Source: Rhodopseudomonas sp. (GTDB lineage Bacteria; Pseudomonadota; Alphaproteobacteria; Rhizobiales; Xanthobacteraceae). Taken from it: 64,000 nucleotides of DNA. Under the pieces are notes generated by a model. It saw only the letters and a program-made list of their open reading frames with translations. It searched no databases and had not been told where the DNA came from. Of this stretch, positions 1 through 64,000 are shown in pieces. Numbering within the stretch: the stretch's first letter is position 1; every line of letters begins with the position of its first letter. The position numbers and the translations under genes were made by a program. The stretch is from contig WGNB01000020.1 of assembly GCA_016124795.1 (NCBI GenBank), positions 1 to 64,000 on the forward strand, read 5' to 3'.

Positions 1-2
1 GC

Positions 3-1313
3 GTACTCAATGGTCCGGGCACGGCAACCGGCGACAGCGGCAACGCCGGCACGGCCGGATTGGCCGCAACCAATGCCGGTGTGGCGAACTTCGCCGGCAA
101 CACCACCGGTCAAACAGGCAACAGCGGCGATGGCGGCCTCGCTTCGACCGACGCCGGCGTGCTCAATGGCACCGGCACGGCAACCGGCGACAGCGGCAAC
201 GCGGGCACGGCCGGATTGGCCGCAACCAATGCCGGCATTGCGAACCTGGCTGGCAACACCACTGGGCAGACGAATAACAGCGGCGATGGCGGTCTCGCTT
301 CGACCGACGCCGGCGTACTCAATGGTCCGGGCACGGCAACCGGCGACAGCGGCAACGCGGGCACGGCCGGGTTGGCCGCAACCAACGCCGGCATTGCCAA
401 CCTGGCCGGTAACACCACCGGTCAGACCGACAACAGCGGCGACAGCGGCGCGACATCGACCGATGTCGGCTTCTTGAATGGCGCCGGTGCGACAACGGGC
501 GACAATCGGAATGCCGGGCCGTTGGGCTTTGCCGCTACCAACGCTACCGTTCTCAATGGCAGCGACAGCACGACCGGTCAAAGCGACAGCCCAGCGGCCG
601 CGGTTGCGCCACTCACGACCGACAATGTGGCCGCGCTCAACGGCGCCGATAGTTCGACCGGCGACAGTGCAGGCGGCACCGGCAATGCGCTGACTGCCGG
701 TAACCTCGCAGTGCTCAATGCCGCCGATTCGAGCACCGGCAATGCCGGAGACGGTTCGGTCAGCGGGCCGACGGTGTCCAGCCTCAACACGGCCGTGCTC
801 AACGACGGGTCGACCGGCAGTTCCGGCAGCGATGGAACCGATGGCGCGGTCGGTGGCGATGTCGGCGTGCTCAATCCGTCGGGCGCAACAACCGGCAGCG
901 GCACCGTCGATGTCAACGTGACGACCGAGCCGAGCGACAGCGGTCCGGTCACCGCGGACGTCACGCACGATAATGGCGTTCCGGGCAACACCGCCGTCGA
1001 TGCCAATGTCGACCTCGGCAGCGTCACCACCGCGCTCGGCGATACTGTTACCAACGTTACCAATAACGGCGGCGATACGACGACAAACGGTGGCGACACC
1101 ACCAATATCGATAACGCGCAGGCCTCGGGTGGCGGCGGTGGCAGCGTGGCGATCGGCGGCTTCAGCGGCACCTATACCGAAGACTGGCGCGCTTATTGCG
1201 CAAGGGTGTTCCGCGACCGCAAGCACTACACCAGAAAGGTCTGGGATCGTTGCTGGCGGCTCACCCATCGTGAGGATAAGAAAGCCCCGCGACAACGGCA
1301 GTCGCAACGCTGA
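3..1313 (+). CDS. Repeat-rich surface-type protein, 5' end outside window
   Basis: The frame is already open at the window edge, so the N-terminus lies upstream; the TTG start at 60 in the ORF track is only an internal codon. The visible part is mostly a Gly/Thr/Asn/Ala/Asp-rich 26-residue repeat with a core like TDAGVLNG followed by TGDSGN. Two alternating versions give a 52-residue, 156-bp super-repeat. Repeats near the 5' edge are almost identical and decay toward the C-terminus. The last 45 residues are different: basic, aromatic and with two cysteines (DWRAYCARV, WDRCWRL). The composition resembles secreted or surface repeat proteins of Rhizobiales, but I recognise no enzymatic domain. 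A strong terminator hairpin follows. The function is unknown. Confidence 0.7.
   Translation, partial: VLNGPGTATGDSGNAGTAGLAATNAGVANFAGNTTGQTGNSGDGGLASTDAGVLNGTGTATGDSGNAGTAGLAATNAGIANLAGNTTGQTNNSGDGGLASTDAGVLNGPGTATGDSGNAGTAGLAATNAGIANLAGNTTGQTDNSGDSGATSTDVGFLNGAGATTGDNRNAGPLGFAATNATVLNGSDSTTGQSDSPAAAVAPLTTDNVAALNGADSSTGDSAGGTGNALTAGNLAVLNAADSSTGNAGDGSVSGPTVSSLNTAVLNDGSTGSSGSDGTDGAVGGDVGVLNPSGATTGSGTVDVNVTTEPSDSGPVTADVTHDNGVPGNTAVDANVDLGSVTTALGDTVTNVTNNGGDTTTNGGDTTNIDNAQASGGGGGSVAIGGFSGTYTEDWRAYCARVFRDRKHYTRKVWDRCWRLTHREDKKAPRQRQSQR
60..441 (+). repeat. 156-bp tandem repeat (two 78-bp half units)
   Basis: The string ttggccgcaaccaa recurs at 60, 216 and 372 (gttggccgca in the last copy), giving an exact 156-bp spacing. 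Each unit encodes 52 residues made of two related 26-residue halves. Further downstream the halves continue to about 900 as increasingly diverged copies. The array runs off the left edge of the window. Confidence 0.9.
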
Positions 1314-1346
1314 TCCTGACGGGGCGTCCGCGGACATCAGGACAAG

Positions 1347-1371
1347 GCGCCGGCCTCCGGGCCGGCGCTTT
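1347..1371 (+). terminator. Intrinsic terminator after the repeat protein
   Basis: There is a perfect 9-bp stem (GCGCCGGCC / GGCCGGCGC) with a TCCG loop, preceded by AA and followed by a short TTTCC. It lies between the convergent repeat-protein and beta-barrel genes and could serve both strands. Confidence 0.75.
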
Positions 1372-1407
1372 CCGTTATTCGGGCCATCCTTATCGGGACC
1401 ATCCGCG

Positions 1408-2712
1408 TCAGATGCGGCCGTTGACCGAGAACAGGAAGACGTTGCGGTAATAGCTCGGCACGCCGGTGCCGGCGGAATCGAACGCGACGTTTCGGTAATC
1501 GAAGCCGAGCGTGACGTTCGGGCTCATCAGATACTTCACCGATACCAGCGGGCTCAACGAGCGATCGGTGCGACCGGCGCCCTGGAACTCGTCGACCAGG
1601 TAGCTGGCGCCGCCGCCGACGATCAGGTTCGGCAACAGCGCATAATCGAGCCGCGCCGCGCCGACGCTTTCGATCAGACTGACGCCGCCGTTGAGGCCGG
1701 ACTCCAGCGCATTGCGGCGGCCCTCGACCACGCCGGTCCAGCGCGGCGCCAGCAACATCGCCAGCGAACCGCCATAGGTGAAGGTCGAAATCGTGTTGAA
1801 GGTGATGCCGTCATAATCCTGGTGCATATAGCCGGCAAAGGCCTCGCCTTTGACCCATGCGCCCTGGCCCGGTTCCAGCAGCACGCCACCGACCACGCGA
1901 TAGCCGCGCGAGTCGAATGTATCGACCTCGAAGTCGCGGCGATTGCCGGCCACCTCGACGAAGACGCTGGTCAACGGTGCGACGACATAGCCGACGCGGC
2001 CCGATAGCACACCGACTCTGCCGTCGCGATAATCCTGGTTGACGCCGGTGCCGTTGAGCGTCGGCGTGTCGTATTTCGTCCATGAACCGGCAAGACCGAG
2101 CGAGGTCCACCAACGGCCGAAGCGCTTGTTGATGGCGCCGGAGGCTTCCCAGTTGTTATAGCCGACCGGTTTGTCAAAGGCCGAAATCAGCGCCTCGCCG
2201 CCGCCGCGGTCCTCATGGGCGCGGGTATAACCAACCTTGCCGATCAATTGCGTGTTGGAGTCCGGCATGACGGTGGTGGCCAGTCCGAGGCCGCCATTGG
2301 TCTGGTCTTCGCTCGAAAACTTCGAATACCATTTTCGTTCGACGTAACCGCGTGCCTCGGCCGTGTAGTTGGATCCGGTCGCGGTCAGGCCCAATTCGGG
2401 TCGAACAAATCCACCCCATGATCCCTGTCGATTGGAACTCGAAGCAAAGACGTTGTCGTCATAGAAAGCGCCGGCGGTAACCGACGGGTAGACCGTCATT
2501 GCACCATAATGAAGACCGGGCGCGATCGGTTTGAATTGCTGCCATGGGTCGGTGGCGATCTTCTGGTCTGTTGTTTCGGCGGTTTTCGGTGTTGTCGGCG
2601 TCCAGCCTTGAGTTGCTTCGGGAGGCGGTGTCCGCTCGCCTGGCGTCTGGGCCCATGCGGCATTGGCAATCGATAAGCCTACGCTTGTTACTAACGCGAC
2701 ACTGATACGCAT
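1408..2712 (-). CDS. Outer-membrane beta-barrel protein (BBP2-like)
   Basis: The protein has 434 residues. It starts with a clear Sec signal peptide (hydrophobic stretch ending AAWA, cleavage before QTPGE), followed by a Pro/Thr-rich linker to about residue 60. The remainder has alternating polar/hydrophobic segments with many Gly, Tyr and Arg (GFVRPELGL, YLMSPNVTLGFDYR), ending in FLFSVNGRI, as in the putative beta-barrel porin 2 family of Bradyrhizobium relatives. It should sit in the outer membrane; the substrate is unknown. A GAGGGGG ribosome site precedes the ATG. It converges with the repeat protein and stands alone in its transcription unit. Confidence 0.8.
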   Translation of the reverse strand: MRISVALVTSVGLSIANAAWAQTPGERTPPPEATQGWTPTTPKTAETTDQKIATDPWQQFKPIAPGLHYGAMTVYPSVTAGAFYDDNVFASSSNRQGSWGGFVRPELGLTATGSNYTAEARGYVERKWYSKFSSEDQTNGGLGLATTVMPDSNTQLIGKVGYTRAHEDRGGGEALISAFDKPVGYNNWEASGAINKRFGRWWTSLGLAGSWTKYDTPTLNGTGVNQDYRDGRVGVLSGRVGYVVAPLTSVFVEVAGNRRDFEVDTFDSRGYRVVGGVLLEPGQGAWVKGEAFAGYMHQDYDGITFNTISTFTYGGSLAMLLAPRWTGVVEGRRNALESGLNGGVSLIESVGAARLDYALLPNLIVGGGASYLVDEFQGAGRTDRSLSPLVSVKYLMSPNVTLGFDYRNVAFDSAGTGVPSYYRNVFLFSVNGRI

Positions 2713-3161
2713 TGGAACCGCCCCCTCACAATTAACAACTCAAACAAAAGCATAAGGCAGAATCCAAAACGCGCCGAGTCGCTTTTGCCTTTCATGTGTC
2801 GATTCTTTGCAAGCGTTGGAAAAGTTGCGTTCGACATCGTCGTCGTTCGACACCGTATCGCGTCGATCGATCGTTTCAACACGCGCGCCGTCGATAGGGG
2901 CCGGCTTGATTGTTTATAATTGTCAGAAGCTTATTTCGCGCGACGATTGTTTATCGATAGTTTCATCGTCGTTGTGGCGTCGATTGTCAGCGTTGAATGA
3001 AAAAGTTCCATCGCGCGCCGTGTTTGGTCGCAACGTCTTTAAATGATTGTTGTATTCAAGAGGAAGAATGCATGCGCTGAGAAAGTTCCATCATTGCGGT
3101 TCCATTCACCGCCGACGGTTTGGGTCTGTTGATAACGCCTGATGCGATCGCGGCGCGTTCG
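2713..3161. other. Gene-free intergenic stretch of lower GC
   Basis: This is about 450 bases with visibly lower GC than the surroundings. Short ORFs here have no recognisable features. It must hold the promoter of the beta-barrel gene on the minus strand. An 11-base direct repeat, AAAGTTCCATC, occurs at 3002 and 3082. I see no RNA gene or terminator that I can defend. Confidence 0.5.
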
Positions 3162-3905
3162 TTATAACAATCCGCGCAGCGCCAGATGGCCGCCGAGCAC
3201 CAGCAAACCGATGAAGAAGAACAGCCGGAAAGTTCCCGGCTCGACCATGCCGCGGACCCGTTGGCCGACCTGCATGCCGATCAGCACGACGACAAGCGCG
3301 ATCAGCGATGGCCAGATCAAGGTCGTGTTGATCTCGCCGGCATGCTGCAACGCTATCGCCAGCGTCACCGTCGACACCGTGAAGGATAGCCCCAGGGCCT
3401 GCACCAGCCGGTGGCGGTCCATTTGCAGCGCCTGGACATAAGGCACACCGGGCAGGGCGAAGACGCCGGTAGAGACCGTGATCGCGCCGGTGGCGATGCC
3501 GGCGAGCAGCCCGAGCCAGGTTTCGTGGCGTTGCGGCACCGAGAAGTCGACCTTGACCAGACCGAGTACGGCATAGGCCATCAAGGCGAGGCCGAGACCG
3601 ATGGTTGCTTGACCGCTGCCGCTATGCGGCAGATAGACCGCGCCGAGAAACGTGCCGATGCAGATGCCGATCAGCATTGGCCATAGCCGTCTGGCCATTT
3701 CGATGACGTTGCCGCCGGTGGTGAATTGCCAGATGTTGCTGATCAGCGAAGGCACCACCAGCAGCGCCGCGGCCTGCGCCGGCGTCATCATCAGCCCGAG
3801 CAGTCCGATGGCGACGGTCGGCAGACCCATGCCGATGATGCCTTTGACAAAACCGGCCAACAGAAAGACGCCGGCAATCGCGAACAATATAGAATGTGAA
3901 TCCAC
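3162..3905 (-). CDS. TauE/SafE (TSUP) family membrane exporter
   Basis: This is an integral inner-membrane protein of the sulfite exporter TauE/SafE family, which moves small organic or sulfur anions. The two family-typical half repeats are visible: an N-terminal hydrophobic segment with GFVKGIIGMGLPTVAIGLL and a second half starting GIATGAITVSTGVFALPGVPYVQAL. I chose the GTG at 3905 over the ATG at 3977 because GGAAG sits six bases before it and the sequence immediately after is the first membrane segment. This gives 247 residues, normal for the family. It is monocistronic, and the substrate cannot be told from sequence. Confidence 0.85.
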   Translation of the reverse strand: MDSHSILFAIAGVFLLAGFVKGIIGMGLPTVAIGLLGLMMTPAQAAALLVVPSLISNIWQFTTGGNVIEMARRLWPMLIGICIGTFLGAVYLPHSGSGQATIGLGLALMAYAVLGLVKVDFSVPQRHETWLGLLAGIATGAITVSTGVFALPGVPYVQALQMDRHRLVQALGLSFTVSTVTLAIALQHAGEINTTLIWPSLIALVVVLIGMQVGQRVRGMVEPGTFRLFFFIGLLVLGGHLALRGLL

Positions 3906-3979
3906 CGGGCTTCCTTTCGTCGCGGAGCGCGCGACCATGCGCGAAGGTGCGGCCTTCGACAATGCGTGACTGTGCAAGG

Positions 3980-4428
3980 CTGGGTCTATGGAATGCGAAG
4001 GCGGGCGGCGCTGCCGAGGCGCGCGTCATTGTCCCTGTTGTTTGAACGGCGCGGGATACGCCGGCCTTCCTTCGGCTCCCGTCAGCAAGACTCCGGTCTT
4101 GCCGAGGGGATGGAGCGCCGCACGGCGCCACATCTGTATCGCACCTTGGCGGTGCGAGCGTCCTTTGGCGAAGGACGCTGCGCCGCGCGGCGCTCCATCG
4201 CGGTGTCGTTACGGTGCCGGGCCGCGCTTCTGGCGGCTGATCCGCTTCGTCGGCGGGTAGCGCGCACCATCAGCGAGCTCCTCGCGGCAGGTCGTAGTGC
4301 CTGCGGGCGGAGTCCCGGCGCCGCCCGGGAGTCCGAGGTGCGTTTCCTCGGGCCCGCGGGCACCGCGCCTCGTTCCGTCGTCGTGACGCCTCGCGAAGAC
4401 GCCCTCTGTTGAACGAGACAAAGTGAAT
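3980..4428. repeat. GC-rich multi-hairpin intergenic block
   Basis: This gene-free block has a dense series of hairpins: GCAAGAC/GTCTTGC (4085-4102); an outer 13-bp inverted repeat GATGGAGCGCCGC (4109-4121) / GCGGCGCTCCATC (4187-4199); and inside that CGCACC/GGTGCG (4140-4156) and AGCGTCCTT/AAGGACGCT (4157-4179). Further short stems such as CCGAGG/CCTCGG follow to about 4360. The arrangement resembles a branched RNA or a REP-type dispersed element. The ORFs in the track here are low-complexity shadows without ribosome sites. Confidence 0.6.
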
Positions 4429-4457
4429 ATAATCCAATCTAGGATTATTGTCAACAA
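4429..4457. promoter_or_regulatory. Two palindromes upstream of GntR gene, candidate operators
   Basis: ATAATCC (4429-4435) and GGATTAT (4442-4448) form a 7-bp inverted repeat with a 6-base spacer. It overlaps a second palindrome, ATTGTCAACAAT (4446-4457). The latter contains TTGTCAACAA, close to the TNGT...ACNA pattern known for FadR-type GntR operators. The position, about 145 bases before the regulator gene, suits autoregulation or control of the cluster. Confidence 0.45.
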
Positions 4458-4510
4458 TGTCCGGCGACGAAGGCCGATGGCAAGGCCGACCGCGGCTGGC
4501 GTTTCCAAAA

Positions 4511-4528
4511 GATAGTATCTTTACTATC
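4511..4528. promoter_or_regulatory. Palindrome GATAGTA-N4-TACTATC, candidate operator
   Basis: This is a perfect 7-bp inverted repeat with a 4-base spacer (tctt) in an AT-rich patch about 70 bases before the GntR start codon, between two GC-rich segments. Its place and symmetry suggest a dimeric regulator site, most simply for the adjacent GntR protein. Confidence 0.45.
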
Positions 4529-4599
4529 GACTGACCCGGCGTCATACTGGAGGCAACAAGACCGGGAAAAGCCCAGGAAACGCCAAGGATCGACGGCCC

Positions 4600-5397
4600 A
4601 TGCCCCGCACCACGACCGCGTTGAAAGCCAGCCGCCAGCCGGTGAAGATGACGGGCGAGTTGGCCGCCCGCATCATGTTTTCCGGCCGCGCCGCGTCGCT
4701 GTCGTCGCAGATGGTGGCCCAGGTCCGTGACGACTTGTTCGCCCGCAAGCTTCGGCCCGGCGATTTTCTTGGCACCGAAAAGGATCTGGCGGCGCGCTTT
4801 GGCACCAGCCGGATCGTGGCGCGTGACGCGCTGCGCACGCTCGAGGCGCTCGGCATTGTCGAGATCCGTATGGGCAAGGGCGGCGGCGCCCGCATCGCCC
4901 ACGGCAATCCCCGGCTGTTCGCCGAGGCGCTTGCCGTCCAGCTCGACCTCACCGGCGTCACCGCCGCAGAGATCATGGATACGCAGCGCGCCATCGAAAC
5001 GCTTGGCGCGGAACTCGCCGCCGAGAACGCCACCGCCGACGACATTGCGCATCTGCGGACGCTTGTTCAGCAGGCGCAGGATGTAATCGGCGATGCCGAC
5101 GCCTTCACCAGACTGTCGCGCGATTTCCATCTCGCGGTGGCCGAAGCCTCGCATAACCGGGTCATCGTCGTGCAACTGCTGTCGCTCGAACATGTCTCGT
5201 GGCCGCGCCGCAACGCCACCACCACGCCGAAACTTGCCGCGCATATCGTCGAGATACATACGCGGCTCGTCGATCTGATCGAAATGCGCGACGCGGCCGC
5301 CGCCCGCGCGCTGATGAACGACCACGTCAAGATGATCCGCGCCCGCCGCGTGGCGGAGCACGGGCATTCGCATGAGGAGGAAGCCTCGTGTTGCTGA
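4600..5397 (+). CDS. GntR family transcriptional regulator (FadR/FCD type)
   Basis: The 265-residue regulator has a winged helix-turn-helix at about residues 35-95 (LFARKLRPGDFLGTEKDLAARFGTSRIVARDALRTL) and an all-helical FCD ligand domain at about 110-250. The histidines typical of the FCD metal/ligand site are present (RDFHLAVAE, EIHTRLVD, NDHVKMI). FCD members usually sense the carboxylate substrate or an intermediate of the pathway they control. It is the first gene of the plus-strand catabolic/transport cluster, and palindromes lie just upstream. AAGGA precedes the ATG. It very likely regulates the genes that follow; the effector is unknown. Confidence 0.9.
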   Translation: MPRTTTALKASRQPVKMTGELAARIMFSGRAASLSSQMVAQVRDDLFARKLRPGDFLGTEKDLAARFGTSRIVARDALRTLEALGIVEIRMGKGGGARIAHGNPRLFAEALAVQLDLTGVTAAEIMDTQRAIETLGAELAAENATADDIAHLRTLVQQAQDVIGDADAFTRLSRDFHLAVAEASHNRVIVVQLLSLEHVSWPRRNATTTPKLAAHIVEIHTRLVDLIEMRDAAAARALMNDHVKMIRARRVAEHGHSHEEEASCC

Positions 5398-5405
5398 GAG
5401 CAAGA

Positions 5406-5510
5406 CCCGTCATCCTGAGGTGCGAGCCGCGATAGCGGCGAGCCTCGAAGGATGAGCGGCCGGGGCCATCACCCTTCGAGGCTCGCTGCGCTCGCACCTC
5501 AGGGTGACGG
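5406..5510. repeat. Intergenic palindromic repeat, family A copy 1
   Basis: The ends are complementary: CCCGTCATCCTGAGGTGCGAG on the left and CTCGCACCTCAGGGTGACGG on the right, with internal complementary GAGCCTCGAAGGATG / CACCCTTCGAGGCTC. A second copy lies at 12387. It separates the regulator from the next gene and will fold into a long hairpin in RNA. Confidence 0.85.
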
Positions 5511-5585
5511 ATTGGACGCAATCGAAAGCCGACAAGCAGCTGACGAATTGACAAGAACGCTGACAACAAAAAGGGAGAGAAACCA

Positions 5586-6455
5586 ATGGCCAAATTCATC
5601 ATCGAACCGCATTTCCGCCTGCAGGAATGGGTGGCGGAGGAGAAGGACTATTTCGCGCAGGAAGGGCTCGACTACGAGTTCCGCGAGCTGATGCGTTCGA
5701 CCGACGGCAAGCAGCATGACAAGGGATCGAAGGGCGCGTTCCAGTCCTTCGAGGAGGGCCGCACGGCCAGCGTCTCCTGCGCCTGTCACTGGACCGTCAA
5801 TGTCGCGGCGTCGAACGGTCATGGCCGGATGCTGACCGATGTCTATTCGGTGGCGACCGCCGGCATCTTCGTGCCGGCCGATTCAGCCATCAAGACACCG
5901 GCGGATCTGGCCGGCGTGCCGATCTCGGTCGGTTACCAGTCGGGCAGTCACTATGCGACCGTGCAGGCGCTGGAGAACTATCTTAAGCCCGAACAGATCA
6001 ACCTGCGCTACGAGACCGGGATGCTGTTCAAGCGGATGGAGCACCTGTTCGACGGCACGGCGCCGGCGGTGCATCTGTTCAACGGGCCGTATTATTTCGC
6101 CGAGCAACTCGGCTATCGCAAGGTGATCGACGCCACCTTCATGATCGGCACCATGATTCATGGCAACCCGGACGCCGACGACCTGCGCAAGTTCTTCCGG
6201 GCGCTGCGCAAGGCGCAACGCGACATCGACCTGCGGCCGGAGCTCTACACACATTATTACAAGAACGAATTCCCCGACCGCTTCCATGCCCAGATGGATA
6301 CGCGGCGCTGGGGGCCCGGCGAGCGGCTGGTGTTCGAGCCTTATACCAAAGAAGTGTATGAGGAGTCGTTCGAGTGGATTGCCGCCCACGGCATCTTCCC
6401 GGAAGGCGGGATGGGCAGCGGCCAATACGAGCGTGCGACGCTGTCGCTGGGCTGA
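5586..6455 (+). CDS. NMT1/THI5-type substrate-binding-fold protein without signal peptide
   Basis: The 289-residue protein has the periplasmic-binding-protein type II fold of the NMT1/SsuA group: FRLQEWVAEEKDYFAQEGLDYEF near the start, then KTPADLAGVPISVGYQSGSHYATVQAL. The N-terminus (MAKFIIEPHFR) is not a signal peptide or lipobox, and GGGAGAG lies just before this ATG, so it appears cytosolic. It could be a binding protein exported some other way, a sensor, or an enzyme that recruited this fold, as THI5 and 4,5-dihydroxyphthalate decarboxylase did. It precedes the liv-type transporter genes and is closed by its own terminator. Confidence 0.75.
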   Translation: MAKFIIEPHFRLQEWVAEEKDYFAQEGLDYEFRELMRSTDGKQHDKGSKGAFQSFEEGRTASVSCACHWTVNVAASNGHGRMLTDVYSVATAGIFVPADSAIKTPADLAGVPISVGYQSGSHYATVQALENYLKPEQINLRYETGMLFKRMEHLFDGTAPAVHLFNGPYYFAEQLGYRKVIDATFMIGTMIHGNPDADDLRKFFRALRKAQRDIDLRPELYTHYYKNEFPDRFHAQMDTRRWGPGERLVFEPYTKEVYEESFEWIAAHGIFPEGGMGSGQYERATLSLG

Positions 6456-6553
6456 TTGACGCCCGCAAGGCCGGGCAACGCCGGTCAAGTCAGGTTGACT
6501 GAGCGGCCGACCCGGTTTGCGGGCCGGCCGCGTCAACCGCAATTCCGAAAATG

Positions 6554-6585
6554 CCGCGGCCGGAAACGGCCGTGGTGCTTTTCTT
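6554..6585 (+). terminator. Intrinsic terminator
   Basis: A CCGCGGCCG / CGGCCGTGG stem (one G-U pair) with a GAAA tetraloop is followed by TGCTTTTCTTT. It ends transcription of the NMT1-like gene ahead of the ABC transporter operon. Confidence 0.75.
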
Positions 6586-6652
6586 TGCCCGAAAGGTCAG
6601 GCATTCTCCCCGCGAGCAACCGCAAAAAACCAATATCTCGGGGAGGTTATCG

Positions 6653-7810
6653 ATGAAGCAGTCCTTATATGCCGGCGTCGCAGTGGCCGTGATGGCGCTT
6701 TTGCCGGCTGGCGCGCAGGCGCAAGGCACCGTCAAGATCGGCATCATCAGCGCCTATTCGGGCCAGTTCGCCGACACCGCCAACCAGATCGACAACGGCA
6801 TCAAGCTGTACATGAAGCAGCATGGCGACACCGTCGCCGGCAAGAAGATCGAACTGATCCGCAAGGACACCGGCGGTCCGAACCCGGCCGTCGCCAAGCG
6901 TCTGGCTGAAGAGCTGATCGTGCGTGACAAGGTCGATATTCTCGCCGGCTTCACGCTGACGCCGGAAGCGCTCGGCGCGGCGCCGGTCTCGGCGGAAGCC
7001 AAGAAGCTGCTGGTCGACATGAACGCCGCCACCGGCATCATCACCACGAAGTCGCCTTACATCGTGCGCACCTCGTTCACGCTGAACCAGGTCGCCAACA
7101 CGCTGGCCGAATGGGCCGTCAAGAAAGGCGGCGTCAAGAAGGTCTACACGATGGTGAGCAACTTCGGCCCGGGTATCGACGCCGAACAGTATTTCCAGAA
7201 GGGCTTCAAGGCGGCCGGCGGCGAAATCGTCGGCTCGGTGCGGATGCCGGTGGCCAATCCGGATTTCTCGGCTTTCGTGCAGCGCGCTAAGGACCTCAAC
7301 CCTGAATCGATCTTCGTCTTCGTGCCGGGCGGCGCCCAGCCGGCGGCGATCGGCAAGGCTTTCGCCGAACGCCAGATGGACCCGAAGAAGATCAAGATCA
7401 TGTCGACCGGCGAAGCCGTCGACGAGACCGCCGTCAAGGCGCTCGGCGATCTGGCGCTCGGCCGCATCAGCGGCTGGCATTACGACTATAACCACCACTC
7501 GAAGGTCAACGAAGACTTCGTCAAGGCCTTCAATGCCGAGTTCAAGCGCAACCCGGACTTCTTCGCGGTCGGCGGTTATGACGGCATGCATCTGATCTAC
7601 GAAGCGCTGAAGAAGACCGGCGGCAAGGCCGACGGCGACTCGCTGATCGCGGCGGCCAAGGGCATGAAGTGGGAAAGCCCGCGCGGCCCGGTGGCGATCG
7701 ACGACAAGCGCGAGATGGTGCAGGACATCTACATCCGGCGGGTCGAAAAAGTCGACGGCAAGATCGTCAACGTCGAGTTCGACACGGTCAAGGGCGTGCA
7801 CGCCGAATAG
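6653..7810 (+). CDS. Liv-type ABC transporter substrate-binding protein
   Basis: This periplasmic binding protein has the type I (Peripla_BP_6, LivJ-like) fold, with 385 residues. The signal peptide (MKQSLYAGVAVAVMALLPAGAQAQ) ends at AQA, and the mature protein begins GTVKIGIISAYSGQFADTAN. The ORF track extends upstream to 6551, but GGGAGG six bases before the ATG at 6653 fixes the start. It heads a five-gene operon with permeases and ATPases. Ligands of this group include branched amino acids, amides, urea and aromatic acids; the cluster context suggests an amide or cyclic nitrogen compound here (inference). Confidence 0.9.
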   Translation: MKQSLYAGVAVAVMALLPAGAQAQGTVKIGIISAYSGQFADTANQIDNGIKLYMKQHGDTVAGKKIELIRKDTGGPNPAVAKRLAEELIVRDKVDILAGFTLTPEALGAAPVSAEAKKLLVDMNAATGIITTKSPYIVRTSFTLNQVANTLAEWAVKKGGVKKVYTMVSNFGPGIDAEQYFQKGFKAAGGEIVGSVRMPVANPDFSAFVQRAKDLNPESIFVFVPGGAQPAAIGKAFAERQMDPKKIKIMSTGEAVDETAVKALGDLALGRISGWHYDYNHHSKVNEDFVKAFNAEFKRNPDFFAVGGYDGMHLIYEALKKTGGKADGDSLIAAAKGMKWESPRGPVAIDDKREMVQDIYIRRVEKVDGKIVNVEFDTVKGVHAE

Positions 7811-7832
7811 GAGCACATCCCGTCATTACCAT

Positions 7833-7864
7833 GGATGGGACGATTCCGGTGGGTCGTCCCATCC
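7833..7864 (+). terminator. Hairpin after binding-protein gene, likely attenuator
   Basis: There is a perfect 11-bp stem, GGATGGGACGA / TCGTCCCATCC, with a 10-base loop and no T-tract. Placed between the binding-protein gene and the permease genes, such stems commonly stabilise the upstream message or limit read-through, so that more binding protein than membrane components is made. Confidence 0.55.
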
Positions 7865-7917
7865 GTCATATGGTAAAGTCCGCGTGCCGGCTCGCACCAA
7901 CACCCCGAGCCAACATC

Positions 7918-7969
7918 AAAGCTCCTGGCCAAAGCTCCTGGCCAAAGTTCCTGGCCGGAGCTCCTGGCC
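7918..7969. repeat. Four tandem copies of a 13-bp unit
   Basis: AAAGCTCCTGGCC is repeated four times head to tail (7918, 7931, 7944 with one change, 7957 with two changes). It lies in the leader between the binding-protein gene and livH. This is slippage-type repetition that could vary in copy number between strains. Confidence 0.9.
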
Positions 7970-8013
7970 AAAGCCGGGCCTCGCGCCGGCCGTGCAAAGG
8001 TAACCGCCCCTCC

Positions 8014-8877
8014 ATGCTGCCTCCAGTCTTCGGTGTCCTGTTCGACGGTATTGCCTACGGGATGCTGCTGTTCGTGCTGTCGGTCGGATTGTCGGTGACG
8101 CTCGGATTGATGAATTTCGTCAATCTGGCGCATTGCGCCTTCGCCATGCTCGGCGGCTACGTCACCGTCATCCTGATGCGCGACCTGCACTGGCCGTTTT
8201 TCGCGACGCTGCCGATGGCTTTCTGCGCCGCCGCGTTGCTGAGCATCGTGGTCGAGCGCATCCTGTACCGGCGGCTGTACCGCGCCAGCGATCTCGACCA
8301 GGTGCTGCTGACCATCGGGCTCGCCTTTATTTCGGTGGCGATCGCCGCCTGGTTTTTCGGCACCCAGCAGCAGCCGATCACGCTGCCGTCTTACCTGCAC
8401 GGTTCGTTCAACGTGATGGGGCTGAACATCGCGGCCTACCGCCTGTTCCTGATCGCCATCGGCATCGTCGTCACCGTGATGCTGATCGTGACGGTCGAGC
8501 ACACCCGTTTCGGCGCCCAGGTGCGCGCTGCCGTCGACAACCAGCGCATGGCGCGCGGCCTCGGCATTGACGTCGACCGCACCTTCGCCATCACTTTCGC
8601 GCTCGGCTCGGGGCTGGCCGGCCTCGGCGGCGCGCTGGCGATCGAGATCGTCGGGCTCGATCCGCAATTCGCCTTCACGTATCTGGTTTACGTGCTGATC
8701 ATCGTGTCGGTCGGCGGCCTCGGCTCGATCGGCGGATCGTTCGCTGCCGCCTGCCTGATCGGGGTCAGCGATATCGCCGGCAAGTATTACGCGCCGCAGC
8801 TCGGCGCCTTCCTGATCTATCTGGTGATGGTCGCGGTGCTGATGTGGCGGCCGGCCGGCCTGTTCGGGAGGCGGTAG
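8014..8877 (+). CDS. Liv-type ABC transporter permease (LivH-like)
   Basis: This is an inner-membrane permease of the BPD_transp_2 family with 287 residues and about eight hydrophobic segments. The hallmark VGLSVTLGLMNFVNLAHCAFAMLGGY is at residues 23-50 and the C-terminal VGGLGSIGGSFAAACLIG loop contacts the ATPase. I use ATG 8014; the longer ORF track start at 7669 reads through the hairpin and 13-bp repeats. It pairs with the LivM-like protein encoded three bases downstream. Confidence 0.9.
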   Translation: MLPPVFGVLFDGIAYGMLLFVLSVGLSVTLGLMNFVNLAHCAFAMLGGYVTVILMRDLHWPFFATLPMAFCAAALLSIVVERILYRRLYRASDLDQVLLTIGLAFISVAIAAWFFGTQQQPITLPSYLHGSFNVMGLNIAAYRLFLIAIGIVVTVMLIVTVEHTRFGAQVRAAVDNQRMARGLGIDVDRTFAITFALGSGLAGLGGALAIEIVGLDPQFAFTYLVYVLIIVSVGGLGSIGGSFAAACLIGVSDIAGKYYAPQLGAFLIYLVMVAVLMWRPAGLFGRR

Positions 8878-8880
8878 CGC

Positions 8881-9867
8881 ATGACCGACATTCCGACCGT
8901 CGCTCCGCAGCTTTACCTGCAATCGCGTTCGCGCTGGCGGCCGATCGAGATCGTGTTCTGGCTCGCGACGCTGCTGCCGTTCTGGCTGTTTCCGGATTAT
9001 CTGTCGCTGGCCAGCCAGATCGCCGTCGCCTCGCTGTTCGCGCTGTCGCTCGACCTGATCCTCGGCTATGCCGGCGTCGTCTCGCTCGGCCATGCCGCCT
9101 TCTTCGGGCTCGGCGCCTATACCGCCGGGTTGTTCTCGATCTATGTCTGGGGCGAAGTCTTCACCGGTCTGATCGCCGGCGCGGCGGTGGCGGCGCTGGT
9201 CGGCTATGCGTCGAGCTTCATCATTTCGCGCTTCCGCCACCTGACCTTGATCATGATCACGCTCGGGCTCGGCCTGTTGCTGCACGAGGCCGCCAACAGC
9301 GCGGGCTGGCTGACCGGCGGCTCCGACGGCTTGCAGGGCATCGAGGTGTGGAAGGTCGCCGGCCTGTTCAGCTTCGATCTCTACGGCGTCACCGCTTATT
9401 CCTATACGCTCGGCGTGCTGTTCGTCGTGTTCCTGGCGGCGCGCCGGCTGATCAATTCGCCGTTCGGGCTGGCGCTGCGCGGCATTCGCGAGAACTTCGT
9501 GCGCATGCCGGCGATCGGCGCCGACAGCAACAGTCATATCCGCAAGGTCTACACCATCTCCGCCGCGCTCGCCGGTGTGGCCGGCGCGCTGATCGCGCAG
9601 ACGACGCAGACCGTCTCGCTGGAAGCCCTGAGCTTCGAGCGGTCGGCCGACGTGCTGGTGATGCTGGTGCTCGGCGGCGCCGGACGGCTTTACGGCGGGC
9701 TGATTGGCGCGGCGGTCTTCATGATCGCGCGCGATCAGTTCTCCGGCATCGCGCCGCAATACTGGTATTTCTGGATCGGTATTCTACTGGTGGTGGTGGT
9801 GATGTTGCTGCCGAACGGCATTCTCGGCGGCCTGTCGAAAATCTTCGCGCGCTGGAGCCGCCGATGA
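8881..9867 (+). CDS. Liv-type ABC transporter permease (LivM-like)
   Basis: The second transmembrane subunit has 328 residues and a hydrophilic N-terminus of about 20 residues before the first membrane segment. The family motif LILGYAGVVSLGHAAFFGLGAY is present, and the cytoplasmic loop LVLGGAGRLYGGLIGAAVF is near the C-terminus. It starts three bases after the livH stop, and its stop overlaps the ATG of the next gene (ATGA), so translation is probably coupled. It forms the channel with the LivH-like subunit. Confidence 0.9.
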   Translation: MTDIPTVAPQLYLQSRSRWRPIEIVFWLATLLPFWLFPDYLSLASQIAVASLFALSLDLILGYAGVVSLGHAAFFGLGAYTAGLFSIYVWGEVFTGLIAGAAVAALVGYASSFIISRFRHLTLIMITLGLGLLLHEAANSAGWLTGGSDGLQGIEVWKVAGLFSFDLYGVTAYSYTLGVLFVVFLAARRLINSPFGLALRGIRENFVRMPAIGADSNSHIRKVYTISAALAGVAGALIAQTTQTVSLEALSFERSADVLVMLVLGGAGRLYGGLIGAAVFMIARDQFSGIAPQYWYFWIGILLVVVVMLLPNGILGGLSKIFARWSRR

Positions 9868-10648
9868 ACGCCGCCGCAAATCCCAACCCGACGGTCGGCC
9901 GGCAGAATGCGCTGTCGACGCGCGGCTTGTCGAAATCCTTCGGCTCGCTGACGGTCGCCAACGACATCGCGCTGAATCTGCCGGTCGGCGCGCGTTACGC
10001 GCTGATCGGCCCGAACGGCGCCGGCAAGACCACGCTGATCAACCTGATGACCGGGATGCTGGCGCCGAACAGCGGCCAGATCTTCCTCGGCGGCGACGAC
10101 GTCACCGCGCTCGCCCCGCAACAGCGGGTCAGGCGCGGGCTGGCCCGCACATTTCAGATCAATACCTTGTTCGCCGGCCTCAACGCGCTCGAGGCCGTGA
10201 CGCTGGCGGTCTGCGAGCGGCGTGGCGTTACCGGACGGTTCTGGCAGAACATCGCGGTCAACAAGGACGCCATCGAGGAAGCCTACGAGATCCTGGTCAA
10301 GCTCAAGCTCGGCGACTGCTGTTATCAGCCGACCCGTGAACTGCCTTACGGCCGGCAGCGGCTTCTGGAAATCGCATTGGCGTTGGCGACCAAGCCGAAA
10401 GTGCTGCTGCTCGACGAGCCGGCCGCCGGCGTGCCGCAGGAAGAGAGCGGCGACATTTTCGAAGTCGTCGCCGGCCTGTCCGACGATCTGACGCTGCTGT
10501 TCATCGAACACGACATGCATGTCGTGTTCCGCTTCGCCACGCATATCATTGTGCTGGTCGGCGGCGCGGTCTTCACGCAAGGCACGCCGGCCGAGATCGC
10601 CGCCGATCCGGGCGTGCGCGAAGTCTATCTCGGAGCGCGCAAACATGG

Positions 10649-10652
<4 letters not shown>
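9864..10652 (+). CDS. Liv-type ABC transporter ATP-binding protein (LivG-like)
   Basis: The 262-residue ATPase has Walker A GPNGAGKTT at residues 49-57 and Walker B VLLLDEPAAG. The signature is the LivG-type variant LPYGRQR instead of LSGGQ. The switch histidine is in LLFIEHDM. The start is ATG 9864, overlapping the livM stop by four bases; the ORF track start at 8844 is an out-of-frame extension. It powers import together with the LivF-like ATPase that follows. Confidence 0.92.
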
Positions 10653-11383
<731 letters not shown>

Positions 11384-11389
11384 TTATTC

Positions 11390-11495
11390 TGTCATTCCGG
11401 GGCGCGCGTAAGCGCAAACCCGGAATCCAGATATACGTGCAAAAATCATTTCTGGATTCCGGGTTCGCTCGCTACGCTCGCGCCCCGGAATAACG
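11390..11495. repeat. Intergenic palindromic repeat, family B copy 1
   Basis: The left end, TGTCATTCCGGGGCGCG, is complementary to the right end CGCGCCCCGGAATAACG, and the inner arms AACCCGGAATCCAG / CTGGATTCCGGGTT pair as well. Further copies are at 20361 and 23681. It sits between livF and the first deacetylase-like gene. Confidence 0.88.
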
Positions 11496-11511
11496 AGGAA
11501 GGATTTTCACG

Positions 11512-12399
11512 ATGTCCAATCCCATGATCCCGAAGGACCGCGCCGACTATTCGGCGATCGTCGATCGTCCGCCGATGAAATTGCCGGGCGACGCCCGCAT
11601 CGTGTTCTGGACCATCGTGAACTACGAGGTCTGGGATATTCACAAGCCGATGGCGCGGCAACTGCTGCCGGCACCGACCGGCGCGGCGCTGATGCCGGAC
11701 GTGGTGCATTGGGGCTTTCACGAATACGGCATGCGCGTCGGCTGCTGGCGGTTCTTCGATCTGTTCAAGAAGCTCGGTATTCGCCCGACGCTGTCGGCCA
11801 ATGCCCGCATTTGCGAGGACTATCCGCGCGTCGCCGCGCAGGCGCGCGACGACGGCTGGGAGTTCATGGGGCATGCCTATGAGCAGGGGCCGATTCACAA
11901 GGAGCCGGACCAGGCGGCGATGATCAACCGCAGCATGGACATCATGGAGAAGTTCACCGGCAAGCGGCCGGTCGGCTGGCTCGGGCCCGGCCTGACGCAG
12001 ACGCTGGAGACACCGGACCTGTTGACGGCGGCCGGCGTCAAATATATCGGCGACTGGGTCTATGACGACGAGCCAACCACGATCCGCACGACGAATGGCC
12101 CGCTGGTGACGCTGCCTTACACCATTGAATTGAACGACATTCCGGTCATGCTGGTGCAGCATCACAACAGCGATTACCTGCTCAATCTGGTCAAGGATCA
12201 GTTCGACCGGCTTTATCAGGAAAGTGCGACGCGGCCTAAGTTCTGCGCGCTGGCCATTCATCCCTACATCAGCGGCCAGCCGCACCGGATCAAGTATCTC
12301 GAACAGATTTACGACTACGTGAATCGCCATGACGGCGTGCTGCACTGGAACGGGGAGCAGATGCTGGAGTGGTATCAGGGACTCAACCCGTCATCCTGA
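11512..12399 (+). CDS. Polysaccharide deacetylase-fold protein (PuuE/allantoinase-like), copy 1
   Basis: The 295-residue protein belongs to the NodB-homology/carbohydrate esterase 4-like superfamily, in the PuuE-type branch that includes cofactor-independent allantoinases and cyclic-imide hydrolases. Supporting motifs are FWTIVNYEVWD at about 28-38, WEFMGHAYEQ near 121, GWLGPGLTQTLETPDLL near 158 and AIHPYISGQPHR near 250. There is no signal peptide, so it is cytosolic. AGGAAGGA precedes the ATG. A close paralogue follows directly. Its last codons and stop (NPSS*) are supplied by a family A repeat. Opening of a cyclic amide is plausible; the substrate is unknown. Confidence 0.8.
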   Translation: MSNPMIPKDRADYSAIVDRPPMKLPGDARIVFWTIVNYEVWDIHKPMARQLLPAPTGAALMPDVVHWGFHEYGMRVGCWRFFDLFKKLGIRPTLSANARICEDYPRVAAQARDDGWEFMGHAYEQGPIHKEPDQAAMINRSMDIMEKFTGKRPVGWLGPGLTQTLETPDLLTAAGVKYIGDWVYDDEPTTIRTTNGPLVTLPYTIELNDIPVMLVQHHNSDYLLNLVKDQFDRLYQESATRPKFCALAIHPYISGQPHRIKYLEQIYDYVNRHDGVLHWNGEQMLEWYQGLNPSS

Positions 12400-12512
12400 G
12401 GTGCTCGGCCAAAGGCCGAGCCTCGAAGGATGTGCGGCCCTGGAATCATGGGCCGTCACCCTTCGAGGCTCCCCCGGCTCAAGAGGCCGGGGTCGCCCCT
12501 CAGGGTGACGGA
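12387..12512. repeat. Intergenic palindromic repeat, family A copy 2
   Basis: It begins CCCGTCATCCTGAGGTGC and ends CCTCAGGGTGACGG, matching the copy at 5406, with inner GAGCCTCGAAGGATG / CACCCTTCGAGGCTC. The left 13 bases overlap the 3' end of the preceding gene and provide its stop codon. Confidence 0.88.
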
Positions 12513-12531
12513 TAACAAAAGGAAATTTCTC

Positions 12532-13437
12532 ATGGACTACCCCAAGCCTTCCGTCGGCATGTTGCCGAACGATCGCATCGCCTATTCGCCGATCGTCAAC
12601 CGCAAGCCGCTCAAGCTGCCGAACAAGGCACGCATGGTGGTGTGGACGGTGACCAATGTCGAGGAATGGGACCCGACGCAGACCATGCCGCGCACGGTGC
12701 TGACGCCGCCGGCCGGCGGCTCGCCGATGCCGGACATTCCGAACTGGTGCTGGCACGAATATGGCAACCGCGTCGGTTTCTGGCGGCTGTTGCAGGTCTA
12801 CGATGAATTCAAGATTCCTGGCGTGATGAACGTCAACGGCGTTGCCGTCAATGCGATGCCGGAAATGATGAAAGCCTGCGTCGAGCGCAAATGGGAGTTC
12901 GTCGGGCACGGCTTCACCCAGCGCAACATGCAGAAGGTCGAGGACGAGCGCGCCGATATTCGCAAGAGCGCCGAGGTGCTGGAGAAGGCGACGGGCAAGA
13001 AGCCGCGCGGCTGGCTCGGGCCGGGCCTGACCGAAACCTGGGAGACGCCGGATATCCTGTCCGAGGAAGGCTACGATTATGTCGCCGACTGGGTGATGGA
13101 CGACCAGCCGGTCTGGATGAAGACGCGGCACAAGCCGATCCTCAACATTCCTTACACGCAGGAATGCAACGACGTCGCGATGATGCTGATCCAGCATCAC
13201 AAGGCCAACGAGTTCTATGAGCGCGCGATGGATCAGTTCGAGCAACTCTACAAGGACTCGAAGGATTCGGCGCGGGTCATGGCGATCTCGGTTCACCCCT
13301 ACATCATGGGCGCGCCGCACCGGGCGAAATATTTCCGACAGATTTTCCAGAAAATCGCCAAGAAGAAAGACGTGCTGTTCTGGACAGGTAGCCAGATCGT
13401 CGACTGGTACAAGAAAGTCGGACCGAAACCCGAATAA
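12532..13437 (+). CDS. Polysaccharide deacetylase-fold protein (PuuE/allantoinase-like), copy 2
   Basis: The 301-residue paralogue of the preceding gene is colinear through the motifs VWTVTNVEEWD, WEFVGHGFTQRN, GWLGPGLTETWETPDIL and SVHPYIMGAPHR. The start is ATG 12532 with AAAGGAAA upstream; the longer ORF track start at 12430 lies in the family A repeat. It is cytosolic. Two divergent copies in tandem suggest either a hetero-oligomer or two sequential ring-opening or deacylation steps (inference). An amidase gene follows after 18 bases. Confidence 0.8.
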   Translation: MDYPKPSVGMLPNDRIAYSPIVNRKPLKLPNKARMVVWTVTNVEEWDPTQTMPRTVLTPPAGGSPMPDIPNWCWHEYGNRVGFWRLLQVYDEFKIPGVMNVNGVAVNAMPEMMKACVERKWEFVGHGFTQRNMQKVEDERADIRKSAEVLEKATGKKPRGWLGPGLTETWETPDILSEEGYDYVADWVMDDQPVWMKTRHKPILNIPYTQECNDVAMMLIQHHKANEFYERAMDQFEQLYKDSKDSARVMAISVHPYIMGAPHRAKYFRQIFQKIAKKKDVLFWTGSQIVDWYKKVGPKPE

Positions 13438-13455
13438 ATCCGGAGCCAGGACGCC

Positions 13456-15903
13456 ATGGCGAAACGCCGCAAAGTCAAAAGCAAGGTCAAGGCGACGCTG
13501 CGTCAGACCCGGAAAAAGCCGCGCGGCGGATCGCGTGTCACGTCGCATGCCAAGGCGGGGGGCAAGGCTGGCGTTAAGTCGCGCGTCAAGTCTCGTGTCG
13601 CGCCGTTCCAGCTCGAAGAAGCGACCATCGACGATCTGCATCGCGCGATTCAAAGCGGGCAGACGACGGTCGTTAAGGTCGTCCAGCATTACATCGACCG
13701 GGTGCGGAAGTTCAACGGCGTCGCCAGCGTGCTGGTGACCGAAGACGGCAAGCCCGTCGCGGCGTCGCCGGGCACGTTGCGCGGCGGCGCGCCGTTGCAG
13801 TTCCCGACCGGGACGGTGAGGGCCGCTGAAGTCCTGCCCGATCTCGACCAATATCGGGGCCCGCCACTCGAATTCGGCCGCATGGAGCCGACGGCCTCCG
13901 ATCCGCATGTGCAGCAGCAGTTCGGCATGATCGCCGGCATTCCGAATGGGACGCAGCTCAACGCGCTGGCCACACTCAACATTCGCGGTGAGCGCTCGGT
14001 GGTATGCCGCGGCGATTATGACCGCCACCCCGATGACGGCCCGCTGCCCGAAGGTGCGCCGGCCGTCTGTGAAATCCTGCGGCGCATGCCGGACGCACTT
14101 GAAACGGCGGCGGCGCTCGACAAGAAATACGGCCGCAAGCCCGACTTGAAGAAAATGCCGATGTACGGCGTGGTGTTTTCATTCAAGGATCCGTTCGACA
14201 CCAAGGATATGCGCTCGACCGGTGCCGGCGACGCGCGTTACGACGCCGACTTCCCGGCGCGCGATCACATCCTGGTCGAACAGTTGCGCAACAAGGGCGC
14301 GATCATTTTCGCCAAGGCCATCAACACCGAATATAACGGTCGGCCGGAGGCGCCGACGCCGGTGGACGGCGGCTCGAAGCCCGACAAGGTGCTGCCGTCC
14401 GTATTAGGCTATCAGCGCAGCACCTGGGCGGGTAATCCGGCCAATCCTTACGACACCACGCGCGCCGCCTCGCTCGGCTCCAGCTCCGGTTCCGGCGTGT
14501 CGGTGAGCGCCAACCTCGTCATGTGCAGCCTCGGCGAGGAGACCCGCGCCTCGTGCCGCGGACCGGCCAACCACAATTCGGTGGCGTTGATCCTGCCGCA
14601 CAAGTCGCTGCTCGGTTTCAACGGCGGGGCCATCGGCGCGGATATCTATGTCGACCGCACCGGCATTCTGGCGCGCAAGGTCGGCGACGCCGCCAAGGTG
14701 CTCGACGCACTCAAGGACGCTGACAAAGGCTATTACGACGAACGTGATCCTCACACGACGGTGCCGCGTTCATCGATCCTCGATTCTTATGCCCGCTATA
14801 CGGCGGCGGGCGCGGCGCGGACTTCGCTCAAGGGCCTGCGCATCGGCATTGTGCGCGAGTCGATGACGGTGCCGAAAGGCTCGAAGACGGAGATTCCGAA
14901 CGTCACGGCGGCGGCGAAGGAAATCAAGGCCGTGCTCGGCGGCAAACTGGGCGTAACGCTGGTCGAGTCGTCGCATCCGCTGTGGCCGCGCGACCCGAGC
15001 ATCGAATTGATGACGGTCGATTTCACACGTGCGCTCTGCCGTCTCGCGCCGGTGCTGATGCCGGACGTGTTCTTCCGGTTAACGCCTGCGGGCACACCGC
15101 TGTTTCCGGATTTCGCGGCGGCGATCGTGCCGACCGAATTCGCGCCCGGCAAGGTGTTCGGCACCGGCACGATGCTGCCGATCGATTACTTCGTCGCACT
15201 GGTGGACGGGCGCATCGCGCCGCCGTCGAATTTCGACATCGGCGCCGTACAGCAGCAGGCGCATGCGCCGGCCTACAAATTCCACATCAACCAGTATCTG
15301 TCGCGCCGCGCCGTCGACTGGCGGGCCAAGGGCATTACCGAAACGCTGGTCAACTTCACCGAACTCAACAAGCGTTCGAAGTTCTGGGGCGACGACCAGC
15401 GCGCCGAATTCGAGAACTGGGACAAGATGACCGACATGCGCAACCCGCTCGGTCAGCGCCAGGGCGTCAACGAGCGCATCATGCTGCGTGAATTGCTGCG
15501 CCGGGTCGACATGATGGTGATGCACGAGAACAAGCTCGACGCGTTGGTGCGCCTGCACACGCCGTTCCCGCCCGGCATCATCGGCGGCGCCGGGCAATAT
15601 AACCTCCGCTCCAATCTGACCATGGAGTCGCTCTACGGACCGAACGCCGGGCTGACCGAGGTGCTGATCCCGGCAGGCTATGTTGATACCGCCTACGATC
15701 CGGTGTTCACGCTCAACGCCGACCGGACCGCCTATGTCTCGGCCGGTTCCGATAAGCCGACCCAACTCAAGGCGCCGGGACTGCCGTTTTCGCTGGTGTT
15801 CCGCGCCGAGCCGGGCAAGGAGGACGTGCTGCTGGAGATCGCGGCGGCCTACGAGGCGGCCTCGAAACGCCGCATTCCACCGCCGGATTTCGGGCCGCTC
15901 TAG
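13456..15903 (+). CDS. Amidase-signature family hydrolase with basic N-terminal extension
   Basis: At 815 residues this is much longer than typical amidases (about 450-550). Residues 1-48 are a Lys/Arg-rich tail (RRKVKSKVKATLRQTRKK) of low complexity. The catalytic Ser-cisSer-Lys set can be placed: K244 in FSFKDPF, cis-Ser near S343 in LGSSSGSG and the nucleophile S366 in ETRASCRGPA, replacing the common DTGGSIR. Long inserts and a roughly 300-residue C-terminal part resemble large microbial amidases. It hydrolyses a C-N amide bond in the cytosol. It lies 18 bases behind the second deacetylase-like gene, so it is probably in the same pathway. Confidence 0.85.
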   Translation: MAKRRKVKSKVKATLRQTRKKPRGGSRVTSHAKAGGKAGVKSRVKSRVAPFQLEEATIDDLHRAIQSGQTTVVKVVQHYIDRVRKFNGVASVLVTEDGKPVAASPGTLRGGAPLQFPTGTVRAAEVLPDLDQYRGPPLEFGRMEPTASDPHVQQQFGMIAGIPNGTQLNALATLNIRGERSVVCRGDYDRHPDDGPLPEGAPAVCEILRRMPDALETAAALDKKYGRKPDLKKMPMYGVVFSFKDPFDTKDMRSTGAGDARYDADFPARDHILVEQLRNKGAIIFAKAINTEYNGRPEAPTPVDGGSKPDKVLPSVLGYQRSTWAGNPANPYDTTRAASLGSSSGSGVSVSANLVMCSLGEETRASCRGPANHNSVALILPHKSLLGFNGGAIGADIYVDRTGILARKVGDAAKVLDALKDADKGYYDERDPHTTVPRSSILDSYARYTAAGAARTSLKGLRIGIVRESMTVPKGSKTEIPNVTAAAKEIKAVLGGKLGVTLVESSHPLWPRDPSIELMTVDFTRALCRLAPVLMPDVFFRLTPAGTPLFPDFAAAIVPTEFAPGKVFGTGTMLPIDYFVALVDGRIAPPSNFDIGAVQQQAHAPAYKFHINQYLSRRAVDWRAKGITETLVNFTELNKRSKFWGDDQRAEFENWDKMTDMRNPLGQRQGVNERIMLRELLRRVDMMVMHENKLDALVRLHTPFPPGIIGGAGQYNLRSNLTMESLYGPNAGLTEVLIPAGYVDTAYDPVFTLNADRTAYVSAGSDKPTQLKAPGLPFSLVFRAEPGKEDVLLEIAAAYEAASKRRIPPPDFGPL

Positions 15904-15939
15904 CGTCGGAAACGCGATTCGCGGCCATTGTGCAGAGCG

Positions 15940-16022
15940 TTATGGCCGGGCTTGACCCGGCCAGCCCCGTCTTGCTTTATCGGCCGCGACGTGGATGCCC
16001 GGCATCAGGCCGGGCATGACGG
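15940..16022. repeat. Intergenic palindromic repeat, family C copy 1
   Basis: TTATGGCCGGGCTTGACCCGGCC at the left and GCCCGGCATCAGGCCGGGCATGACGG at the right form two hairpin arms. Related copies are at 18591 and 54870. It lies between the amidase and the phosphoribosyltransferase-like gene and explains the spurious N-terminal extension of that ORF. Confidence 0.8.
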
Positions 16023-16044
16023 CGGAGAGGCCTTAGCTGTCATC

Positions 16045-16743
16045 ATGAGTTCAGACGCCCATTTCCTCGACCAGAAGACCATCGCCGAACTGACCGCGCG
16101 GATGTATCTCGACACCGGCGCGGTGCGGTTCATGACCGACAAGCCGTTCATTTTCACGTCCGGCTGGGCGAGCCCGGTCTACAACGACTCGCGCTGGTTG
16201 ATCTCGTTTCCGGACGTGCGTTCGACCCTTATGACCTTCCAGGTCGCGGGCATCGAGCGCGACGTCGGCCGTAGCAATATCGACGCGGTGGCGGGTGGCG
16301 AAACCGCCGGCATTCCCTTCGCGGCCTGGGTCGCCGACCGCATGAATCTGCCGATGCAGTACGTGCGCAAGAAGCCGAAGGGTTTCGGCCGCGGCTCGCA
16401 GATCGAGGGCCGGATGCTGCCGGGCCAGCGCGTGCTGCTGGTCGAGGATCTCGCCACCGACGGCCGCAGCAAGATCAACTTCATCAATGCGATCCGCGAC
16501 GCCGGCGGCACCTGCGATCATTGCGCGGTGCTGTTCTTCTACGACATCTATCCGGAAGGCCGTAAGATTCTGTCGGATATCGGCGTCACCATGCATTACC
16601 TGACGACCTGGCGCGACGTGCTGGCGGTCGCCAAGACCATGGACAAGTTCGAGCCGAAGATGCTCGCCGAGGTCGAGAAGTTCATCGACGATCCGGCCGG
16701 CTGGTCGAAGGCGCATGGCGGCGTCGCGACCGTGGCCGACTAA
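16045..16743 (+). CDS. Orotate phosphoribosyltransferase-like protein
   Basis: The 232-residue protein has the type I phosphoribosyltransferase fold, closest to PyrE. It has FTSGWASPVYND near the N-terminus (the OPRT hood/F-S-G-x-x-S-P pattern), DAVAGGETAGIPFAAWVAD and a PRPP loop VLLVEDLATDGRS near residue 135 with both acidic residues present. The usual T-T/A-G-T after the acids is altered. Start at ATG 16045; the ORF track start at 15928 lies in a repeat. A housekeeping pyrE would not be expected beside an amidase and transporter, so a role in salvage or catabolism of a nucleobase-like compound is possible (inference). Confidence 0.78.
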   Translation: MSSDAHFLDQKTIAELTARMYLDTGAVRFMTDKPFIFTSGWASPVYNDSRWLISFPDVRSTLMTFQVAGIERDVGRSNIDAVAGGETAGIPFAAWVADRMNLPMQYVRKKPKGFGRGSQIEGRMLPGQRVLLVEDLATDGRSKINFINAIRDAGGTCDHCAVLFFYDIYPEGRKILSDIGVTMHYLTTWRDVLAVAKTMDKFEPKMLAEVEKFIDDPAGWSKAHGGVATVAD

Positions 16744-16760
16744 AAGAGAGCGCTGGATCG

Positions 16761-17618
16761 TTACGCCGCCGCATGTTCCAGCGCGCGGCGCACTACGGCG
16801 CGCACTAGATCGCGGCGATAGGCGGCATCGGTCTGATGATCCTCGAGCGGATCGATCGCTTCGCTCGCCGCCTGCGCGGCGGCGCGGAATGCCGCATCGC
16901 CCGGCGTTTGTCCGTTGAGCGCGGCTTCGGCTTCCGGAATGCGGCGCGGCGACGGTTCGGCACCGCCGACGCCGACATGGGCTTCCGCGATCCGGCCGTC
17001 CTCCAGCCGATAAGTGACCAGCGACGCCGACATCGCGAAGTCGCCGGCGCGCCGGCTGAATTCGTTGAAGCCGAATTTGGCGTCGGCCGCGAGCAGTGGC
17101 AGGCGCACTTCGCTGAGCAATTCGTCTTCTTCCAGCACCGTTGACATGATGCCGTCGAAATAATCCGGCGCGGCGATCTCGCGCACGCCGCGCGTGCTGC
17201 GCGCGACCATCGTCGCGTCGAGCGTGGCGGCGGTCAGGCACCATTCCGACGACGGGTCGGCATGCGCCAGGCTGCCGCAGAAAGTGCCGCGCATCCGGAT
17301 CGGATAATGCGCGATGTGGCGGGCGACGAAGCTCAACAGCGCGCCGAGCGGATTGTCGGTGACCGGCTTGTGAAAGGCGGCGTGGCGGACGCGTGCGCCG
17401 ATGGTCAGCGTCGTGCCGTCGTTGGCGATCTTGTCGAGCCCCTCGACGGCGTTGATGTCGATGAGATGCGCCGGCTTGGCCAGCCGGAACGCCATGATCG
17501 GCACCAGGCTCTGGCCGCCGGCCAGCACCCGGCCGTCCTGCCCCGCGACCTGCGACAGGATCGCCAGCGCCTCGTCGAGCGTGCGCGGCACATGGTGGAC
17601 GAAGGGCGCGGGCTTCAT
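16761..17618 (-). CDS. FAD-binding medium subunit of a molybdenum hydroxylase (CoxM/XdhB-like)
   Basis: The 285-residue flavin subunit belongs to the xanthine dehydrogenase/CO dehydrogenase family. FAD contacts are visible in VLAGGQSLVPIMAFRLAKP (about 31-49) and the second loop GTFCGSLAHADPSSEW; the C-terminal CO-dehydrogenase flavoprotein domain contains VGVGGAEPSPRRIPEAEAAL. Such proteins shuttle electrons between the 2Fe-2S small subunit and NAD or quinone. No large molybdopterin subunit or 2Fe-2S subunit gene is present in the window, so it is an orphan here. AGGA precedes the ATG. It converges with the OPRT-like gene. Confidence 0.85.
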   Translation of the reverse strand: MKPAPFVHHVPRTLDEALAILSQVAGQDGRVLAGGQSLVPIMAFRLAKPAHLIDINAVEGLDKIANDGTTLTIGARVRHAAFHKPVTDNPLGALLSFVARHIAHYPIRMRGTFCGSLAHADPSSEWCLTAATLDATMVARSTRGVREIAAPDYFDGIMSTVLEEDELLSEVRLPLLAADAKFGFNEFSRRAGDFAMSASLVTYRLEDGRIAEAHVGVGGAEPSPRRIPEAEAALNGQTPGDAAFRAAAQAASEAIDPLEDHQTDAAYRRDLVRAVVRRALEHAAA

Positions 17619-17632
17619 AGGCTTTTTTCCTG

Positions 17633-17682
17633 GCGCGCGATCCGGTCCGAAAACCGGAAGGCCACTTTTCGGGATCGCGCGC
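17633..17682. repeat. Intergenic palindromic repeat, family D
   Basis: The perfect 11-bp arms GCGCGCGATCC (17633-17643) and GGATCGCGCGC (17672-17682) enclose GTCCGAAAACCGGAAGGCCACTTTTC-like sequence. The central CGAAAACCGG / CCACTTTTCGG part matches a short palindrome type common in Rhizobiales intergenic DNA. It lies just upstream of the CoxM-like gene. Confidence 0.75.
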
Positions 17683-17762
17683 GTCCCCTGAAATCGCTTG
17701 TATGCTAACGATCTCGCCGCGCCGGAGTCAACGAGGGCGACGGTGGCCGGCCCCCGCCGGCC

Positions 17763-18560
17763 TCAGGATTTCCGGCGGCCCTGGAATTTCGGCTTTCGCT
17801 TTTCCATGAAGGCGCGCACGCCTTCGGCATAATCGGGCAGCATATTGGCCTGTTTTTGCAGGTCGCGTTCGAGGTCGAGCTGGGTGTCGAGGTCGTTGGT
17901 CGACGAGGCGTTGAGCGCCTGCTTGATTAGCGCGATGCCTTGCGTCGGCGCGATCGAGAAATGCTCGCAAATCCGCCGCGATTCGTAGACCAGCGCGTCG
18001 TCGGCGACGCAGCGCCAGATCAGGCCCCATTCGGCGGCGCGTTCGGCCTTCAGTTCCTGCGCGATCATCGCCAGTCCGCGGGCGCGAGCGTCGCCGACCA
18101 GCCGTGGCAGAAACCAGGTGCCGCCGGAATCGGGCACTAGACCGATGCGGGCGAAGGACTGGATGAAGCTCGCCGATTTGCCGGCCATGACGATGTCGCA
18201 GGCGAGCGCGATATTCGCCCCGGCCCCGGCGGCGACGCCGTTGACGGCGGCGACCACCGGGAAGGGCAGGGCGCGCAGCCGCCGCACCAGCGGATTGTAA
18301 AGCTTCTCCAGCGAGTCGCGCGGCACCGGCGCTTCGCCCGGCTTGAGCACGCGGTCGGCAAGGTCCTGTCCGGCGCAGAAGGCGCGGCCGGCGCCGGTGA
18401 TCATCAGTGCGCGGCAGTCCTCATCGGCCTCGGCGGCATCGATCGCGGCGCGCAGCTCGGCATGCATCGCATCGTTGAAGCAGTTGAGTTTGTCGGGCCG
18501 GTTGAGTGTGAGAATGCGATAGCCGACTTCGAGCTGGGTCAGGACGAGGGGGGCGGTCAT
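17763..18560 (-). CDS. Enoyl-CoA hydratase/isomerase family protein, PaaG-like
   Basis: The 265-residue crotonase-fold enzyme has the CoA/oxyanion-hole motifs GAGRAFCAGQDLADR (about 56-70) and NGVAAGAGANIALACDI (about 107-123), then FARIGLVPDSGGTWFLPRLVG, which strongly resembles PaaG (ring-epoxide isomerase of phenylacetyl-CoA catabolism). The acidic residue after PDSGG is absent, as in isomerase-type members. No paaABCDE genes are nearby, so the substrate is uncertain; any acyl-CoA isomerase or hydratase role is possible. GGAG lies eight bases before the ATG. It is separated from the next upstream gene by a family C repeat. Confidence 0.8.
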   Translation of the reverse strand: MTAPLVLTQLEVGYRILTLNRPDKLNCFNDAMHAELRAAIDAAEADEDCRALMITGAGRAFCAGQDLADRVLKPGEAPVPRDSLEKLYNPLVRRLRALPFPVVAAVNGVAAGAGANIALACDIVMAGKSASFIQSFARIGLVPDSGGTWFLPRLVGDARARGLAMIAQELKAERAAEWGLIWRCVADDALVYESRRICEHFSIAPTQGIALIKQALNASSTNDLDTQLDLERDLQKQANMLPDYAEGVRAFMEKRKPKFQGRRKS

Positions 18561-18590
18561 GGGGTCGGCTCCGGCGAAGGCAAAAGCGTG

Positions 18591-18671
18591 TTATGGCCGG
18601 GCTTGTCCCGGCCGGCCCGCGAGCGGGTTCGCAGTGCTATCCCAGCGGGGATCGCCGGGACAAGCCCGGTC
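18591..18671. repeat. Intergenic palindromic repeat, family C copy 2
   Basis: TTATGGCCGGGCTTGTCCCGGCC at the left pairs with GGGACAAGCCCGGTCAC at the right. The right end abuts the stop codon of the DUF1932 dehydrogenase gene on the minus strand. Confidence 0.8.
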
Positions 18672-19509
18672 ACTTCCCGACGAACGCATCCATCATGGCG
18701 ATCTCGGTCTTGTCGCCGTCGAAATCCGCGGCGATGCGCTCGTAGAACCGGGCGGCGGCCGACAACATCGCGTGTTCGGGAAAATCCGCGCCGACAAAGG
18801 TGGAGATTTCATCGAGTTCGGCGACCCAGCGATAGGCCTTGGCATACATGCCGGGCGTCTGTCGGGTGAGAAAGCCATGCAGGCCGGGAATGCTCTCGGC
18901 CATCTCGGCTTTCAGCGCCTCGGCCGAACCGCCACGCGTCGCCGCCAGCATCATCGCCGCGCCGAGCGCGGTGAAGCCTTTGGTGATGCCGGCGTAAGAC
19001 ATCTTCAGCGCCGAGGCGGCGGTCAGTGGACCGTCGAGCAGCCGCACGTCCAGCCCGTAATCGTTAAGCGCGGCGAGCGCCTGGGCGTCCGGACCCGAGG
19101 CATAGAACCGCGTATTGGTCGAACCCGGCTTCGGCGGCGGGCCGATGATGCCGGCATCGACAAAGCGGCAGCCGGTTGCCGCGATAACAGCGGCCACCGC
19201 CATGGCGGTCGGCGGCGAGATCGCGTTGCAATCGACATAGACCGTCTTCTTCGTAGCGGCCGTCAACGCCGGCGCCAGCCGTTGCGCCAAAGCCAGCGCC
19301 TCGCCGGGCGGGACGATCGACAGCAGCAGATCGGCCTGCGCCAGGTCGCTGTCGTCGGCCGCCTGCATCCCGGCTTCCGTCGCGCGTTTGGCGGTCGCTT
19401 GGCTGCGGCCGGCGAGCGAGGTCAGCACCGTCACCTTGTATTCGGCAAGGCGCTGGCCGACGCCGGCGCCCATATTGCCCGGTGCGATAACGGCGACTGA
19501 CAGGGTCAT
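18670..19509 (-). CDS. NAD(P)-dependent dehydrogenase with DUF1932 domain
   Basis: The 279-residue enzyme is a member of the 6-phosphogluconate/3-hydroxyisobutyrate dehydrogenase superfamily. It has a Rossmann fold at residues 4-120 (VAVIAPGNMGAGVGQRLAEY, where APGNMG replaces GxGxMG) and a C-terminal DUF1932 helical domain (ALKMSYAGITKGFTALGAAM). The catalytic-Lys region NxxK corresponds to KMSYAGITKG. It probably oxidises a beta-hydroxy acid. It is in the same direction as the downstream enoyl-CoA hydratase and upstream SDR, which suggests a shared catabolic unit. Confidence 0.8.
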   Translation of the reverse strand: MTLSVAVIAPGNMGAGVGQRLAEYKVTVLTSLAGRSQATAKRATEAGMQAADDSDLAQADLLLSIVPPGEALALAQRLAPALTAATKKTVYVDCNAISPPTAMAVAAVIAATGCRFVDAGIIGPPPKPGSTNTRFYASGPDAQALAALNDYGLDVRLLDGPLTAASALKMSYAGITKGFTALGAAMMLAATRGGSAEALKAEMAESIPGLHGFLTRQTPGMYAKAYRWVAELDEISTFVGADFPEHAMLSAAARFYERIAADFDGDKTEIAMMDAFVGK

Positions 19510-19555
19510 GCTGAAACTTCCACGTTGGCGAACGATCGAAAGCCGGTGCTTCTGT

Positions 19556-20341
19556 TTACGACCCGGTCACGCCGCCGTCGAGATTGATGCTCTGGCCGGT
19601 GACGAAGGCTGAGGCGGTCGAGGCCAGGAACATCACCGCGCCGACCAGGTCTTCCGGCACTTCCGGTCGGCCGATGCATTGCGCCGCGACGATGCGCTCC
19701 TTCTGTTCGGGCGTGACGGTCTTGCGCTCGATCTCGGTGAAGGTCGCGCCCGGCAAAATCGCGTTGACGGTGATGTTGTCGGGGCCGAGTTCGCGGGCCA
19801 TCGACAGGCTCATGCCGATCAGCGCCGACTTGGTGGCGATGTAGTGCAGGTAATTCGGCCGGCCGAGCCGGACCGCGCCCGAGGCGATATTGATGATCCG
19901 GCCCCATTTGGCCTTGCGCATCGCCGGCAGCACGGCGCGGGCGCAGAGGAACGGGCCGGTCAGGTTGACGCGCAGCACCTGCTCCCATTCCGCGACCGGA
20001 ATCTGGTCGAAGGGCCGCATCGCCAGCGTCGAGAAGATGCCGGCATTATTGATGAGCACGTCGATGCGGCCATATTCGTCGGTCGCGACCTCGACCATCT
20101 CCTTGATCGAGGCTTCGTCGGCGACATCGGTGGTCACCGCCAGCGCCTGACCGCCGGCCGCCATGATCTCGGCCGAGACCTTGGCGGCGCTGTCTTCGTT
20201 ACGCTCGGCGATCACGACCTTTGCTCCGGCCAGTCCGAAAGCCTTGGCGAAGACCCGGCCGATGCCCTGGCCGCCGCCGGTGATGATGACGACGCGGTCC
20301 TTGTGCGACGGGAAGACGATGTTTTGCAGGTCGGGGGTCAT
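19556..20341 (-). CDS. SDR family oxidoreductase (FabG-like)
   Basis: The classical short-chain dehydrogenase/reductase has 261 residues. It has the nucleotide motif TGGGQGIG near residue 23, NNAGIF at about 98 and the catalytic Ser/Tyr/Lys (NIASGAVR, YLHYIATKSAL), followed by PGATFTE. I chose the ATG at 20341, preceded by GAAAGG six bases upstream, over the ORF track start at 20365, which lies at the edge of a palindromic repeat. It likely oxidises or reduces a hydroxyacyl substrate using NAD(P)H. It is in a row with the DUF1932 dehydrogenase and the flavoprotein on the same strand. Confidence 0.88.
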   Translation of the reverse strand: MTPDLQNIVFPSHKDRVVIITGGGQGIGRVFAKAFGLAGAKVVIAERNEDSAAKVSAEIMAAGGQALAVTTDVADEASIKEMVEVATDEYGRIDVLINNAGIFSTLAMRPFDQIPVAEWEQVLRVNLTGPFLCARAVLPAMRKAKWGRIINIASGAVRLGRPNYLHYIATKSALIGMSLSMARELGPDNITVNAILPGATFTEIERKTVTPEQKERIVAAQCIGRPEVPEDLVGAVMFLASTASAFVTGQSINLDGGVTGS

Positions 20342-20360
20342 GGCGTGCCTTTCATTCTCT

Positions 20361-20468
20361 GTCATTCCGGGGCGTGCGCGCAGCGCGGCGAACCCGGAAC
20401 CCGGATCGGGATTCGGAATGTCTTATCCGGATTCCGGGTTCGGCGCTTCGCGCCGCCCCGGAATGACG
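20361..20468. repeat. Intergenic palindromic repeat, family B copy 2
   Basis: GTCATTCCGGGGCGTGCGCG at the left and CGCGCCGCCCCGGAATGAC at the right, with inner AACCCGGAA / TTCCGGGTT arms. It occupies nearly the whole gap between the flavoprotein and SDR genes. Confidence 0.88.
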
Positions 20469-20493
20469 GGGGTCTCAATTCGGTCTTCAGGAT

Positions 20494-22140
20494 CTAAGCG
20501 GTTTTTGCGTTGCTAACGTGTCGTTCCAGCGCCTCGCGCGCATTGGCCGGCACCCACCACGGCTTGATGCCGAGCTGTTCGGCGATGATGCCGGCGGTGA
20601 TGTAACCCGAACCGCCGGAGATCGCGCCGCCGGGGTGACCGGCCGAGCCGGCGTTATACAGGTTCGGGATCGGCGAGCGATAGCCGAAATGGTCGTACAT
20701 CACCTGCTCGGCATTGAAGGCGCCCATGAAAATGTCGCCGCCGCGCATGTTGACCAGTTCCTGGGTATATTCGCGGCCGGTGTAGATATAGCGGCCAAGG
20801 ATGTTGTCCTTGGTCATGTTCGGGCAATAGCGCCGCCAGACCTCCTCGATCCGGTCGGAGAACTCTTCCTTGAAGGTCTCGTAGGAGCGGTCGCCGATCG
20901 CCGGATCGAGCGGCATCACATGCCATGAATAAGTCGTGTGCTTGCCGGGCGGCGCCTGCGTCGGGTCGAGCAGGCTCAACGGCCCCGAGCCGAACTGGAC
21001 GATCTGCGGCACCCGGCCGGCCTTGACGTCTTCGTGGGCGGCGAACAGGTCTTCCATGGTCTCGGCGCCGATCGACCATTTCAGGGTGCGGTTGATGTTG
21101 GGGTCGAAGCTCTCGGCGGCGAAGCGCGGACTTTCGTTGAGCGCGTGATGCAGGCCGAACAGGCTCCAGGGCGTGTACTGGAAATTGTCGATCTTGTTGA
21201 GGAAGGCGGTCGGCAACTGGTCGCGGCCGACCAGCTTCTCGAAGGTCTGGTGGACGTCGAGGGTCGAGGCGACAAACTGTCGCGCCCGCACGGTGCGGCC
21301 GTCGACGAGCTGAATGCCGGTGGCGCGGCCGTTCTCGATGACGATCTTGTCGATGTTCACTTGCGGCTGGAAGTGACCGCCATTGGCGATGAAGCTTTCC
21401 ATCAGCCCGCGCGCCAGGTTGAACGAACCGCCTTCGCAAAGCTGATAGCCGCTTTCGAGATCGAAGGCGCGGATCAGCGAGCCCATCGGCGAGGTCTTCG
21501 ACAGCGTATCGGTCAGCCAGGTGCCGAACAGCGAGACCTTGAACAGGAACAGCAACTGGACGTGTTCGTTCTCGAACAGTTCGCCGACCATATCGAGCGG
21601 CTGGCGATTGGCGACGGCGAGAAATTCACGGCCGAGTTCGGTCTGGTTCAGCAGCGCCTCGCGTTCCGCCTGCGGCAGCGGCTCGGCGTAACGCTCGGCC
21701 ATGAAGATTTCGGCGGTGATCTTTTCCGCTTTCCGGTTCCATTCGCGGAACGTCTCGGCGTCTTTCCGGGAGAAGCGCGCGATATTGGCGAGCGATTCTT
21801 CAAGATCGCGGCCGAGCACCAGGGCGGTGCCGTCGAGATGCGCCTGCCCGAACTCGTAGCGCGGCGTGATGTAGTTGACGGTATTACCGAGTTCGAGGTC
21901 CTTGAACCAGGGCGTCTCGCTGATGTGGAAATGATTGATCGAATGCAGGTTGTGATAGAAGCCCGGCAGCGTCATTTCACGGGTGCACAGGCCGCCGCCG
22001 TAAGTCAGCCGTCGCTCGACCAGCAGAATGTCGAGGCCGGCCTTGGCCAGATAGCTGCCGAGAATCAGGCCGTGATGACCGGCGCCGATAATGATTCCGT
22101 TGTAAGTTTTTTCGAGCGTCTTTTGTCCGGTCTTGATCAC
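20494..22140 (-). CDS. Phytoene-desaturase-like FAD-dependent oxidoreductase
   Basis: The 548-residue flavoprotein belongs to the CrtI/COG1233 group. The N-terminal FAD dinucleotide motif is YNGIIIGAGHHGLILGSYLAKAG with the acidic ribose contact in LLVERR. The C-terminal FAD signature is NLYNAGSAGHPGGAISGGSGY. I prefer GTG 22140 (MIKTGQ...) to TTG 22155 because the sequence TTGAGGAG serves as its ribosome site seven bases upstream. No carotenoid genes accompany it, so a carotenoid role is unlikely. It probably oxidises a catabolic substrate related to the neighbouring dehydrogenases. It is divergent from the second transporter operon. Confidence 0.82.
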   Translation of the reverse strand: MIKTGQKTLEKTYNGIIIGAGHHGLILGSYLAKAGLDILLVERRLTYGGGLCTREMTLPGFYHNLHSINHFHISETPWFKDLELGNTVNYITPRYEFGQAHLDGTALVLGRDLEESLANIARFSRKDAETFREWNRKAEKITAEIFMAERYAEPLPQAEREALLNQTELGREFLAVANRQPLDMVGELFENEHVQLLFLFKVSLFGTWLTDTLSKTSPMGSLIRAFDLESGYQLCEGGSFNLARGLMESFIANGGHFQPQVNIDKIVIENGRATGIQLVDGRTVRARQFVASTLDVHQTFEKLVGRDQLPTAFLNKIDNFQYTPWSLFGLHHALNESPRFAAESFDPNINRTLKWSIGAETMEDLFAAHEDVKAGRVPQIVQFGSGPLSLLDPTQAPPGKHTTYSWHVMPLDPAIGDRSYETFKEEFSDRIEEVWRRYCPNMTKDNILGRYIYTGREYTQELVNMRGGDIFMGAFNAEQVMYDHFGYRSPIPNLYNAGSAGHPGGAISGGSGYITAGIIAEQLGIKPWWVPANAREALERHVSNAKTA

Positions 22141-22426
22141 GTCTGGGCTCCTCAAGCGCTTCCCGAATTATATTTCGTTGCGGCCCTCTTGAGGGCCGTG
22201 GTGGGCAGATTGCCGAGGCGGCGGTCGGACGGTCAATGCCTGCTGTTGCATGGCTTTTCCGCCCCGGCGCAGGCTGCTTTCGCAGTCCGAAGGCGACCGG
22301 ATAGAGCCGTTGACGGGACGGTTCAGGGCGGGCGGCGTGCGGGCGCGGCTGGACCTGCCGGCAATAAACCCGTTAGATTAACGACCTAAAGCAATAGGGG
22401 CCAAAGAGCCCACGGGGAGGACTATA
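22141..22426. promoter_or_regulatory. Divergent intergenic region with 8-bp palindrome
   Basis: This 286-base gap holds promoters for both the flavoprotein (minus) and the second transporter operon (plus). A perfect inverted repeat CGGCCCTC-TT-GAGGGCCG lies at 22181-22198, about 40 bases from the GTG of the flavoprotein gene. It could be an operator or a leader hairpin. I see no gene here. Confidence 0.4.
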
Positions 22427-23614
22427 ATGCATAAGACCCTTATCGCCGCGGGCGCGGCGCTGCTGCTGGCCGCGAGCCCGGTCATCAGCCCGGCGATGGC
22501 GCAGAAGAAATCCATCAAGATCGGTTTTGTCTCGACCTTCAGCGGACCGGTTGCCGTCATTGGCAACAACATGCGCGACAGCTTCGAACTGGCGCTAGAC
22601 CACATGGGCCGCAAGATGGGCGGTCTGCCGGTCGAAGTGATTTACGAAGACGACGGCTTCAAACCGGAGATCGGCAAGCAGAAGACCGAGAAGCTGATCG
22701 AATCCGATCACGTCGACTTCATCGCCGGCTATATCTGGTCGAACGTGCTGCTGGCTTCGCTGAAGCCGATCGTCGACTCCAAGACCTTCCTGGTGATCGC
22801 CAATGCCGGCCCGTCGCAGGTTGCCGGCGAACTGTGCTCACCGACGGTGTTCTCGACATCGTGGCAGAACGACCAGACGCCGCAGGCCATGGGTCTTTAC
22901 ATGAACTCGAAGGGTGTCAAATCGGTCTATCTGATCGGCCCGAACTATGCCGCCGGCAAGGACATGCTCAAGGGCGTCGCGTCGACCTTCAAGGGCAAGG
23001 TGGTCGGTCAGGACCTCACCACCTGGCCGTCGCAACTCGACTTCTCGGCCGAACTCGCCAAGGCCAAGGCCGCCAACCCCGATGCGGTGTTCGTGTTCTA
23101 TCCGGGCAAGGCCGGCGTCCAGTTCCTGGCGCAATACGCCCAGGCCGGTTTGAAGGGCAAGATCCCGCTCTACACCGCCTTCACCATCGACGAACTGTCG
23201 CTGCCCTTGCAGAAGGATCTCGCGCTCGGCGTGCCGGGTGCGCAGGAATGGGTCAACGACCTGCCGAACGATGCCAACAAGAAATATGTCGCCGACTTCA
23301 TCAAGAAGTATCCCGGCCACAAGCCGTCGTTCTACGGCGCGCAGTCCTATGACGCCGCCAATCTGATCGCTTCGGCGGTCAACGCGGTGAAGGGCGACCT
23401 GTCCGACAAGGCCAAGGTGCAGAAGGCGCTGGAGAAGGCCGATTTCAAATCGGTGCGCGGTAACTTCAAGTTCGGCAACAATCACATGCCGATCCAGAAC
23501 TTCTACCTGCAGGACGTGGTCAAGGACGCCAAGGGCGACTTCGTGCTCAAGACCGTCGCCACGATCGTCAAGGACAACCAGGACAGCTTCCACGACAAGT
23601 GCCCGATGAAATAA
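22427..23614 (+). CDS. Liv-type ABC transporter substrate-binding protein, second system
   Basis: This is a 395-residue periplasmic binding protein with the Peripla_BP_6 fold. Its signal peptide ends SPAMA before QKKSIKIGFVSTFSGPVAVIGNN. GGGGAGG lies six bases before the ATG. Two mature cysteines (GELCSPTVF and the C-terminal HDKCPMK) could form a disulfide. The motif SFYGAQSYDAANLI is typical of aromatic/carboxylate-binding Liv homologues. It heads a full five-gene transporter. The adjacent dehydrogenases and flavoprotein probably act on its cargo (inference). Confidence 0.9.
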   Translation: MHKTLIAAGAALLLAASPVISPAMAQKKSIKIGFVSTFSGPVAVIGNNMRDSFELALDHMGRKMGGLPVEVIYEDDGFKPEIGKQKTEKLIESDHVDFIAGYIWSNVLLASLKPIVDSKTFLVIANAGPSQVAGELCSPTVFSTSWQNDQTPQAMGLYMNSKGVKSVYLIGPNYAAGKDMLKGVASTFKGKVVGQDLTTWPSQLDFSAELAKAKAANPDAVFVFYPGKAGVQFLAQYAQAGLKGKIPLYTAFTIDELSLPLQKDLALGVPGAQEWVNDLPNDANKKYVADFIKKYPGHKPSFYGAQSYDAANLIASAVNAVKGDLSDKAKVQKALEKADFKSVRGNFKFGNNHMPIQNFYLQDVVKDAKGDFVLKTVATIVKDNQDSFHDKCPMK

Positions 23615-23637
23615 CCGGGTGGCGTTGCGGCCAGGGC

Positions 23638-23672
23638 GGCGGAAGCGGGAACGTTTCCGCCGTTTTGGTTTT
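23638..23672 (+). terminator. Intrinsic terminator/attenuator after binding-protein gene
   Basis: A GGCGGAA / TTCCGCC stem with a 10-base loop is followed by GTTTTGGTTTT. It lies 24 bases behind the binding-protein stop and ahead of the permease genes, so it likely lowers membrane-subunit expression relative to the binding protein. Confidence 0.7.
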
Positions 23673-23680
23673 CACGCCGG

Positions 23681-23786
23681 TTATTCCGGGACGGCCCGAA
23701 AGGGCCGGACTCGGAATCCAGATTACTGGAACGGTGTTTGGTTCTGGATTCCGGGTTTGCTCGCTGCGCTCGCGCCCCGGAATGAC
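23681..23786. repeat. Intergenic palindromic repeat, family B copy 3
   Basis: TTATTCCGGGACGGCCC at the left and GCGCCCCGGAATGAC at the right, with inner GGAATCCAG / CTGGATTCC arms. It is inserted between the attenuator and livH of the second transporter. Confidence 0.85.
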
Positions 23787-23828
23787 GGCGCCAAGTTTGC
23801 ACGACAATTGCATCACATCTGAGCGACC

Positions 23829-24746
23829 ATGACCCTTTTCATCGAACAATGTCTGAACGGCCTGCAATTCGGTCTGCTGCTTTTCATGCTGGCGGCCGGG
23901 TTGACGCTGGTGTTCGGAATCATGGACCTGGTTAATCTGGCGCACGGTTCGCTCTATATGGTCGGCGCCTATTTCGCCGCCACTTTCGCGGCCTGGACCG
24001 GCAGTTTCGTGCTCGGCGCGATACTGGCGCTGGGCGCGACACTGATGGTCGGCATGGCGGTCGAGGTGATCGCGATGCGACGGCTCTATGGCCGCGACCA
24101 TCTCGACCATGTACTCGGCACCTTCGGCCTGATCCTGTTCTTCGACGAGGCGGTGCGGCTGATCTGGGGACCGGAGGGTTTGAGCCTGCCGCTGCCGTCG
24201 TGGCTTAACCGTTCGATCCAGATTCTGCCCGGCTTTCAATATTCGGCTTACAAATTCTCGATCATCGTGGTGACACTGGTGGTCGCGGGCTTTCTCTATG
24301 CGCTGGTGATGCGGACCCGCATCGGCATGTTGATCCGGGCCGGCGCGTCGAACCGCGAAATGGTCGGCGCGCTCGGCGTCAACATCAAGCTGCTCTATAC
24401 GCTGGTGTTCGGCCTCGGCGCGGCGCTCGCCGGTCTCGCCGGCCTGATGCAGGCGCCGATCCTGACCGTGCAGATCGGCATGGGCGAGAATATCCTCATT
24501 CTGGCTTTCGTCGTCACCGTGATCGGCGGCATCGGCTCGGTGCGCGGCGCGCTGGTGGCGGCCTTACTGGTCGGTTTCATCGACACGCTCGGCCGCGCTT
24601 ACCTGCCGAACATTCTTAACGCGATACTGTCGCCGGAGGCGGCTTCGACCGCGGCGCCGGCCTTGTCGTCAATGCTGATCTATCTGCTGATGGCGGTGGT
24701 GCTGATCGTGAAGCCTGAAGGCCTGTTCGCGGCGGGGCAGAAATGA
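23829..24746 (+). CDS. Liv-type permease (LivH-like), second system
   Basis: The 305-residue inner-membrane permease has LTLVFGIMDLVNLAHGSLYMVGAYFA near residues 24-49 and the ATPase-contact loop VTVIGGIGSVRGALVAALLVG near the C-terminus. About eight membrane spans are evident. Its stop overlaps the start of the LivM-like gene (AATGA). It pairs with that subunit to form the translocation path. Confidence 0.92.
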   Translation: MTLFIEQCLNGLQFGLLLFMLAAGLTLVFGIMDLVNLAHGSLYMVGAYFAATFAAWTGSFVLGAILALGATLMVGMAVEVIAMRRLYGRDHLDHVLGTFGLILFFDEAVRLIWGPEGLSLPLPSWLNRSIQILPGFQYSAYKFSIIVVTLVVAGFLYALVMRTRIGMLIRAGASNREMVGALGVNIKLLYTLVFGLGAALAGLAGLMQAPILTVQIGMGENILILAFVVTVIGGIGSVRGALVAALLVGFIDTLGRAYLPNILNAILSPEAASTAAPALSSMLIYLLMAVVLIVKPEGLFAAGQK

Positions 24747-25711
24747 TGCCCGCGCTCACCGTTCGCAATATCGTTGTCGCCGTGTTGCTGGTCGCGCTGG
24801 CTTTACTGCCCCTCTATGCGCAACTGGCGCATGACCGCTTCCTGCTGACGCTGTTCACCCGTATCGTCATCCTGGCGATGGCGGCGGTCAGCCTCAATCT
24901 CATTCTCGGCTTCGGCGGCATGATGAGTTTCGGCCATGCCGCCTATCTCGGCATCGGCGGTTATGCCGTCGGCATGCTGGCGCATGAGCATGTCTATTCC
25001 GGCTTCGTGCAATGGCCCGTCGCGCTCGGCGCGTCCGCCTTGTTCGCGCTGGTGATCGGGGCCTTGTCGCTGCGCACGCGCGGCGTCTATTTTATCATGA
25101 TCACACTCGCCTTCGCGCAGATGGCCTATTATGTCGTTTCCGGCATCGCGCGCTACGGCGGCGACGACGGGCTGACGATCTACAAGCGCAGCCAGTTCGT
25201 CGCACCGCTCGATCTGTCGAACAAGACGCAGTTCTATTATGTCTGTCTGGTGCTGTTGTTCGGCGCGATCTATCTGGTCTGGCGGCTGATCAATTCGCGG
25301 TTCGGCCTGGCCTTGCAGGGCATCCGTTCGAACGAATTGCGGATGCGGGCGATCGGCTTCCCGACCTATCGCTACCGACTGACCGCCTTCGTCATCGCCG
25401 GCACGCTGTGTGGGCTGGCCGGCGCGCTGCTTGCCAACCATACCGACTTCGTTTCGCCGGCGATGATGTATTGGACCCGCTCCGGCGATCTCATCATCAT
25501 GGTGGTGCTCGGCGGCATGGGCTCGGCGATTGGGCCGGTGATCGGCGCGGTGGCGCTGTTGGTGCTGGAGGAAACGCTGTCCGGCATCACCGAATATTGG
25601 CAGATCATTCTCGGGCCGCTGCTGTTGCTGGTGGTGCTGTTCGCGCGTGGCGGCATCGATGGCCTGCTGATGAAGGTCGGGCGTCGGCAAGATGATGAGG
25701 TGCGGTCATGA
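24743..25711 (+). CDS. Liv-type permease (LivM-like), second system
   Basis: The 322-residue permease has the conserved LNLILGFGGMMSFGHAAYLGIGGYAVG and the C-terminal VVLGGMGSAIGPVIGAVAL loop. Two adjacent ATG codons (24743 and 24746) could serve as start; the first overlaps the livH stop. The C-terminus overlaps the next ATG by four bases. Confidence 0.92.
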   Translation: MMPALTVRNIVVAVLLVALALLPLYAQLAHDRFLLTLFTRIVILAMAAVSLNLILGFGGMMSFGHAAYLGIGGYAVGMLAHEHVYSGFVQWPVALGASALFALVIGALSLRTRGVYFIMITLAFAQMAYYVVSGIARYGGDDGLTIYKRSQFVAPLDLSNKTQFYYVCLVLLFGAIYLVWRLINSRFGLALQGIRSNELRMRAIGFPTYRYRLTAFVIAGTLCGLAGALLANHTDFVSPAMMYWTRSGDLIIMVVLGGMGSAIGPVIGAVALLVLEETLSGITEYWQIILGPLLLLVVLFARGGIDGLLMKVGRRQDDEVRS

Positions 25712-26472
25712 ACGCGCCTTTGCTGAAGGTCGAGAAGCTGGCCAAGCGCTTCGGCGGCATCGTCGCGACCGACGATCTGTCGCTTGAAGTCGGCACCGGC
25801 GACTTGCACGCGATTATCGGCCCGAACGGCGCCGGCAAGACGACGCTGATCGCGCAACTGTCCGGGCAGCTTCGCCCCGACACCGGGCATATCCGCTTTG
25901 ACGGCCGCGACATCACCGCCTTGCCGATGTACAAGCGCAACCGGCGTGGGCTGGCGCGCTCGTTCCAGATCACCTCGCTGTTTCTTGATCTCAGCGTGCT
26001 CGACAACGTCGCGCTCGCGGTGCAGGCCCATGCCGGGCATTCGTTCCGCTTCTGGGGCAATGCCCGCCGCGATGCCGCTCTTCGCGAGCCGGCGCGCGCC
26101 GCGCTGGAGCAGGTCGGTCTGATCGATCGCGCCGACCGGCCGGCGGCCGCGCTCAGCCATGGCGAACACCGGCTGCTTGAACTGGCGATGGCGCTGGCCG
26201 GCAAGCCGCGCATGCTGCTGCTCGACGAGCCGATGGCCGGGCTCGGCCCCGAGGAGTCTTCGCGCATGGTCGACATGCTGCGCGCGCTCAAAGCGAAATT
26301 CACCATCCTGCTGGTCGAGCACGACATGGAGGCGGTGTTCGCGCTCGCCGACCGGATCACCGTGCTGGTTTACGGCCGCGTCATCGCTTCGGGCGCGCCG
26401 GACGATATTCGCGCCAACGAACAGGTGCGCGAGGCCTATCTCGGCGACGCGGAAGAAGGCGTCGTGTCATGA
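25708..26472 (+). CDS. Liv-type ATP-binding protein (LivG-like), second system
   Basis: The 254-residue ATPase has Walker A GPNGAGKTT at about 38-46, the LivG-type signature ALSHGEHRLLE, Walker B MLLLDEPMAGLGPEE and the switch His in LLVEHDMEAVF. It has ATGA overlaps at both ends. It forms the nucleotide-binding pair with the next gene product. Confidence 0.92.
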   Translation: MNAPLLKVEKLAKRFGGIVATDDLSLEVGTGDLHAIIGPNGAGKTTLIAQLSGQLRPDTGHIRFDGRDITALPMYKRNRRGLARSFQITSLFLDLSVLDNVALAVQAHAGHSFRFWGNARRDAALREPARAALEQVGLIDRADRPAAALSHGEHRLLELAMALAGKPRMLLLDEPMAGLGPEESSRMVDMLRALKAKFTILLVEHDMEAVFALADRITVLVYGRVIASGAPDDIRANEQVREAYLGDAEEGVVS

Positions 26473-27173
26473 CCGGCAACGTTCTGGAACTGAATGGCGT
26501 CGAGACCTGCTACGGCCGGAGCCAGGTGTTGTTCGGCGTCGCCCTGACCATCGCGCCCGGCGAGATGGTGACGCTGATGGGCCGCAACGGCATGGGCAAG
26601 ACCACGACCGTGCGCTCGATCATGGGGCTCACCCCGGCGCGCGCTGGCACGATCAAATTCGAGGGCGCCGACATTCGCGGTCTGCCAGCCTATCGGATCG
26701 CGCAGCGCGGCATCGGTCTGGTGCCGGAAGGCCGGCAGATCTTTCATAATCTGTCGGTCCGCGAGAATTTGCTGGCGACGGCGGTGACGCGCGATGGCGG
26801 CTGGACGCTCGAGCGGGTCTACGACCTGTTCCCGCGTCTGTCGGAACGCGCCGCCAGCATGGGCAATCAACTGTCCGGCGGCGAACAGCAGATGCTGGCG
26901 GTCGGCCGGGCGCTGATGACCAATCCGCGGCTGCTGATTCTCGACGAGGCGACCGAAGGTCTCGCGCCGCTGATCCGCCAGGAAATCTGGCGCTGCCTGG
27001 CGCGGCTGAAAAGCTCGGGCCTGGCGGTGCTGGTGATCGACAAGAATGTCGGCGCGTTGATGCGGGTCGCCGATCGGCACTTCCTGATCGAACGTGGCCG
27101 CGTGGTGTGGTCGGGCCTGTCGGCGGAACTCGCCGCCCAGCCGGATGTGCAGCATCGCTATCTGGGCGTCTAA
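26469..27173 (+). CDS. Liv-type ATP-binding protein (LivF-like), second system
   Basis: The 234-residue ATPase has Walker A GRNGMGKTT, signature LSGGEQQMLAVGRALM and Walker B LLILDEATEGLAPLIR. The position of the switch His is occupied by VIDKNVGAL, within the variation seen in LivF proteins (EQN/DKN). It is the last gene of the second transporter operon. No obvious terminator hairpin follows. Confidence 0.92.
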   Translation: MTGNVLELNGVETCYGRSQVLFGVALTIAPGEMVTLMGRNGMGKTTTVRSIMGLTPARAGTIKFEGADIRGLPAYRIAQRGIGLVPEGRQIFHNLSVRENLLATAVTRDGGWTLERVYDLFPRLSERAASMGNQLSGGEQQMLAVGRALMTNPRLLILDEATEGLAPLIRQEIWRCLARLKSSGLAVLVIDKNVGALMRVADRHFLIERGRVVWSGLSAELAAQPDVQHRYLGV

Positions 27174-27332
27174 CTGGCAGCCATGCCGGACAGCGAGCCC
27201 ATTCGCCGCGGCCGGTATCCATTAACGTCTTGTTGGCGCGCCGCGGGTAGAGGAATTTGTCCGCGCATCATCGTTCGGTCACGGTCTGCGGTCAGTTTGC
27301 GCCCCATTGGTCCCGATTCGGAGAAGTTTCCT

Positions 27333-27863
27333 ATGATAGCCGTTCGTTCGGGTGTGCTGGCCGCCGCCGTCGCGCTGGCATGCCTGCTGGCCGGTTGCGC
27401 TGACTCCGAAGTCTACGTCCCGAAGGCGGAGCCGAGTTTCTACCGCAATCTGGCGCAGCCCGGCGCCCAACTCGACGAGGCGGCCGCGGTCTCGATGATT
27501 TCCGGCTATCGCGCCAATAACGGCCTGACGGCGGTGTCGCTCGATCCCGACCTTACCCGCATGGCGCAGGGCCAGGCCGAGATCATGGCCAAGCGCGACA
27601 AGCTCGACCACGCCGCCGGCAAGCCGTTCAACGTGCGGCTGAAGGCGGCGGGTTACGACGCCAAGGTCGCGGCGGAAAACATCGGCGCCGGCTATCATAC
27701 GCTGGCCGAGGCTTTCTCCGGCTGGCGCGATTCGCCGCCGCACCGCGAGAACATGCTGCTGAAGGGCGCGACCCGCATCGGCATCGCCGCGGTCTATACG
27801 CCGAAGTCAAAGTATAAAGTCTACTGGGCGATGATCATCGCCCAGCCGGATGACCGCAACTAG
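27333..27863 (+). CDS. CAP/SCP-domain lipoprotein
   Basis: The 176-residue protein has a lipoprotein signal peptide with lipobox LLAGC (Cys at about residue 22), then one CAP (SCP/PR1) domain. Family motifs are visible: YRANNGL near the start, MAKRDKLDHAAGKPF with the conserved His, AAENIGAGYHTLAEAFSGWRDSPPHRENML, and KVYWAMIIAQP at the end. ATG 27333 has GGAGAAG six bases upstream; the ORF track start at 27183 is too early. Bacterial CAP proteins are extracytoplasmic and mostly of unknown function. It ends convergently with the next gene, sharing the CTAG stop overlap. Confidence 0.88.
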   Translation: MIAVRSGVLAAAVALACLLAGCADSEVYVPKAEPSFYRNLAQPGAQLDEAAAVSMISGYRANNGLTAVSLDPDLTRMAQGQAEIMAKRDKLDHAAGKPFNVRLKAAGYDAKVAAENIGAGYHTLAEAFSGWRDSPPHRENMLLKGATRIGIAAVYTPKSKYKVYWAMIIAQPDDRN

Positions 27864-28093
27864 CGGCGGTGCTTGCGCGGCGCGCGATAGCGCGGATTAC
27901 GTTCGCAATAACCGCCGATGCCATGCACGGTCGCCTGACATTGCCGCAACGTGGTGAAGCCGCAATTGGTCGCCTGTGTGCCGAAATGGCCGTAATAGGC
28001 GCACCACGGATATTGGACTTCGGCGCGGGCCGAAGGCGCGTTGAAGGCCGTAAATGTCAGCAATGCGGCGGCGGCGATCAGGTATTTTGTCAT
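27860..28093 (-). CDS. DUF3551 family small secreted protein
   Basis: The 77-residue protein has a signal peptide (MTKYLIAAAALLTFTAFNAPSARA) and a short Cys-containing domain, YPWCAYYG, NCGFTTLRQCQATVHGIGGYC, NPRY, which is the DUF3551 pattern abundant in Bradyrhizobium relatives. GGAGG lies seven bases before this ATG, so the longer ORF track version is not used. The function is unknown. The basic tail RAPRKHRR ends in a TAG that overlaps the stop of the convergent CAP gene. Confidence 0.88.
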   Translation of the reverse strand: MTKYLIAAAALLTFTAFNAPSARAEVQYPWCAYYGHFGTQATNCGFTTLRQCQATVHGIGGYCERNPRYRAPRKHRR

Positions 28094-28370
28094 CGGGTTT
28101 CCTCCGGCTTGGCGGGCAGCGGCCAGGATCGCGCGAAGCGGCCCTGGCCACGGGTCGGATGCGATCTCGACCTTGCCCTGCTGTAATGCCGTCATGATGC
28201 GCAAGTTCCGCGCCGCGTCAAATTCCATCGCCTACGGTTCGACGCCGCCCGTCACGTAAGCGGTGCATTGGCGTCGCAGAGACGAGCTGAACGTCACGCG
28301 ACGTCGGCCGGCCGGCACGAAGCAAGTTGCGCTGGACCTTGTCCAACGGGCCGACTAGCCTGCCCGTCCT

Positions 28371-29987
28371 ATGTTGCCGGACGCCAAAGACTTCGACGCA
28401 CTGACCCGACAGTTTCGCTGGGATATTCCGGCGCGCTTCAATATTGGCGTGGCCGCCTGCGATCGATGGGCCGAGGAAGACCCGGATCGACTGGCGATCT
28501 TGCATGTTCATGCCGATGGCCGGCAGGACCGCATCGGCTTCGGCTGGCTGCGCGAGACCTCGAACCGGCTGGCTAATGTATTGCGCGCGAAAGGCGTCAA
28601 GCGCGGCGACCGGGTGGCGATCTTTCTGCCGCAGACGCCGGAAGTCGCCGCCGCCCATATGGCGATCTACAAGCTCGGCGCGGTGGCGCTGCCGATCGCG
28701 GTGCTGTTCGGGCCGGATGCGCTGGCGTATCGGTTGCAGAATTCGGGCGCCAGGGCCTTGCTGACCAATGCCGCCGGCGTCGCCAAGCTGAATGACATTC
28801 GCGCGCAGGCGCCGGACCTCGCCAGTGTATTGTCGGTTGATGGCGAGGCGGACGGCGTCGCCGATTTCAACGGTGAGATTGCGCGCGCGGCATCGGGCTT
28901 CGCGCCTGTCGATACCGCGGCCGACGATCCGGCGATGATGATCTATACCTCGGGCACGACCGGTCAGCCGAAAGGCGCGCTGCACGGCCATCGCGTGTTG
29001 CTCGGTCATATGCCGGGCGTCGAGCTGTCGCATTATCCATTCCCCCTGGCCGGCGATCTGTTCTGGACCCCGGCCGATTGGGCCTGGGCCGGTGGCTTGC
29101 TCGATGTGCTGCTGCCGAGTCTGTTGCATGGCGTCGCGGTGGTGGCACGCAAGTTCGACAAGTTCGATGCCGAAGAAGCCTATGCGCTGATGCAGAAGAC
29201 CGGCGTGCGCAATGCGTTCATTCCTCCGACAGCGCTGCGCATGATGCGGGCCGGCCCCAGTCCGCGCGGCCGTTATGATTTCAAACTGCGCAGCATGGGT
29301 TCGGGCGGCGAGTCGCTCGGTGTCGAGGCGCTGGAATGGGGACGTGACGCTTTCGGCCTGACCATCAACGAATTCTACGGCCAGACCGAATGCAATCTGG
29401 TGATCGGCGCCTGCGATCAGCTTGGCGCCTTGCGGGTCGGTTCGATGGGTAAGGCGGTGCCCGGCCATATCGTGGCGGTGATCGATCGCGACGGCCACCC
29501 CTGCAAGCCGGGCGAAGTCGGCCAGATCGCGGTCAAGCGGCCGGACCCGGTGATGTTCCTGGAATATTGGGGAAGGCCGCAGGCGACCCGCGAGAAGTTC
29601 ATTGGCGACTGGATGACCACCGGCGACCAGGGAACGCTGGACGAAGACGGCTATTTCACCTTCGTCGGTCGCGACGACGACGTGATTACCTCATCGGGCT
29701 TCCGCATCGGTCCCGGCGAGATCGAGGATTGCCTGATCGGTCATCCGGCGGTGGCGCTGGCGGCGGCGGTCGGCAAACCCGATTCGCTGCGGCAGGAGAT
29801 CGTCAAGGCGTTTATCGTATTGAAGAACGGTTACGCGCCGTCTGATGCGCTGGCTGCCGAGATCCAGACTTTCGTCAAGACGCGGCTGTCCGGCCATGAA
29901 TATCCGCGCGAGGTGGCCTTTATCGACGACATGCCGATGACGACAACCGGCAAGGTGATCCGACGGCTGTTGCGCGATCGCGGCTAG
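28371..29987 (+). CDS. Acyl-CoA synthetase (AMP-forming, medium-chain/acetate type)
   Basis: The 538-residue ANL-superfamily ligase has the P-loop MMIYTSGTTGQPKGALHGH near residue 187, FYGQTECN near 331, the hinge/aden motif GDWMTTGDQGTLDEDGYFTFVGRDDDVITSSGFRIGPGEIE (about 414-454) and the catalytic Lys in TTTGKVIRR. The W/D-rich DLFWTPADWAWAGG is typical of MACS/ACSM-like enzymes that activate short-to-medium or aromatic acids. It is monocistronic; its TAG overlaps the stop of the convergent flippase gene (CTAG). It could activate acids formed by the nearby catabolic genes (inference). Confidence 0.9.
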   Translation: MLPDAKDFDALTRQFRWDIPARFNIGVAACDRWAEEDPDRLAILHVHADGRQDRIGFGWLRETSNRLANVLRAKGVKRGDRVAIFLPQTPEVAAAHMAIYKLGAVALPIAVLFGPDALAYRLQNSGARALLTNAAGVAKLNDIRAQAPDLASVLSVDGEADGVADFNGEIARAASGFAPVDTAADDPAMMIYTSGTTGQPKGALHGHRVLLGHMPGVELSHYPFPLAGDLFWTPADWAWAGGLLDVLLPSLLHGVAVVARKFDKFDAEEAYALMQKTGVRNAFIPPTALRMMRAGPSPRGRYDFKLRSMGSGGESLGVEALEWGRDAFGLTINEFYGQTECNLVIGACDQLGALRVGSMGKAVPGHIVAVIDRDGHPCKPGEVGQIAVKRPDPVMFLEYWGRPQATREKFIGDWMTTGDQGTLDEDGYFTFVGRDDDVITSSGFRIGPGEIEDCLIGHPAVALAAAVGKPDSLRQEIVKAFIVLKNGYAPSDALAAEIQTFVKTRLSGHEYPREVAFIDDMPMTTTGKVIRRLLRDRG

Positions 29988-31375
29988 ACGTCGGGCTGGC
30001 CATTGGCCGCGCCAAGAACGCGCAGCCCGAGCCGTCGACGGGCGATGACATAAAGAAAGATCGATTCGACGACCAGCGCGGCTGACGTGGCGATGCCCGC
30101 GCCCTCGATTCCGAGCGGCGGGATCATCACGATGCACAGCACGAGGTTGATCGCGAAGGCGCCGGCATAGACCGCGGCGCATTTCTTGCGGTCGCCAAGC
30201 ATGTTGAGCAGGCGTTCGGCCGGGCCGACGGCGGCGCGGGCCAGCATGCCGATGGAAAGGATGAACATCACCGGATAGCCATCCTGGAAGTTCGCGCCGA
30301 ACAGATGCAGCAGCGGCTTGCCGAAAGCGAGGATCGCGGCGCAGACGGCGAGCGACGGCCAGAACGTCCAGCGGATGGTTTCGCTAAAGAACGACGCAAG
30401 CCGCGCCTTGTCGCCGGCGACGTGATATTCGGAGAACTTGTGCGTGGTCGCGCCGGCGATGGCGAAATAGACGAAAGCGACGATGGCGAGGAGGCGCGCG
30501 CCGGCGTAATAGACCGCGACTTCGTCGGGCGAACGGAAATGTTCGAGCGTGAGAATGTCGACATAGGTCAAGAGCAGATAGAAGCCTTCGACGACGAAGA
30601 TCGGTAGCGAGGTCGCCAGCCAGGTCTTGACCTCGTAGGTCTTCGGGCCGGACGGCACCTTGGTCCTCAGCCGCCGATTGAGGACCAGCATCTGGCCGAT
30701 GGTGATGCCGTAGATCGTCAGGATCGAGATGATCAGCGCGGTGATGGCGTCGGTCGGCGCGCCGACCAGCCAGGCCGCGCCCATCAGCACGATGATCGCC
30801 GAGGTGCGGATAATGTAGAACGGCAGAAAGGCGAGATTCGGCCAGTCGTAGGACGACGCGATGCCGGATGCGACCTGTGCGACGCCGTAGATCGGGATCA
30901 TCACGCAAGCCATGTAAAGCGGGATGACGACGAAATGATCGAGCCACGGCGTGACGAAGAAGACGCCGACGACGCCGGCAGCGGCGATCGCGGTGGCGAT
31001 AGCGAAGGCCAGCCAGCAACTGCCGCTGAGAAAGCCACGCAACCGGTCGAAGGCCTTCAGTTCGGTATATTCCGGGATGAAGCGGCGTGCCGCCGACGAC
31101 AGCCCCATGTCCGACAGTGCGCCGATCATCAGCACCCAGGTCCAGACATAGATATAAATGCCGAATTCGAACGAGCCCATCCAGCGCGCCAGCAGCACCT
31201 GGCTGAGCAGCGCCAGTACGGCATTTACCACCCGCACCAGAAAGACCTTGCCGGCCATCAATTGCGCGATGCGGCTGTCGCTGCGCTCGGCCAGAATCGC
31301 CTTGATGCGCGCGAAAGCGCCTGCCGGCGTGAGCGGCGGCGACGAAGCGACGGGACCGGTCGAGGACGAGGACAT
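29984..31375 (-). CDS. Wzx-like polysaccharide flippase
   Basis: The 463-residue protein has a hydrophilic N-terminal stretch of about 45 residues and then about 12-14 hydrophobic segments, starting VVNAVLALLSQVLLARWMGSFEFGIYIYVWTWVLMIGALSDMGLSS. This opening (LA-R-W-G-E/F-G-Y) and the even distribution of spans identify the oligosaccharide flippase/MVF-MATE group, which flips undecaprenyl-linked glycans across the inner membrane. No glycosyltransferase cluster is adjacent; the upstream gene (minus strand) encodes a DapA/NanA-type aldolase 50 bases away. Confidence 0.85.
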   Translation of the reverse strand: MSSSSTGPVASSPPLTPAGAFARIKAILAERSDSRIAQLMAGKVFLVRVVNAVLALLSQVLLARWMGSFEFGIYIYVWTWVLMIGALSDMGLSSAARRFIPEYTELKAFDRLRGFLSGSCWLAFAIATAIAAAGVVGVFFVTPWLDHFVVIPLYMACVMIPIYGVAQVASGIASSYDWPNLAFLPFYIIRTSAIIVLMGAAWLVGAPTDAITALIISILTIYGITIGQMLVLNRRLRTKVPSGPKTYEVKTWLATSLPIFVVEGFYLLLTYVDILTLEHFRSPDEVAVYYAGARLLAIVAFVYFAIAGATTHKFSEYHVAGDKARLASFFSETIRWTFWPSLAVCAAILAFGKPLLHLFGANFQDGYPVMFILSIGMLARAAVGPAERLLNMLGDRKKCAAVYAGAFAINLVLCIVMIPPLGIEGAGIATSAALVVESIFLYVIARRRLGLRVLGAANGQPDV

Positions 31376-31425
31376 TGCTTCCGGTTAGCAAGGAAGCGTT
31401 AAGAATCGGTTCGGCGCCCGCCCTG

Positions 31426-32310
31426 CTAGGCCGGCAAGGACGCCAGAAGCGCCTCCACCGTCTTGCGGTCTTCGGCGCTCAGCGGCGACTGCGGCGGCAC
31501 CGGCTCGCCGACCGCGTAGCCCTGGATTTGCAGGCCGGCCTTGATGCAGGCGGCGAGATTGAAACGCGCGAAGGCCTCGTTGATCCGCCACATCTCGCGC
31601 TGCAATTCGAGCGCTTCCGGCCATTTCTGCGCGCGGCACAGATCGTAGAGTTTGACGCTCTGGCGCGGCACGATGCAGGCCGGCCCCGCCATCCAGCCGA
31701 CACCGCCGATCAGCATGACGGCGGCCGGAATGTGCGCGGAAGCCGAAAATACGTTGATGCCCGGCGCGCGGTTCATGATCGACATCAGCCGGCCGGTGTT
31801 GGTCGAGGCATCCTTGATCGCCTCGATGCGCGGATGTTCGGCCAGCCGTGCGATGACGTCGAGGGTCAGATCGCTGCGCTGGAAATTCGGATTGGTATAA
31901 AGCACTACCGGAATATCGACGGCATCGGCGATCGCCCGGAAATAGGCTTCGACCTGACCATCCTTGAGCGGAAAATAGGCTTCGAGAATGGCGAGAATGC
32001 CGTCCGCGCCCATCTTCTGATACAGCCTGGCCTGCGCCACGGCGTCGGCGGTCGAGGTCGAGGCGACCCCGGCGATCACCGGCGCGCGTTTGCCGGCCGC
32101 TTCGATGGTACAGGCCACCACGGTCTCACGCTGCTCGCGGGTGAGATAGGCGAACTCGCCGGTCGAGCCGAGCGGGGTTAGGCCATGGACGCCGGCGTCA
32201 AGCAGATCGCTGCACAGCCTGCCGAGTACGTCGGTCTTGATGTGGCCCTGGCCGTCAATCGGTGACACCAGGTAGGGATAGACGCCGTGGAATTTCTTGC
32301 TCGTTGTCAT
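31426..32310 (-). CDS. DapA/NanA-family class I aldolase
   Basis: The 294-residue TIM-barrel enzyme belongs to the dihydrodipicolinate synthase/N-acetylneuraminate lyase family. Landmarks are [18 protein letters not shown] (about 40-57), the catalytic Tyr in [10 protein letters not shown] and the Schiff-base Lys in [11 protein letters not shown] 32310 gives a family-length protein; the 483-residue ORF is an upstream extension into another gene's frame. It cleaves or condenses a pyruvate-type substrate. Housekeeping dapA is not implied, since no lysine-pathway gene is nearby; a sugar-acid or hydroxy-keto acid aldolase is more likely. Confidence 0.88.
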
Positions 32311-32398
32311 TGCGGTCTGTCGCTCCCTGTCGGCAATGTCTTGTTGTCGTTTATCGATCCTGCCAGGTTCTAACGTCACGCTCCGGCATGACAAGGCC

Positions 32399-33460
32399 TT
32401 AAAACACCCACAAGGCCTCGGGCGGAAATTCGGCATACTGATCGCCGGGCGGCAGCGGCGTATCGGCATAGCTTCGCACGACCAGATCGCCGCGTTTGAA
32501 CACCAGTTCCCAGCGCTCGCCGAGATAGATCGGCGGCTGCAATTGCATCGCGATGCGGTTGGGGCCGGGCGCGTCGGCGATCCGCATTCGTTCGAGCCGG
32601 ATAATGCCGGTCGCTTTTGTCCCGGCCGTCGCGCGGCGGTCGCCGCACAGCGTGCCGGTGAGGCGCGCGCCGCTGACGTCGATGGTCGCGCGGCCTTCGC
32701 TGGCGTCGAGCAAGACGCCGTCAAGCCGGTTATTGGCGCCCATGAATTCCGCGGCGAACAAGGATCGCGGCTCGTTATAAAGCGACGTCGGCGTGCCTTC
32801 CTGCGCGACCGCGCCGCGATCAAGTAGCAGGATGCGGTCGGCGATCGCCATCGCCTCGACCTGGTCATGGGTGACATGGATCGCCGACAGGCCGAGCGTG
32901 ACGATCAGGTCGCGCAGCCAGATGCGGGCTTCCTCGCGCAGCTTGGCGTCAAGGTTGGACAACGGTTCGTCGAGCAGGATCAGCGGCGATTCATAGACCA
33001 CGGCGCGGGCAATCGCGACGCGTTGCTGCTGACCGCCGGACAACTGCGGCGGAAAGCGATCGGCGAGATCGCCGAGCCCCATGCGATCAAGCGCCTGACC
33101 GACCCGCGTTGCGATCTCGCTGGCGGCGACGCCGCGCAGCACCAGGCCCGAGGCAATATTGTCGAAGACACTTCGATGGGGCCATAGCGCATAAGACTGA
33201 AACACCAGGCCAAGTCCGCGTCGTTCGGTCGGTAAGTCTGTGCTGGACGCGGCGTCAAAAAATATCCTGTCGCCGAGCGCGATCGAGCCATTGCTCGGCG
33301 TTTCCAGGCCGGCGATGGCGCGCAGCAAGGTCGTCTTGCCGCTGCCGGATGGCCCAAGCAGGGCGACCACCTGGCCGGGCGACAGCGTCAGCGACACGCC
33401 TTTGAGAATCTCATGCTGGCCGAGGCTGAGCTTCAGATCCTTGATGACGAGATCGGCCAT
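32399..33460 (-). CDS. ABC transporter ATP-binding protein, PotA/FbpC type, lacking partners
   Basis: The 353-residue ATPase has Walker [10 protein letters not shown] (about 35-43), Q-loop [13 protein letters not shown], signature LSGGQQQR, Walker [13 protein letters not shown] and switch His VTHDQ, followed by a TOBE-type regulatory domain from about 240. This architecture belongs to iron(III), polyamine or 2-aminoethylphosphonate importers. No permease or binding-protein gene lies next to it; flanking genes are DapA-like and DUF924. It may serve permeases encoded elsewhere. The 21-base gap to DUF924 suggests co-transcription. Confidence 0.9.
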
Positions 33461-33481
33461 GCTGCGCTTGATCTTTCGCCG

Positions 33482-34072
33482 TTAGCCGTGAAAGCCGCCG
33501 TCATCGAGGAAGGCCTGTTCTTCCGCCGTGGTGGCGCGGCCGAGGATTGCGTTGCGATGCGGAAAACGCCCGAAGCGCGTGATGATATCGGCGTGAAGTT
33601 TCGCCCATTTCAGCAGATCGGCGTCGTCCATCGCCGCGATCAGTTCGACCGAGCGTGCCTGATCCTGAGGGTCCTCCGAATGTTCGAACGGCAGATAGAA
33701 GAAGGCGCGCAGTTCCTTCGCTGTCTGCATGTCAAAGCCGCGCGCGATCGCGCCGGCGGCGATGGCGCGCGCCAGCGGATCGGAGGCGAACATGCGGGGC
33801 TGATCGCGAAACATGTTGCGCGGAAACTGGTCGAGCAGCAGTAGAAGTGCCAACGCGCCTTCCGCGCTGGTTTCCCAATCGCTCAGCAGGCCTTCGGCGG
33901 CGGCCTCGTGAATGGCGAGAAAGCGGCGGCGAATGTCGGCGTCGAATTCCGGGTTCTTCTTGAACCAGGCGTCCGGACCGGCGTCGCGCCAGAACGACAC
34001 GATTTCGGCCGGCGTGATTGCTGCGGTGCCGATGGTCAGTGCGCCGGTCGCCGGCGAAGCGTCAAAGGTCAT
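33482..34072 (-). CDS. DUF924 family protein
   Basis: The 196-residue all-helical protein has the DUF924 landmarks ILSFW-like IVSFWRDAGPDAWFKKNPEFD near the N-terminus, LALLLLLDQFPRNMFRD in the middle and FFYLPFEHSEDPQDQ, then FGRFPHRNAILGR. This is a TPR-like soluble family of unknown biochemical role widespread in Proteobacteria. It lies between fadD-like and ABC-ATPase genes on the minus strand. Confidence 0.9.
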   Translation of the reverse strand: MTFDASPATGALTIGTAAITPAEIVSFWRDAGPDAWFKKNPEFDADIRRRFLAIHEAAAEGLLSDWETSAEGALALLLLLDQFPRNMFRDQPRMFASDPLARAIAAGAIARGFDMQTAKELRAFFYLPFEHSEDPQDQARSVELIAAMDDADLLKWAKLHADIITRFGRFPHRNAILGRATTAEEQAFLDDGGFHG

Positions 34073-34132
34073 AAGGATTGGCTCTCTCTGTCTCGGGCGA
34101 GCTTGAAAATAAGACCGCGTCGATGGCGCGGC

Positions 34133-35821
34133 CTAGGCCGCCGGCTCGCCGGGCTCGTCACGCAAGGCCCGGCGCAGGATCTTGCCGACATTGGTTTTCG
34201 GCAGTTCGTCGCGGAACTCGATGTATTTCGGCAATTTATAGCCGGCGAGCCGGCCGTGCAAATAGTCGCGTAACGCGGTCTCGTCCAGCTCGGGCGATTT
34301 TCTCACCGCGAACAGCTTGACCGCTTCGCCGGAATGGACATCCGGCACGCCGATGGCGGCGCATTCCATCACGCCGCCCTGCATCATGGCGACGTCCTCG
34401 ACCTCGTTGGGAAACACCTTGAAGCCGGAAACCGAGATCATGTCCTTCTTGCGGTCGACGATCCGGGTCTGGCCGTTGTCGTCCATCACGCCGATGTCGC
34501 CGGTGCGGAAAAAGCCATCGGGGGTCATTACCCGCGCGGTTTCGTCCGGCCGGTTCCAGTAGCCGATCATCACTTGCGGGCCGCGCGCGCAAATCTCGCC
34601 GGCCTCGCCGAGTGGTACTTCCTTGTCGTCGTTGCCGCGAATCGAAATTTCGGTCGACGGGAACGGCAGACCGATGGTGCCGGTCCATTCGGTGATGTCG
34701 CAACGATTGGCGGTCAGGCCGGGCGAGGTTTCCGACAGGCCATAGGCTTCGATGATCGGCTTGCCGGTCGCCTTGAGCCAGCGCTCGGCGACCGCGCGCT
34801 GCACCGCCATGCCGCCGCCGATTGCCGACTTGAGATGGCTCCAGTCGATCTTGCCGAAGTCGCGATGATTGAGCATCGCATTGAACAGCGTGTTGACGGC
34901 CGGAAAATAGCTGACCTGATATTTCGACAGTTCGGCGATCAGGTTGCGAAGGTCGCGCGGGTTCGGAATGAGCAGGCAGACCGCGCCGAGCCGCACGCCC
35001 ATCAGCGCGCAGGCGGTCAAGGCGAAGATATGATAGAGCGGCAGGGCCGCGACCATGAACAATTGATCGACGCGCGGCTCGGCCATCAGCGCCGTTTGCA
35101 GCCAGGCATCGGCCTGCAACATATTGGCGACGATGTTGCGGTGGGTCAGCGTCGCGCCCTTGGCGATGCCGGTGGTGCCGCCGGTATATTGCAGGAAGGC
35201 GACGTCGTTGGCGGTGATCGTCGGCTTTTGCAGCGTCAGCCCCCGACCTTGCGCCAATGCCTGATTGAAGCGGCTAGCGCCAGGCAAGGAATAAGGCGGC
35301 ACCATTTTCTTGACGCGGCGTACCACCAGATTGACGATGCCGCCTTTCAGCGCGCCGAGCATGTCGCCCATGCTGGCGATGACGACGTGCTTGACGTTTG
35401 TCTTGTCGATGATTTCGGCCAGATGATGCGCGAAGTTCTCCAACACGACGATGACTTCGGCGCCGGAATCCCTGAGCTGGAACTCCAGCTCGCGTGGGGT
35501 GTAGAGCGGATTGACGTTCACCACCGTCATGCCGGCGCGCAAGGCGCCGACCATCGCCACCGGATTCTGCAAGATGTTGGGCAGCATGATCGCAACCCGC
35601 GCGCCGCGCGGCACCCCCTTGCCTTGCAGCCAGGCGGCGAAGTCACGCGAGGCGCTGTCGAGTTCGTCGTAGTCGATGGTTCGGCCCATGCAGATGAAGG
35701 CATCCTTGCCGCGATGGGCCTGGAAGCTTTCCTCGAACATCGCCACCAGCGACGTATAGCGCGACGGGTCGATATCGGCGGGCACGCCTGGCGGATAATG
35801 CTTGAGCCAGATCCGTTCCAT
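34133..35821 (-). CDS. fadD: Long-chain fatty-acid-CoA ligase (FadD-like)
   Basis: The 562-residue AMP-forming ligase has the P-loop FLQYTGGTTGIAKGATLTHRN, YGLSETSPGLTAN, the aden motif GFFRTGDIGVMDDNGQTRIVDRKKDMISVSGFKVFPNEVE and the catalytic Lys near the C-terminus in TNVGKILRR. These match FadD with its TGGTTG variant. ATG 35821 (MERIWLKHYPPGVP) has GGGGAAA upstream and matches the normal FadD N-terminus; the ORF track's extra 41 residues are not used. It activates fatty acids for beta-oxidation at the inner membrane. It is divergent from the small hypothetical gene at 35987. Confidence 0.92.
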   Translation of the reverse strand: MERIWLKHYPPGVPADIDPSRYTSLVAMFEESFQAHRGKDAFICMGRTIDYDELDSASRDFAAWLQGKGVPRGARVAIMLPNILQNPVAMVGALRAGMTVVNVNPLYTPRELEFQLRDSGAEVIVVLENFAHHLAEIIDKTNVKHVVIASMGDMLGALKGGIVNLVVRRVKKMVPPYSLPGASRFNQALAQGRGLTLQKPTITANDVAFLQYTGGTTGIAKGATLTHRNIVANMLQADAWLQTALMAEPRVDQLFMVAALPLYHIFALTACALMGVRLGAVCLLIPNPRDLRNLIAELSKYQVSYFPAVNTLFNAMLNHRDFGKIDWSHLKSAIGGGMAVQRAVAERWLKATGKPIIEAYGLSETSPGLTANRCDITEWTGTIGLPFPSTEISIRGNDDKEVPLGEAGEICARGPQVMIGYWNRPDETARVMTPDGFFRTGDIGVMDDNGQTRIVDRKKDMISVSGFKVFPNEVEDVAMMQGGVMECAAIGVPDVHSGEAVKLFAVRKSPELDETALRDYLHGRLAGYKLPKYIEFRDELPKTNVGKILRRALRDEPGEPAA

Positions 35822-35986
35822 AACGTTTCCCCAATTGCCGTCGGATCGTATGAGTCTCGCCGTCGATTCGAGCGCAGCATCGTGCGAGTCGAGCAGGCGT
35901 GCAAGACCCGCGATTTTCGGGGCTTGCTGGCATGGCGGTTGCACCGCCAGGGCCTGTCACCTCGGAGAACGCGAAGGGGCCCGCCG

Positions 35987-36502
35987 ATGATTGCCGCCGT
36001 AAGTTATACCAATCGCAGTTCAATTTCGGCATTGACCGCGAAAAACGCGGTTGCCCAGACCCAGGCATATATTGCCGGCGTATCGGCAGAAGATTCTACA
36101 GCCGCCGGCGTGTCGTCAGCGACGGCAACGAACCGGTCGGGCAGTGGCGTATCGACTTACGATTTCACAAATATGACGCCCAACCAGATGAAGAGCGTCG
36201 CGGCGACCCTTGCCGGTTCCGGCAAGCTTGATCTCAATCAGCTCCTGGAGCTGCAAACCGTCGGCATGCCCTTGGGCAAGGTGGGGCCGGACGGTCAATT
36301 CATGCCGCTGACCGACGCCGAGAGGACGCAATTCGCCAACACGCCGGTGAACTATATCGAGAAATTGCAGGGCGCGGTCGATTACCTGAAGCAGACCGGC
36401 GGCGCCGCCAATTCGAAATCCGGCTACGCCGACTGGACCGGCTTGCTGACGACGTTGCAAAGCCTGCAAGGCACGCCGTCGGGCGTTAACATCACAGCGT
36501 GA
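35987..36502 (+). CDS. Conserved hypothetical protein, 171 residues
   Basis: The ATG at 35987 follows GAAGGGGC; the much longer ORF track version (from 34334) is antisense to fadD and rejected. The N-terminal 60 residues are Ser/Thr/Ala-rich (SISALTAKNAVAQTQAYIAG). A helical region follows, NMTPNQMKSVAATLAGSGKLDLNQLLELQ, then LTDAERTQFANTPVNYIEKLQGAVDYLKQTG. No signal peptide or membrane segment is seen. I do not recognise the family; composition and codon use look like a real gene. Confidence 0.65.
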   Translation: MIAAVSYTNRSSISALTAKNAVAQTQAYIAGVSAEDSTAAGVSSATATNRSGSGVSTYDFTNMTPNQMKSVAATLAGSGKLDLNQLLELQTVGMPLGKVGPDGQFMPLTDAERTQFANTPVNYIEKLQGAVDYLKQTGGAANSKSGYADWTGLLTTLQSLQGTPSGVNITA

Positions 36503-36538
36503 ACGAAAAGCCGTCGCCGGGAGGTTCGGCGTGGGCGA

Positions 36539-37759
36539 TCAGCGATCCTGACCGCCGAACGGAATTAACGGATTGTCGACCAGGGCGGCGCGGTCGGGCC
36601 GGTCGGGCGCGGCGACGCCGATGAAGGCTTCGAACAGGTCGCGCACGGTGCGTTCCGGCAGGTCGCGGGTGATAAAGACAAGGCGGCTGCGGTGATCGTC
36701 GTCCGGCCAGCGCTCCAGCCGCGCGGTCGGATGAAAGACGTGCTGCACGCCATGGACGACGACCGGATTGTCCGGCATCTCGGCGAGTTGCACGATGCCC
36801 TTGACGCGCAGCAGTTTGGCGCCGTGGCTCGACCGCAGCAATTCCAGGAACATATCGAGGGTGCCGGCCGGGATCGGCTTGTCCGTCGTCAGGACGAATG
36901 AGACGATGTGGTCGTCGTGTCGGTTGACGTCGTGGTGATGGCCGTGACCGTGCTTGTGGCTGTGATCGTGACCATGGTCATGGTCGTGCCCGTGTTCATC
37001 CCTGTGTCCATGGCCATGCTCATGATCGTGGTGATGCGCGTCGGCATAGGCTTCGGCTGCCAGCCATTTGGTCACGTCGGGGATCTTGCGCGCCGGATCG
37101 TAGAGGCCGCAATTGAGCAGATGTTCGGCGGTTGCCTCGCCCTTGGCGGCGTCGAGAATCGGCGCGGCGGGATTGAGCGTATGCAGCCGCCGGCGCAAGG
37201 CGTCGGCCTGCTGCGCTTCGGCGATATCGGTCTTGGTGAGGACAATGCGGTCGGCGACAGCGGCCTGTTTGACCGCCTCGGCATATTGGTCGAGCGTCGC
37301 TTCGCCATTGACGGCATCGACGACGGTGATGACGCCGTCGAGGCGGAAGCGTTTAACCAGATAAGGATGCGCCATCGCGGTTTGTAGCACTGGCGCGGGA
37401 TCGGCGAGACCGGTGGTTTCCAGGAGCACACGGCGGAACGTGACGCGGCCATTGTCGAGATCGCGCAGCAGCTTTTCGAGCCCATCGACAAGATCGCCGC
37501 GCAAGGTGCAGCACAGGCAACCCGATTGCAGCAGCACCATGTTGTCGCCGACGTAGTCGACCAGCAGATGGTCGAGCGACACTTCGCCGAATTCGTTGAT
37601 GATGACGGCGGTGTCGGCCAGCGCCGGGTCTTTCAGCAAGGCATTGAGCAGCGTCGTCTTGCCGGCGCCGAGAAAACCGGTGAGCAAAGTCAACGGAATT
37701 GGCACCGCCGGCTGGCGGCGGTCCGGCCGGGTGCCGGCGCTGAGGGCGGTGTCGCTCAT
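36539..37759 (-). CDS. CobW/COG0523 GTPase (metal chaperone-like) with His-rich loop
   Basis: The 406-residue G3E GTPase has Walker A GFLGAGKTTLLN (about 28-39), the metal-binding CxCC motif SGCLCCTLRGDL (near residue 80), LLETTGLADP, and the base motif LTKTDIAE. A long His/Asp/Gly-rich loop (HHHDHEHGHGHRDEHGHD and more) precedes the C-terminal CobW domain. Such proteins deliver Zn or Co using GTP. ATG 37759 overlaps the stop of the upstream DD-carboxypeptidase gene (ATGA), so the two are translationally coupled. The ORF track N-terminal extension is an out-of-frame read of that gene. Confidence 0.9.
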   Translation of the reverse strand: MSDTALSAGTRPDRRQPAVPIPLTLLTGFLGAGKTTLLNALLKDPALADTAVIINEFGEVSLDHLLVDYVGDNMVLLQSGCLCCTLRGDLVDGLEKLLRDLDNGRVTFRRVLLETTGLADPAPVLQTAMAHPYLVKRFRLDGVITVVDAVNGEATLDQYAEAVKQAAVADRIVLTKTDIAEAQQADALRRRLHTLNPAAPILDAAKGEATAEHLLNCGLYDPARKIPDVTKWLAAEAYADAHHHDHEHGHGHRDEHGHDHDHGHDHSHKHGHGHHHDVNRHDDHIVSFVLTTDKPIPAGTLDMFLELLRSSHGAKLLRVKGIVQLAEMPDNPVVVHGVQHVFHPTARLERWPDDDHRSRLVFITRDLPERTVRDLFEAFIGVAAPDRPDRAALVDNPLIPFGGQDR

Positions 37760-39030
37760 TGCGCCGCTGACGACAGCTTCGGCTTGGCTTTCGGCGCCGG
37801 CTTCGCCTGAGCCTTGGCTTCGGGCTTGGCTTGCGGTTTGCCGTCGTGGGCCGGTTTGGTCTTCTTGGCGGTCTTCTTCCGCACTTTCTTTGTGGCGGTG
37901 ACCGTCTTGGCGATCGTGTCGGGATGATCGGCCGGGCCGGTAAAGACCACGACCGGCGGTTCGGTATCGACCGGCGGGCCGAGCACGAACTTGCCTTGCG
38001 ATGGCTTCAGGCTCGACAACATGAAGGCTTGGCCGCCGCCTTCGCCGGCGGCCGCCACGGCGGGTTCCTCTTCGTCCTCGTCGTTTGCTTCCGACGGCGG
38101 TTTGCGGCGATGACTGCCGCACATCTCGTCGCGCAGGTTGGGCGGTTGCGCGTCGATCGGCGCCAGCGCGTCGACGGTGCCAAGCGAGGGCGTCAGCCAG
38201 GCCAGGCTGCCGCCATTGAAGCCGCGTTCGAGAAGCTGCGCCGCCTTTTGCGTGCGCGCGCCGCCCGACCAGGCGCCGAGCACGATGGCGATCAGCCGGC
38301 GTCCATTGCGGGTGGCGGAGGCGACAAGGTTGTAGCCGGAGGCGCAGATGAAGCCGGTCTTCATGCCGTCGGCGCCGGGATAGCGATCAAGCAGCGTATT
38401 GTAGTTATGGATGATGCGGTTGCCGTACTTGATCGAATGGATGTGCCAGTAGAAATCGTCTTCCGGGAATTCCTGGATCAGCGCGCGGGCGAGAATGCCG
38501 AGATCGCGGGCCGAGGTGACGTGATTTTCAGCCGGCAAGCCGTTCGGATTGACGAAATTGGATTGCGACATGCCGAGCCGGCGGGCGTTGGCGTTCATCA
38601 TGTCGGCGAAGCCGTCGATCGAACCGCCGACCCCTTCGGCAATTGTGACCGCGATGTCGTTGGCCGATTTGACCAGCAGCATCTTCAGTGCGTTATCGAC
38701 GGTGACGCGGGTGCCGAGTTTAAAGCCCATCTTGGTCGGCTGCTGCGCGACGGCGTTTTTCGACACGGTCAGCAGGGTGTTGAAGGTGATTTTGCCTTCC
38801 TTGATGGCGCGCAGCACCGTGTAGGTGGTCATCAGCTTGGTGACCGAGGCCGGATACCACGGATACGTGGCGTTTTCGGCATGCAGCACCTTGCCGGTGG
38901 CGGCGTCGATCAGAAGCTGGGCTTCGGCATGGGCGCGGTTGGCCGAAGCCAGCCATACCGTGCTTATGGCAGCGAGCCCGAGAATCAGGGCGCTTCGGCG
39001 TAGGGTGAGACGACGTGAAAAACGGTTCAA
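37756..39030 (-). CDS. D-alanyl-D-alanine carboxypeptidase (PBP5/6 family)
   Basis: The 424-residue protein has a signal peptide (ends NRAHA) and the peptidase S11 domain. Catalytic motifs are S62-x-x-K65 (PASVTKL), S122-A-N124 (KSANDIA) and K224-T-G (GMKTGFICASGYN). It trims the terminal D-Ala from peptidoglycan stem peptides in the periplasm. The C-terminal 130 residues are acidic (NDEDEEEP), then Lys/Ala/Pro-rich, and lack the usual PBP5 amphipathic anchor. Coupling to a CobW-type metal chaperone gene suggests a zinc link, though S11 enzymes are serine peptidases. Confidence 0.92.
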   Translation of the reverse strand: MNRFSRRLTLRRSALILGLAAISTVWLASANRAHAEAQLLIDAATGKVLHAENATYPWYPASVTKLMTTYTVLRAIKEGKITFNTLLTVSKNAVAQQPTKMGFKLGTRVTVDNALKMLLVKSANDIAVTIAEGVGGSIDGFADMMNANARRLGMSQSNFVNPNGLPAENHVTSARDLGILARALIQEFPEDDFYWHIHSIKYGNRIIHNYNTLLDRYPGADGMKTGFICASGYNLVASATRNGRRLIAIVLGAWSGGARTQKAAQLLERGFNGGSLAWLTPSLGTVDALAPIDAQPPNLRDEMCGSHRRKPPSEANDEDEEEPAVAAAGEGGGQAFMLSSLKPSQGKFVLGPPVDTEPPVVVFTGPADHPDTIAKTVTATKKVRKKTAKKTKPAHDGKPQAKPEAKAQAKPAPKAKPKLSSAAQ

Positions 39031-39233
39031 AATGGCGGTCCGGTCTGCTGTTCGGGCCGGGGAATGGAACCAGGAAGCGTTTGGGTTCCTTGGGCCGTGG
39101 CGCTAAGCTATCGAAGCTTTTGACCTGACGCAAAGCCGACTGGCCAGCCCCGGTTAAATAAGATTACCTTCCCCAAGCGTAAAAACCCTAGATCGCGGTT
39201 TAATGCGACCAAAGTTCGGCAGGAGGACACATC

Positions 39234-40400
39234 ATGACTGCGGCCATCGTCGGCTGGGCCCATAGCCCCTTCGGCAAGCTTTCCGGGGAAAGCGTCGAGA
39301 GCCTGATCGTCAAGGTGACCACCGATGCGTTGGCCCATGCCGGCATTGAGGCCAAGGACGTCGACGAGATCGTGCTCGGCCATTTCAACGCCGGTTTTTC
39401 ACCGCAGGACTTTACCGCGTCGCTGGTGCTTCAGGCTTCGCCCGATCTGCGCTTCAAGCGCGCGCTGCGGGTCGAAAACGCCTGCGCGACCGGCTCGGCG
39501 GCGATCCATCAGGGCATCAAATCGATTGAGGCCAAGGCCGCGCGAATCGTGCTGGCGGTCGGCGTCGAGCAGATGACCGCGACGCCGGGACCGGAAATTG
39601 GCCGGAACCTGCTGAAAGCCTCCTATGTTCGCGAGGAAGCCGACATCGACGGTGGCTTTGCCGGCGTTTTCGGCCAGATCGCTGCTAAATATTTCCAGAA
39701 ATACGGCGACCAGTCGGACGCGCTGGCGATGATCGCCGCCAAAAACCACAAGAACGGCGTCGGCAACCCTTACGCCCAGATCCGCAAGGACCTCGGCTAC
39801 GACTTTTGTCGTACAGAGAGCGACAAGAACCCCTTCGTGGCCGGTCCGCTGAAGCGAACCGATTGTTCGCTGGTGTCGGACGGCGCGGCGGCGGTCGTTC
39901 TGGCCGATGTCGAAACCGCGCTCAAACTCGGCCGCGCGGTGGCGTTCCGCGCTGCCGAACATGTGTCGGATTTTCTGCCGATGTCGAAGCGCGACGTTCT
40001 CAAGTTCGACGGTTGCGCGCTCGGCTGGAAACGGGCGCTGGCGCAGGCCGGCGTCACGCTCGACGATCTGTCCTTCGTCGAGACCCATGATTGTTTTACC
40101 GTTGCCGAATTGATCGAATACGAGGCGATGGGCCTCACTCCGGAAGGACAGGGCGCGCGCGCGATCAAGGAAGGCTGGACCCAGAAGGATGGCAAGTTGC
40201 CGGTCAATCCGTCCGGCGGTTTGAAGGCCAAGGGGCATCCGATTGGCGCCACCGGCGTTTCGATGCACGCGATGACGGCCATGCAACTTACCGGCGACGC
40301 CGGCGATCTTCAGATCAAGAATGCCAAGCTCGGCGGCATCTTCAATATGGGCGGAACGGCGGTCGCCAATTACGTCAGCATCCTCGAACGCATCAAATAA
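39234..40400 (+). CDS. Thiolase family protein (SCP2-type acetyl-CoA acyltransferase)
   Basis: The 388-residue thiolase has nucleophile Cys84 in VENACATGSAA, the HDCF motif in FVETHDCFTVAEL and GHPIGATGVSMHAM near the C-terminus. The final catalytic Cys loop (CGGGG in classical thiolases) is instead FNMGGTAVANYVSIL, as in SCP2/lipid-transfer-type thiolases. The enzyme probably cleaves a 3-ketoacyl-CoA. It is preceded by AGGAGG and stands alone, divergent from the DD-carboxypeptidase and upstream of a LysR gene. Confidence 0.88.
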   Translation: MTAAIVGWAHSPFGKLSGESVESLIVKVTTDALAHAGIEAKDVDEIVLGHFNAGFSPQDFTASLVLQASPDLRFKRALRVENACATGSAAIHQGIKSIEAKAARIVLAVGVEQMTATPGPEIGRNLLKASYVREEADIDGGFAGVFGQIAAKYFQKYGDQSDALAMIAAKNHKNGVGNPYAQIRKDLGYDFCRTESDKNPFVAGPLKRTDCSLVSDGAAAVVLADVETALKLGRAVAFRAAEHVSDFLPMSKRDVLKFDGCALGWKRALAQAGVTLDDLSFVETHDCFTVAELIEYEAMGLTPEGQGARAIKEGWTQKDGKLPVNPSGGLKAKGHPIGATGVSMHAMTAMQLTGDAGDLQIKNAKLGGIFNMGGTAVANYVSILERIK

Positions 40401-40593
40401 TCGTCGATTGAAGCCCGGTTTGGGCGAGGTCGCCACTTATGCGAGCAAATGCTGCTGTGCAACTCGATCGGTGCTTATAAACGGAGCATAACTTCAAATT
40501 GATCGCGTGATTGGACCAGTTACAATGCAGAAATAAAAATTGTGGTTTGGGGGCAAACTTATTTGCCGGTGGCGGAAAGGTGACGGGGCAATC

Positions 40594-41514
40594 ATGATCA
40601 ACATTCCTACCGACCTGCTACGCACATTCGTCGCGGTCGTGGATATGCGCAGTTTCACCAAGGCAGCGGTATCGCTTGGGGTCACCCAGCCGGCCGTCAG
40701 CGCCCAGATCAAGCGGCTCCAGTTTCTGATCGGCGACGATATTTTCGACCGCAGCACGCAAGGCGTCAGCCTCACGCAGCATGGGGAAGTTGTTATCAGC
40801 TATGCGCGCCGGCTGTTGTCGTTGAACGATCAGATCGTTCATCTCGGCGGCGCCGGTCCGCGGCCGGAACTGGTGGTTCGCGTCGGCACGCCGAGCGATT
40901 TCGTGGCTTCGCTGTTGCCCGGGATCATGGCCGATTTCCGCGCCTGCTGGCCGGATGTTCGCTTTATCGTGCGCACCGATTACGAGGAGCCGCTGACCCG
41001 CGCCCTGCATGCCGGCGGTATCGATATTCTGGTCGGCCTGTCGATGCGGGCGCCGCATGACGCGCATTATAGCTGGCCGGAAGACATGGTCTGGGTGCGC
41101 GGTCCCGACACCTGCATCGATAAGGAAGCGCCGGTGCCGCTGGTGTCCTATGGCGAGCCGAGCGTCCACCACAAGGTGGCGGTGAAGGCTTTGAAATCGG
41201 CCGGCATGGAATGGGAAGTGGTGTTCACCGGGTCCAGCATGACCAGCCTCAGCGGCGCGGTGGCGGCTGGACTGGGCGTGCTGGCGATGTCGCGGCGGCG
41301 GGCCAAGACCGCCGGCTTTACCATCTGGGAAGACGCGCCGCTGCCGAAATTGCCGGACCTCTATCGCAATATTTATATTCGCGAAGGCGGCGCGCGGGCG
41401 GCTTACGAGCAACTGGCCGACGATATTGCGGTGGCGCTCGATGGCAAGCGCGCGGGTTCGGCCAAGACGATGCCGTCCATCGGGCTGGTCCGCGAGAACG
41501 ATTCGGCGGCATAG
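40594..41514 (+). CDS. LysR family transcriptional regulator
   Basis: The 306-residue regulator has an N-terminal winged HTH (LLRTFVAVVDMRSFTKAAVSLGVTQPAVSAQIKRLQFLIG) and a type II periplasmic-binding-fold effector domain. Start at ATG 40594 gives the standard N-terminus (MINIPTDLLRTF); the 18-residue upstream extension is not family-like. It converges with the NitT/TauT-type ABC operon and follows a thiolase. The roughly 190-base AT-richer leader upstream probably holds its promoter. The effector is unknown. Confidence 0.92.
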   Translation: MINIPTDLLRTFVAVVDMRSFTKAAVSLGVTQPAVSAQIKRLQFLIGDDIFDRSTQGVSLTQHGEVVISYARRLLSLNDQIVHLGGAGPRPELVVRVGTPSDFVASLLPGIMADFRACWPDVRFIVRTDYEEPLTRALHAGGIDILVGLSMRAPHDAHYSWPEDMVWVRGPDTCIDKEAPVPLVSYGEPSVHHKVAVKALKSAGMEWEVVFTGSSMTSLSGAVAAGLGVLAMSRRRAKTAGFTIWEDAPLPKLPDLYRNIYIREGGARAAYEQLADDIAVALDGKRAGSAKTMPSIGLVRENDSAA

Positions 41515-41555
41515 TTCGTCGCCCGTGTTAGGCGTCGTCGCGTAACCGTCGCGGT

Positions 41556-42329
41556 TCAGCTTTGCGCGAAACCGGAGCGTTGCGCCCAGCCGGTCATTCG
41601 TCGCTCCAGGATGGCCATCGCGGCGTACATGACGATGCCTTCGATCGCCAGCGCGACCAGGCCGGCGAAGATCAGTGGCACCTGAAACTGTGCCTGTGCC
41701 TGCAACATCAGATTACCGATGCCGTAATTGGATGCGACGCTTTCCGAGATCACCGAGCCGACAAAGGCCAGGGTGATCGCGACTTTCAGCGAGCCGAAGA
41801 AGTAAGGCAGGGTGCGCGGGATACCGACCTTGCGCATGATATCGAGCTTTGATGCGCCGAGTGCCTTCAGCACGTCCTCGAGTTCGGGCTCGATCGTCGC
41901 CAGTCCGGTCGCAACATTGACGACGATCGGGAAAAACGAAATCAGGAACGCGGTCAGCACGGCCGGCACCGCGCCAATGCCGAACCAAAGTACCAAAATC
42001 GGCACCAAGGCGACTTTCGGGATGGCGTTGAAGCCGATCATCAAGGGATAGAGGCCGGCATAGATCGCGCGCGACCAGCCGATCAACAAACCGAGCAACA
42101 GACCGAAGCCGACCGCCATGCCGAAACCGATCAGCGTGGTTTCCAGCGTGATCCAGGAGTTGCGCGCCAGAGGGATGGCGTAATCGACGAATGCTTGCGC
42201 CACGGCGGTTGGCGGCGGCAGGAAGAACACCGGAATCTTGAAGAAGTGTACCGCGCCTTCCCACACCGCCAGCAGGCCGATGGTGAACAGCCAGGGCGAT
42301 GCCTTGATGAGAAGATTGGTGCGCGTCAT
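41556..42329 (-). CDS. NitT/TauT-type ABC transporter permease
   Basis: The 257-residue inner-membrane permease (BPD_transp_1) has six evident spans. The cytoplasmic EAA-type loop is EDVLKALGASKLDIMRKVGIPRTLPYFFGSLKVA. It resembles SsuC/TauC. Its start overlaps the stop of the ATPase gene (ATGA). It is the third and last gene of a minus-strand SBP-ATPase-permease operon. Confidence 0.92.
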   Translation of the reverse strand: MTRTNLLIKASPWLFTIGLLAVWEGAVHFFKIPVFFLPPPTAVAQAFVDYAIPLARNSWITLETTLIGFGMAVGFGLLLGLLIGWSRAIYAGLYPLMIGFNAIPKVALVPILVLWFGIGAVPAVLTAFLISFFPIVVNVATGLATIEPELEDVLKALGASKLDIMRKVGIPRTLPYFFGSLKVAITLAFVGSVISESVASNYGIGNLMLQAQAQFQVPLIFAGLVALAIEGIVMYAAMAILERRMTGWAQRSGFAQS

Positions 42330-43108
42330 TGCCGGGCCTTGACGATATGGCCGCGCAATTCATGCACGGTGTCGGTGAATTCCGGCGTGAAGGTGACTTC
42401 GAGATCGCGCGGCCGCGGCAAGTCGATCTGGCGCTCGACGAGGATGCGGCCCGGCCGCGACGACATCACGAAGACGCGGTCGGCGAGAAATACGGCTTCG
42501 CGCAGGTCGTGAGTCACCAGAATGACGGTGATCTTGCGCGCCGCTTGCAGGTCGCGAATGACGCACCACAATTCTTCGCGCGTGAAGGCATCGAGCGCGC
42601 CGAATGGCTCGTCCAGCATCAGCAGTTGCGGCTCGTGGATCAGCGCCCGGCATAACGATGTGCGCTGCTGCATGCCGCCGGACAATTCCCACGGAAATTT
42701 GTCGCTCTGGCCGGCCAGCCCGACCGACGCCAGCAGCGCTTCGGCGCGCTCGCGAAACTCCGCCTTGCGCCGGCGGATTTCGCCGCGATAGGGCGGGACG
42801 ATTTCGAGCGGCAGCAGCAGGTTTTCCATTGTGGTGCGCCAAGGCAATAGCGTCGGCGCCTGGAAGGCCATGCCGGCGATCTTGACCGGCGCCTTCACCG
42901 GCGTGCCTGCCACCGTGACGCTACCGAGATGCGGAAACTGCAGGCCGGTGGCGAGCTTCATCAGGGTGGATTTGCCGCAGCCGGACGGGCCGACCACGGC
43001 GGCGAATTCGCCTTTTCGCACCGTCAGCGACAGACCCTCGACCGCCAGCGCGGACCCCGCGCCGGCATAGCCGTGGCTGACATTATCGAGCGTGACGAAA
43101 TCGGTCAC
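42326..43108 (-). CDS. NitT/TauT-type ABC transporter ATP-binding protein
   Basis: The 260-residue ATPase of the SsuB/TauB group has Walker A GPSGCGKST (about 40-48), Q-loop FQAPTLLPWRT, signature LSGGMQQRTSLCRAL, Walker B LLMLDEPFGALDAFTRE and switch His VTHDLREAVFLAD. It begins three bases after the stop of the binding-protein gene and overlaps the permease start, so it is one operon. Confidence 0.93.
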   Translation of the reverse strand: MTDFVTLDNVSHGYAGAGSALAVEGLSLTVRKGEFAAVVGPSGCGKSTLMKLATGLQFPHLGSVTVAGTPVKAPVKIAGMAFQAPTLLPWRTTMENLLLPLEIVPPYRGEIRRRKAEFRERAEALLASVGLAGQSDKFPWELSGGMQQRTSLCRALIHEPQLLMLDEPFGALDAFTREELWCVIRDLQAARKITVILVTHDLREAVFLADRVFVMSSRPGRILVERQIDLPRPRDLEVTFTPEFTDTVHELRGHIVKARQ

Positions 43109-43111
43109 GGT

Positions 43112-44152
43112 CTAGTTGAACTTCCGGTCTGCGGCCGGCGGCAGGAACGAGGCGTCGAAGACATCGGAGGGCTTCGGCTTGGCGTTCTTCCACTTGTAGG
43201 TCAGGCCGATCTGATCGATCGCCTTGGCCAGACGGGCGTCGTCGACGCCGCCGTAACCGTTGGCCTTGACCTCGGCGGTCACGATATTGTCGCGGATCGC
43301 CATGTTCAGCCGTTCAAGCTCGGTCGACTTCTTGGCGATGTCGTTGCGTTTGAGCACCGAGTCGACCGCAGTCGCCGGCGACTTCACGGTCTCTTTCAGG
43401 CCCTTGAGATAAGCCCTCAGGAAGCCCTTGACCGCGTCGGGATGATCGGCGGCGAATTTGGCGTTCACGATGACGGCGTTACCGTAGAGATTGACGCCGT
43501 AATCGGCCATCAGCAGCACGGTGATGTCATCGACCGGCACGCCTTTGTCCTTCAGGTTGATGAAGGACGAAAACGAGAAGCCGGTGATGGCGTCGACCTG
43601 GCCGGCCGCCAGCATCGGTTCGCGCACCGGGAAACCGACGTTTTCGATGGTGACCTTGGAAGCGTCGATGCCATTGGCCTGCACGAAGATCGGCCATTGC
43701 GCGTAAGCGCCGTCCGGCGCCGGCGCGCCGAGTTTCTTGCCTTCGAGGTCCTTCGGCTTGATGACGCCGCGGCTCTTTCGGCCGACAATGGCGAAGGGTG
43801 GCTTGTTGTAGACCATGAAGATCGCCTTGACCGGCGCCGTCGGATTGGCGTCGCGGAACCGGGTCAGCGAATTGATGTCGGCAAAGCCCATGTCATAGGT
43901 GCCGGAGGCAACCCGGTTGATCGGCTCAACTGAGCCGGCCGCCGAGTCGATGCTGACGTTGAGGCCTTCGGCTTTGTAGTAGCCCTTATCGAGCGGCAGC
44001 AGGAAGGTTGCCGACGGTCCCTCGAACTTGAAGTCGAGGCTGAACTTGATGATGGTTTCGGCCGCCGAGGCGCTGCCGGCGATCGTGGCGGTCGCCAGGA
44101 TGCCCGTGAATACCGCCGCGATTGCCGTCCGCCCGACGCGAAAAACCCGCAT
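43112..44152 (-). CDS. NMT1/SsuA-type ABC substrate-binding protein
   Basis: The 346-residue periplasmic protein has a signal peptide ending ASA before AETIIKFSLDFKFEG and an NMT1/THI5-like fold with LDKGYYKAEGLNVSID and the recognition loop PKDLEGKKLGAPAPDGAYAQWPIF. ATG 44152 is preceded by GGAAGAG; the ORF track start at 44356 is too early. Ligands of this class include sulfonates, nitrate, pyrimidines and aromatic acids; none can be picked here. It heads the three-gene operon. Confidence 0.92.
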   Translation of the reverse strand: MRVFRVGRTAIAAVFTGILATATIAGSASAAETIIKFSLDFKFEGPSATFLLPLDKGYYKAEGLNVSIDSAAGSVEPINRVASGTYDMGFADINSLTRFRDANPTAPVKAIFMVYNKPPFAIVGRKSRGVIKPKDLEGKKLGAPAPDGAYAQWPIFVQANGIDASKVTIENVGFPVREPMLAAGQVDAITGFSFSSFINLKDKGVPVDDITVLLMADYGVNLYGNAVIVNAKFAADHPDAVKGFLRAYLKGLKETVKSPATAVDSVLKRNDIAKKSTELERLNMAIRDNIVTAEVKANGYGGVDDARLAKAIDQIGLTYKWKNAKPKPSDVFDASFLPPAADRKFN

Positions 44153-44591
44153 AACTCTCTTCCTTTCTGCGGTCCGCGCACCTTGCCGTGCGTCTCGACC
44201 GGTATTGTTCGCCGATGATCTCATGCCGCCTAATCCCGAGGCATTGAGGGGCTTGCGGCACCGCCAAGCCACGGTGAACTCCAGCAAAGAACATGCCGCT
44301 TCAAAGAGCAAGATATCGAAGCGCAATATGTAGGCATGAGCGTTTCGGTGGCGCACATTGCCGCATCCTTGGGCACACTGAGCCGGTCTGCCCGTATGAC
44401 TGAGAAATTGGCCGCCATCGGCGGGAGGCGAATGGGCGTTGGCGCGGCGGTTTTACGGTCGATGTCCGGATCTCGGTGCGCACGGGCTTGCGCGACATAG
44501 AGTCGCGGCATTGGCGCAATGTCGGGTTCCAGCGCAGGGGTGGCGTTTACGAAACGTTTATACTTCAGGCTCCGAACCCAGGGAGATCGTC
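44153..44591. other. Gene-free divergent intergenic region
   Basis: About 440 bases lie between two divergent genes. It should hold both promoters. A small palindrome CGTTT-ACG-AAACG lies at 44544-44556, about 36 bases before the plus-strand ATG. The short ORFs listed here have no ribosome site or recognisable protein features. Confidence 0.45.
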
Positions 44592-44891
44592 ATGCGTCAT
44601 TTTAAGGGTCTGATCGCCGCCGGACTGGCCGCCACGGTGCTGCTCGGTTCGGTCGGGGTGAACTCCGCCGAAGCCCGCAGCCGCCATCATCACAGCCGCG
44701 CTAACGCGGCGGCACTCGGCGCCGTCCTTGGCGTGTTCGGCACCATTGCGGCGCTGGCCGCGCGGGACCGCTATCGCGATGGCTACTACTATTACGGCCC
44801 CGGTCCTTATTATGGCGGCCCGTACGCCTACGCGCCGGCGCCGCGTTATTATTACTACCGGCACCGGTATTGGCACCATCGCCACTGGTAA
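44592..44891 (+). CDS. Small Tyr/His/Gly-rich secreted protein
   Basis: The 99-residue protein has a signal peptide (MRHFKGLIAAGLAATVLLGSVGVNSAEA) and a His/Arg patch, a second hydrophobic Ala/Gly helix (AAALGAVLGVFGTIAALAA), then a Tyr-rich tail YYYYGPGPYYGGPYAYAP and RYYYYRHRYWHHRHW. Such Tyr/His-rich tails occur in small envelope proteins of Rhizobiales, all of unknown function. GGGAGATCGTC precedes the ATG. Confidence 0.75.
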   Translation: MRHFKGLIAAGLAATVLLGSVGVNSAEARSRHHHSRANAAALGAVLGVFGTIAALAARDRYRDGYYYYGPGPYYGGPYAYAPAPRYYYYRHRYWHHRHW

Positions 44892-44982
44892 CCATGCCCT
44901 GACCGACGATCGAGGATCGTCGAATTCGGCTCGCCGGACGCGGCATTGATCGCTTTTGCAACCGGATCGGTTACAGTTTGGC

Positions 44983-45363
44983 ATGGCTGATTCGGTTAAC
45001 CGGCTTCATGCTGCCGTGATTGCCGCGCGGGACGCGGATCCGACGACATCGCGCACCGCGCGTTTGTTGCGGTCCGGCCGTGCCAAAATCGCCAAAAAGC
45101 TCGGTGAAGAAGCGGTCGAAGTCGTGATCGACGCCATGCATGGCCAGACCGAGGCCGTGGTCCGGGAAAGCGCCGACCTGATCTACAATCTGGTGGTGCT
45201 GTGGGTCCATGCCGGGATCAATCCCGACGACGTCTGGGCCGAGATGAACCGTCGCGAGCAGATGCTCGGCATTGCCGAGAAATTGCCAAAAGACACGGTC
45301 CCGGCTACGTCACGGCGGAAAGTCGTGCCGCTGGAAGGTCGGCGTGCGCCCAAACGACGCTGA
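44983..45363 (+). CDS. hisE: Phosphoribosyl-ATP pyrophosphatase-like protein (HisE)
   Basis: The 126-residue member of the MazG-like HisE family has the catalytic helical motifs KKLGEEAVEVVIDAM and ESADLIYNLVVLWVHAG. HisE hydrolyses PR-ATP to PR-AMP in histidine synthesis. The protein is longer than usual because of a basic C-terminal tail (RRKVVPLEGRRAPKRR). It is not in a his operon here; alphaproteobacterial hisE normally follows hisF, so this may be a relocated copy or a HisE-like paralogue. Start at ATG 44983. Confidence 0.78.
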   Translation: MADSVNRLHAAVIAARDADPTTSRTARLLRSGRAKIAKKLGEEAVEVVIDAMHGQTEAVVRESADLIYNLVVLWVHAGINPDDVWAEMNRREQMLGIAEKLPKDTVPATSRRKVVPLEGRRAPKRR

Positions 45364-45443
45364 ATTGCGTCATCGGGCCGCGCCGATAAACTCCGTCGCC
45401 GATCCGTCACAATTTCCCGTCACATAGTCCCCATGAGTGCCGA

Positions 45444-46055
45444 ATGACCCTTGAGGCCACACAGTCGCGCAACCTGCTGCGCCGTCTTTACGACTGGTGC
45501 GTGGAAGCCGCCCATAAACCGCATGCGATGTGGACCATGGGCGCGATCGCTTTCGCGGAAAGCTCGTTTTTTCCGATTCCGCCCGACGTGATGTTGATCC
45601 CGATGGCGCTGGCGCGGCCGCAGCGCGCTTACGTGATGGCGGTCTGGTGCACCGTTGCCTCGGTGCTGGGCGGTGTCGTCGGCTACGCCATTGGCGCGCT
45701 GCTCTACGATTCCGTCGGCGCCTGGCTGATCCATCTCTATGGTTATGGCGATAAGGTTGAGACCTTCCGTGCTGCTTACGCGCAATGGGGCGCCTGGATC
45801 ATTCTGCTCAAAGGCCTGACGCCGATCCCTTACAAGATCGTCACCATCACCTCGGGCTTCGCCGGCTATAATTTCGTTCTTTTCATCGTGTTTTCGGTGA
45901 TCGCTCGGGCCGGCCGCTTTTTCATGCTGGCCTTCCTGCTGCACCGTTATGGCGAACAGGCCCGGCACATCATTGAAAAGCGACTTGGCCTCTGGGTCAC
46001 GCTCGGCGCGGCCGTCATCGTGCTCGGTCTGGTGATCGCGATCTATTTGATCTAA
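45444..46055 (+). CDS. DedA/YqaA-type VTT-domain membrane protein
   Basis: The 203-residue membrane protein has the VTT/SNARE-associated hallmark: AIAFAESSFFPIPPDVMLIPMAL (E and P-x-P-x-D in the first re-entrant segment), GYAIGALLYD, and ILLKGLTPIPYKIVTITSGFAGYN with the basic-F/x-P-x-P pattern. DedA-family proteins transport undecaprenyl phosphate or other lipids; the YqaA branch is uncharacterised. Several further spans end the protein. Confidence 0.87.
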   Translation: MTLEATQSRNLLRRLYDWCVEAAHKPHAMWTMGAIAFAESSFFPIPPDVMLIPMALARPQRAYVMAVWCTVASVLGGVVGYAIGALLYDSVGAWLIHLYGYGDKVETFRAAYAQWGAWIILLKGLTPIPYKIVTITSGFAGYNFVLFIVFSVIARAGRFFMLAFLLHRYGEQARHIIEKRLGLWVTLGAAVIVLGLVIAIYLI

Positions 46056-46225
46056 CCTGTCGGTCAGTCCTTACCGCCGCTGCCCCGTATGGCGTTTATC
46101 GCCGGGGCGCGGCCTTGCGGCAGCAGAGCGGTTCTGCGGCGGCGACATGAAAATGAATTCGAGCGGGCTCCGAACGGGGCGGTCGAATGGGGCGGCCCGA
46201 TCGGGCAGGCCAAATTAGGCGGGCA

Positions 46226-46816
46226 ATGCGCACGAAGAATTTGGACGATGCAGCGATCTTGATTGACCGGCCTGTCGCGACAGCGCGTCGCCGCCGGCTC
46301 GCTTGCGTCGTGCTGCTCGCGGCGGGTTGCGCGATATCTCCCGGCATAATGACGGGTTCGGCCTTTAGCCAGACGACGGCTCCGGCCGCGCCGCCGCAGA
46401 ATCCGCCGGTCAAGAGCGATCCGCCCGGTTTTCTCGATGCTTTTGGCAAATGGCTGTCGGACCAGGCCGACAATCTCAATTCGTCGTTCAAGGATGCCGG
46501 CAAGCAGGTGCAGTCTCTGGGCAAGGAAGCCGGCAGCGCCGCCCAGTCCACGGTCGAAGGCGCCAAGGACGCGGCCGATGCGATGGTGCGCGCCCGCGTG
46601 GTCAGCGGTCATGAGAAATGCCGCGTCGCACCCAATGGCGCGCCCGATTGCGTGGCTGCGGCGACCGCAATCTGCAAGGCCAAGGGCTTCGAGAGCGGCA
46701 AGAGCGCCGATATGACCACCGCCGTGGTTTGCCCGCCATCGGTTTATATTGCCGGCCGCAACAGCGGGCCTGAGTGCCGGACCGAAACCTTCGTGTCCCG
46801 CGCGCTCTGCCAATAG
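46226..46816 (+). CDS. Hypothetical secreted protein with C-terminal cysteine module
   Basis: The 196-residue protein begins at ATG 46226 (AGGCGG just upstream). A basic N-terminus, a hydrophobic signal segment (ACVVLLAAGCAISPGIMTG) and a Pro/Ala-rich linker are followed by an amphipathic helix region (DAFGKWLSDQADNLNSSFKDAGKQV) and a module with five cysteines, from CRVAPNGAPDCVAAATAICK to the C-terminal CQ. It is probably periplasmic. I recognise it only as a type of hypothetical protein found in Bradyrhizobium relatives. Confidence 0.68.
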   Translation: MRTKNLDDAAILIDRPVATARRRRLACVVLLAAGCAISPGIMTGSAFSQTTAPAAPPQNPPVKSDPPGFLDAFGKWLSDQADNLNSSFKDAGKQVQSLGKEAGSAAQSTVEGAKDAADAMVRARVVSGHEKCRVAPNGAPDCVAAATAICKAKGFESGKSADMTTAVVCPPSVYIAGRNSGPECRTETFVSRALCQ

Positions 46817-46945
46817 ACTTGGGCCACTGGGCGTTTCCGGCCTGTTCCGACACCGCGGCGCGGACGCTTGTTTCAACGCCTGGCCTGTGGTCCCCTTTTG
46901 TCAAAGCCGGATAACAACCGGCGGCCAACAGGGAGCGCGACGCCG

Positions 46946-48307
46946 GTGAATCTTCATTCCAAATTACTCGAACGCGAAGCGGCCGGTCATCCAGTCACGG
47001 TCGGCGTCATCGGCGCCGGCAAATTCGGCACGATGTTTCTGTCGCAGGCGCGCTTGACCGCCGGCATGCATGTCGTCGGCGTCGCCGATCTCGATGTCGG
47101 CCGTGCGCGCCGTCAACTCGACACCGCCGGTTGGCCGGCCCCGCTTTATGCCGCAGCCTCGCTCGACGATGCCGTCGCCAGGCGCACGACCTTCGTCGGC
47201 GACGATGCCGATGCGATGATCGCCGATCCGCGTATCGAGGTGATCGTGGAGGCGACCGGCGTGCCCGGCGCCGGCATCCATCATTGTCTGCAGGCCATCG
47301 CCAACGGCAAGCATATCGTCATGGTCAATGTCGAAGCCGACGCGGTAGCCGGCCCGCTGTTAGCGCGCAAGGCGAAGGCCGCCGGCGTGGTGTATTCGCT
47401 GGCCTGGGGCGATCAGCCGGCCTTGATCTGTGAGCAGGTCGACTGGGCGCGGGCCGCCGGTTTCAAGGTGATCTCGGCGGGCAAGGGCACTCGCTACGAG
47501 CCGCATTATCACAAGTCCAATCCCGACAATGTCTGGGACATTCTCGACAAATATCTCAACATCACGGATCGCAAGTCGATCAATCCGAAGATGTTCAATT
47601 CCTTCGTTGACGGTACCAAGTCCGGCATCGAGATGACGGCGGTATGCAACGCGACCGGCCTGCTGCCGCAGTCGGATGGCTTGCATTTTCCGCCGGCGAC
47701 GCGGTTCGAACTCGCCGATATCTGCAAGCCTGTAAGTGAGGGTGGGACGCTCGAGAAAGAGGGCGTCACCGAAGTCACGTCATCGGTCTATCGCGACGGC
47801 AGCGACGTGCCGCACCATCTGGCGTTGGGCACCTACGTCGTATTCGAGGGCGAGACCGACTATGCCCGTCGATGCTTCAAGGAATACGCGATGTTGCCGG
47901 ACAAGAGCGGCAAGTACGCCGCCTTGTACCGTCCGATCCACATGATCGGGCTCGAGCTTGGAATTTCGGTCGCAAGCTGCGCGCTGCGTCACGAGCCGAC
48001 GGGGGCGCCGACCGGTTTCCGTTCCGATGTCGTTGCAACCGCGAAGCAACCGCTCAAGGCCGGCACCATACTGGACGGCGAGGGCGGCTTCTGCGTCTGG
48101 GGCAAGCAGACCCCTGCCGACGTGTCGCTCGACCACGGACTGTTGCCGCTCGGTCTGGCGCATAACGTCAAGCTCAAGAACGACATCGCCGAAGGCGCGG
48201 CGCTGAAATGGTCGGATGTTGTTTATGACGCCGACGATACCGCGGTGAAGGTGCGACGCGAAATGGAAGCGGCATTCGGCCGCCGCAATGCTAACGCGGC
48301 GGCGTGA
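46946..48307 (+). CDS. COG4091-type homoserine-dehydrogenase-like NAD(P) oxidoreductase with SAF domain
   Basis: The 453-residue protein has an N-terminal Rossmann domain, VTVGVIGAGKFGTMFLSQARLT (about 18-39), with VIVEATGVPGAG at about 102, then a homoserine-dehydrogenase-like catalytic region (NSFVDGTKSGIEMTAVCNATGL). The C-terminus is a SAF domain (AKQPLKAGTILDGEGGFCVWGKQ). GTG 46946 with AGGGAG upstream is the likely start. True homoserine dehydrogenases lack the SAF domain; COG4091 members work on other substrates. It is followed by a strong terminator. Confidence 0.82.
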   Translation: MNLHSKLLEREAAGHPVTVGVIGAGKFGTMFLSQARLTAGMHVVGVADLDVGRARRQLDTAGWPAPLYAAASLDDAVARRTTFVGDDADAMIADPRIEVIVEATGVPGAGIHHCLQAIANGKHIVMVNVEADAVAGPLLARKAKAAGVVYSLAWGDQPALICEQVDWARAAGFKVISAGKGTRYEPHYHKSNPDNVWDILDKYLNITDRKSINPKMFNSFVDGTKSGIEMTAVCNATGLLPQSDGLHFPPATRFELADICKPVSEGGTLEKEGVTEVTSSVYRDGSDVPHHLALGTYVVFEGETDYARRCFKEYAMLPDKSGKYAALYRPIHMIGLELGISVASCALRHEPTGAPTGFRSDVVATAKQPLKAGTILDGEGGFCVWGKQTPADVSLDHGLLPLGLAHNVKLKNDIAEGAALKWSDVVYDADDTAVKVRREMEAAFGRRNANAAA

Positions 48308-48330
48308 CGGAGCGGCTTCTTAAAGCAATC

Positions 48331-48356
48331 GAGGGCAGCGCCGGCGCGCTGCCCTC
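48331..48356 (+). terminator. Terminator hairpin
   Basis: A perfect 10-bp GC-rich stem GAGGGCAGCG / CGCTGCCCTC with a CCGGCG loop lies 23 bases after the COG4091 gene stop, between convergent genes. It lacks a T-tract, so strength is uncertain. Confidence 0.6.
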
Positions 48357-48392
48357 ATCGATCCAGAAATTCGCAAAGCCGAGACGGTGGCG

Positions 48393-48674
48393 CTAGCGCC
48401 AGCCCCAACGCCAGCCGCAGCGCCGGACCGTGCGCCATACCCAGTGGTGATGATGGCGGACCCGGATGCGGTGATTCCAGCAGTGGCGATAACGGTGACG
48501 ATGCCGCCAATGACGCCGATGATAGTCGCGGCGATATTGGGTCTTATGGACCAGCGATGACGACGGCACGGATTGCTGGAGGCCGGGATTGGCCATGGCC
48601 GCTTGCGCCGGAATAGGCGCTGACAGCGCGAGCGCGCCGGCGGCCAGCGCGGCGAAGATCATTGTTCGATTCAT
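48393..48674 (-). CDS. Small secreted Arg/His/Trp-rich protein
   Basis: The 93-residue protein has a signal peptide (MNRTMIFAALAAGALALSAPIPAQA) and a mature part of extreme composition: RRDYHRRHWRHRHRYRHCWNHR, HHHHWVW and the tail RCGWRWGWR. Two cysteines may pair. The function is unknown; metal or nucleic-acid/envelope binding would fit the composition only loosely. GAGGAG lies nine bases before the ATG. Confidence 0.78.
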   Translation of the reverse strand: MNRTMIFAALAAGALALSAPIPAQAAMANPGLQQSVPSSSLVHKTQYRRDYHRRHWRHRHRYRHCWNHRIRVRHHHHWVWRTVRRCGWRWGWR

Positions 48675-48812
48675 TAATCAATTCTCCTCTCGTCGCTCGT
48701 AAGCACTGGGTTAAGTGCCGAGCGACGCGAGGGTTTCGAACAAAATGTCGCAGCGCTGCGGTTTGTTGCCGCGCTAGTATTATTGCACCGATGGTGCGGC
48801 GCGTTCGGTCCG

Positions 48813-49019
48813 TTATTCGGTCTCGATGGTGCTGTCGATGGTGTGGCTGAGCCCGACTGCGTCGATGGTCAGCACCATGCGGGCTTTCAGGGCTTCGTTG
48901 CCCTTGATCTTGCCGGAGGCGACGGCGTCGCGGATCGCCTTTTCGATTTCGCGTTGCGATGTGACGCCGACGGTCTTGAGGAACTTGCGCATCGAGGTGT
49001 TGAGGACGTCTTCGTTCAC
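48813..49019 (-). CDS. DUF6494 family small protein
   Basis: The 68-residue helical protein begins MNEDVLNTSMRKFLKTVGVTSQREIEKAIRDAV and ends KARMVLTIDAVGLSHTIDSTIETE, the pattern of the DUF6494 family in alphaproteobacteria. It has no signal peptide. GGAGAA lies just upstream of the ATG. The function is unknown; it is a single-gene unit. Confidence 0.85.
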   Translation of the reverse strand: MNEDVLNTSMRKFLKTVGVTSQREIEKAIRDAVASGKIKGNEALKARMVLTIDAVGLSHTIDSTIETE

Positions 49020-49284
49020 GGCGGTTCTCCTGGCTGACGGAATGGTTGCAACCGGACGGCGGTTCGGTGCGGCTCGCCGGCTGGTCTAGCGCCGATGGGC
49101 GCCGAAGCGCCATAGCGGTGTCGCGACGGTTTTCAGGCGCATCGTGGCCATGGCCGCAACGCGCTGTCCCGACGAATGGCAAAACTATTGTCGCTTGCCG
49201 TTGACCGGACGTTTTGCGCCGCTATTATCCCGGCGCTGACCGGCGGTCGGGCCTCTTCGGGCCGGGCCCAAGGCCGGTGGGAAT

Positions 49285-49369
49285 GCCCCTGTGGCGGAAT
49301 TGGTAGACGCGCCTGACTCAAAATCAGGTACCGCAAGGTGTGCTGGTTCGAGTCCGGCCAGGGGCACCA
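49285..49369 (+). tRNA. tRNA-Leu (CAA)
   Basis: The acceptor stem GCCCCTG pairs with CAGGGGC, followed by A and an encoded CCA. The D-arm region is GGCGGAATTGGTAGACGC. The anticodon stem CCTGA/TCAGG has loop CTCAAAA, anticodon CAA at 49319-49321. A variable arm and TTCGAGTCC T-loop follow. The length (85) with a long variable arm is as expected for a class II leucine tRNA. Confidence 0.97.
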
Positions 49370-49397
49370 CCTCCTCGTTCGCGGGGAGATGAAAAAC

Positions 49398-49416
49398 ATC
49401 TTATTTTCAATAAGAT
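49398..49416 (+). terminator. AT-rich hairpin downstream of tRNA
   Basis: A perfect 8-bp stem ATCTTATT / AATAAGAT with a TTC loop lies 29 bases after the tRNA. It is AT-rich without a T-tract, so it is a weak terminator or a processing boundary at best. Confidence 0.35.
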
Positions 49417-49637
49417 AAATCAAAGTTGGCCCGTTGTCGGCCGGACGACGGCTTTGTGCGACCGCCGGAGGGCGGCGGCTCGGCCCCGCCCTACGCTTTT
49501 CGTCGCCCATACATGTAGGCTTCGCCGGCCGCAGCGTGCGACCGGCCGCGTTGATCCGAATCATCGACACGGCTAGTGTCGGCGTATCCTAGGTTTTTAG
49601 TCATTGCGTAGTCTTTTCCGACACTCCAAGGCTGGGC

Positions 49638-51986
49638 ATGGCGCTGAAAATCAAGAACCGCGGCAAACCGAAACTGGCTGGCGCCGTGGCGTCGCCTTTG
49701 CTCAAGGCCAAGCTTGACGAGGCCGTCGGCCTGCACCAGCAGGGTAAGCTCGAACCGGCCATCGCGCTGTACTCGGATATCCTGCGCGTCGAGCCCCGGC
49801 ATTTTGACGCCATCCACTTGCTTGGCGTGATCGCCGACCAGATGAAGAATCATCAGCTGGCGGTCGACCTGATCAATCAGGCGATTGCCATCAATTCCAG
49901 CAATGCCGACGCCTACTTCAATCGTGGCAACGCGCAAAAGGCGCTCGACCAGTTCGATCAGGCTGTCGCCAGCTACGACAAGGCGATCCGTCTTAACCCG
50001 CGTTATGCCAATGCCCATGGCAATCGCGGCATCGCTTTGCAGCAGCTCGGCCGGCTGCCGGAGGCGGTCGTCAGTTACGACAAGGCGATCGCGATCGCGT
50101 CGGATAATGTGCTGGCGTATTACAATCGCGGCGTCGCGCTGTATGAACTGGGCCGGTTCGGCGAGGCTGTGGCCAGTTACGACAAGGCCATCGCGCTGAA
50201 TCCAAACGATGCCGGCATCCATAACAATCGCGGCAACGCGCTGATGCGGCTGCGGCGGTTCGACGATGCGGTGGCGAGCTACGAGCGGGCCATCGCGCTC
50301 AACCCGAACGATGCCGCACAATATTTCAATCTCGGCAATGCGTTGGAGGATCTGCGGCGGCTCGAGTCTTCGGTGGTCAATTATGACAAGGCCATCGCGC
50401 TCAAGCCGGATTTCGCCGAGGCCTTCAGCAATCGTGGCGTTGCCCTGCGGGACAATAAGCAATTCGAGTTGGCGATTGCCAGTTACGATCAGGCCATTGC
50501 GCTCAAGCCCGAGATCGCCGAGTCCTACAGCGGCCGCGCCACCGTCTACAAACATCTCGGCAGGCAGGATAAGTCGTTTGCCGATTTCGACCGCGCCTAT
50601 GCGTTGGCGCCGGATTTCGTCGGCGCCGAGGGCTCCCGCCTGCATGCCAAGATGTTTCTCGCCGACTGGACTGATTTCGACGCGGAAAGCAGCCATCTGG
50701 CGGCGTCGATTGCCAGCGGCAAAGCCAATTCGACACCCTTCGCCTTCCTGAGCATCAATCCGTCGGCGGCGTCGCAATATACCTGCGCGACCGGCTGGAT
50801 CGCCGCCAATTATCCGGCCGCCGCCGAGCCGGTTTGGCGCGGCGAGATCTATGCGCACGACAAAATCCGTCTCGGCTTTGTCTCGGCCGATTATCGCGAG
50901 CATCCGGTCGCCGATCTCGTTGCCGGCGTGCTCGATCTGCATGACCGGTCGCGGTTCGAGATCGTCGGCATTTCGATCGGGCCGAACGACGGTTCGCCCG
51001 TGCGCAAGCGCCTTGAGAATGCCTGCGATACCTTCATCGACGCCCAGATGCTCAGCGATGGTGAGATCGCCCAGGCGGTCCGCGAGCAGGAGATCGATAT
51101 TCTCAACGACCTGACCGGCTTTACCGAACATGGCCGCACCGGCGTCTTCGCGATGCGACCGGCGCCGGTGCAGGTCAATAATTTCGGCTATCCCGGCACC
51201 ATGGGCGCGGCATATTACGATTACATGATCGGCGATCCGATCGTGATTCCGGAATCGCAGCGTGCCTGTTACCGCGAGAAGATCGTTTATCTGCCGGACA
51301 CTTATCTGCCGAACGATTACCGCAGTCGCGATCTGAGCGGGCGGGCTTTCAGTCGCGCCGACTTTGGGTTGCCCGACAACGGTTTCGTGTTTTGCGCCTT
51401 CAATAACGGCTACAAGATCAACCCCTATGGCTTCCGCAAATGGATGGAAATCCTCAAGGCGGTTGATGGCAGCGTCTTGTGGCTCACCTATATCGGCGAG
51501 GCGACCTCGGACAATCTGCGGCAACAGGCCGTCGCGGCCGGTGTCAGCCCGGACCGTCTGATCTTTGCCAAGCGCATGCCATCGTCGCTCGACCATCTGG
51601 CGCGTCATCGCCTGGCCGATCTGTTCCTCGACGCCATGCCCTATAATGCCCACACCACCGCCTGCGATGCGCTCTGGGCCGGTTTGCCGGTGCTGACCCA
51701 GATCGGCGAATCCTTCGCTGGCCGTGTGGCGGCAAGTCTCCTGAATGCGGTCGGTCTGCTCGAACTGGTGACCCCGTCGCGTGAAACCTATGAAAAGCTG
51801 GCGATCGACCTGGCGAAGGACCCGGCGCGGCTGGCCGCGATCAAGGCGCGTCTGGCGGCCAATTTGCTGACCACGCCGCTGTTCGATACGGCCGCCTATA
51901 CCCGTCATGTCGAGACGGCTTATCAAGCCATGGCCGAGCGGTATCGCGCCGGCTCGGCCGCCGATCATATTTTCGTGCGCGCCTGA
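49638..51986 (+). CDS. TPR-containing O-GlcNAc-transferase-like protein (SPINDLY/GT41 type)
   Basis: The 782-residue protein has about nine tandem 34-residue TPRs from residue 20 to 330 (repeated NRGxAL...A(V/I)ASYDKAIALNP), then a GT41 catalytic region from about 410. Landmarks are RLGFVSADYREHPVADLV with the conserved His, QVNNFGYPGTMGAAYYDYMIGD, FCAFNNGYKINP with the phosphate-binding Lys, and DLFLDAMPYNAHTTACDALWAGLPVLTQIGESFAGRVAASLL for the nucleotide site. It probably transfers a sugar to Ser/Thr of a protein in the cytosol. It is alone; no flagellin or other obvious target is nearby. Confidence 0.88.
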   Translation: MALKIKNRGKPKLAGAVASPLLKAKLDEAVGLHQQGKLEPAIALYSDILRVEPRHFDAIHLLGVIADQMKNHQLAVDLINQAIAINSSNADAYFNRGNAQKALDQFDQAVASYDKAIRLNPRYANAHGNRGIALQQLGRLPEAVVSYDKAIAIASDNVLAYYNRGVALYELGRFGEAVASYDKAIALNPNDAGIHNNRGNALMRLRRFDDAVASYERAIALNPNDAAQYFNLGNALEDLRRLESSVVNYDKAIALKPDFAEAFSNRGVALRDNKQFELAIASYDQAIALKPEIAESYSGRATVYKHLGRQDKSFADFDRAYALAPDFVGAEGSRLHAKMFLADWTDFDAESSHLAASIASGKANSTPFAFLSINPSAASQYTCATGWIAANYPAAAEPVWRGEIYAHDKIRLGFVSADYREHPVADLVAGVLDLHDRSRFEIVGISIGPNDGSPVRKRLENACDTFIDAQMLSDGEIAQAVREQEIDILNDLTGFTEHGRTGVFAMRPAPVQVNNFGYPGTMGAAYYDYMIGDPIVIPESQRACYREKIVYLPDTYLPNDYRSRDLSGRAFSRADFGLPDNGFVFCAFNNGYKINPYGFRKWMEILKAVDGSVLWLTYIGEATSDNLRQQAVAAGVSPDRLIFAKRMPSSLDHLARHRLADLFLDAMPYNAHTTACDALWAGLPVLTQIGESFAGRVAASLLNAVGLLELVTPSRETYEKLAIDLAKDPARLAAIKARLAANLLTTPLFDTAAYTRHVETAYQAMAERYRAGSAADHIFVRA

Positions 51987-52123
51987 GTTTTCGCCAATGC
52001 GCCGGCATCGGTTGGCTTATGAAGGCGGGCGCGGCGGCCGGCGGCGTGCGCCATGAATTTGACAACAGCGCTGTCGAGAGATGGCCTGCCGGCCATGGGC
52101 GCGCTCGGTATGTGGAGTATTGC

Positions 52124-52657
52124 ATGACTTATATTTTGAATCTGGTTCGCAAGGATCCCGTGTCGGTCGCGGCCGCGATCGTGGTGCTGGGCGGTGGACT
52201 GACCATCGGCGGCTTTTTCTTTTTTCAATACGTGCTGGGCTATCCGCCCTGTCCGCTCTGCCTCGACCAGCGCATGGCGTTTTATGCGGGCGTGCCGCTG
52301 GCCGCCTTGTTGTGGCTGGGCGCCAATTTCGGCGCGGCCCGCAAGGTGCTGATTCTCGGTTTCCTGGCGATTGCCGCCGTCATGCTTTGGAATACCGGCC
52401 TGTCGGCCTTTCACGCCGGGGTCGAATGGAAATTCTGGCCGGGGCCGACTGACTGTTCGGGGCCGATCAATGGTTTCGGCTCGGCTGGTAGTCTGCTGAG
52501 CCAGTTGAAGAGCATTCACATCGTGCGCTGCGATCAGGCGGCGTGGCGTTTGTTCGGTATTTCGCTGGCCGGCTACGACGTTCTGGTCTCGCTCGGCCTT
52601 TGCCTGGTCGCCGGTTGGGGGGCCAAGGTTGCGATGGCGCGTCAGGAGCCGGCCTAG
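52124..52657 (+). CDS. Disulfide bond formation protein DsbB-like
   Basis: The 177-residue inner-membrane protein has four spans and the two periplasmic cysteine pairs of DsbB: C43/C46 in GYPPCPLCLDQRMAFY and C111/C136 in the second loop (TDCSGP, IVRCDQ). It re-oxidises DsbA-type enzymes and passes electrons to ubiquinone. ATG 52124 has TGGAG six bases upstream; the longer ORF track start is rejected. Confidence 0.9.
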   Translation: MTYILNLVRKDPVSVAAAIVVLGGGLTIGGFFFFQYVLGYPPCPLCLDQRMAFYAGVPLAALLWLGANFGAARKVLILGFLAIAAVMLWNTGLSAFHAGVEWKFWPGPTDCSGPINGFGSAGSLLSQLKSIHIVRCDQAAWRLFGISLAGYDVLVSLGLCLVAGWGAKVAMARQEPA

Positions 52658-53096
52658 ACGGCGACGCGGAATACGAAGGACGAAAGCCGGGCGGCCTCGT
52701 GTCGACGATGAGGTTGACGGGCAGAATCCGCCTTTCGGGACCGTCTGGCCGCCAGCATTGACCCACCGCAAAGCGGGCTTTTCAGATTATAATTATTCTA
52801 ATAAAAGACACGGTGACCGGGTTTGGGGTGAGCAAAAGCCCGGAAAACGATAACGGCCACGAATGAGAGGCGCGCGTACATCCGGCGTCGCCCGTTTTTC
52901 GTGGCCGTCCACTGCGATCCGGGTCCTGACGACCCGTTCGCGGTGCGGTGACGGAGCCTGAGCCGGCCAATCCTGCCGCGCGCCCAGTCTCGACATCGTC
53001 GCTGACCCCCATATGGGGTCGCCCAGGCCCTGCCGCAAGTCGTGGCAGGGCATTGAACCAGACGCTGCACTAGACACAGAAAGAGACGAAACCATC
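52658..53096. other. Gene-free intergenic stretch
   Basis: About 440 bases lie between dsbB and the cytochrome b561 gene. There is an AT-rich patch near 52787-52805 (attattctaataaaag) and a palindrome GACCCC-CATAT-GGGGTC around 53004-53020. The ORFs in the track overlap in several frames and have no family features. Confidence 0.45.
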
Positions 53097-53645
53097 ATGG
53101 CACCGACAACGACCGCTTCACATTACTCGGGCACGGCGAAAACCCTGCATTGGCTGGTCGTCGCGTTGCTGATCGCGCAATTCATTTTCGCATGGACGAT
53201 GCCGCATATCGGTCGCAATACGCCGGTTTCGACCCTGATCGGTCTGCATTTCAGTTTCGGCGTCGTCATTCTGGCCGTTGTGGTGGTGCGGCTGGTCTGG
53301 CGTCTGCTCAACGGCGTGCCGCCGCAGGAGCCCGGCGTGCCGGCCTGGCAGGAGACCTTGTCGAGCATCGTCCACTGGCTGCTTTATGTGCTGCTGTTGG
53401 TCATTCCGGTGCTCGGCTGGATTAACGCCGACTGGCGCGGCATGCCGGTTTCGCTGTTCGGCCTGTTCGAAATGCCCAAGCTGATCGCGCCTCGTGCCGC
53501 CGGTTGGCAGTTCACCGGCGACCTGCACGGTTTGCTGTCGAACTATCTGCTGCTGGCGCTGGTCGGGCTGCATGTCGTCGCGGCGCTTTATCACCACTTC
53601 GTCCGCCACGACGGTGTGCTCAAGCGGATGCTGCCGGGCCACTGA
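53097..53645 (+). CDS. Cytochrome b561 family protein
   Basis: The 182-residue inner-membrane di-heme cytochrome b has four spans. Conserved histidines that ligate heme are placed in TLHWLVVALLIAQF, GLHFSFGVVIL, LHGLLSNYLL and LVGLHVVAALYHHFVRHD. The C-terminal LKRMLPGH is typical of the family. It transfers electrons between ubiquinol and periplasmic or membrane partners. ATG 53097 gives the family-like N-terminus. Confidence 0.9.
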   Translation: MAPTTTASHYSGTAKTLHWLVVALLIAQFIFAWTMPHIGRNTPVSTLIGLHFSFGVVILAVVVVRLVWRLLNGVPPQEPGVPAWQETLSSIVHWLLYVLLLVIPVLGWINADWRGMPVSLFGLFEMPKLIAPRAAGWQFTGDLHGLLSNYLLLALVGLHVVAALYHHFVRHDGVLKRMLPGH

Positions 53646-53659
53646 GCCGGCGGTCATCG

Positions 53660-53685
53660 CGGGGCGCCGCCACGGCGGCGTCCCG
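53660..53685. terminator. Bidirectional terminator-like hairpin
   Basis: A CGGGGCGCCGCC / GGCGGCGTCCCG stem (one mismatch/G-U) with a 2-base loop lies between the convergent cytochrome b561 and nrdB genes. There is no T-tract on either side. Confidence 0.5.
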
Positions 53686-53701
53686 TCTCCGGCATTGACG
53701 A

Positions 53702-54844
53702 TCAATCCCAGGCCAGCGCGCCGCCGTTTTGATATTCGATGACGCGGGTCTCGAAGAAGTTCTTTTCCTTCTTCAGGTCCATCGCTTCCGACATCCAGGG
53801 AAACGGATTTTCGGCGTCGGCAAAGACCGGTGCCAGACCCAGCTGCGCGCAGCGCCGGTTGGCGATGACGTGCATGTATTGCTCGCATAGGCCGGCGTTG
53901 AGGCCGAGCAGCCCGCGCGGCATGGTGTCGCGGCCGTAGGCGGTTTCCAGTTCGGCGGCTTCGACCAGCATGGCGCGGACTTCCGCCTGGAAGGCGTCGG
54001 TCCAGAGCCGTGGGTTCTCGATCTTGATCTGATTGATAACGTCGATGCCGAAATTCAGGTGAATCGATTCATCGCGCAAGATGTATTGATACTGCTCGGC
54101 GATACCGACCATCTTGTTGCGCCGGCCAAGCGACAGAATCTGCGCGAAGCCGGTGTAAAACCACATTCCCTCGAATACGACATAAAATGCGATCAGGTCG
54201 CGCAGGAATGCCTGATCGGTTTCCAACGTGCCGGTCTTGAAGCTCGGATCGTCAAGATGCTGCGTGTGCTTGAGCGCCCAGGCCGCCTTGTCGGTGATCG
54301 AGGGGACTTCCCGATACATGTTGAACAGCTCGCCCTCGTCGAGGCCGAGGCTTTCGACGATGTACTGGAAAGTGTGGGTATGCACCGCTTCCTCGAAAGC
54401 CTGTCGCAACAGATATTGCCGGCACTCCGGATTGGTCAGGTGGCGGTAGATCGCCAGTACGATGTTGTTGGCGACCAGCGATTCCGACGCGGCGAAGAAA
54501 CCGAGATTGCGTTTGACGGTGCGGCGCTCGTCCTCGGTCAGGCCGTCGCGCGATTTCCAGAGCGCGATGTCGGCCTGCATTGAGACTTCGGTCGGCATCC
54601 AATGATTGTTGCAGCCGGCGAGATATTTCTCCCAGGCCCAGCGGTATTTCAACGGCAGCAGTTGATTGACGTCGGCGCGACAATTGATCATCGCCTTTTC
54701 ATCGACGCTGACGCGGCCGCCTGAGCGTTCGATGACGCCGAGGCCGGCGGCATGGTCGTCGTCAGTTGTCACGATAGACGTTGCGACAGACAATTGTTCG
54801 GCGGTGGTCCTTCGGGCAGCCGGTTCTGACCAATCGAGCATCAT
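53702..54844 (-). CDS. nrdB: Ribonucleotide reductase subunit beta, class Ic type
   Basis: The 380-residue R2 subunit supplies the oxidant used by NrdA to make deoxyribonucleotides. The metal ligands can be followed: E121 in the ASESLVANN segment (Glu as in class Ic, Asp in E. coli), E152 and H155 in EEAVHTHTF, then EGMWFYTGF and [10 protein letters not shown]. The position of the radical Tyr (Y122 in E. coli, four residues after the first His) is F159. Phe here is the hallmark of class Ic R2 proteins, which use a Mn(IV)/Fe(III) cofactor, first described in Chlamydia trachomatis. It lies 118 bases behind nrdA across a family C repeat. Confidence 0.93.
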
Positions 54845-54869
54845 TCGTATTCCTGTTTTCGCATTTCGT

Positions 54870-54950
54870 CATGGCCGGGCTTGTCCGGCCATCCACGCAT
54901 TGAAGCGGCAAGAAGGTCGTACATGCCCGGCTTGAAGCCGGGCATGACGG
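54870..54950. repeat. Intergenic palindromic repeat, family C copy 3
   Basis: TCATGGCCGGGCTTGTCCGGCC at the left and GCCCGGCTTGAAGCCGGGCATGACGG at the right. It fills most of the 118-base gap between nrdA and nrdB and would form a hairpin in their shared transcript. Confidence 0.85.
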
Positions 54951-54962
54951 AGAGAGGGAAGG

Positions 54963-57824
54963 TTACTGGCAGGCTTCGCAGGTCGGATCGTCGAGCCGGC
55001 AAGCCTGACCTTCGATCAGGATCGGTGCCGACGACATGGACGTCGATGCGACTGGGGCGGTCGACACCGCGTTAAGCTTGCCGTCGGTGCCTTTGAGCGT
55101 CGATTTCTCGACATGGGTCGCGCTGCGTGAGCGCAGGTAATAAGTCGTCTTCAGGCCGCGATCCCAGGCCAGTTGGTAAAGCTGGTCGAGTTTTCGGCCG
55201 TTCGGCGCGGCGATATAAAGATTGAGCGACTGCGCCTGATCGATCCACTTCTGCCGGCGCGCGGCGGCTTCGATCAGCCAGGCCGAATCGATTTCGAAGG
55301 CGGTGGCATAAAGTGCCTTGAGATCGTCAGGGATGCGGTCGATTGGGCCGACGCTGCCGTCGAAATATTTCAGGTCGCTGATCGTCACTTCGTCCCATAG
55401 TCCGCGCGCCTTGAGATCGCGCACCAGGTAAGGGTTCACTACCGTGAAATCGCCCGACATGTTCGATTTGACGTAGAGGTTTTGATAGGCCGGTTCGATC
55501 GACTGCGACACGCCGCAGATGTTGGAGATAGTCGCGGTCGGCGCGATTGCCATGGTGTTGGAATTTCGCATGCCCTGGCTTGCGACGCGTTTGCGCAAGG
55601 TCGCCCAGTCCAGCGTCGAGGTGTTGTTGAGGTCGAGCGTGCCGCGCGCTGCGCCGACCATGTCGACCGAGTCGATCGGCAGGATGCCGCGGCTCCATAA
55701 CGAGCCTTCGAATGACGGATAGCGCCCGCGTTCGGTGGCAAGATCGGAGGAGGCGGCGATGGCGTGATAGCTGATCGCCTCCATGCTCTCGTCGGCGAAA
55801 CGCACCGCCGCGTCCGACGCCATCGGCACCCGCAGAATTTGCAGCGCGTCCTGGAAGCCCATCAGGCCGAGTCCGATCGGGCGATGCCGCAGATTGGAGC
55901 GGCGTGCTTCCGGTATGGTGTAGAAGTTCACGTCGATGACATTGTCGAGGATCCGGATCGCGGTCTTCACCGCGGCGGCCAGCTTGTCGCGGTCAAGCCC
56001 TTGCGGCGTGACGTGGTTGACCAGATTGACCGAACCGAGATTGCAGACCGCGACCTCGTCATCCGAGGTATTGAGCGTGATCTCGGTGCACAGGTTCGAT
56101 GAGTGCACCACGCCGCAATGCTGTTGCGGCGATCGGATGTTGCAGGGGTCCTTGAACGTGATCCAGGGATGGCCGGTTTCGAACAGCATGGTCAGCATCC
56201 GCCGCCACAGGTCGACCGCGCGTAACTGCTTGGATACTGCAATCTCGCCGCGCGCGGCCTTGGCTTCATAGTTTTCGTAAGCCGCCTTGAAATCAGGCCC
56301 GTAGAGGCCGTGCAGATCGGACGTTTCGTCGGGCGAGAACAGGGTCCAGACGCCGTCCTGCTTGACGCGCTGCATGAACAGGTCGGGCACCCAGTTGGCG
56401 GTGTTCATGTCGTGGGTACGGCGGCGGTCGTCTCCGGTGTTCTTGCGCAGGTCGAGGAATTCCTCGATGTCGACGTGCCAGGTTTCGAGATAGGCGCAGA
56501 CCGCGCCCTTGCGCTTGCCGCCCTGGTTGACGGCGATGGCGGTGTCGTTGGCGACTTTCAGGAACGGCACGACGCCTTGCGATGCGCCATTGGTTCCATT
56601 GATGTGGGCGCCGAGCCCGCGCACGCGGGTCCAGTCATTGCCGAGGCCGCCGGCGTATTTCGACAGCAGCGCGTTGTCCTTGACCGACTTGAAAATGCCA
56701 TCGAGATCGTCCGGCACGCTGGTCAGGAAGCACGACGAAAGCTGCGGCCGCAACGTGCCGGCGTTGAACAAGGTCGGTGTCGAGCACATGAAATCGAACG
56801 ACGACAGCAGGCGATAGAACTCGATGGCACGTGCCTCACGGTCGATCTCGCGCACAGCGAGCCCCATCGCGACCCGCATGAAGAAGGCTTGCGGCATCTC
56901 GAAGCGGGTTTCGCCGCTATGGATCAGATAACGGTCGTACAGCGTTTGCAGGCCGAGGAACTGGAAAGCGCGGTCGCGCGCCGGTTCGATGGCGGCGGCA
57001 AGACGCGCCAGATCGAAGCGCGCCAGTTCCGGGTCGAGCAGTTGCAGGTCGATGGCGCGTTTGACGTAAGCCGGAAAATAGCCGGCATAATCGAAGCGCC
57101 CTGACAGTGCGGTCCGGTGGACGAAAGCGTGGGCCTCGTCCGACAGCTTGTCGAGTAGCAGATTGGCGCTGACATAAGCGTAATTCGGTTCGGCTTCGAT
57201 CAGCACGCGCGCGGCCATGATCTTGGCCAGCGTCAGTTCGTCTTGCGACATGCCGTCATAGATGTTGCGTTTGATCTCGATCATGACGGCGCCGGCGTCG
57301 GTGCCGTCATAGCCAGCGCAGGCGGTCTCGATCGAAGACGCGACAGCGGCCATGTCGAGTGGCCGCAACTGGCCGTCGGCAAGCTTGATGCGCATGGCGG
57401 GTGCGGCATCGGCTGCAGCGATGGCGCGTTCGGCTTCGCGGGCCTGAGCGCGTTCCTCGCGATAGAGCACATAGGCGCGTGCCACCTTGTGGTGCTCGCT
57501 GCGCATCAGCGCCAGTTCGGCCTGATCCTGGATATCCTCGATGTGGAAGGTGCGGCCGTCGCCAGCGCGGCGCATCAAGGCGGCGACCACCTGATCGGTC
57601 AGTTGAGCGACCGCCTCGTGAATGCGGCGCGACGCCGCGGCGCTCTGGCCTTCGACGGCGAGGAAAGCCTTGGTCAAGGCGACCGTGATCTTGGCGGCAT
57701 CGAACGGCGTCACCGCGCCGTTGCGGCGGATAACCTGATAGGCCGGTTCGGGATTGTGCCGCGGCTGCGGCAATGTGCCGAGCGGGATGATTGGCGAAAC
57801 GGAAGACTGAATGACGATGGACAT
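54963..57824 (-). CDS. nrdA: Ribonucleotide reductase subunit alpha with two ATP-cones
   Basis: The catalytic R1 subunit has 953 residues, longer than E. coli NrdA (about 760). A complete ATP-cone (about 28-130; VIRRNGAVTPFDAAKI to VARAYVLYREER) precedes a second cone-like segment (about 145-230) that aligns with the single E. coli cone. The barrel contains QLSSCFLTS, SSNLCTEITLN with catalytic Cys and Glu, and VAVCNLGSVNL. The radical-transfer Tyr pair is in KTTYYLRSRSATH, and the redox-active C-terminal cysteines are in DPTCEACQ. Start ATG 57824 is chosen over GTG 57833. Expression is probably controlled by the upstream cobalamin riboswitch. Confidence 0.93.
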   Translation of the reverse strand: MSIVIQSSVSPIIPLGTLPQPRHNPEPAYQVIRRNGAVTPFDAAKITVALTKAFLAVEGQSAAASRRIHEAVAQLTDQVVAALMRRAGDGRTFHIEDIQDQAELALMRSEHHKVARAYVLYREERAQAREAERAIAAADAAPAMRIKLADGQLRPLDMAAVASSIETACAGYDGTDAGAVMIEIKRNIYDGMSQDELTLAKIMAARVLIEAEPNYAYVSANLLLDKLSDEAHAFVHRTALSGRFDYAGYFPAYVKRAIDLQLLDPELARFDLARLAAAIEPARDRAFQFLGLQTLYDRYLIHSGETRFEMPQAFFMRVAMGLAVREIDREARAIEFYRLLSSFDFMCSTPTLFNAGTLRPQLSSCFLTSVPDDLDGIFKSVKDNALLSKYAGGLGNDWTRVRGLGAHINGTNGASQGVVPFLKVANDTAIAVNQGGKRKGAVCAYLETWHVDIEEFLDLRKNTGDDRRRTHDMNTANWVPDLFMQRVKQDGVWTLFSPDETSDLHGLYGPDFKAAYENYEAKAARGEIAVSKQLRAVDLWRRMLTMLFETGHPWITFKDPCNIRSPQQHCGVVHSSNLCTEITLNTSDDEVAVCNLGSVNLVNHVTPQGLDRDKLAAAVKTAIRILDNVIDVNFYTIPEARRSNLRHRPIGLGLMGFQDALQILRVPMASDAAVRFADESMEAISYHAIAASSDLATERGRYPSFEGSLWSRGILPIDSVDMVGAARGTLDLNNTSTLDWATLRKRVASQGMRNSNTMAIAPTATISNICGVSQSIEPAYQNLYVKSNMSGDFTVVNPYLVRDLKARGLWDEVTISDLKYFDGSVGPIDRIPDDLKALYATAFEIDSAWLIEAAARRQKWIDQAQSLNLYIAAPNGRKLDQLYQLAWDRGLKTTYYLRSRSATHVEKSTLKGTDGKLNAVSTAPVASTSMSSAPILIEGQACRLDDPTCEACQ

Positions 57825-57901
57825 CGGCGGCACCCCAGGTTTTGGGAGCGGGGCCGATCATGGACGCGCGTGACGACGTGCGTTGAGCGCGCACGCGCTT
57901 C

Positions 57902-57979
57902 GGCAACGACCTTCCGGGACACCCCGCCCGTGGACGAATCTTCTGTCAGGGCAGGTCTCCTGGCTTGCGGGTCGTTGCC
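57902..57979 (-). promoter_or_regulatory. Candidate switch helix of the riboswitch
   Basis: In the RNA, GGCAACGACC (57979-57970) inside the 3' part of the aptamer is perfectly complementary over 10 bases to GGTCGTTGCC (57911-57902) just downstream. Pairing would trap the B12 box in a loop and break the aptamer, giving a ligand-free alternative fold. The ligand-bound fold would free the downstream strand for another structure before the nrdA start. Confidence 0.5.
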
Positions 57980-58132
57980 TTCGTCCGGTCTTCCCGGAAT
58001 CTCGCGATTCCAGTGACGCTACATGGACATCGGCTCGCCGCTTACAGTTGCGGGGGCAGCTTCGGATTAAGCCCGGATAGGCCGTGACCGAATTCCCTCT
58101 TAGCTCCAGACCTTGCGATCTGGAGAACCATG
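57944..58132 (-). promoter_or_regulatory. Cobalamin (B12) riboswitch upstream of nrdAB
   Basis: Read on the minus strand, all landmark pieces of the cobalamin aptamer occur in order: a leading stem CTCCAGA/TCTGGAG, AGGGAATTCGGTC, GCTGCCCCCGCAACTGTAAG, GTCACTGG, CCGGGAAGACCGG and the B12 box AGCCAGGAGACCTGCC. It ends about 120 bases before the nrdA start. By analogy with known class B12 riboswitches it should lower nrdAB expression when adenosylcobalamin is plentiful. Confidence 0.95.
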
Positions 58133-58222
58133 ACAACTATATATGGGGCGATTGGGGTGGGTCGTGTCAAGCGGTTGGGGATGTTGTGCCCGCTATGCAC
58201 CGCCCGAGGGGCAACGTCGCGC

Positions 58223-58780
58223 TTACGGTTCCAGCTCGGTGTCCCAATAGAGATAGTCGAGCCAGCTTTCGTGCAGATAGTTCGGCGGAAACAGCCGGCC
58301 GTTGCGGTGCAGGTGATGCACTGTCGGCTGGAACGGCATCTGCGACGGATACATCCGTGCTTCCGCCATGGTCATGCTGCCCTTGCGCAGATTGCAGGGC
58401 GAGCAGGCGGCGACGACGTTTTCCCATGAGGTGATGCCGCCACGGGCGCGCGGAATGATGTGATCGAAGGTGAGGTCTTCGCGGTCGCCGCAATACTGGC
58501 AGGCGAAGCGGTCGCGCAGGAAGACGTTGAAGCGGGTGAAGGCCGGATGAGTCGACGGCTTGACGTAGGTCTTGAGCGAAACAACGCTCGGCAGCTTCAT
58601 TTCAAAGCTGGGACTGTGAACCGCGTGGTCGTAATTGGCGACGATGTTAACGCGATCGAGAAACACCGCCTTGATCGCGTCCTGCCAGGACCACAAGGAC
58701 AACGGGTAGTAACTCAACGGCCTGAAGTCGGCGTTGAGGACGAGGGCCGGATACCCGGCAGGCGAAACGTGCACGTTCAA
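58223..58780 (-). CDS. HNH endonuclease family protein
   Basis: The 185-residue protein has an N-terminal segment YPALVLNADFRPLSYYPLSLWSWQDAIKAVFLDRV typical of this HNH subgroup, and a zinc-finger-supported HNH core: CQYCG, TFDHIIPRARGG and CSPCNLRKG. These chromosomal HNH proteins are widespread in alphaproteobacteria as single genes and their physiological role is not established. It is not associated with phage or restriction genes here. It is upstream of the riboswitch in the same orientation. Confidence 0.9.
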   Translation of the reverse strand: MNVHVSPAGYPALVLNADFRPLSYYPLSLWSWQDAIKAVFLDRVNIVANYDHAVHSPSFEMKLPSVVSLKTYVKPSTHPAFTRFNVFLRDRFACQYCGDREDLTFDHIIPRARGGITSWENVVAACSPCNLRKGSMTMAEARMYPSQMPFQPTVHHLHRNGRLFPPNYLHESWLDYLYWDTELEP

Positions 58781-58891
58781 GCGCCGCTCCTTAAACCTCC
58801 TAGGACAGCCGCCGCCACGCGGCCTATTAACTACTAATAGTGCAGCGTGACGGGATTGTGAAGCGGAGGGCGGGCTCGTCCAACGGCGGTT

Positions 58892-59563
58892 TCAGGTCCG
58901 GGCGGCGAATTGCTGCGCCAGAAATTGTCCGCCGAGTCGCAGGCCATCCTGGTCGATACCGTGGCCGATGCCCTGCGAGATATGCCATTGCACCGGCACT
59001 TCCAGCGCGCCAAGGCCCTGACCGGCGTGCATCAGCGCCTGGATCGGGACCACTTGATCCTGGTCGCCATGCACCAGCAGCACGGGAGGTTTGCTGGTCA
59101 CCTCGGCGGCAAAGGCTTCGAAGCTGGCATTTTCCGGCATGACCAGCATGCCGGAATAACCGACGATCGCCGCCGGCGCGACGGCGCGGCGCAAGCCGAC
59201 ATGCAGCGACATCATGGTGCCCTGACTGAAGCCGACCAGCGCCAGCGCCGAGGCCGGCAGATTGCGGCGGCTAAGTTCGGCGTCGAGAAAGGCATTGAGC
59301 GACGGAGCCGCGGCGTTGACGCCAAGCCAGCGTTCGTTCGGATTACGGAAGGTCAGCGGAAACCATTCGCGCCCCATTGGCGATTGGCCGCAGGGGTTCG
59401 GCGCATGCGGGGACACGAAAGCGGCGTCCGGCAGAAGCCCCTGCCAAGCCTTGCCGATATCGATCAGGTCGTTGCCGTCGGCGCCATAGCCATGCAGGAA
59501 CACCACCAATTGCCGGGCATGACCGGAGATGGGTTCCAGACGCGGACCGTCGAGATCAGCCAT
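58892..59563 (-). CDS. Carboxylesterase/phospholipase family alpha/beta hydrolase (YpfH-like)
   Basis: The 223-residue esterase has the oxyanion segment VVFLHGYGADGNDLIDIG (about 20-37), nucleophile elbow GFSQGTMMSL (Ser near 114), acid LLVHGDQDQVVP and catalytic His in GIGHGID. It matches the abhydrolase_2 family, which cleaves short-chain esters or acyl-thioesters in the cytosol. Its start overlaps the end of the glycosylase gene by eight bases, so the two form an operon. Confidence 0.9.
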   Translation of the reverse strand: MADLDGPRLEPISGHARQLVVFLHGYGADGNDLIDIGKAWQGLLPDAAFVSPHAPNPCGQSPMGREWFPLTFRNPNERWLGVNAAAPSLNAFLDAELSRRNLPASALALVGFSQGTMMSLHVGLRRAVAPAAIVGYSGMLVMPENASFEAFAAEVTSKPPVLLVHGDQDQVVPIQALMHAGQGLGALEVPVQWHISQGIGHGIDQDGLRLGGQFLAQQFAART

Positions 59564-60308
59564 TGCGCTTCTTCCTTTTCACTTTTTTCCTGATGGATTT
59601 CCGGGCGACAGACTTCTTGACGGTTTTCTTCCTGCCGGCCGGTTCGGACTTTTTCGCCGGATCCTGAAGGCCAATGCCGTCGCGCCGTTTAACGACGTGA
59701 TAGTAGGCCCATAGCAGTTGCGCCGCCACGCCGCGCCACGGCCGCCAGGCTTCCGCCAGCTTGGTCAGCGCCTTGGCGTCAGGGCGCTGGCGCAAGCCGA
59801 GTGCGATGCGGGCCGACTCCTGCACCGCGAGATCGCCGGCGGGAAAAGCATCGGCATGGCCAAGGCAGAACAAGAGGTAGATATCGGCGGTCCAGGGACC
59901 GACGCCATGCAACGCGGTCAGGCGCGTATGCGCGTCGTCGGCTGCCATGTTGCCGACGGCATTGAGGTCGATATCGCCGTTGGCGACCGCCTTGCCGATC
60001 GCCTTGATGGCCTTGATCTTGGCGTCCGACAGGCCGAGCCGCTTGAGCTTGTCGGTCCGGGCCTTGACCACGGCGTCATGGTGAAACGGGTCGAAGGCGG
60101 CAAACAGCCGGTCGCGAATCGCAGCCGCGCTGGCCACCGACAATTGCTGGCCGCAGACGATGGCGCACAGCCCGGCAAAGCCGCCCTCGCGACGGCGGAC
60201 CTTGAAGATGCTGGCTTTCTCGGCGACGGGCACCAGCCGCGGATCGATCCGAATGAGCTCAGCCAGTCCGGCGTGCAAATCGGCGTCGCTGTGAAGGAAA
60301 TGGGTCAT
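59556..60308 (-). CDS. DNA-3-methyladenine glycosylase (AlkA-type HhH-GPD)
   Basis: The 250-residue base-excision glycosylase has the helix-hairpin-helix LHGVGPWTADIYLLFCLG near residues 133-150 and the catalytic Asp in FPAGDLAVQ. The C-terminal 35 residues are a Lys/Arg-rich tail (KKTVKKSVARKSIRKKVKRKKRNG), which probably adds non-specific DNA affinity. No N-terminal Ada-like region is present. It is divergent from hrpB across a region with paired palindromes. Confidence 0.9.
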   Translation of the reverse strand: MTHFLHSDADLHAGLAELIRIDPRLVPVAEKASIFKVRRREGGFAGLCAIVCGQQLSVASAAAIRDRLFAAFDPFHHDAVVKARTDKLKRLGLSDAKIKAIKAIGKAVANGDIDLNAVGNMAADDAHTRLTALHGVGPWTADIYLLFCLGHADAFPAGDLAVQESARIALGLRQRPDAKALTKLAEAWRPWRGVAAQLLWAYYHVVKRRDGIGLQDPAKKSEPAGRKKTVKKSVARKSIRKKVKRKKRNG

Positions 60309-60418
60309 GCCGGTCCGGCGGGTGTCGGGCGAGGGAGGAATTCTTTACATCGTGGCCGGTTGAAAGCTACCCCTGACGGCCTGCCTTGCCGCGAGTCATC
60401 GTAACCAGGAAATGGCAT

Positions 60419-60458
60419 TTCCCGAGCGGGAATTCAGTTTCTTTTCCCGATCGGGAAA
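60419..60458. promoter_or_regulatory. Two palindromes TTCCCG-N2-CGGGAA, candidate operators
   Basis: TTCCCGAGCGGGAA (60419-60432) and a perfect 16-base palindrome TTTCCCGATCGGGAAA (60443-60458) lie 25 bases centre to centre between the divergent glycosylase and hrpB genes. The second ends 23 bases before the hrpB ATG. Two equal sites spaced near two and a half helical turns suggest binding of a dimeric repressor. Confidence 0.6.
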
Positions 60459-60481
60459 TTATCGAGAAAAATCGGCTTTCC

Positions 60482-62953
60482 ATGAAGTCTTTTTCGTCAC
60501 CGCTGCCGATCGACGACGCGCTGCCTCGGCTGGCTCAGGCGATGCGGGACAACAATGCGACCGTGCTGGTGGCGCCGCCCGGCGCCGGCAAGACCACCCG
60601 GGTGCCGCTGGTCCTGCTCGACGAGGCCTGGGCCAAGGACAAGAAAATTCTGTTGCTCGAGCCGCGCCGGTTGGCGGCGCGGGCCGCGGCGTCGCGCATG
60701 GCCGCGAGCCTGGGCGAGCAGGTCGGCGACACCGTCGGTTTGCGGGTGCGCTTCGGCTCCAAGGTCTCCAAACGCACCCGCATCGAGGTCATCACCGAAG
60801 GCGTGTTCACCCGGCTGGTGCTTGACGATCCATCGCTGGATGGCATCGCCGCCGTGCTGTTCGACGAATTTCATGAGCGTTCGCTCGATGCCGATCTCGG
60901 GCTGGCGCTGGCGCGCGATGCCCAGCAGGGCCTGCGCGAGGATTTACGGCTGCTGGTGATGTCGGCGACGCTCGACGGTGCGCGGGTCGCGGCGTTGCTG
61001 GGCGATGCGCCGGTGGTGGAAAGCGAAGGCCGGGCCTTTCCGGTCGAGACCCGATACCTGCCGCGCGATCCGCGCGACCGGATCGAACGCCCGGTTGCCG
61101 ATGCCGTCGGCCGGGCGCTGCGCGCCGATCCCGGATCGTTGCTGGTGTTCCTGCCTGGCGCCGCTGAGATTCGCCGCACCGAAACCTTGCTCAAGGAACA
61201 GGTGCGCGATCCCGATGTCGATATCGTTGCGTTGTTCGGCGCACTTGAAGCCCGCGATCAGGACCGCGCGATCTCGCCGGCGCCGACTGGTCGCCGCAAG
61301 GTGGTGCTGGCGACCTCGATTGCCGAGACCTCGTTGACCATCGAAGGCGTGCGGGTGGTGATCGACAGCGGATTGTCGCGGGTGCCGCGCTATGAGCCGG
61401 ATGTCGGTTTGACCCGGCTGGAAACGGTGCGGGTGTCGCGCGCCGCCGCCGATCAGCGACGTGGCCGTGCCGGCCGTACCGAGCCGGGCATTTGCTACAG
61501 GCTGTGGGACGAAGGCCAGACCGGTTCGTTCGATGCCTATACGCGGCCGGAGATTCTTTCCGCTGATCTGACCAGCTTCGTCCTCGACTTGGCGCAGTGG
61601 GGCGAAGCCGATCCGACACGGTTGGCATTCATCGATCCGCCACCGGCTCCGGCCTTGAAGGAGGCGCGCGCGCTGCTAACCGAACTTGGCGCGCTCGACG
61701 AACAGGGCCGCATTACTGACGAAGGCCGCAAGCTGCGGGCGCTGCCGCTGCCGCCCCGGCTGGCGCGCATGGTGGTGGATGCCGGCGAACAGGGCGCGGG
61801 TGTCGAGGCGGCGGCCATCGCCGCGATTCTCACCGAACGGGGTCTAGGCGGCGACGATGTCGATCTGGCGCACCGGCTCGATCAGTTTCGCCGCGATCGC
61901 TCCCGCCGGGCCGAGGATGCCCGCGCCATGGTGAAGCGGTGGGGGGGCGCCCTTCCGGAAGCGTCGCGGAATGACGACGACCTTTCCCCCGGAGCGATTC
62001 TTGCCTTGGCCTATCCGGACCGGATCGCGAAGAATCGCGGCGGCGGCACGGGGGCTTTCCTATTGGCCAACGGTCGCGGCGGCCAGGTCGATCCGGCCTC
62101 GGCGCTGGCGCGGCAGCCGTTTCTCGCGGTTGCCGAACTCACCGGGGCGGCGGCTTCGAGCCGGATCGTGCTGGCGGCGGCGATAACGCCGGAGGAGATC
62201 GATGCGCGCTTCGCCGACCGGATCGAGGAACGCGACGCGGTGACGTTCGACGCCGGCTCCGCGTCGCTGCGGGCGCGCCGCTCGCGGCGGCTGGGTTCGC
62301 TGGTGCTGGCCGAACAGGTCAAGCAGGTGACACCTGACGCCGGCACGGCGCGTATTCTGGCGCAGGGCATTGTCGGCGCCGGGCTCGACAAACTCGAATG
62401 GAGCAAGGCGGCGCTGCAATTCCGCAATCGCGTCGAATTCTTGCGTCAGGCGGAAGGCGACGAATGGCCCGATCTGTCCGAAGCCGGTCTTGCCGCGAGC
62501 GTGGCCGACTGGCTGGAGCCTTTGCTTGTAGACAAGACCGGGCGCAGTCAGGTGTCGTCCGGCGAATTATTCGATGCCGTCAGCAATCTGGTGCCGTGGA
62601 ATCTGCGCCGCCGGCTGGAGGCCGAAGCACCGACTCATTTCACCGCGCCGACCGGGACGTCGGTGCCGATCGATTATGAGGCCGAGCAGGGCCCGACGGT
62701 GTCGATCCGGGTACAGGAATTATTCGGTCTGGCCCAGCATCCGAGTATTGCCGGCGGACGGATCGCGCTGGTCATCGAGCTGCTGTCGCCCGGCCACAAG
62801 CCGGTGCAGATCACCCGCGACTTGCCGGGCTTCTGGCGCGGTAGTTATGCCGACGTCCGCACCGATCTGCGCGGACGTTATCCGCGCCATCCCTGGCCGG
62901 ACGATCCGGCCAACGCCGCACCGACCCGACGCGCCAAGCCGCGCGGCACTTGA
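60482..62953 (+). CDS. hrpB: ATP-dependent helicase HrpB
   Basis: The 823-residue DEAH-type helicase has Walker A APPGAGKTTRVP (about 32-43), motif II DEFHERSLDAD (DEFH variant typical of HrpB), motif III SATLD, motif V ATSIAETSLTIEGV and motif VI QRRGRAGRTEPG, followed by HA2/OB regions and the HrpB C-terminal domain ending YPRHPWPDDP. ATG 60482 gives the usual N-terminus (PIDDALPRLAQAM). HrpB is a presumed RNA helicase of unclear role in bacteria. Confidence 0.93.
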   Translation: MKSFSSPLPIDDALPRLAQAMRDNNATVLVAPPGAGKTTRVPLVLLDEAWAKDKKILLLEPRRLAARAAASRMAASLGEQVGDTVGLRVRFGSKVSKRTRIEVITEGVFTRLVLDDPSLDGIAAVLFDEFHERSLDADLGLALARDAQQGLREDLRLLVMSATLDGARVAALLGDAPVVESEGRAFPVETRYLPRDPRDRIERPVADAVGRALRADPGSLLVFLPGAAEIRRTETLLKEQVRDPDVDIVALFGALEARDQDRAISPAPTGRRKVVLATSIAETSLTIEGVRVVIDSGLSRVPRYEPDVGLTRLETVRVSRAAADQRRGRAGRTEPGICYRLWDEGQTGSFDAYTRPEILSADLTSFVLDLAQWGEADPTRLAFIDPPPAPALKEARALLTELGALDEQGRITDEGRKLRALPLPPRLARMVVDAGEQGAGVEAAAIAAILTERGLGGDDVDLAHRLDQFRRDRSRRAEDARAMVKRWGGALPEASRNDDDLSPGAILALAYPDRIAKNRGGGTGAFLLANGRGGQVDPASALARQPFLAVAELTGAAASSRIVLAAAITPEEIDARFADRIEERDAVTFDAGSASLRARRSRRLGSLVLAEQVKQVTPDAGTARILAQGIVGAGLDKLEWSKAALQFRNRVEFLRQAEGDEWPDLSEAGLAASVADWLEPLLVDKTGRSQVSSGELFDAVSNLVPWNLRRRLEAEAPTHFTAPTGTSVPIDYEAEQGPTVSIRVQELFGLAQHPSIAGGRIALVIELLSPGHKPVQITRDLPGFWRGSYADVRTDLRGRYPRHPWPDDPANAAPTRRAKPRGT

Positions 62954-63095
62954 TTGCAAATTGAAGCGGATGCTTAACGGCCCGCTCACCATGCCTGAAA
63001 AGCGGCATTGTGTGACAGCGGGCGTTAAGGCCGTTTTCGGTCCGGGCATGGAACATCGATGCGGTAAGGCCGCCGTCGCAATCCGGACTCGCATC

Positions 63096-63617
63096 ATGAT
63101 TCGTCTGTTTCTTATCGTCGCTGTCGCCGTTCTTGTCCTGGGCGGCTCCGCGGTGCGTTATCTCGATCAGGCGTTGAAGGCCCAGGCGAAAACCCCGGTG
63201 GCGGTGGTCGTGCCGGCCGACGCGCCGCGCGCGCCGGTTCATTCCGGACGTACCTTGACGCTGGATCGCGGGCGTGACGGTCATTATTCGGTCGATGCCC
63301 GGATCGCCGGGCGTGACGTCGATTTCATGATCGACACCGGGGCCTCGCTGGTGATCCTGCGGCAGTCCGATGCTGCCAGCGTCGGCATTCGTCCGATGCG
63401 CAGCGATTTCACGGCGGCGGTTTCGACCGCCAATGGCCGGATCATGGCGGCGCCGGCGCAACTCGACCGTATCGAACTTGACGGTATTACCGTATATGAT
63501 GTGCCGGTGCTGGTATTGTCGGACCAGGCGCTGTCGCGCAACCTGCTGGGCATGTCGTTTCTGTCCAAGCTGCGGCGCTTTGAAGTGGCCGATGGCCGGC
63601 TGGTGATGGAACAATAA
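63096..63617 (+). CDS. TIGR02281-type retropepsin-like aspartic protease
   Basis: The 173-residue membrane-anchored protein has a hydrophobic N-terminal segment (MIRLFLIVAVAVLVLGGSAVRYL) and then a clan AA protease domain with FMIDTGASLVIL (the D-T-G-A active-site motif near residue 80) and LLGMSFLSKLRRFEV at the end. The single domain must dimerise, as in retroviral proteases. The family is widespread in alphaproteobacteria and its substrate is unknown. ATG 63096; the longer ORF track version reads into hrpB. Confidence 0.9.
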   Translation: MIRLFLIVAVAVLVLGGSAVRYLDQALKAQAKTPVAVVVPADAPRAPVHSGRTLTLDRGRDGHYSVDARIAGRDVDFMIDTGASLVILRQSDAASVGIRPMRSDFTAAVSTANGRIMAAPAQLDRIELDGITVYDVPVLVLSDQALSRNLLGMSFLSKLRRFEVADGRLVMEQ

Positions 63618-63716
63618 CCGGCAAGGTCCGGTTGCCGCGTGACGTCGTCCAACAATTTGCGGTTCTCGGGCGTTAGGCTATGAGACTACCGCAGCACGCC
63701 ATTTTTTGAGGACCTG

Positions 63717-64000
63717 ATGTTTCCGACACCGAAATCCGGGCTTGTTCCCAATACTTATGAATACGAGTCGTCGCCGTTGGTGAAGCCGACCGGCTTTCGC
63801 GAGTATGACGCGCGCTGGCTGCTGGAAAAAGAAATCAACCTGATGGGCGTCCAGGCGCTGGGCATGGGGCTCGGTACGCTGATCAGGGAAATGGGCATCA
63901 AGCAGGAGATCGTCACCGGGCACGACTTCCGCAGCTATTCGGCTTCGGTCAAGATGGCGCTGATCAGCGGCCTGATGGCGGCCGGCTGCAAGGTTTATGA
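63717..64000 (+). CDS. Phosphomannomutase/phosphoglucomutase, 3' end outside window
   Basis: The first 94 codons are visible: MFPTPKSGLVPNTYEYESS, then GFREYDARWLLEKEINLMGVQALGMGLGTLI and VTGHDFRSYS. The FREYDAR-like element and G-D/N-R-S pattern open domain 1 of the alpha-D-phosphohexomutase family (ManB/AlgC type). GAGGA precedes the ATG. The active-site phosphoserine loop would lie just beyond the window edge. The gene is absent from the ORF track because it has no stop inside the window. Confidence 0.8.
   Translation, partial: MFPTPKSGLVPNTYEYESSPLVKPTGFREYDARWLLEKEINLMGVQALGMGLGTLIREMGIKQEIVTGHDFRSYSASVKMALISGLMAAGCKVY

Follow-up and report, generated by a model that had tools for sequence, protein, structure and literature searches.

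The window, the whole 64,000-nucleotide stretch of Rhodopseudomonas sp. DNA analyzed here (contig WGNB01000020.1), carries a cobalamin riboswitch directly upstream of an nrdAB operon for a class I ribonucleotide reductase of the Ic (Phe) type, and the same genome encodes the B12-dependent class II reductase NrdJ. We consider it very likely that this leader represses the B12-free, oxygen-dependent nrdAB operon when cobalamin is plentiful, a ligand response that we infer from the sequence. NrdJ would then make the deoxynucleotides; with cobalamin in short supply, repression would lift and NrdAB would take over. The B12-free NrdAB is probably a backup for B12 shortage.

A cobalamin riboswitch upstream of a class Ic operon

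An initial annotation of the window placed a cobalamin riboswitch at 57944-58132, directly upstream of nrdA on the same strand, and proposed a covariance-model search. Using cmscan, we found that the cobalamin family RF00174 matches the nrdA strand at 57933-58147, which encloses the proposed interval, with a score of 130.6 bits (E 1.5e-32; gathering score 31.5 bits) and with the model aligned end to end (positions 1-189 of 189). The three aptamer landmarks named in the annotation, CACTGG among them, are all found in the window, and the first gene 3' of the riboswitch on the minus strand is indeed nrdA (ATG at 57824), followed by nrdB. Every one of the 75 positions that proved near-invariant in a comparison of 62 related leaders is preserved in the window. 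The principal features are as follows.

58165-58170, minus strand: TTGACA, possible -35 element, conserved in relatives
57933-58147, minus strand: cobalamin riboswitch aptamer (RF00174; cmscan, full model)
54963-57824, minus strand: nrdA, class I catalytic subunit with N-terminal ATP cone (NF005544, 1651 bits; PDB 5im3; Pfam)
53702-54844, minus strand: nrdB, class Ic-type radical subunit (NF005550, 677 bits; alignment to 1syy)

The TTGACA element is present in the window and at loci L129, L139, L144 and L151; a sigma-70 scan gave no full promoter match to accompany it. Just 5' of the riboswitch, on the same strand, lies a gene with an HNH endonuclease domain (58223-58780, minus strand).

The open frame of nrdA runs from 57833 to 54963, and comparison with relatives places the start codon at the ATG at 57824. 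NrdA is of the Pseudomonas aeruginosa type (match to PDB 5im3), with ATP-cone, lgN and lgC domains in Pfam. NrdB aligns with the Chlamydia trachomatis R2 protein (1syy) over 341 residues (450 bits), the numbering of the key positions differing by 32. Phe159 replaces the radical tyrosine and is aligned to Phe127 of 1syy, and the metal-ligand positions E121, E152, H155, E225, E259 and H262 are the six positions of Chlamydia R2, in the residue numbering of that protein. None of these key positions varies among 12 aligned sequences, and NrdB has its radical-site Phe and all six ligand positions in common with the class Ic reductase of C. trachomatis (1syy, 4d8f). By sequence, then, NrdB belongs to class Ic, as the initial annotation had it, and would be expected to carry a Mn/Fe cofactor.

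NrdJ and the B12 economy of the genome

The annotation had also predicted that the genome encodes NrdJ. In the assembly (5.14 Mb in 76 contigs, 95% complete) there are two matches to TIGR02504. One is the NrdA of the window, which falls short of the cut-off; the other, above it at 565.8 bits, is a true NrdJ at G000:C71:128018-130384 (1247 amino acids). The prediction was thus correct.

One further cobalamin riboswitch occurs in the genome, 5' of a gene for a TonB-dependent receptor, which is probably BtuB.

L005:9871-11970 (G000:C57), minus strand: TonB-dependent receptor behind the second riboswitch

Precorrin-8X methylmutase (CbiC/CobH) was not found in the 95% complete genome, and together with the riboswitch-linked receptor this makes B12 import probable. 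MetH is present; a search for full-length MetE returned only short MetE-like proteins. Several of these resemble the MetE C terminus (about 350-440 amino acids), among them G000:C34:66856-67878, C35:83070-84110 and C74:61352-62395. With MetH and no full-length MetE, the cell would still need B12 or methionine, so a backup reductase would spare B12 and would not free the cell from the need for it. Import of B12 and a need for it in methionine synthesis are thus both probable, although one missing marker in a 95% complete genome is no proof.

Riboswitch integrity and the presence of NrdJ

Apart from the window's own genome, 36 of the 150 genomes of our family sample encode a class Ic NrdB, and at 35 of these 36 loci a cobalamin riboswitch lies 5' of nrdA on its strand. 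The one exception (genome G140, locus L094, the same as L144) also stands alone among the 36 genomes in lacking NrdJ, the sole TIGR02504 match there being its own NrdA. The riboswitch was therefore present in 35 of 35 genomes with NrdJ and in none of the one without. At L144 an 83-nucleotide remnant was detected. The leader can still be recognized in its 5' part, but it has lost the CCCCCGCAACTGTAA and AGCCAGGAGACC motifs and is changed at 31 of the 75 near-invariant positions. This decayed riboswitch before nrdAB is at L144:2750-3105, and the TTGACA upstream of it is retained.

At seven loci (L075, L071, L083, L095, L115, L133 and L150), the region upstream of nrdA holds two cobalamin riboswitches back to back, one on each strand. 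The nrdAB operon at these loci seems to share its control region with a divergent B12-related gene.

Class Ic NrdB is rare in an even, class-wide sample (2 of 384 other genomes), and for that reason named genomes were used for a wider comparison with NrdJ. We checked 80 named class Ic loci for both riboswitch and NrdJ; leaving out actinomycetes, loci short of upstream DNA and L169 gave a set of 59. Of the loci with NrdJ, 48 of 49 carry the riboswitch, versus 5 of the 10 that lack NrdJ (Fisher p 0.0003, with no correction for kinship; the loci are not independent, some assemblies are incomplete, and at least five genomes are common to the family and named samples). Three of the five NrdJ-negative loci that keep a riboswitch come from metagenome assemblies. 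Another NrdJ-negative locus with a riboswitch, L123, has 7 of 75 core positions changed, a changed L13 among them, and L137 (Erythrobacter tepidarius) has an apparently intact riboswitch and no NrdJ. Conversely, NrdJ is present and the riboswitch absent at L162 (Arboricoccus), and several actinomycete class Ic loci have NrdJ and no riboswitch above threshold. L169 (Pelagibacterium), a candidate NrdJ-positive exception with an NrdA fusion, was rejected, as its upstream sequence is a run of N. Taken together, these comparisons of genome sequences support a strong trend, with exceptions, in which loss of NrdJ accompanies loss or decay of the riboswitch, a trend that fits the backup logic.

Further matches to the riboswitch profile (nhmmer) were seen downstream of nrdB on the same strand at L137:7662-7842, L121:8709-8888, L131:10190-10341, L136:7262-7419, L142:7241-7402 and L134:8051-8203.

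Leader elements and the level of control

Three further elements of the leader bear on how the riboswitch may act.

58050-58057, minus strand: loop L5 of the aptamer, GCCCCCGC, found in 60 of 67 leaders (in the other 7, L5 was unmatched by the search pattern)
57922-57929, minus strand: L13 segment, GGGCGGGG, found in 66 of 67 leaders
57833-57848, minus strand: hairpin CTCCCA/TGGGG over the Shine-Dalgarno sequence, predicted pairing in the window

L13 is complementary in sequence to L5 (GCGGGG to CCCCGC) and may pair with it as a kissing partner. The Shine-Dalgarno sequence GGGGTG (57836-57831) ends six bases before the ATG at 57824, and a C-run and a G-run over the Shine-Dalgarno just before the ATG are common to the 67 leaders. 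When the platform only was folded, blocking L13 raised local pairing of the Shine-Dalgarno from 0.66 to 0.94 over the 67 leaders and lowered its accessibility from 0.13 to 0.03, compared with 0.09 when other stretches were blocked. In the window's own leader the predicted folds leave the Shine-Dalgarno covered whether L13 is blocked or free, so the switching step is one that we infer for this sequence. A Watson-Crick version of the hairpin with four pairs is found in 59 of 67 leaders versus 50% in shuffles, modest support because the region is C-rich; with G-U pairs allowed, a shuffle test of hairpin length did not discriminate.

The hairpin suggests translational control. With cobalamin bound, L5 (CCCCGC) would pair with L13 (GCGGGG), and with L13 tied up the C-run before nrdA would be free to cover the Shine-Dalgarno. 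Without cobalamin, L13 could hold the C-run and the ribosome site would open. The riboswitch could instead stop transcription, by intrinsic or Rho-dependent termination; a good part of nrdAB transcription in Propionibacterium acnes ends before the first gene (PMC3848588), and Rho sites are invisible to the scan that we used. However, that scan found no intrinsic terminator in 57800-58300, and the conserved hairpin covers the Shine-Dalgarno right beside the start codon. We regard termination as unlikely, and control of nrdAB as most likely exerted at translation.

The same switch on a Tyr-type enzyme

Four congeners carry another class I reductase, whose R2 shows about 30% identity, also with a cobalamin riboswitch. 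At the three of these loci that were read (L104, L108 and L112), the radical-site residue of R2 is Tyr, and leuB stands upstream of the operon. The leaders at L108 and L112 have the same L13 and a Shine-Dalgarno hairpin before nrdA, as in the window, whereas the enzyme differs not only in R2 and its radical-site Tyr but in a shorter NrdA and in its locus behind leuB. Six genomes of other genera of the family also have an R2 of this kind with a riboswitch. In one of the six, the riboswitch before the Tyr-type nrdAB at L109:3696-3866 (genome G024, NrdJ present) scores only 40.6 bits and is possibly a decaying copy. The initial annotation joined the switch to a class Ic enzyme, as seen here, but the pairing is not special to class Ic.

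In the window's genome, the region downstream of leuB (L200, G000:C26:40000-52000) is collinear with that of two congeners on both sides, and neither a riboswitch nor nrdAB occurs in this leuB neighborhood, which is an empty site. In two further congeners NrdJ is present but nothing matched a class I enzyme. The pattern among congeners (Ic, Tyr-type or no class I enzyme beside NrdJ) indicates that the class I reductase is accessory to NrdJ in this group, and whichever class I type is present would come under cobalamin control.

Class I requires oxygen and NrdJ works without it, so labor could instead be divided by oxygen or growth state, with NrdJ serving at low oxygen, NrdAB under aerobic conditions, and the riboswitch as a minor trim. 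Dependence on MetH adds to this, as it makes growth without B12 unlikely unless methionine is present. Yet riboswitch integrity tracks the presence of NrdJ, and the two congeners with NrdJ do without any recognizable class I enzyme; we judge a division by oxygen quite improbable. The accessory standing of nrdAB, Tyr-type in congeners versus Ic here, also makes transfer plausible, and an aptamer tree, albeit poorly resolved, puts the window beside another Ic leader, L120. The riboswitch might then be a relic carried in with a transferred nrdAB cassette and have no present role here. We give this very little credence, since every near-invariant leader position is intact in the window, unlike at L144, where NrdJ is missing and the leader is visibly decayed. 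B12 supply, acting through the leader, remains the favored explanation.

On whether leader and enzyme move together, the aptamer tree is too poorly resolved to say. It may or may not be, with about equal plausibility, that riboswitch-guarded class I operons are exchangeable B12-backup modules in NrdJ-based bacteria, in which non-orthologous Phe-type Ic or Tyr-type enzymes sit behind the same kind of leader. The leader would decay after NrdJ is lost, and riboswitch integrity would read out which reductase is relied on.

Relation to known systems

In Streptomyces, a B12-controlled class I nrdAB operon backs up the class II NrdJ. The operon described here would play the same part. In P. acnes, nrdAB and nrdDG are under cobalamin riboswitches and nrdJ is not, and repression has been proposed when cobalamin is present (PMC3848588). 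That system has the same arrangement of B12-free reductases under cobalamin riboswitches beside a B12-dependent nrdJ, but P. acnes is an actinomycete with evidence of an early transcription stop, whereas the operon described here is from an alphaproteobacterium, encodes a Phe-type R2 and has a platform that is probably translational. Delta-proteobacteria with NrdJ have B12-elements before nrdDG (PMC545781), the same proposed logic of B12 repressing a B12-free isozyme, applied there to the anaerobic class III enzyme and here to an oxygen-dependent class I enzyme. A general B12 isozyme rule has been put forward (PMC2211319), and class Ic enzymes are already known from a range of bacteria and archaea (PMC3019208). 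We searched the literature for a riboswitch joined to a class Ic reductase; the class Ic passage of PMC4428469 does not join them. B12 repression of B12-free reductases has thus already been described, and the link to class Ic appears to be new.

The B12-gated choice of reductase would thereby extend to a class Ic enzyme. The arrangement is near-universal for class Ic in the sampled family and in most sampled Hyphomicrobiales, and it is also present in Acidobacteria and some actinomycetes. Genomes that have lost NrdJ serve as natural experiments on a riboswitch becoming useless and decaying, and the association of riboswitch integrity with NrdJ across genomes merits following up. A possible reason for environmental bacteria to retain a Chlamydia-type enzyme also emerges: such an enzyme would spare B12, perhaps in an importer unable to make B12 for itself.
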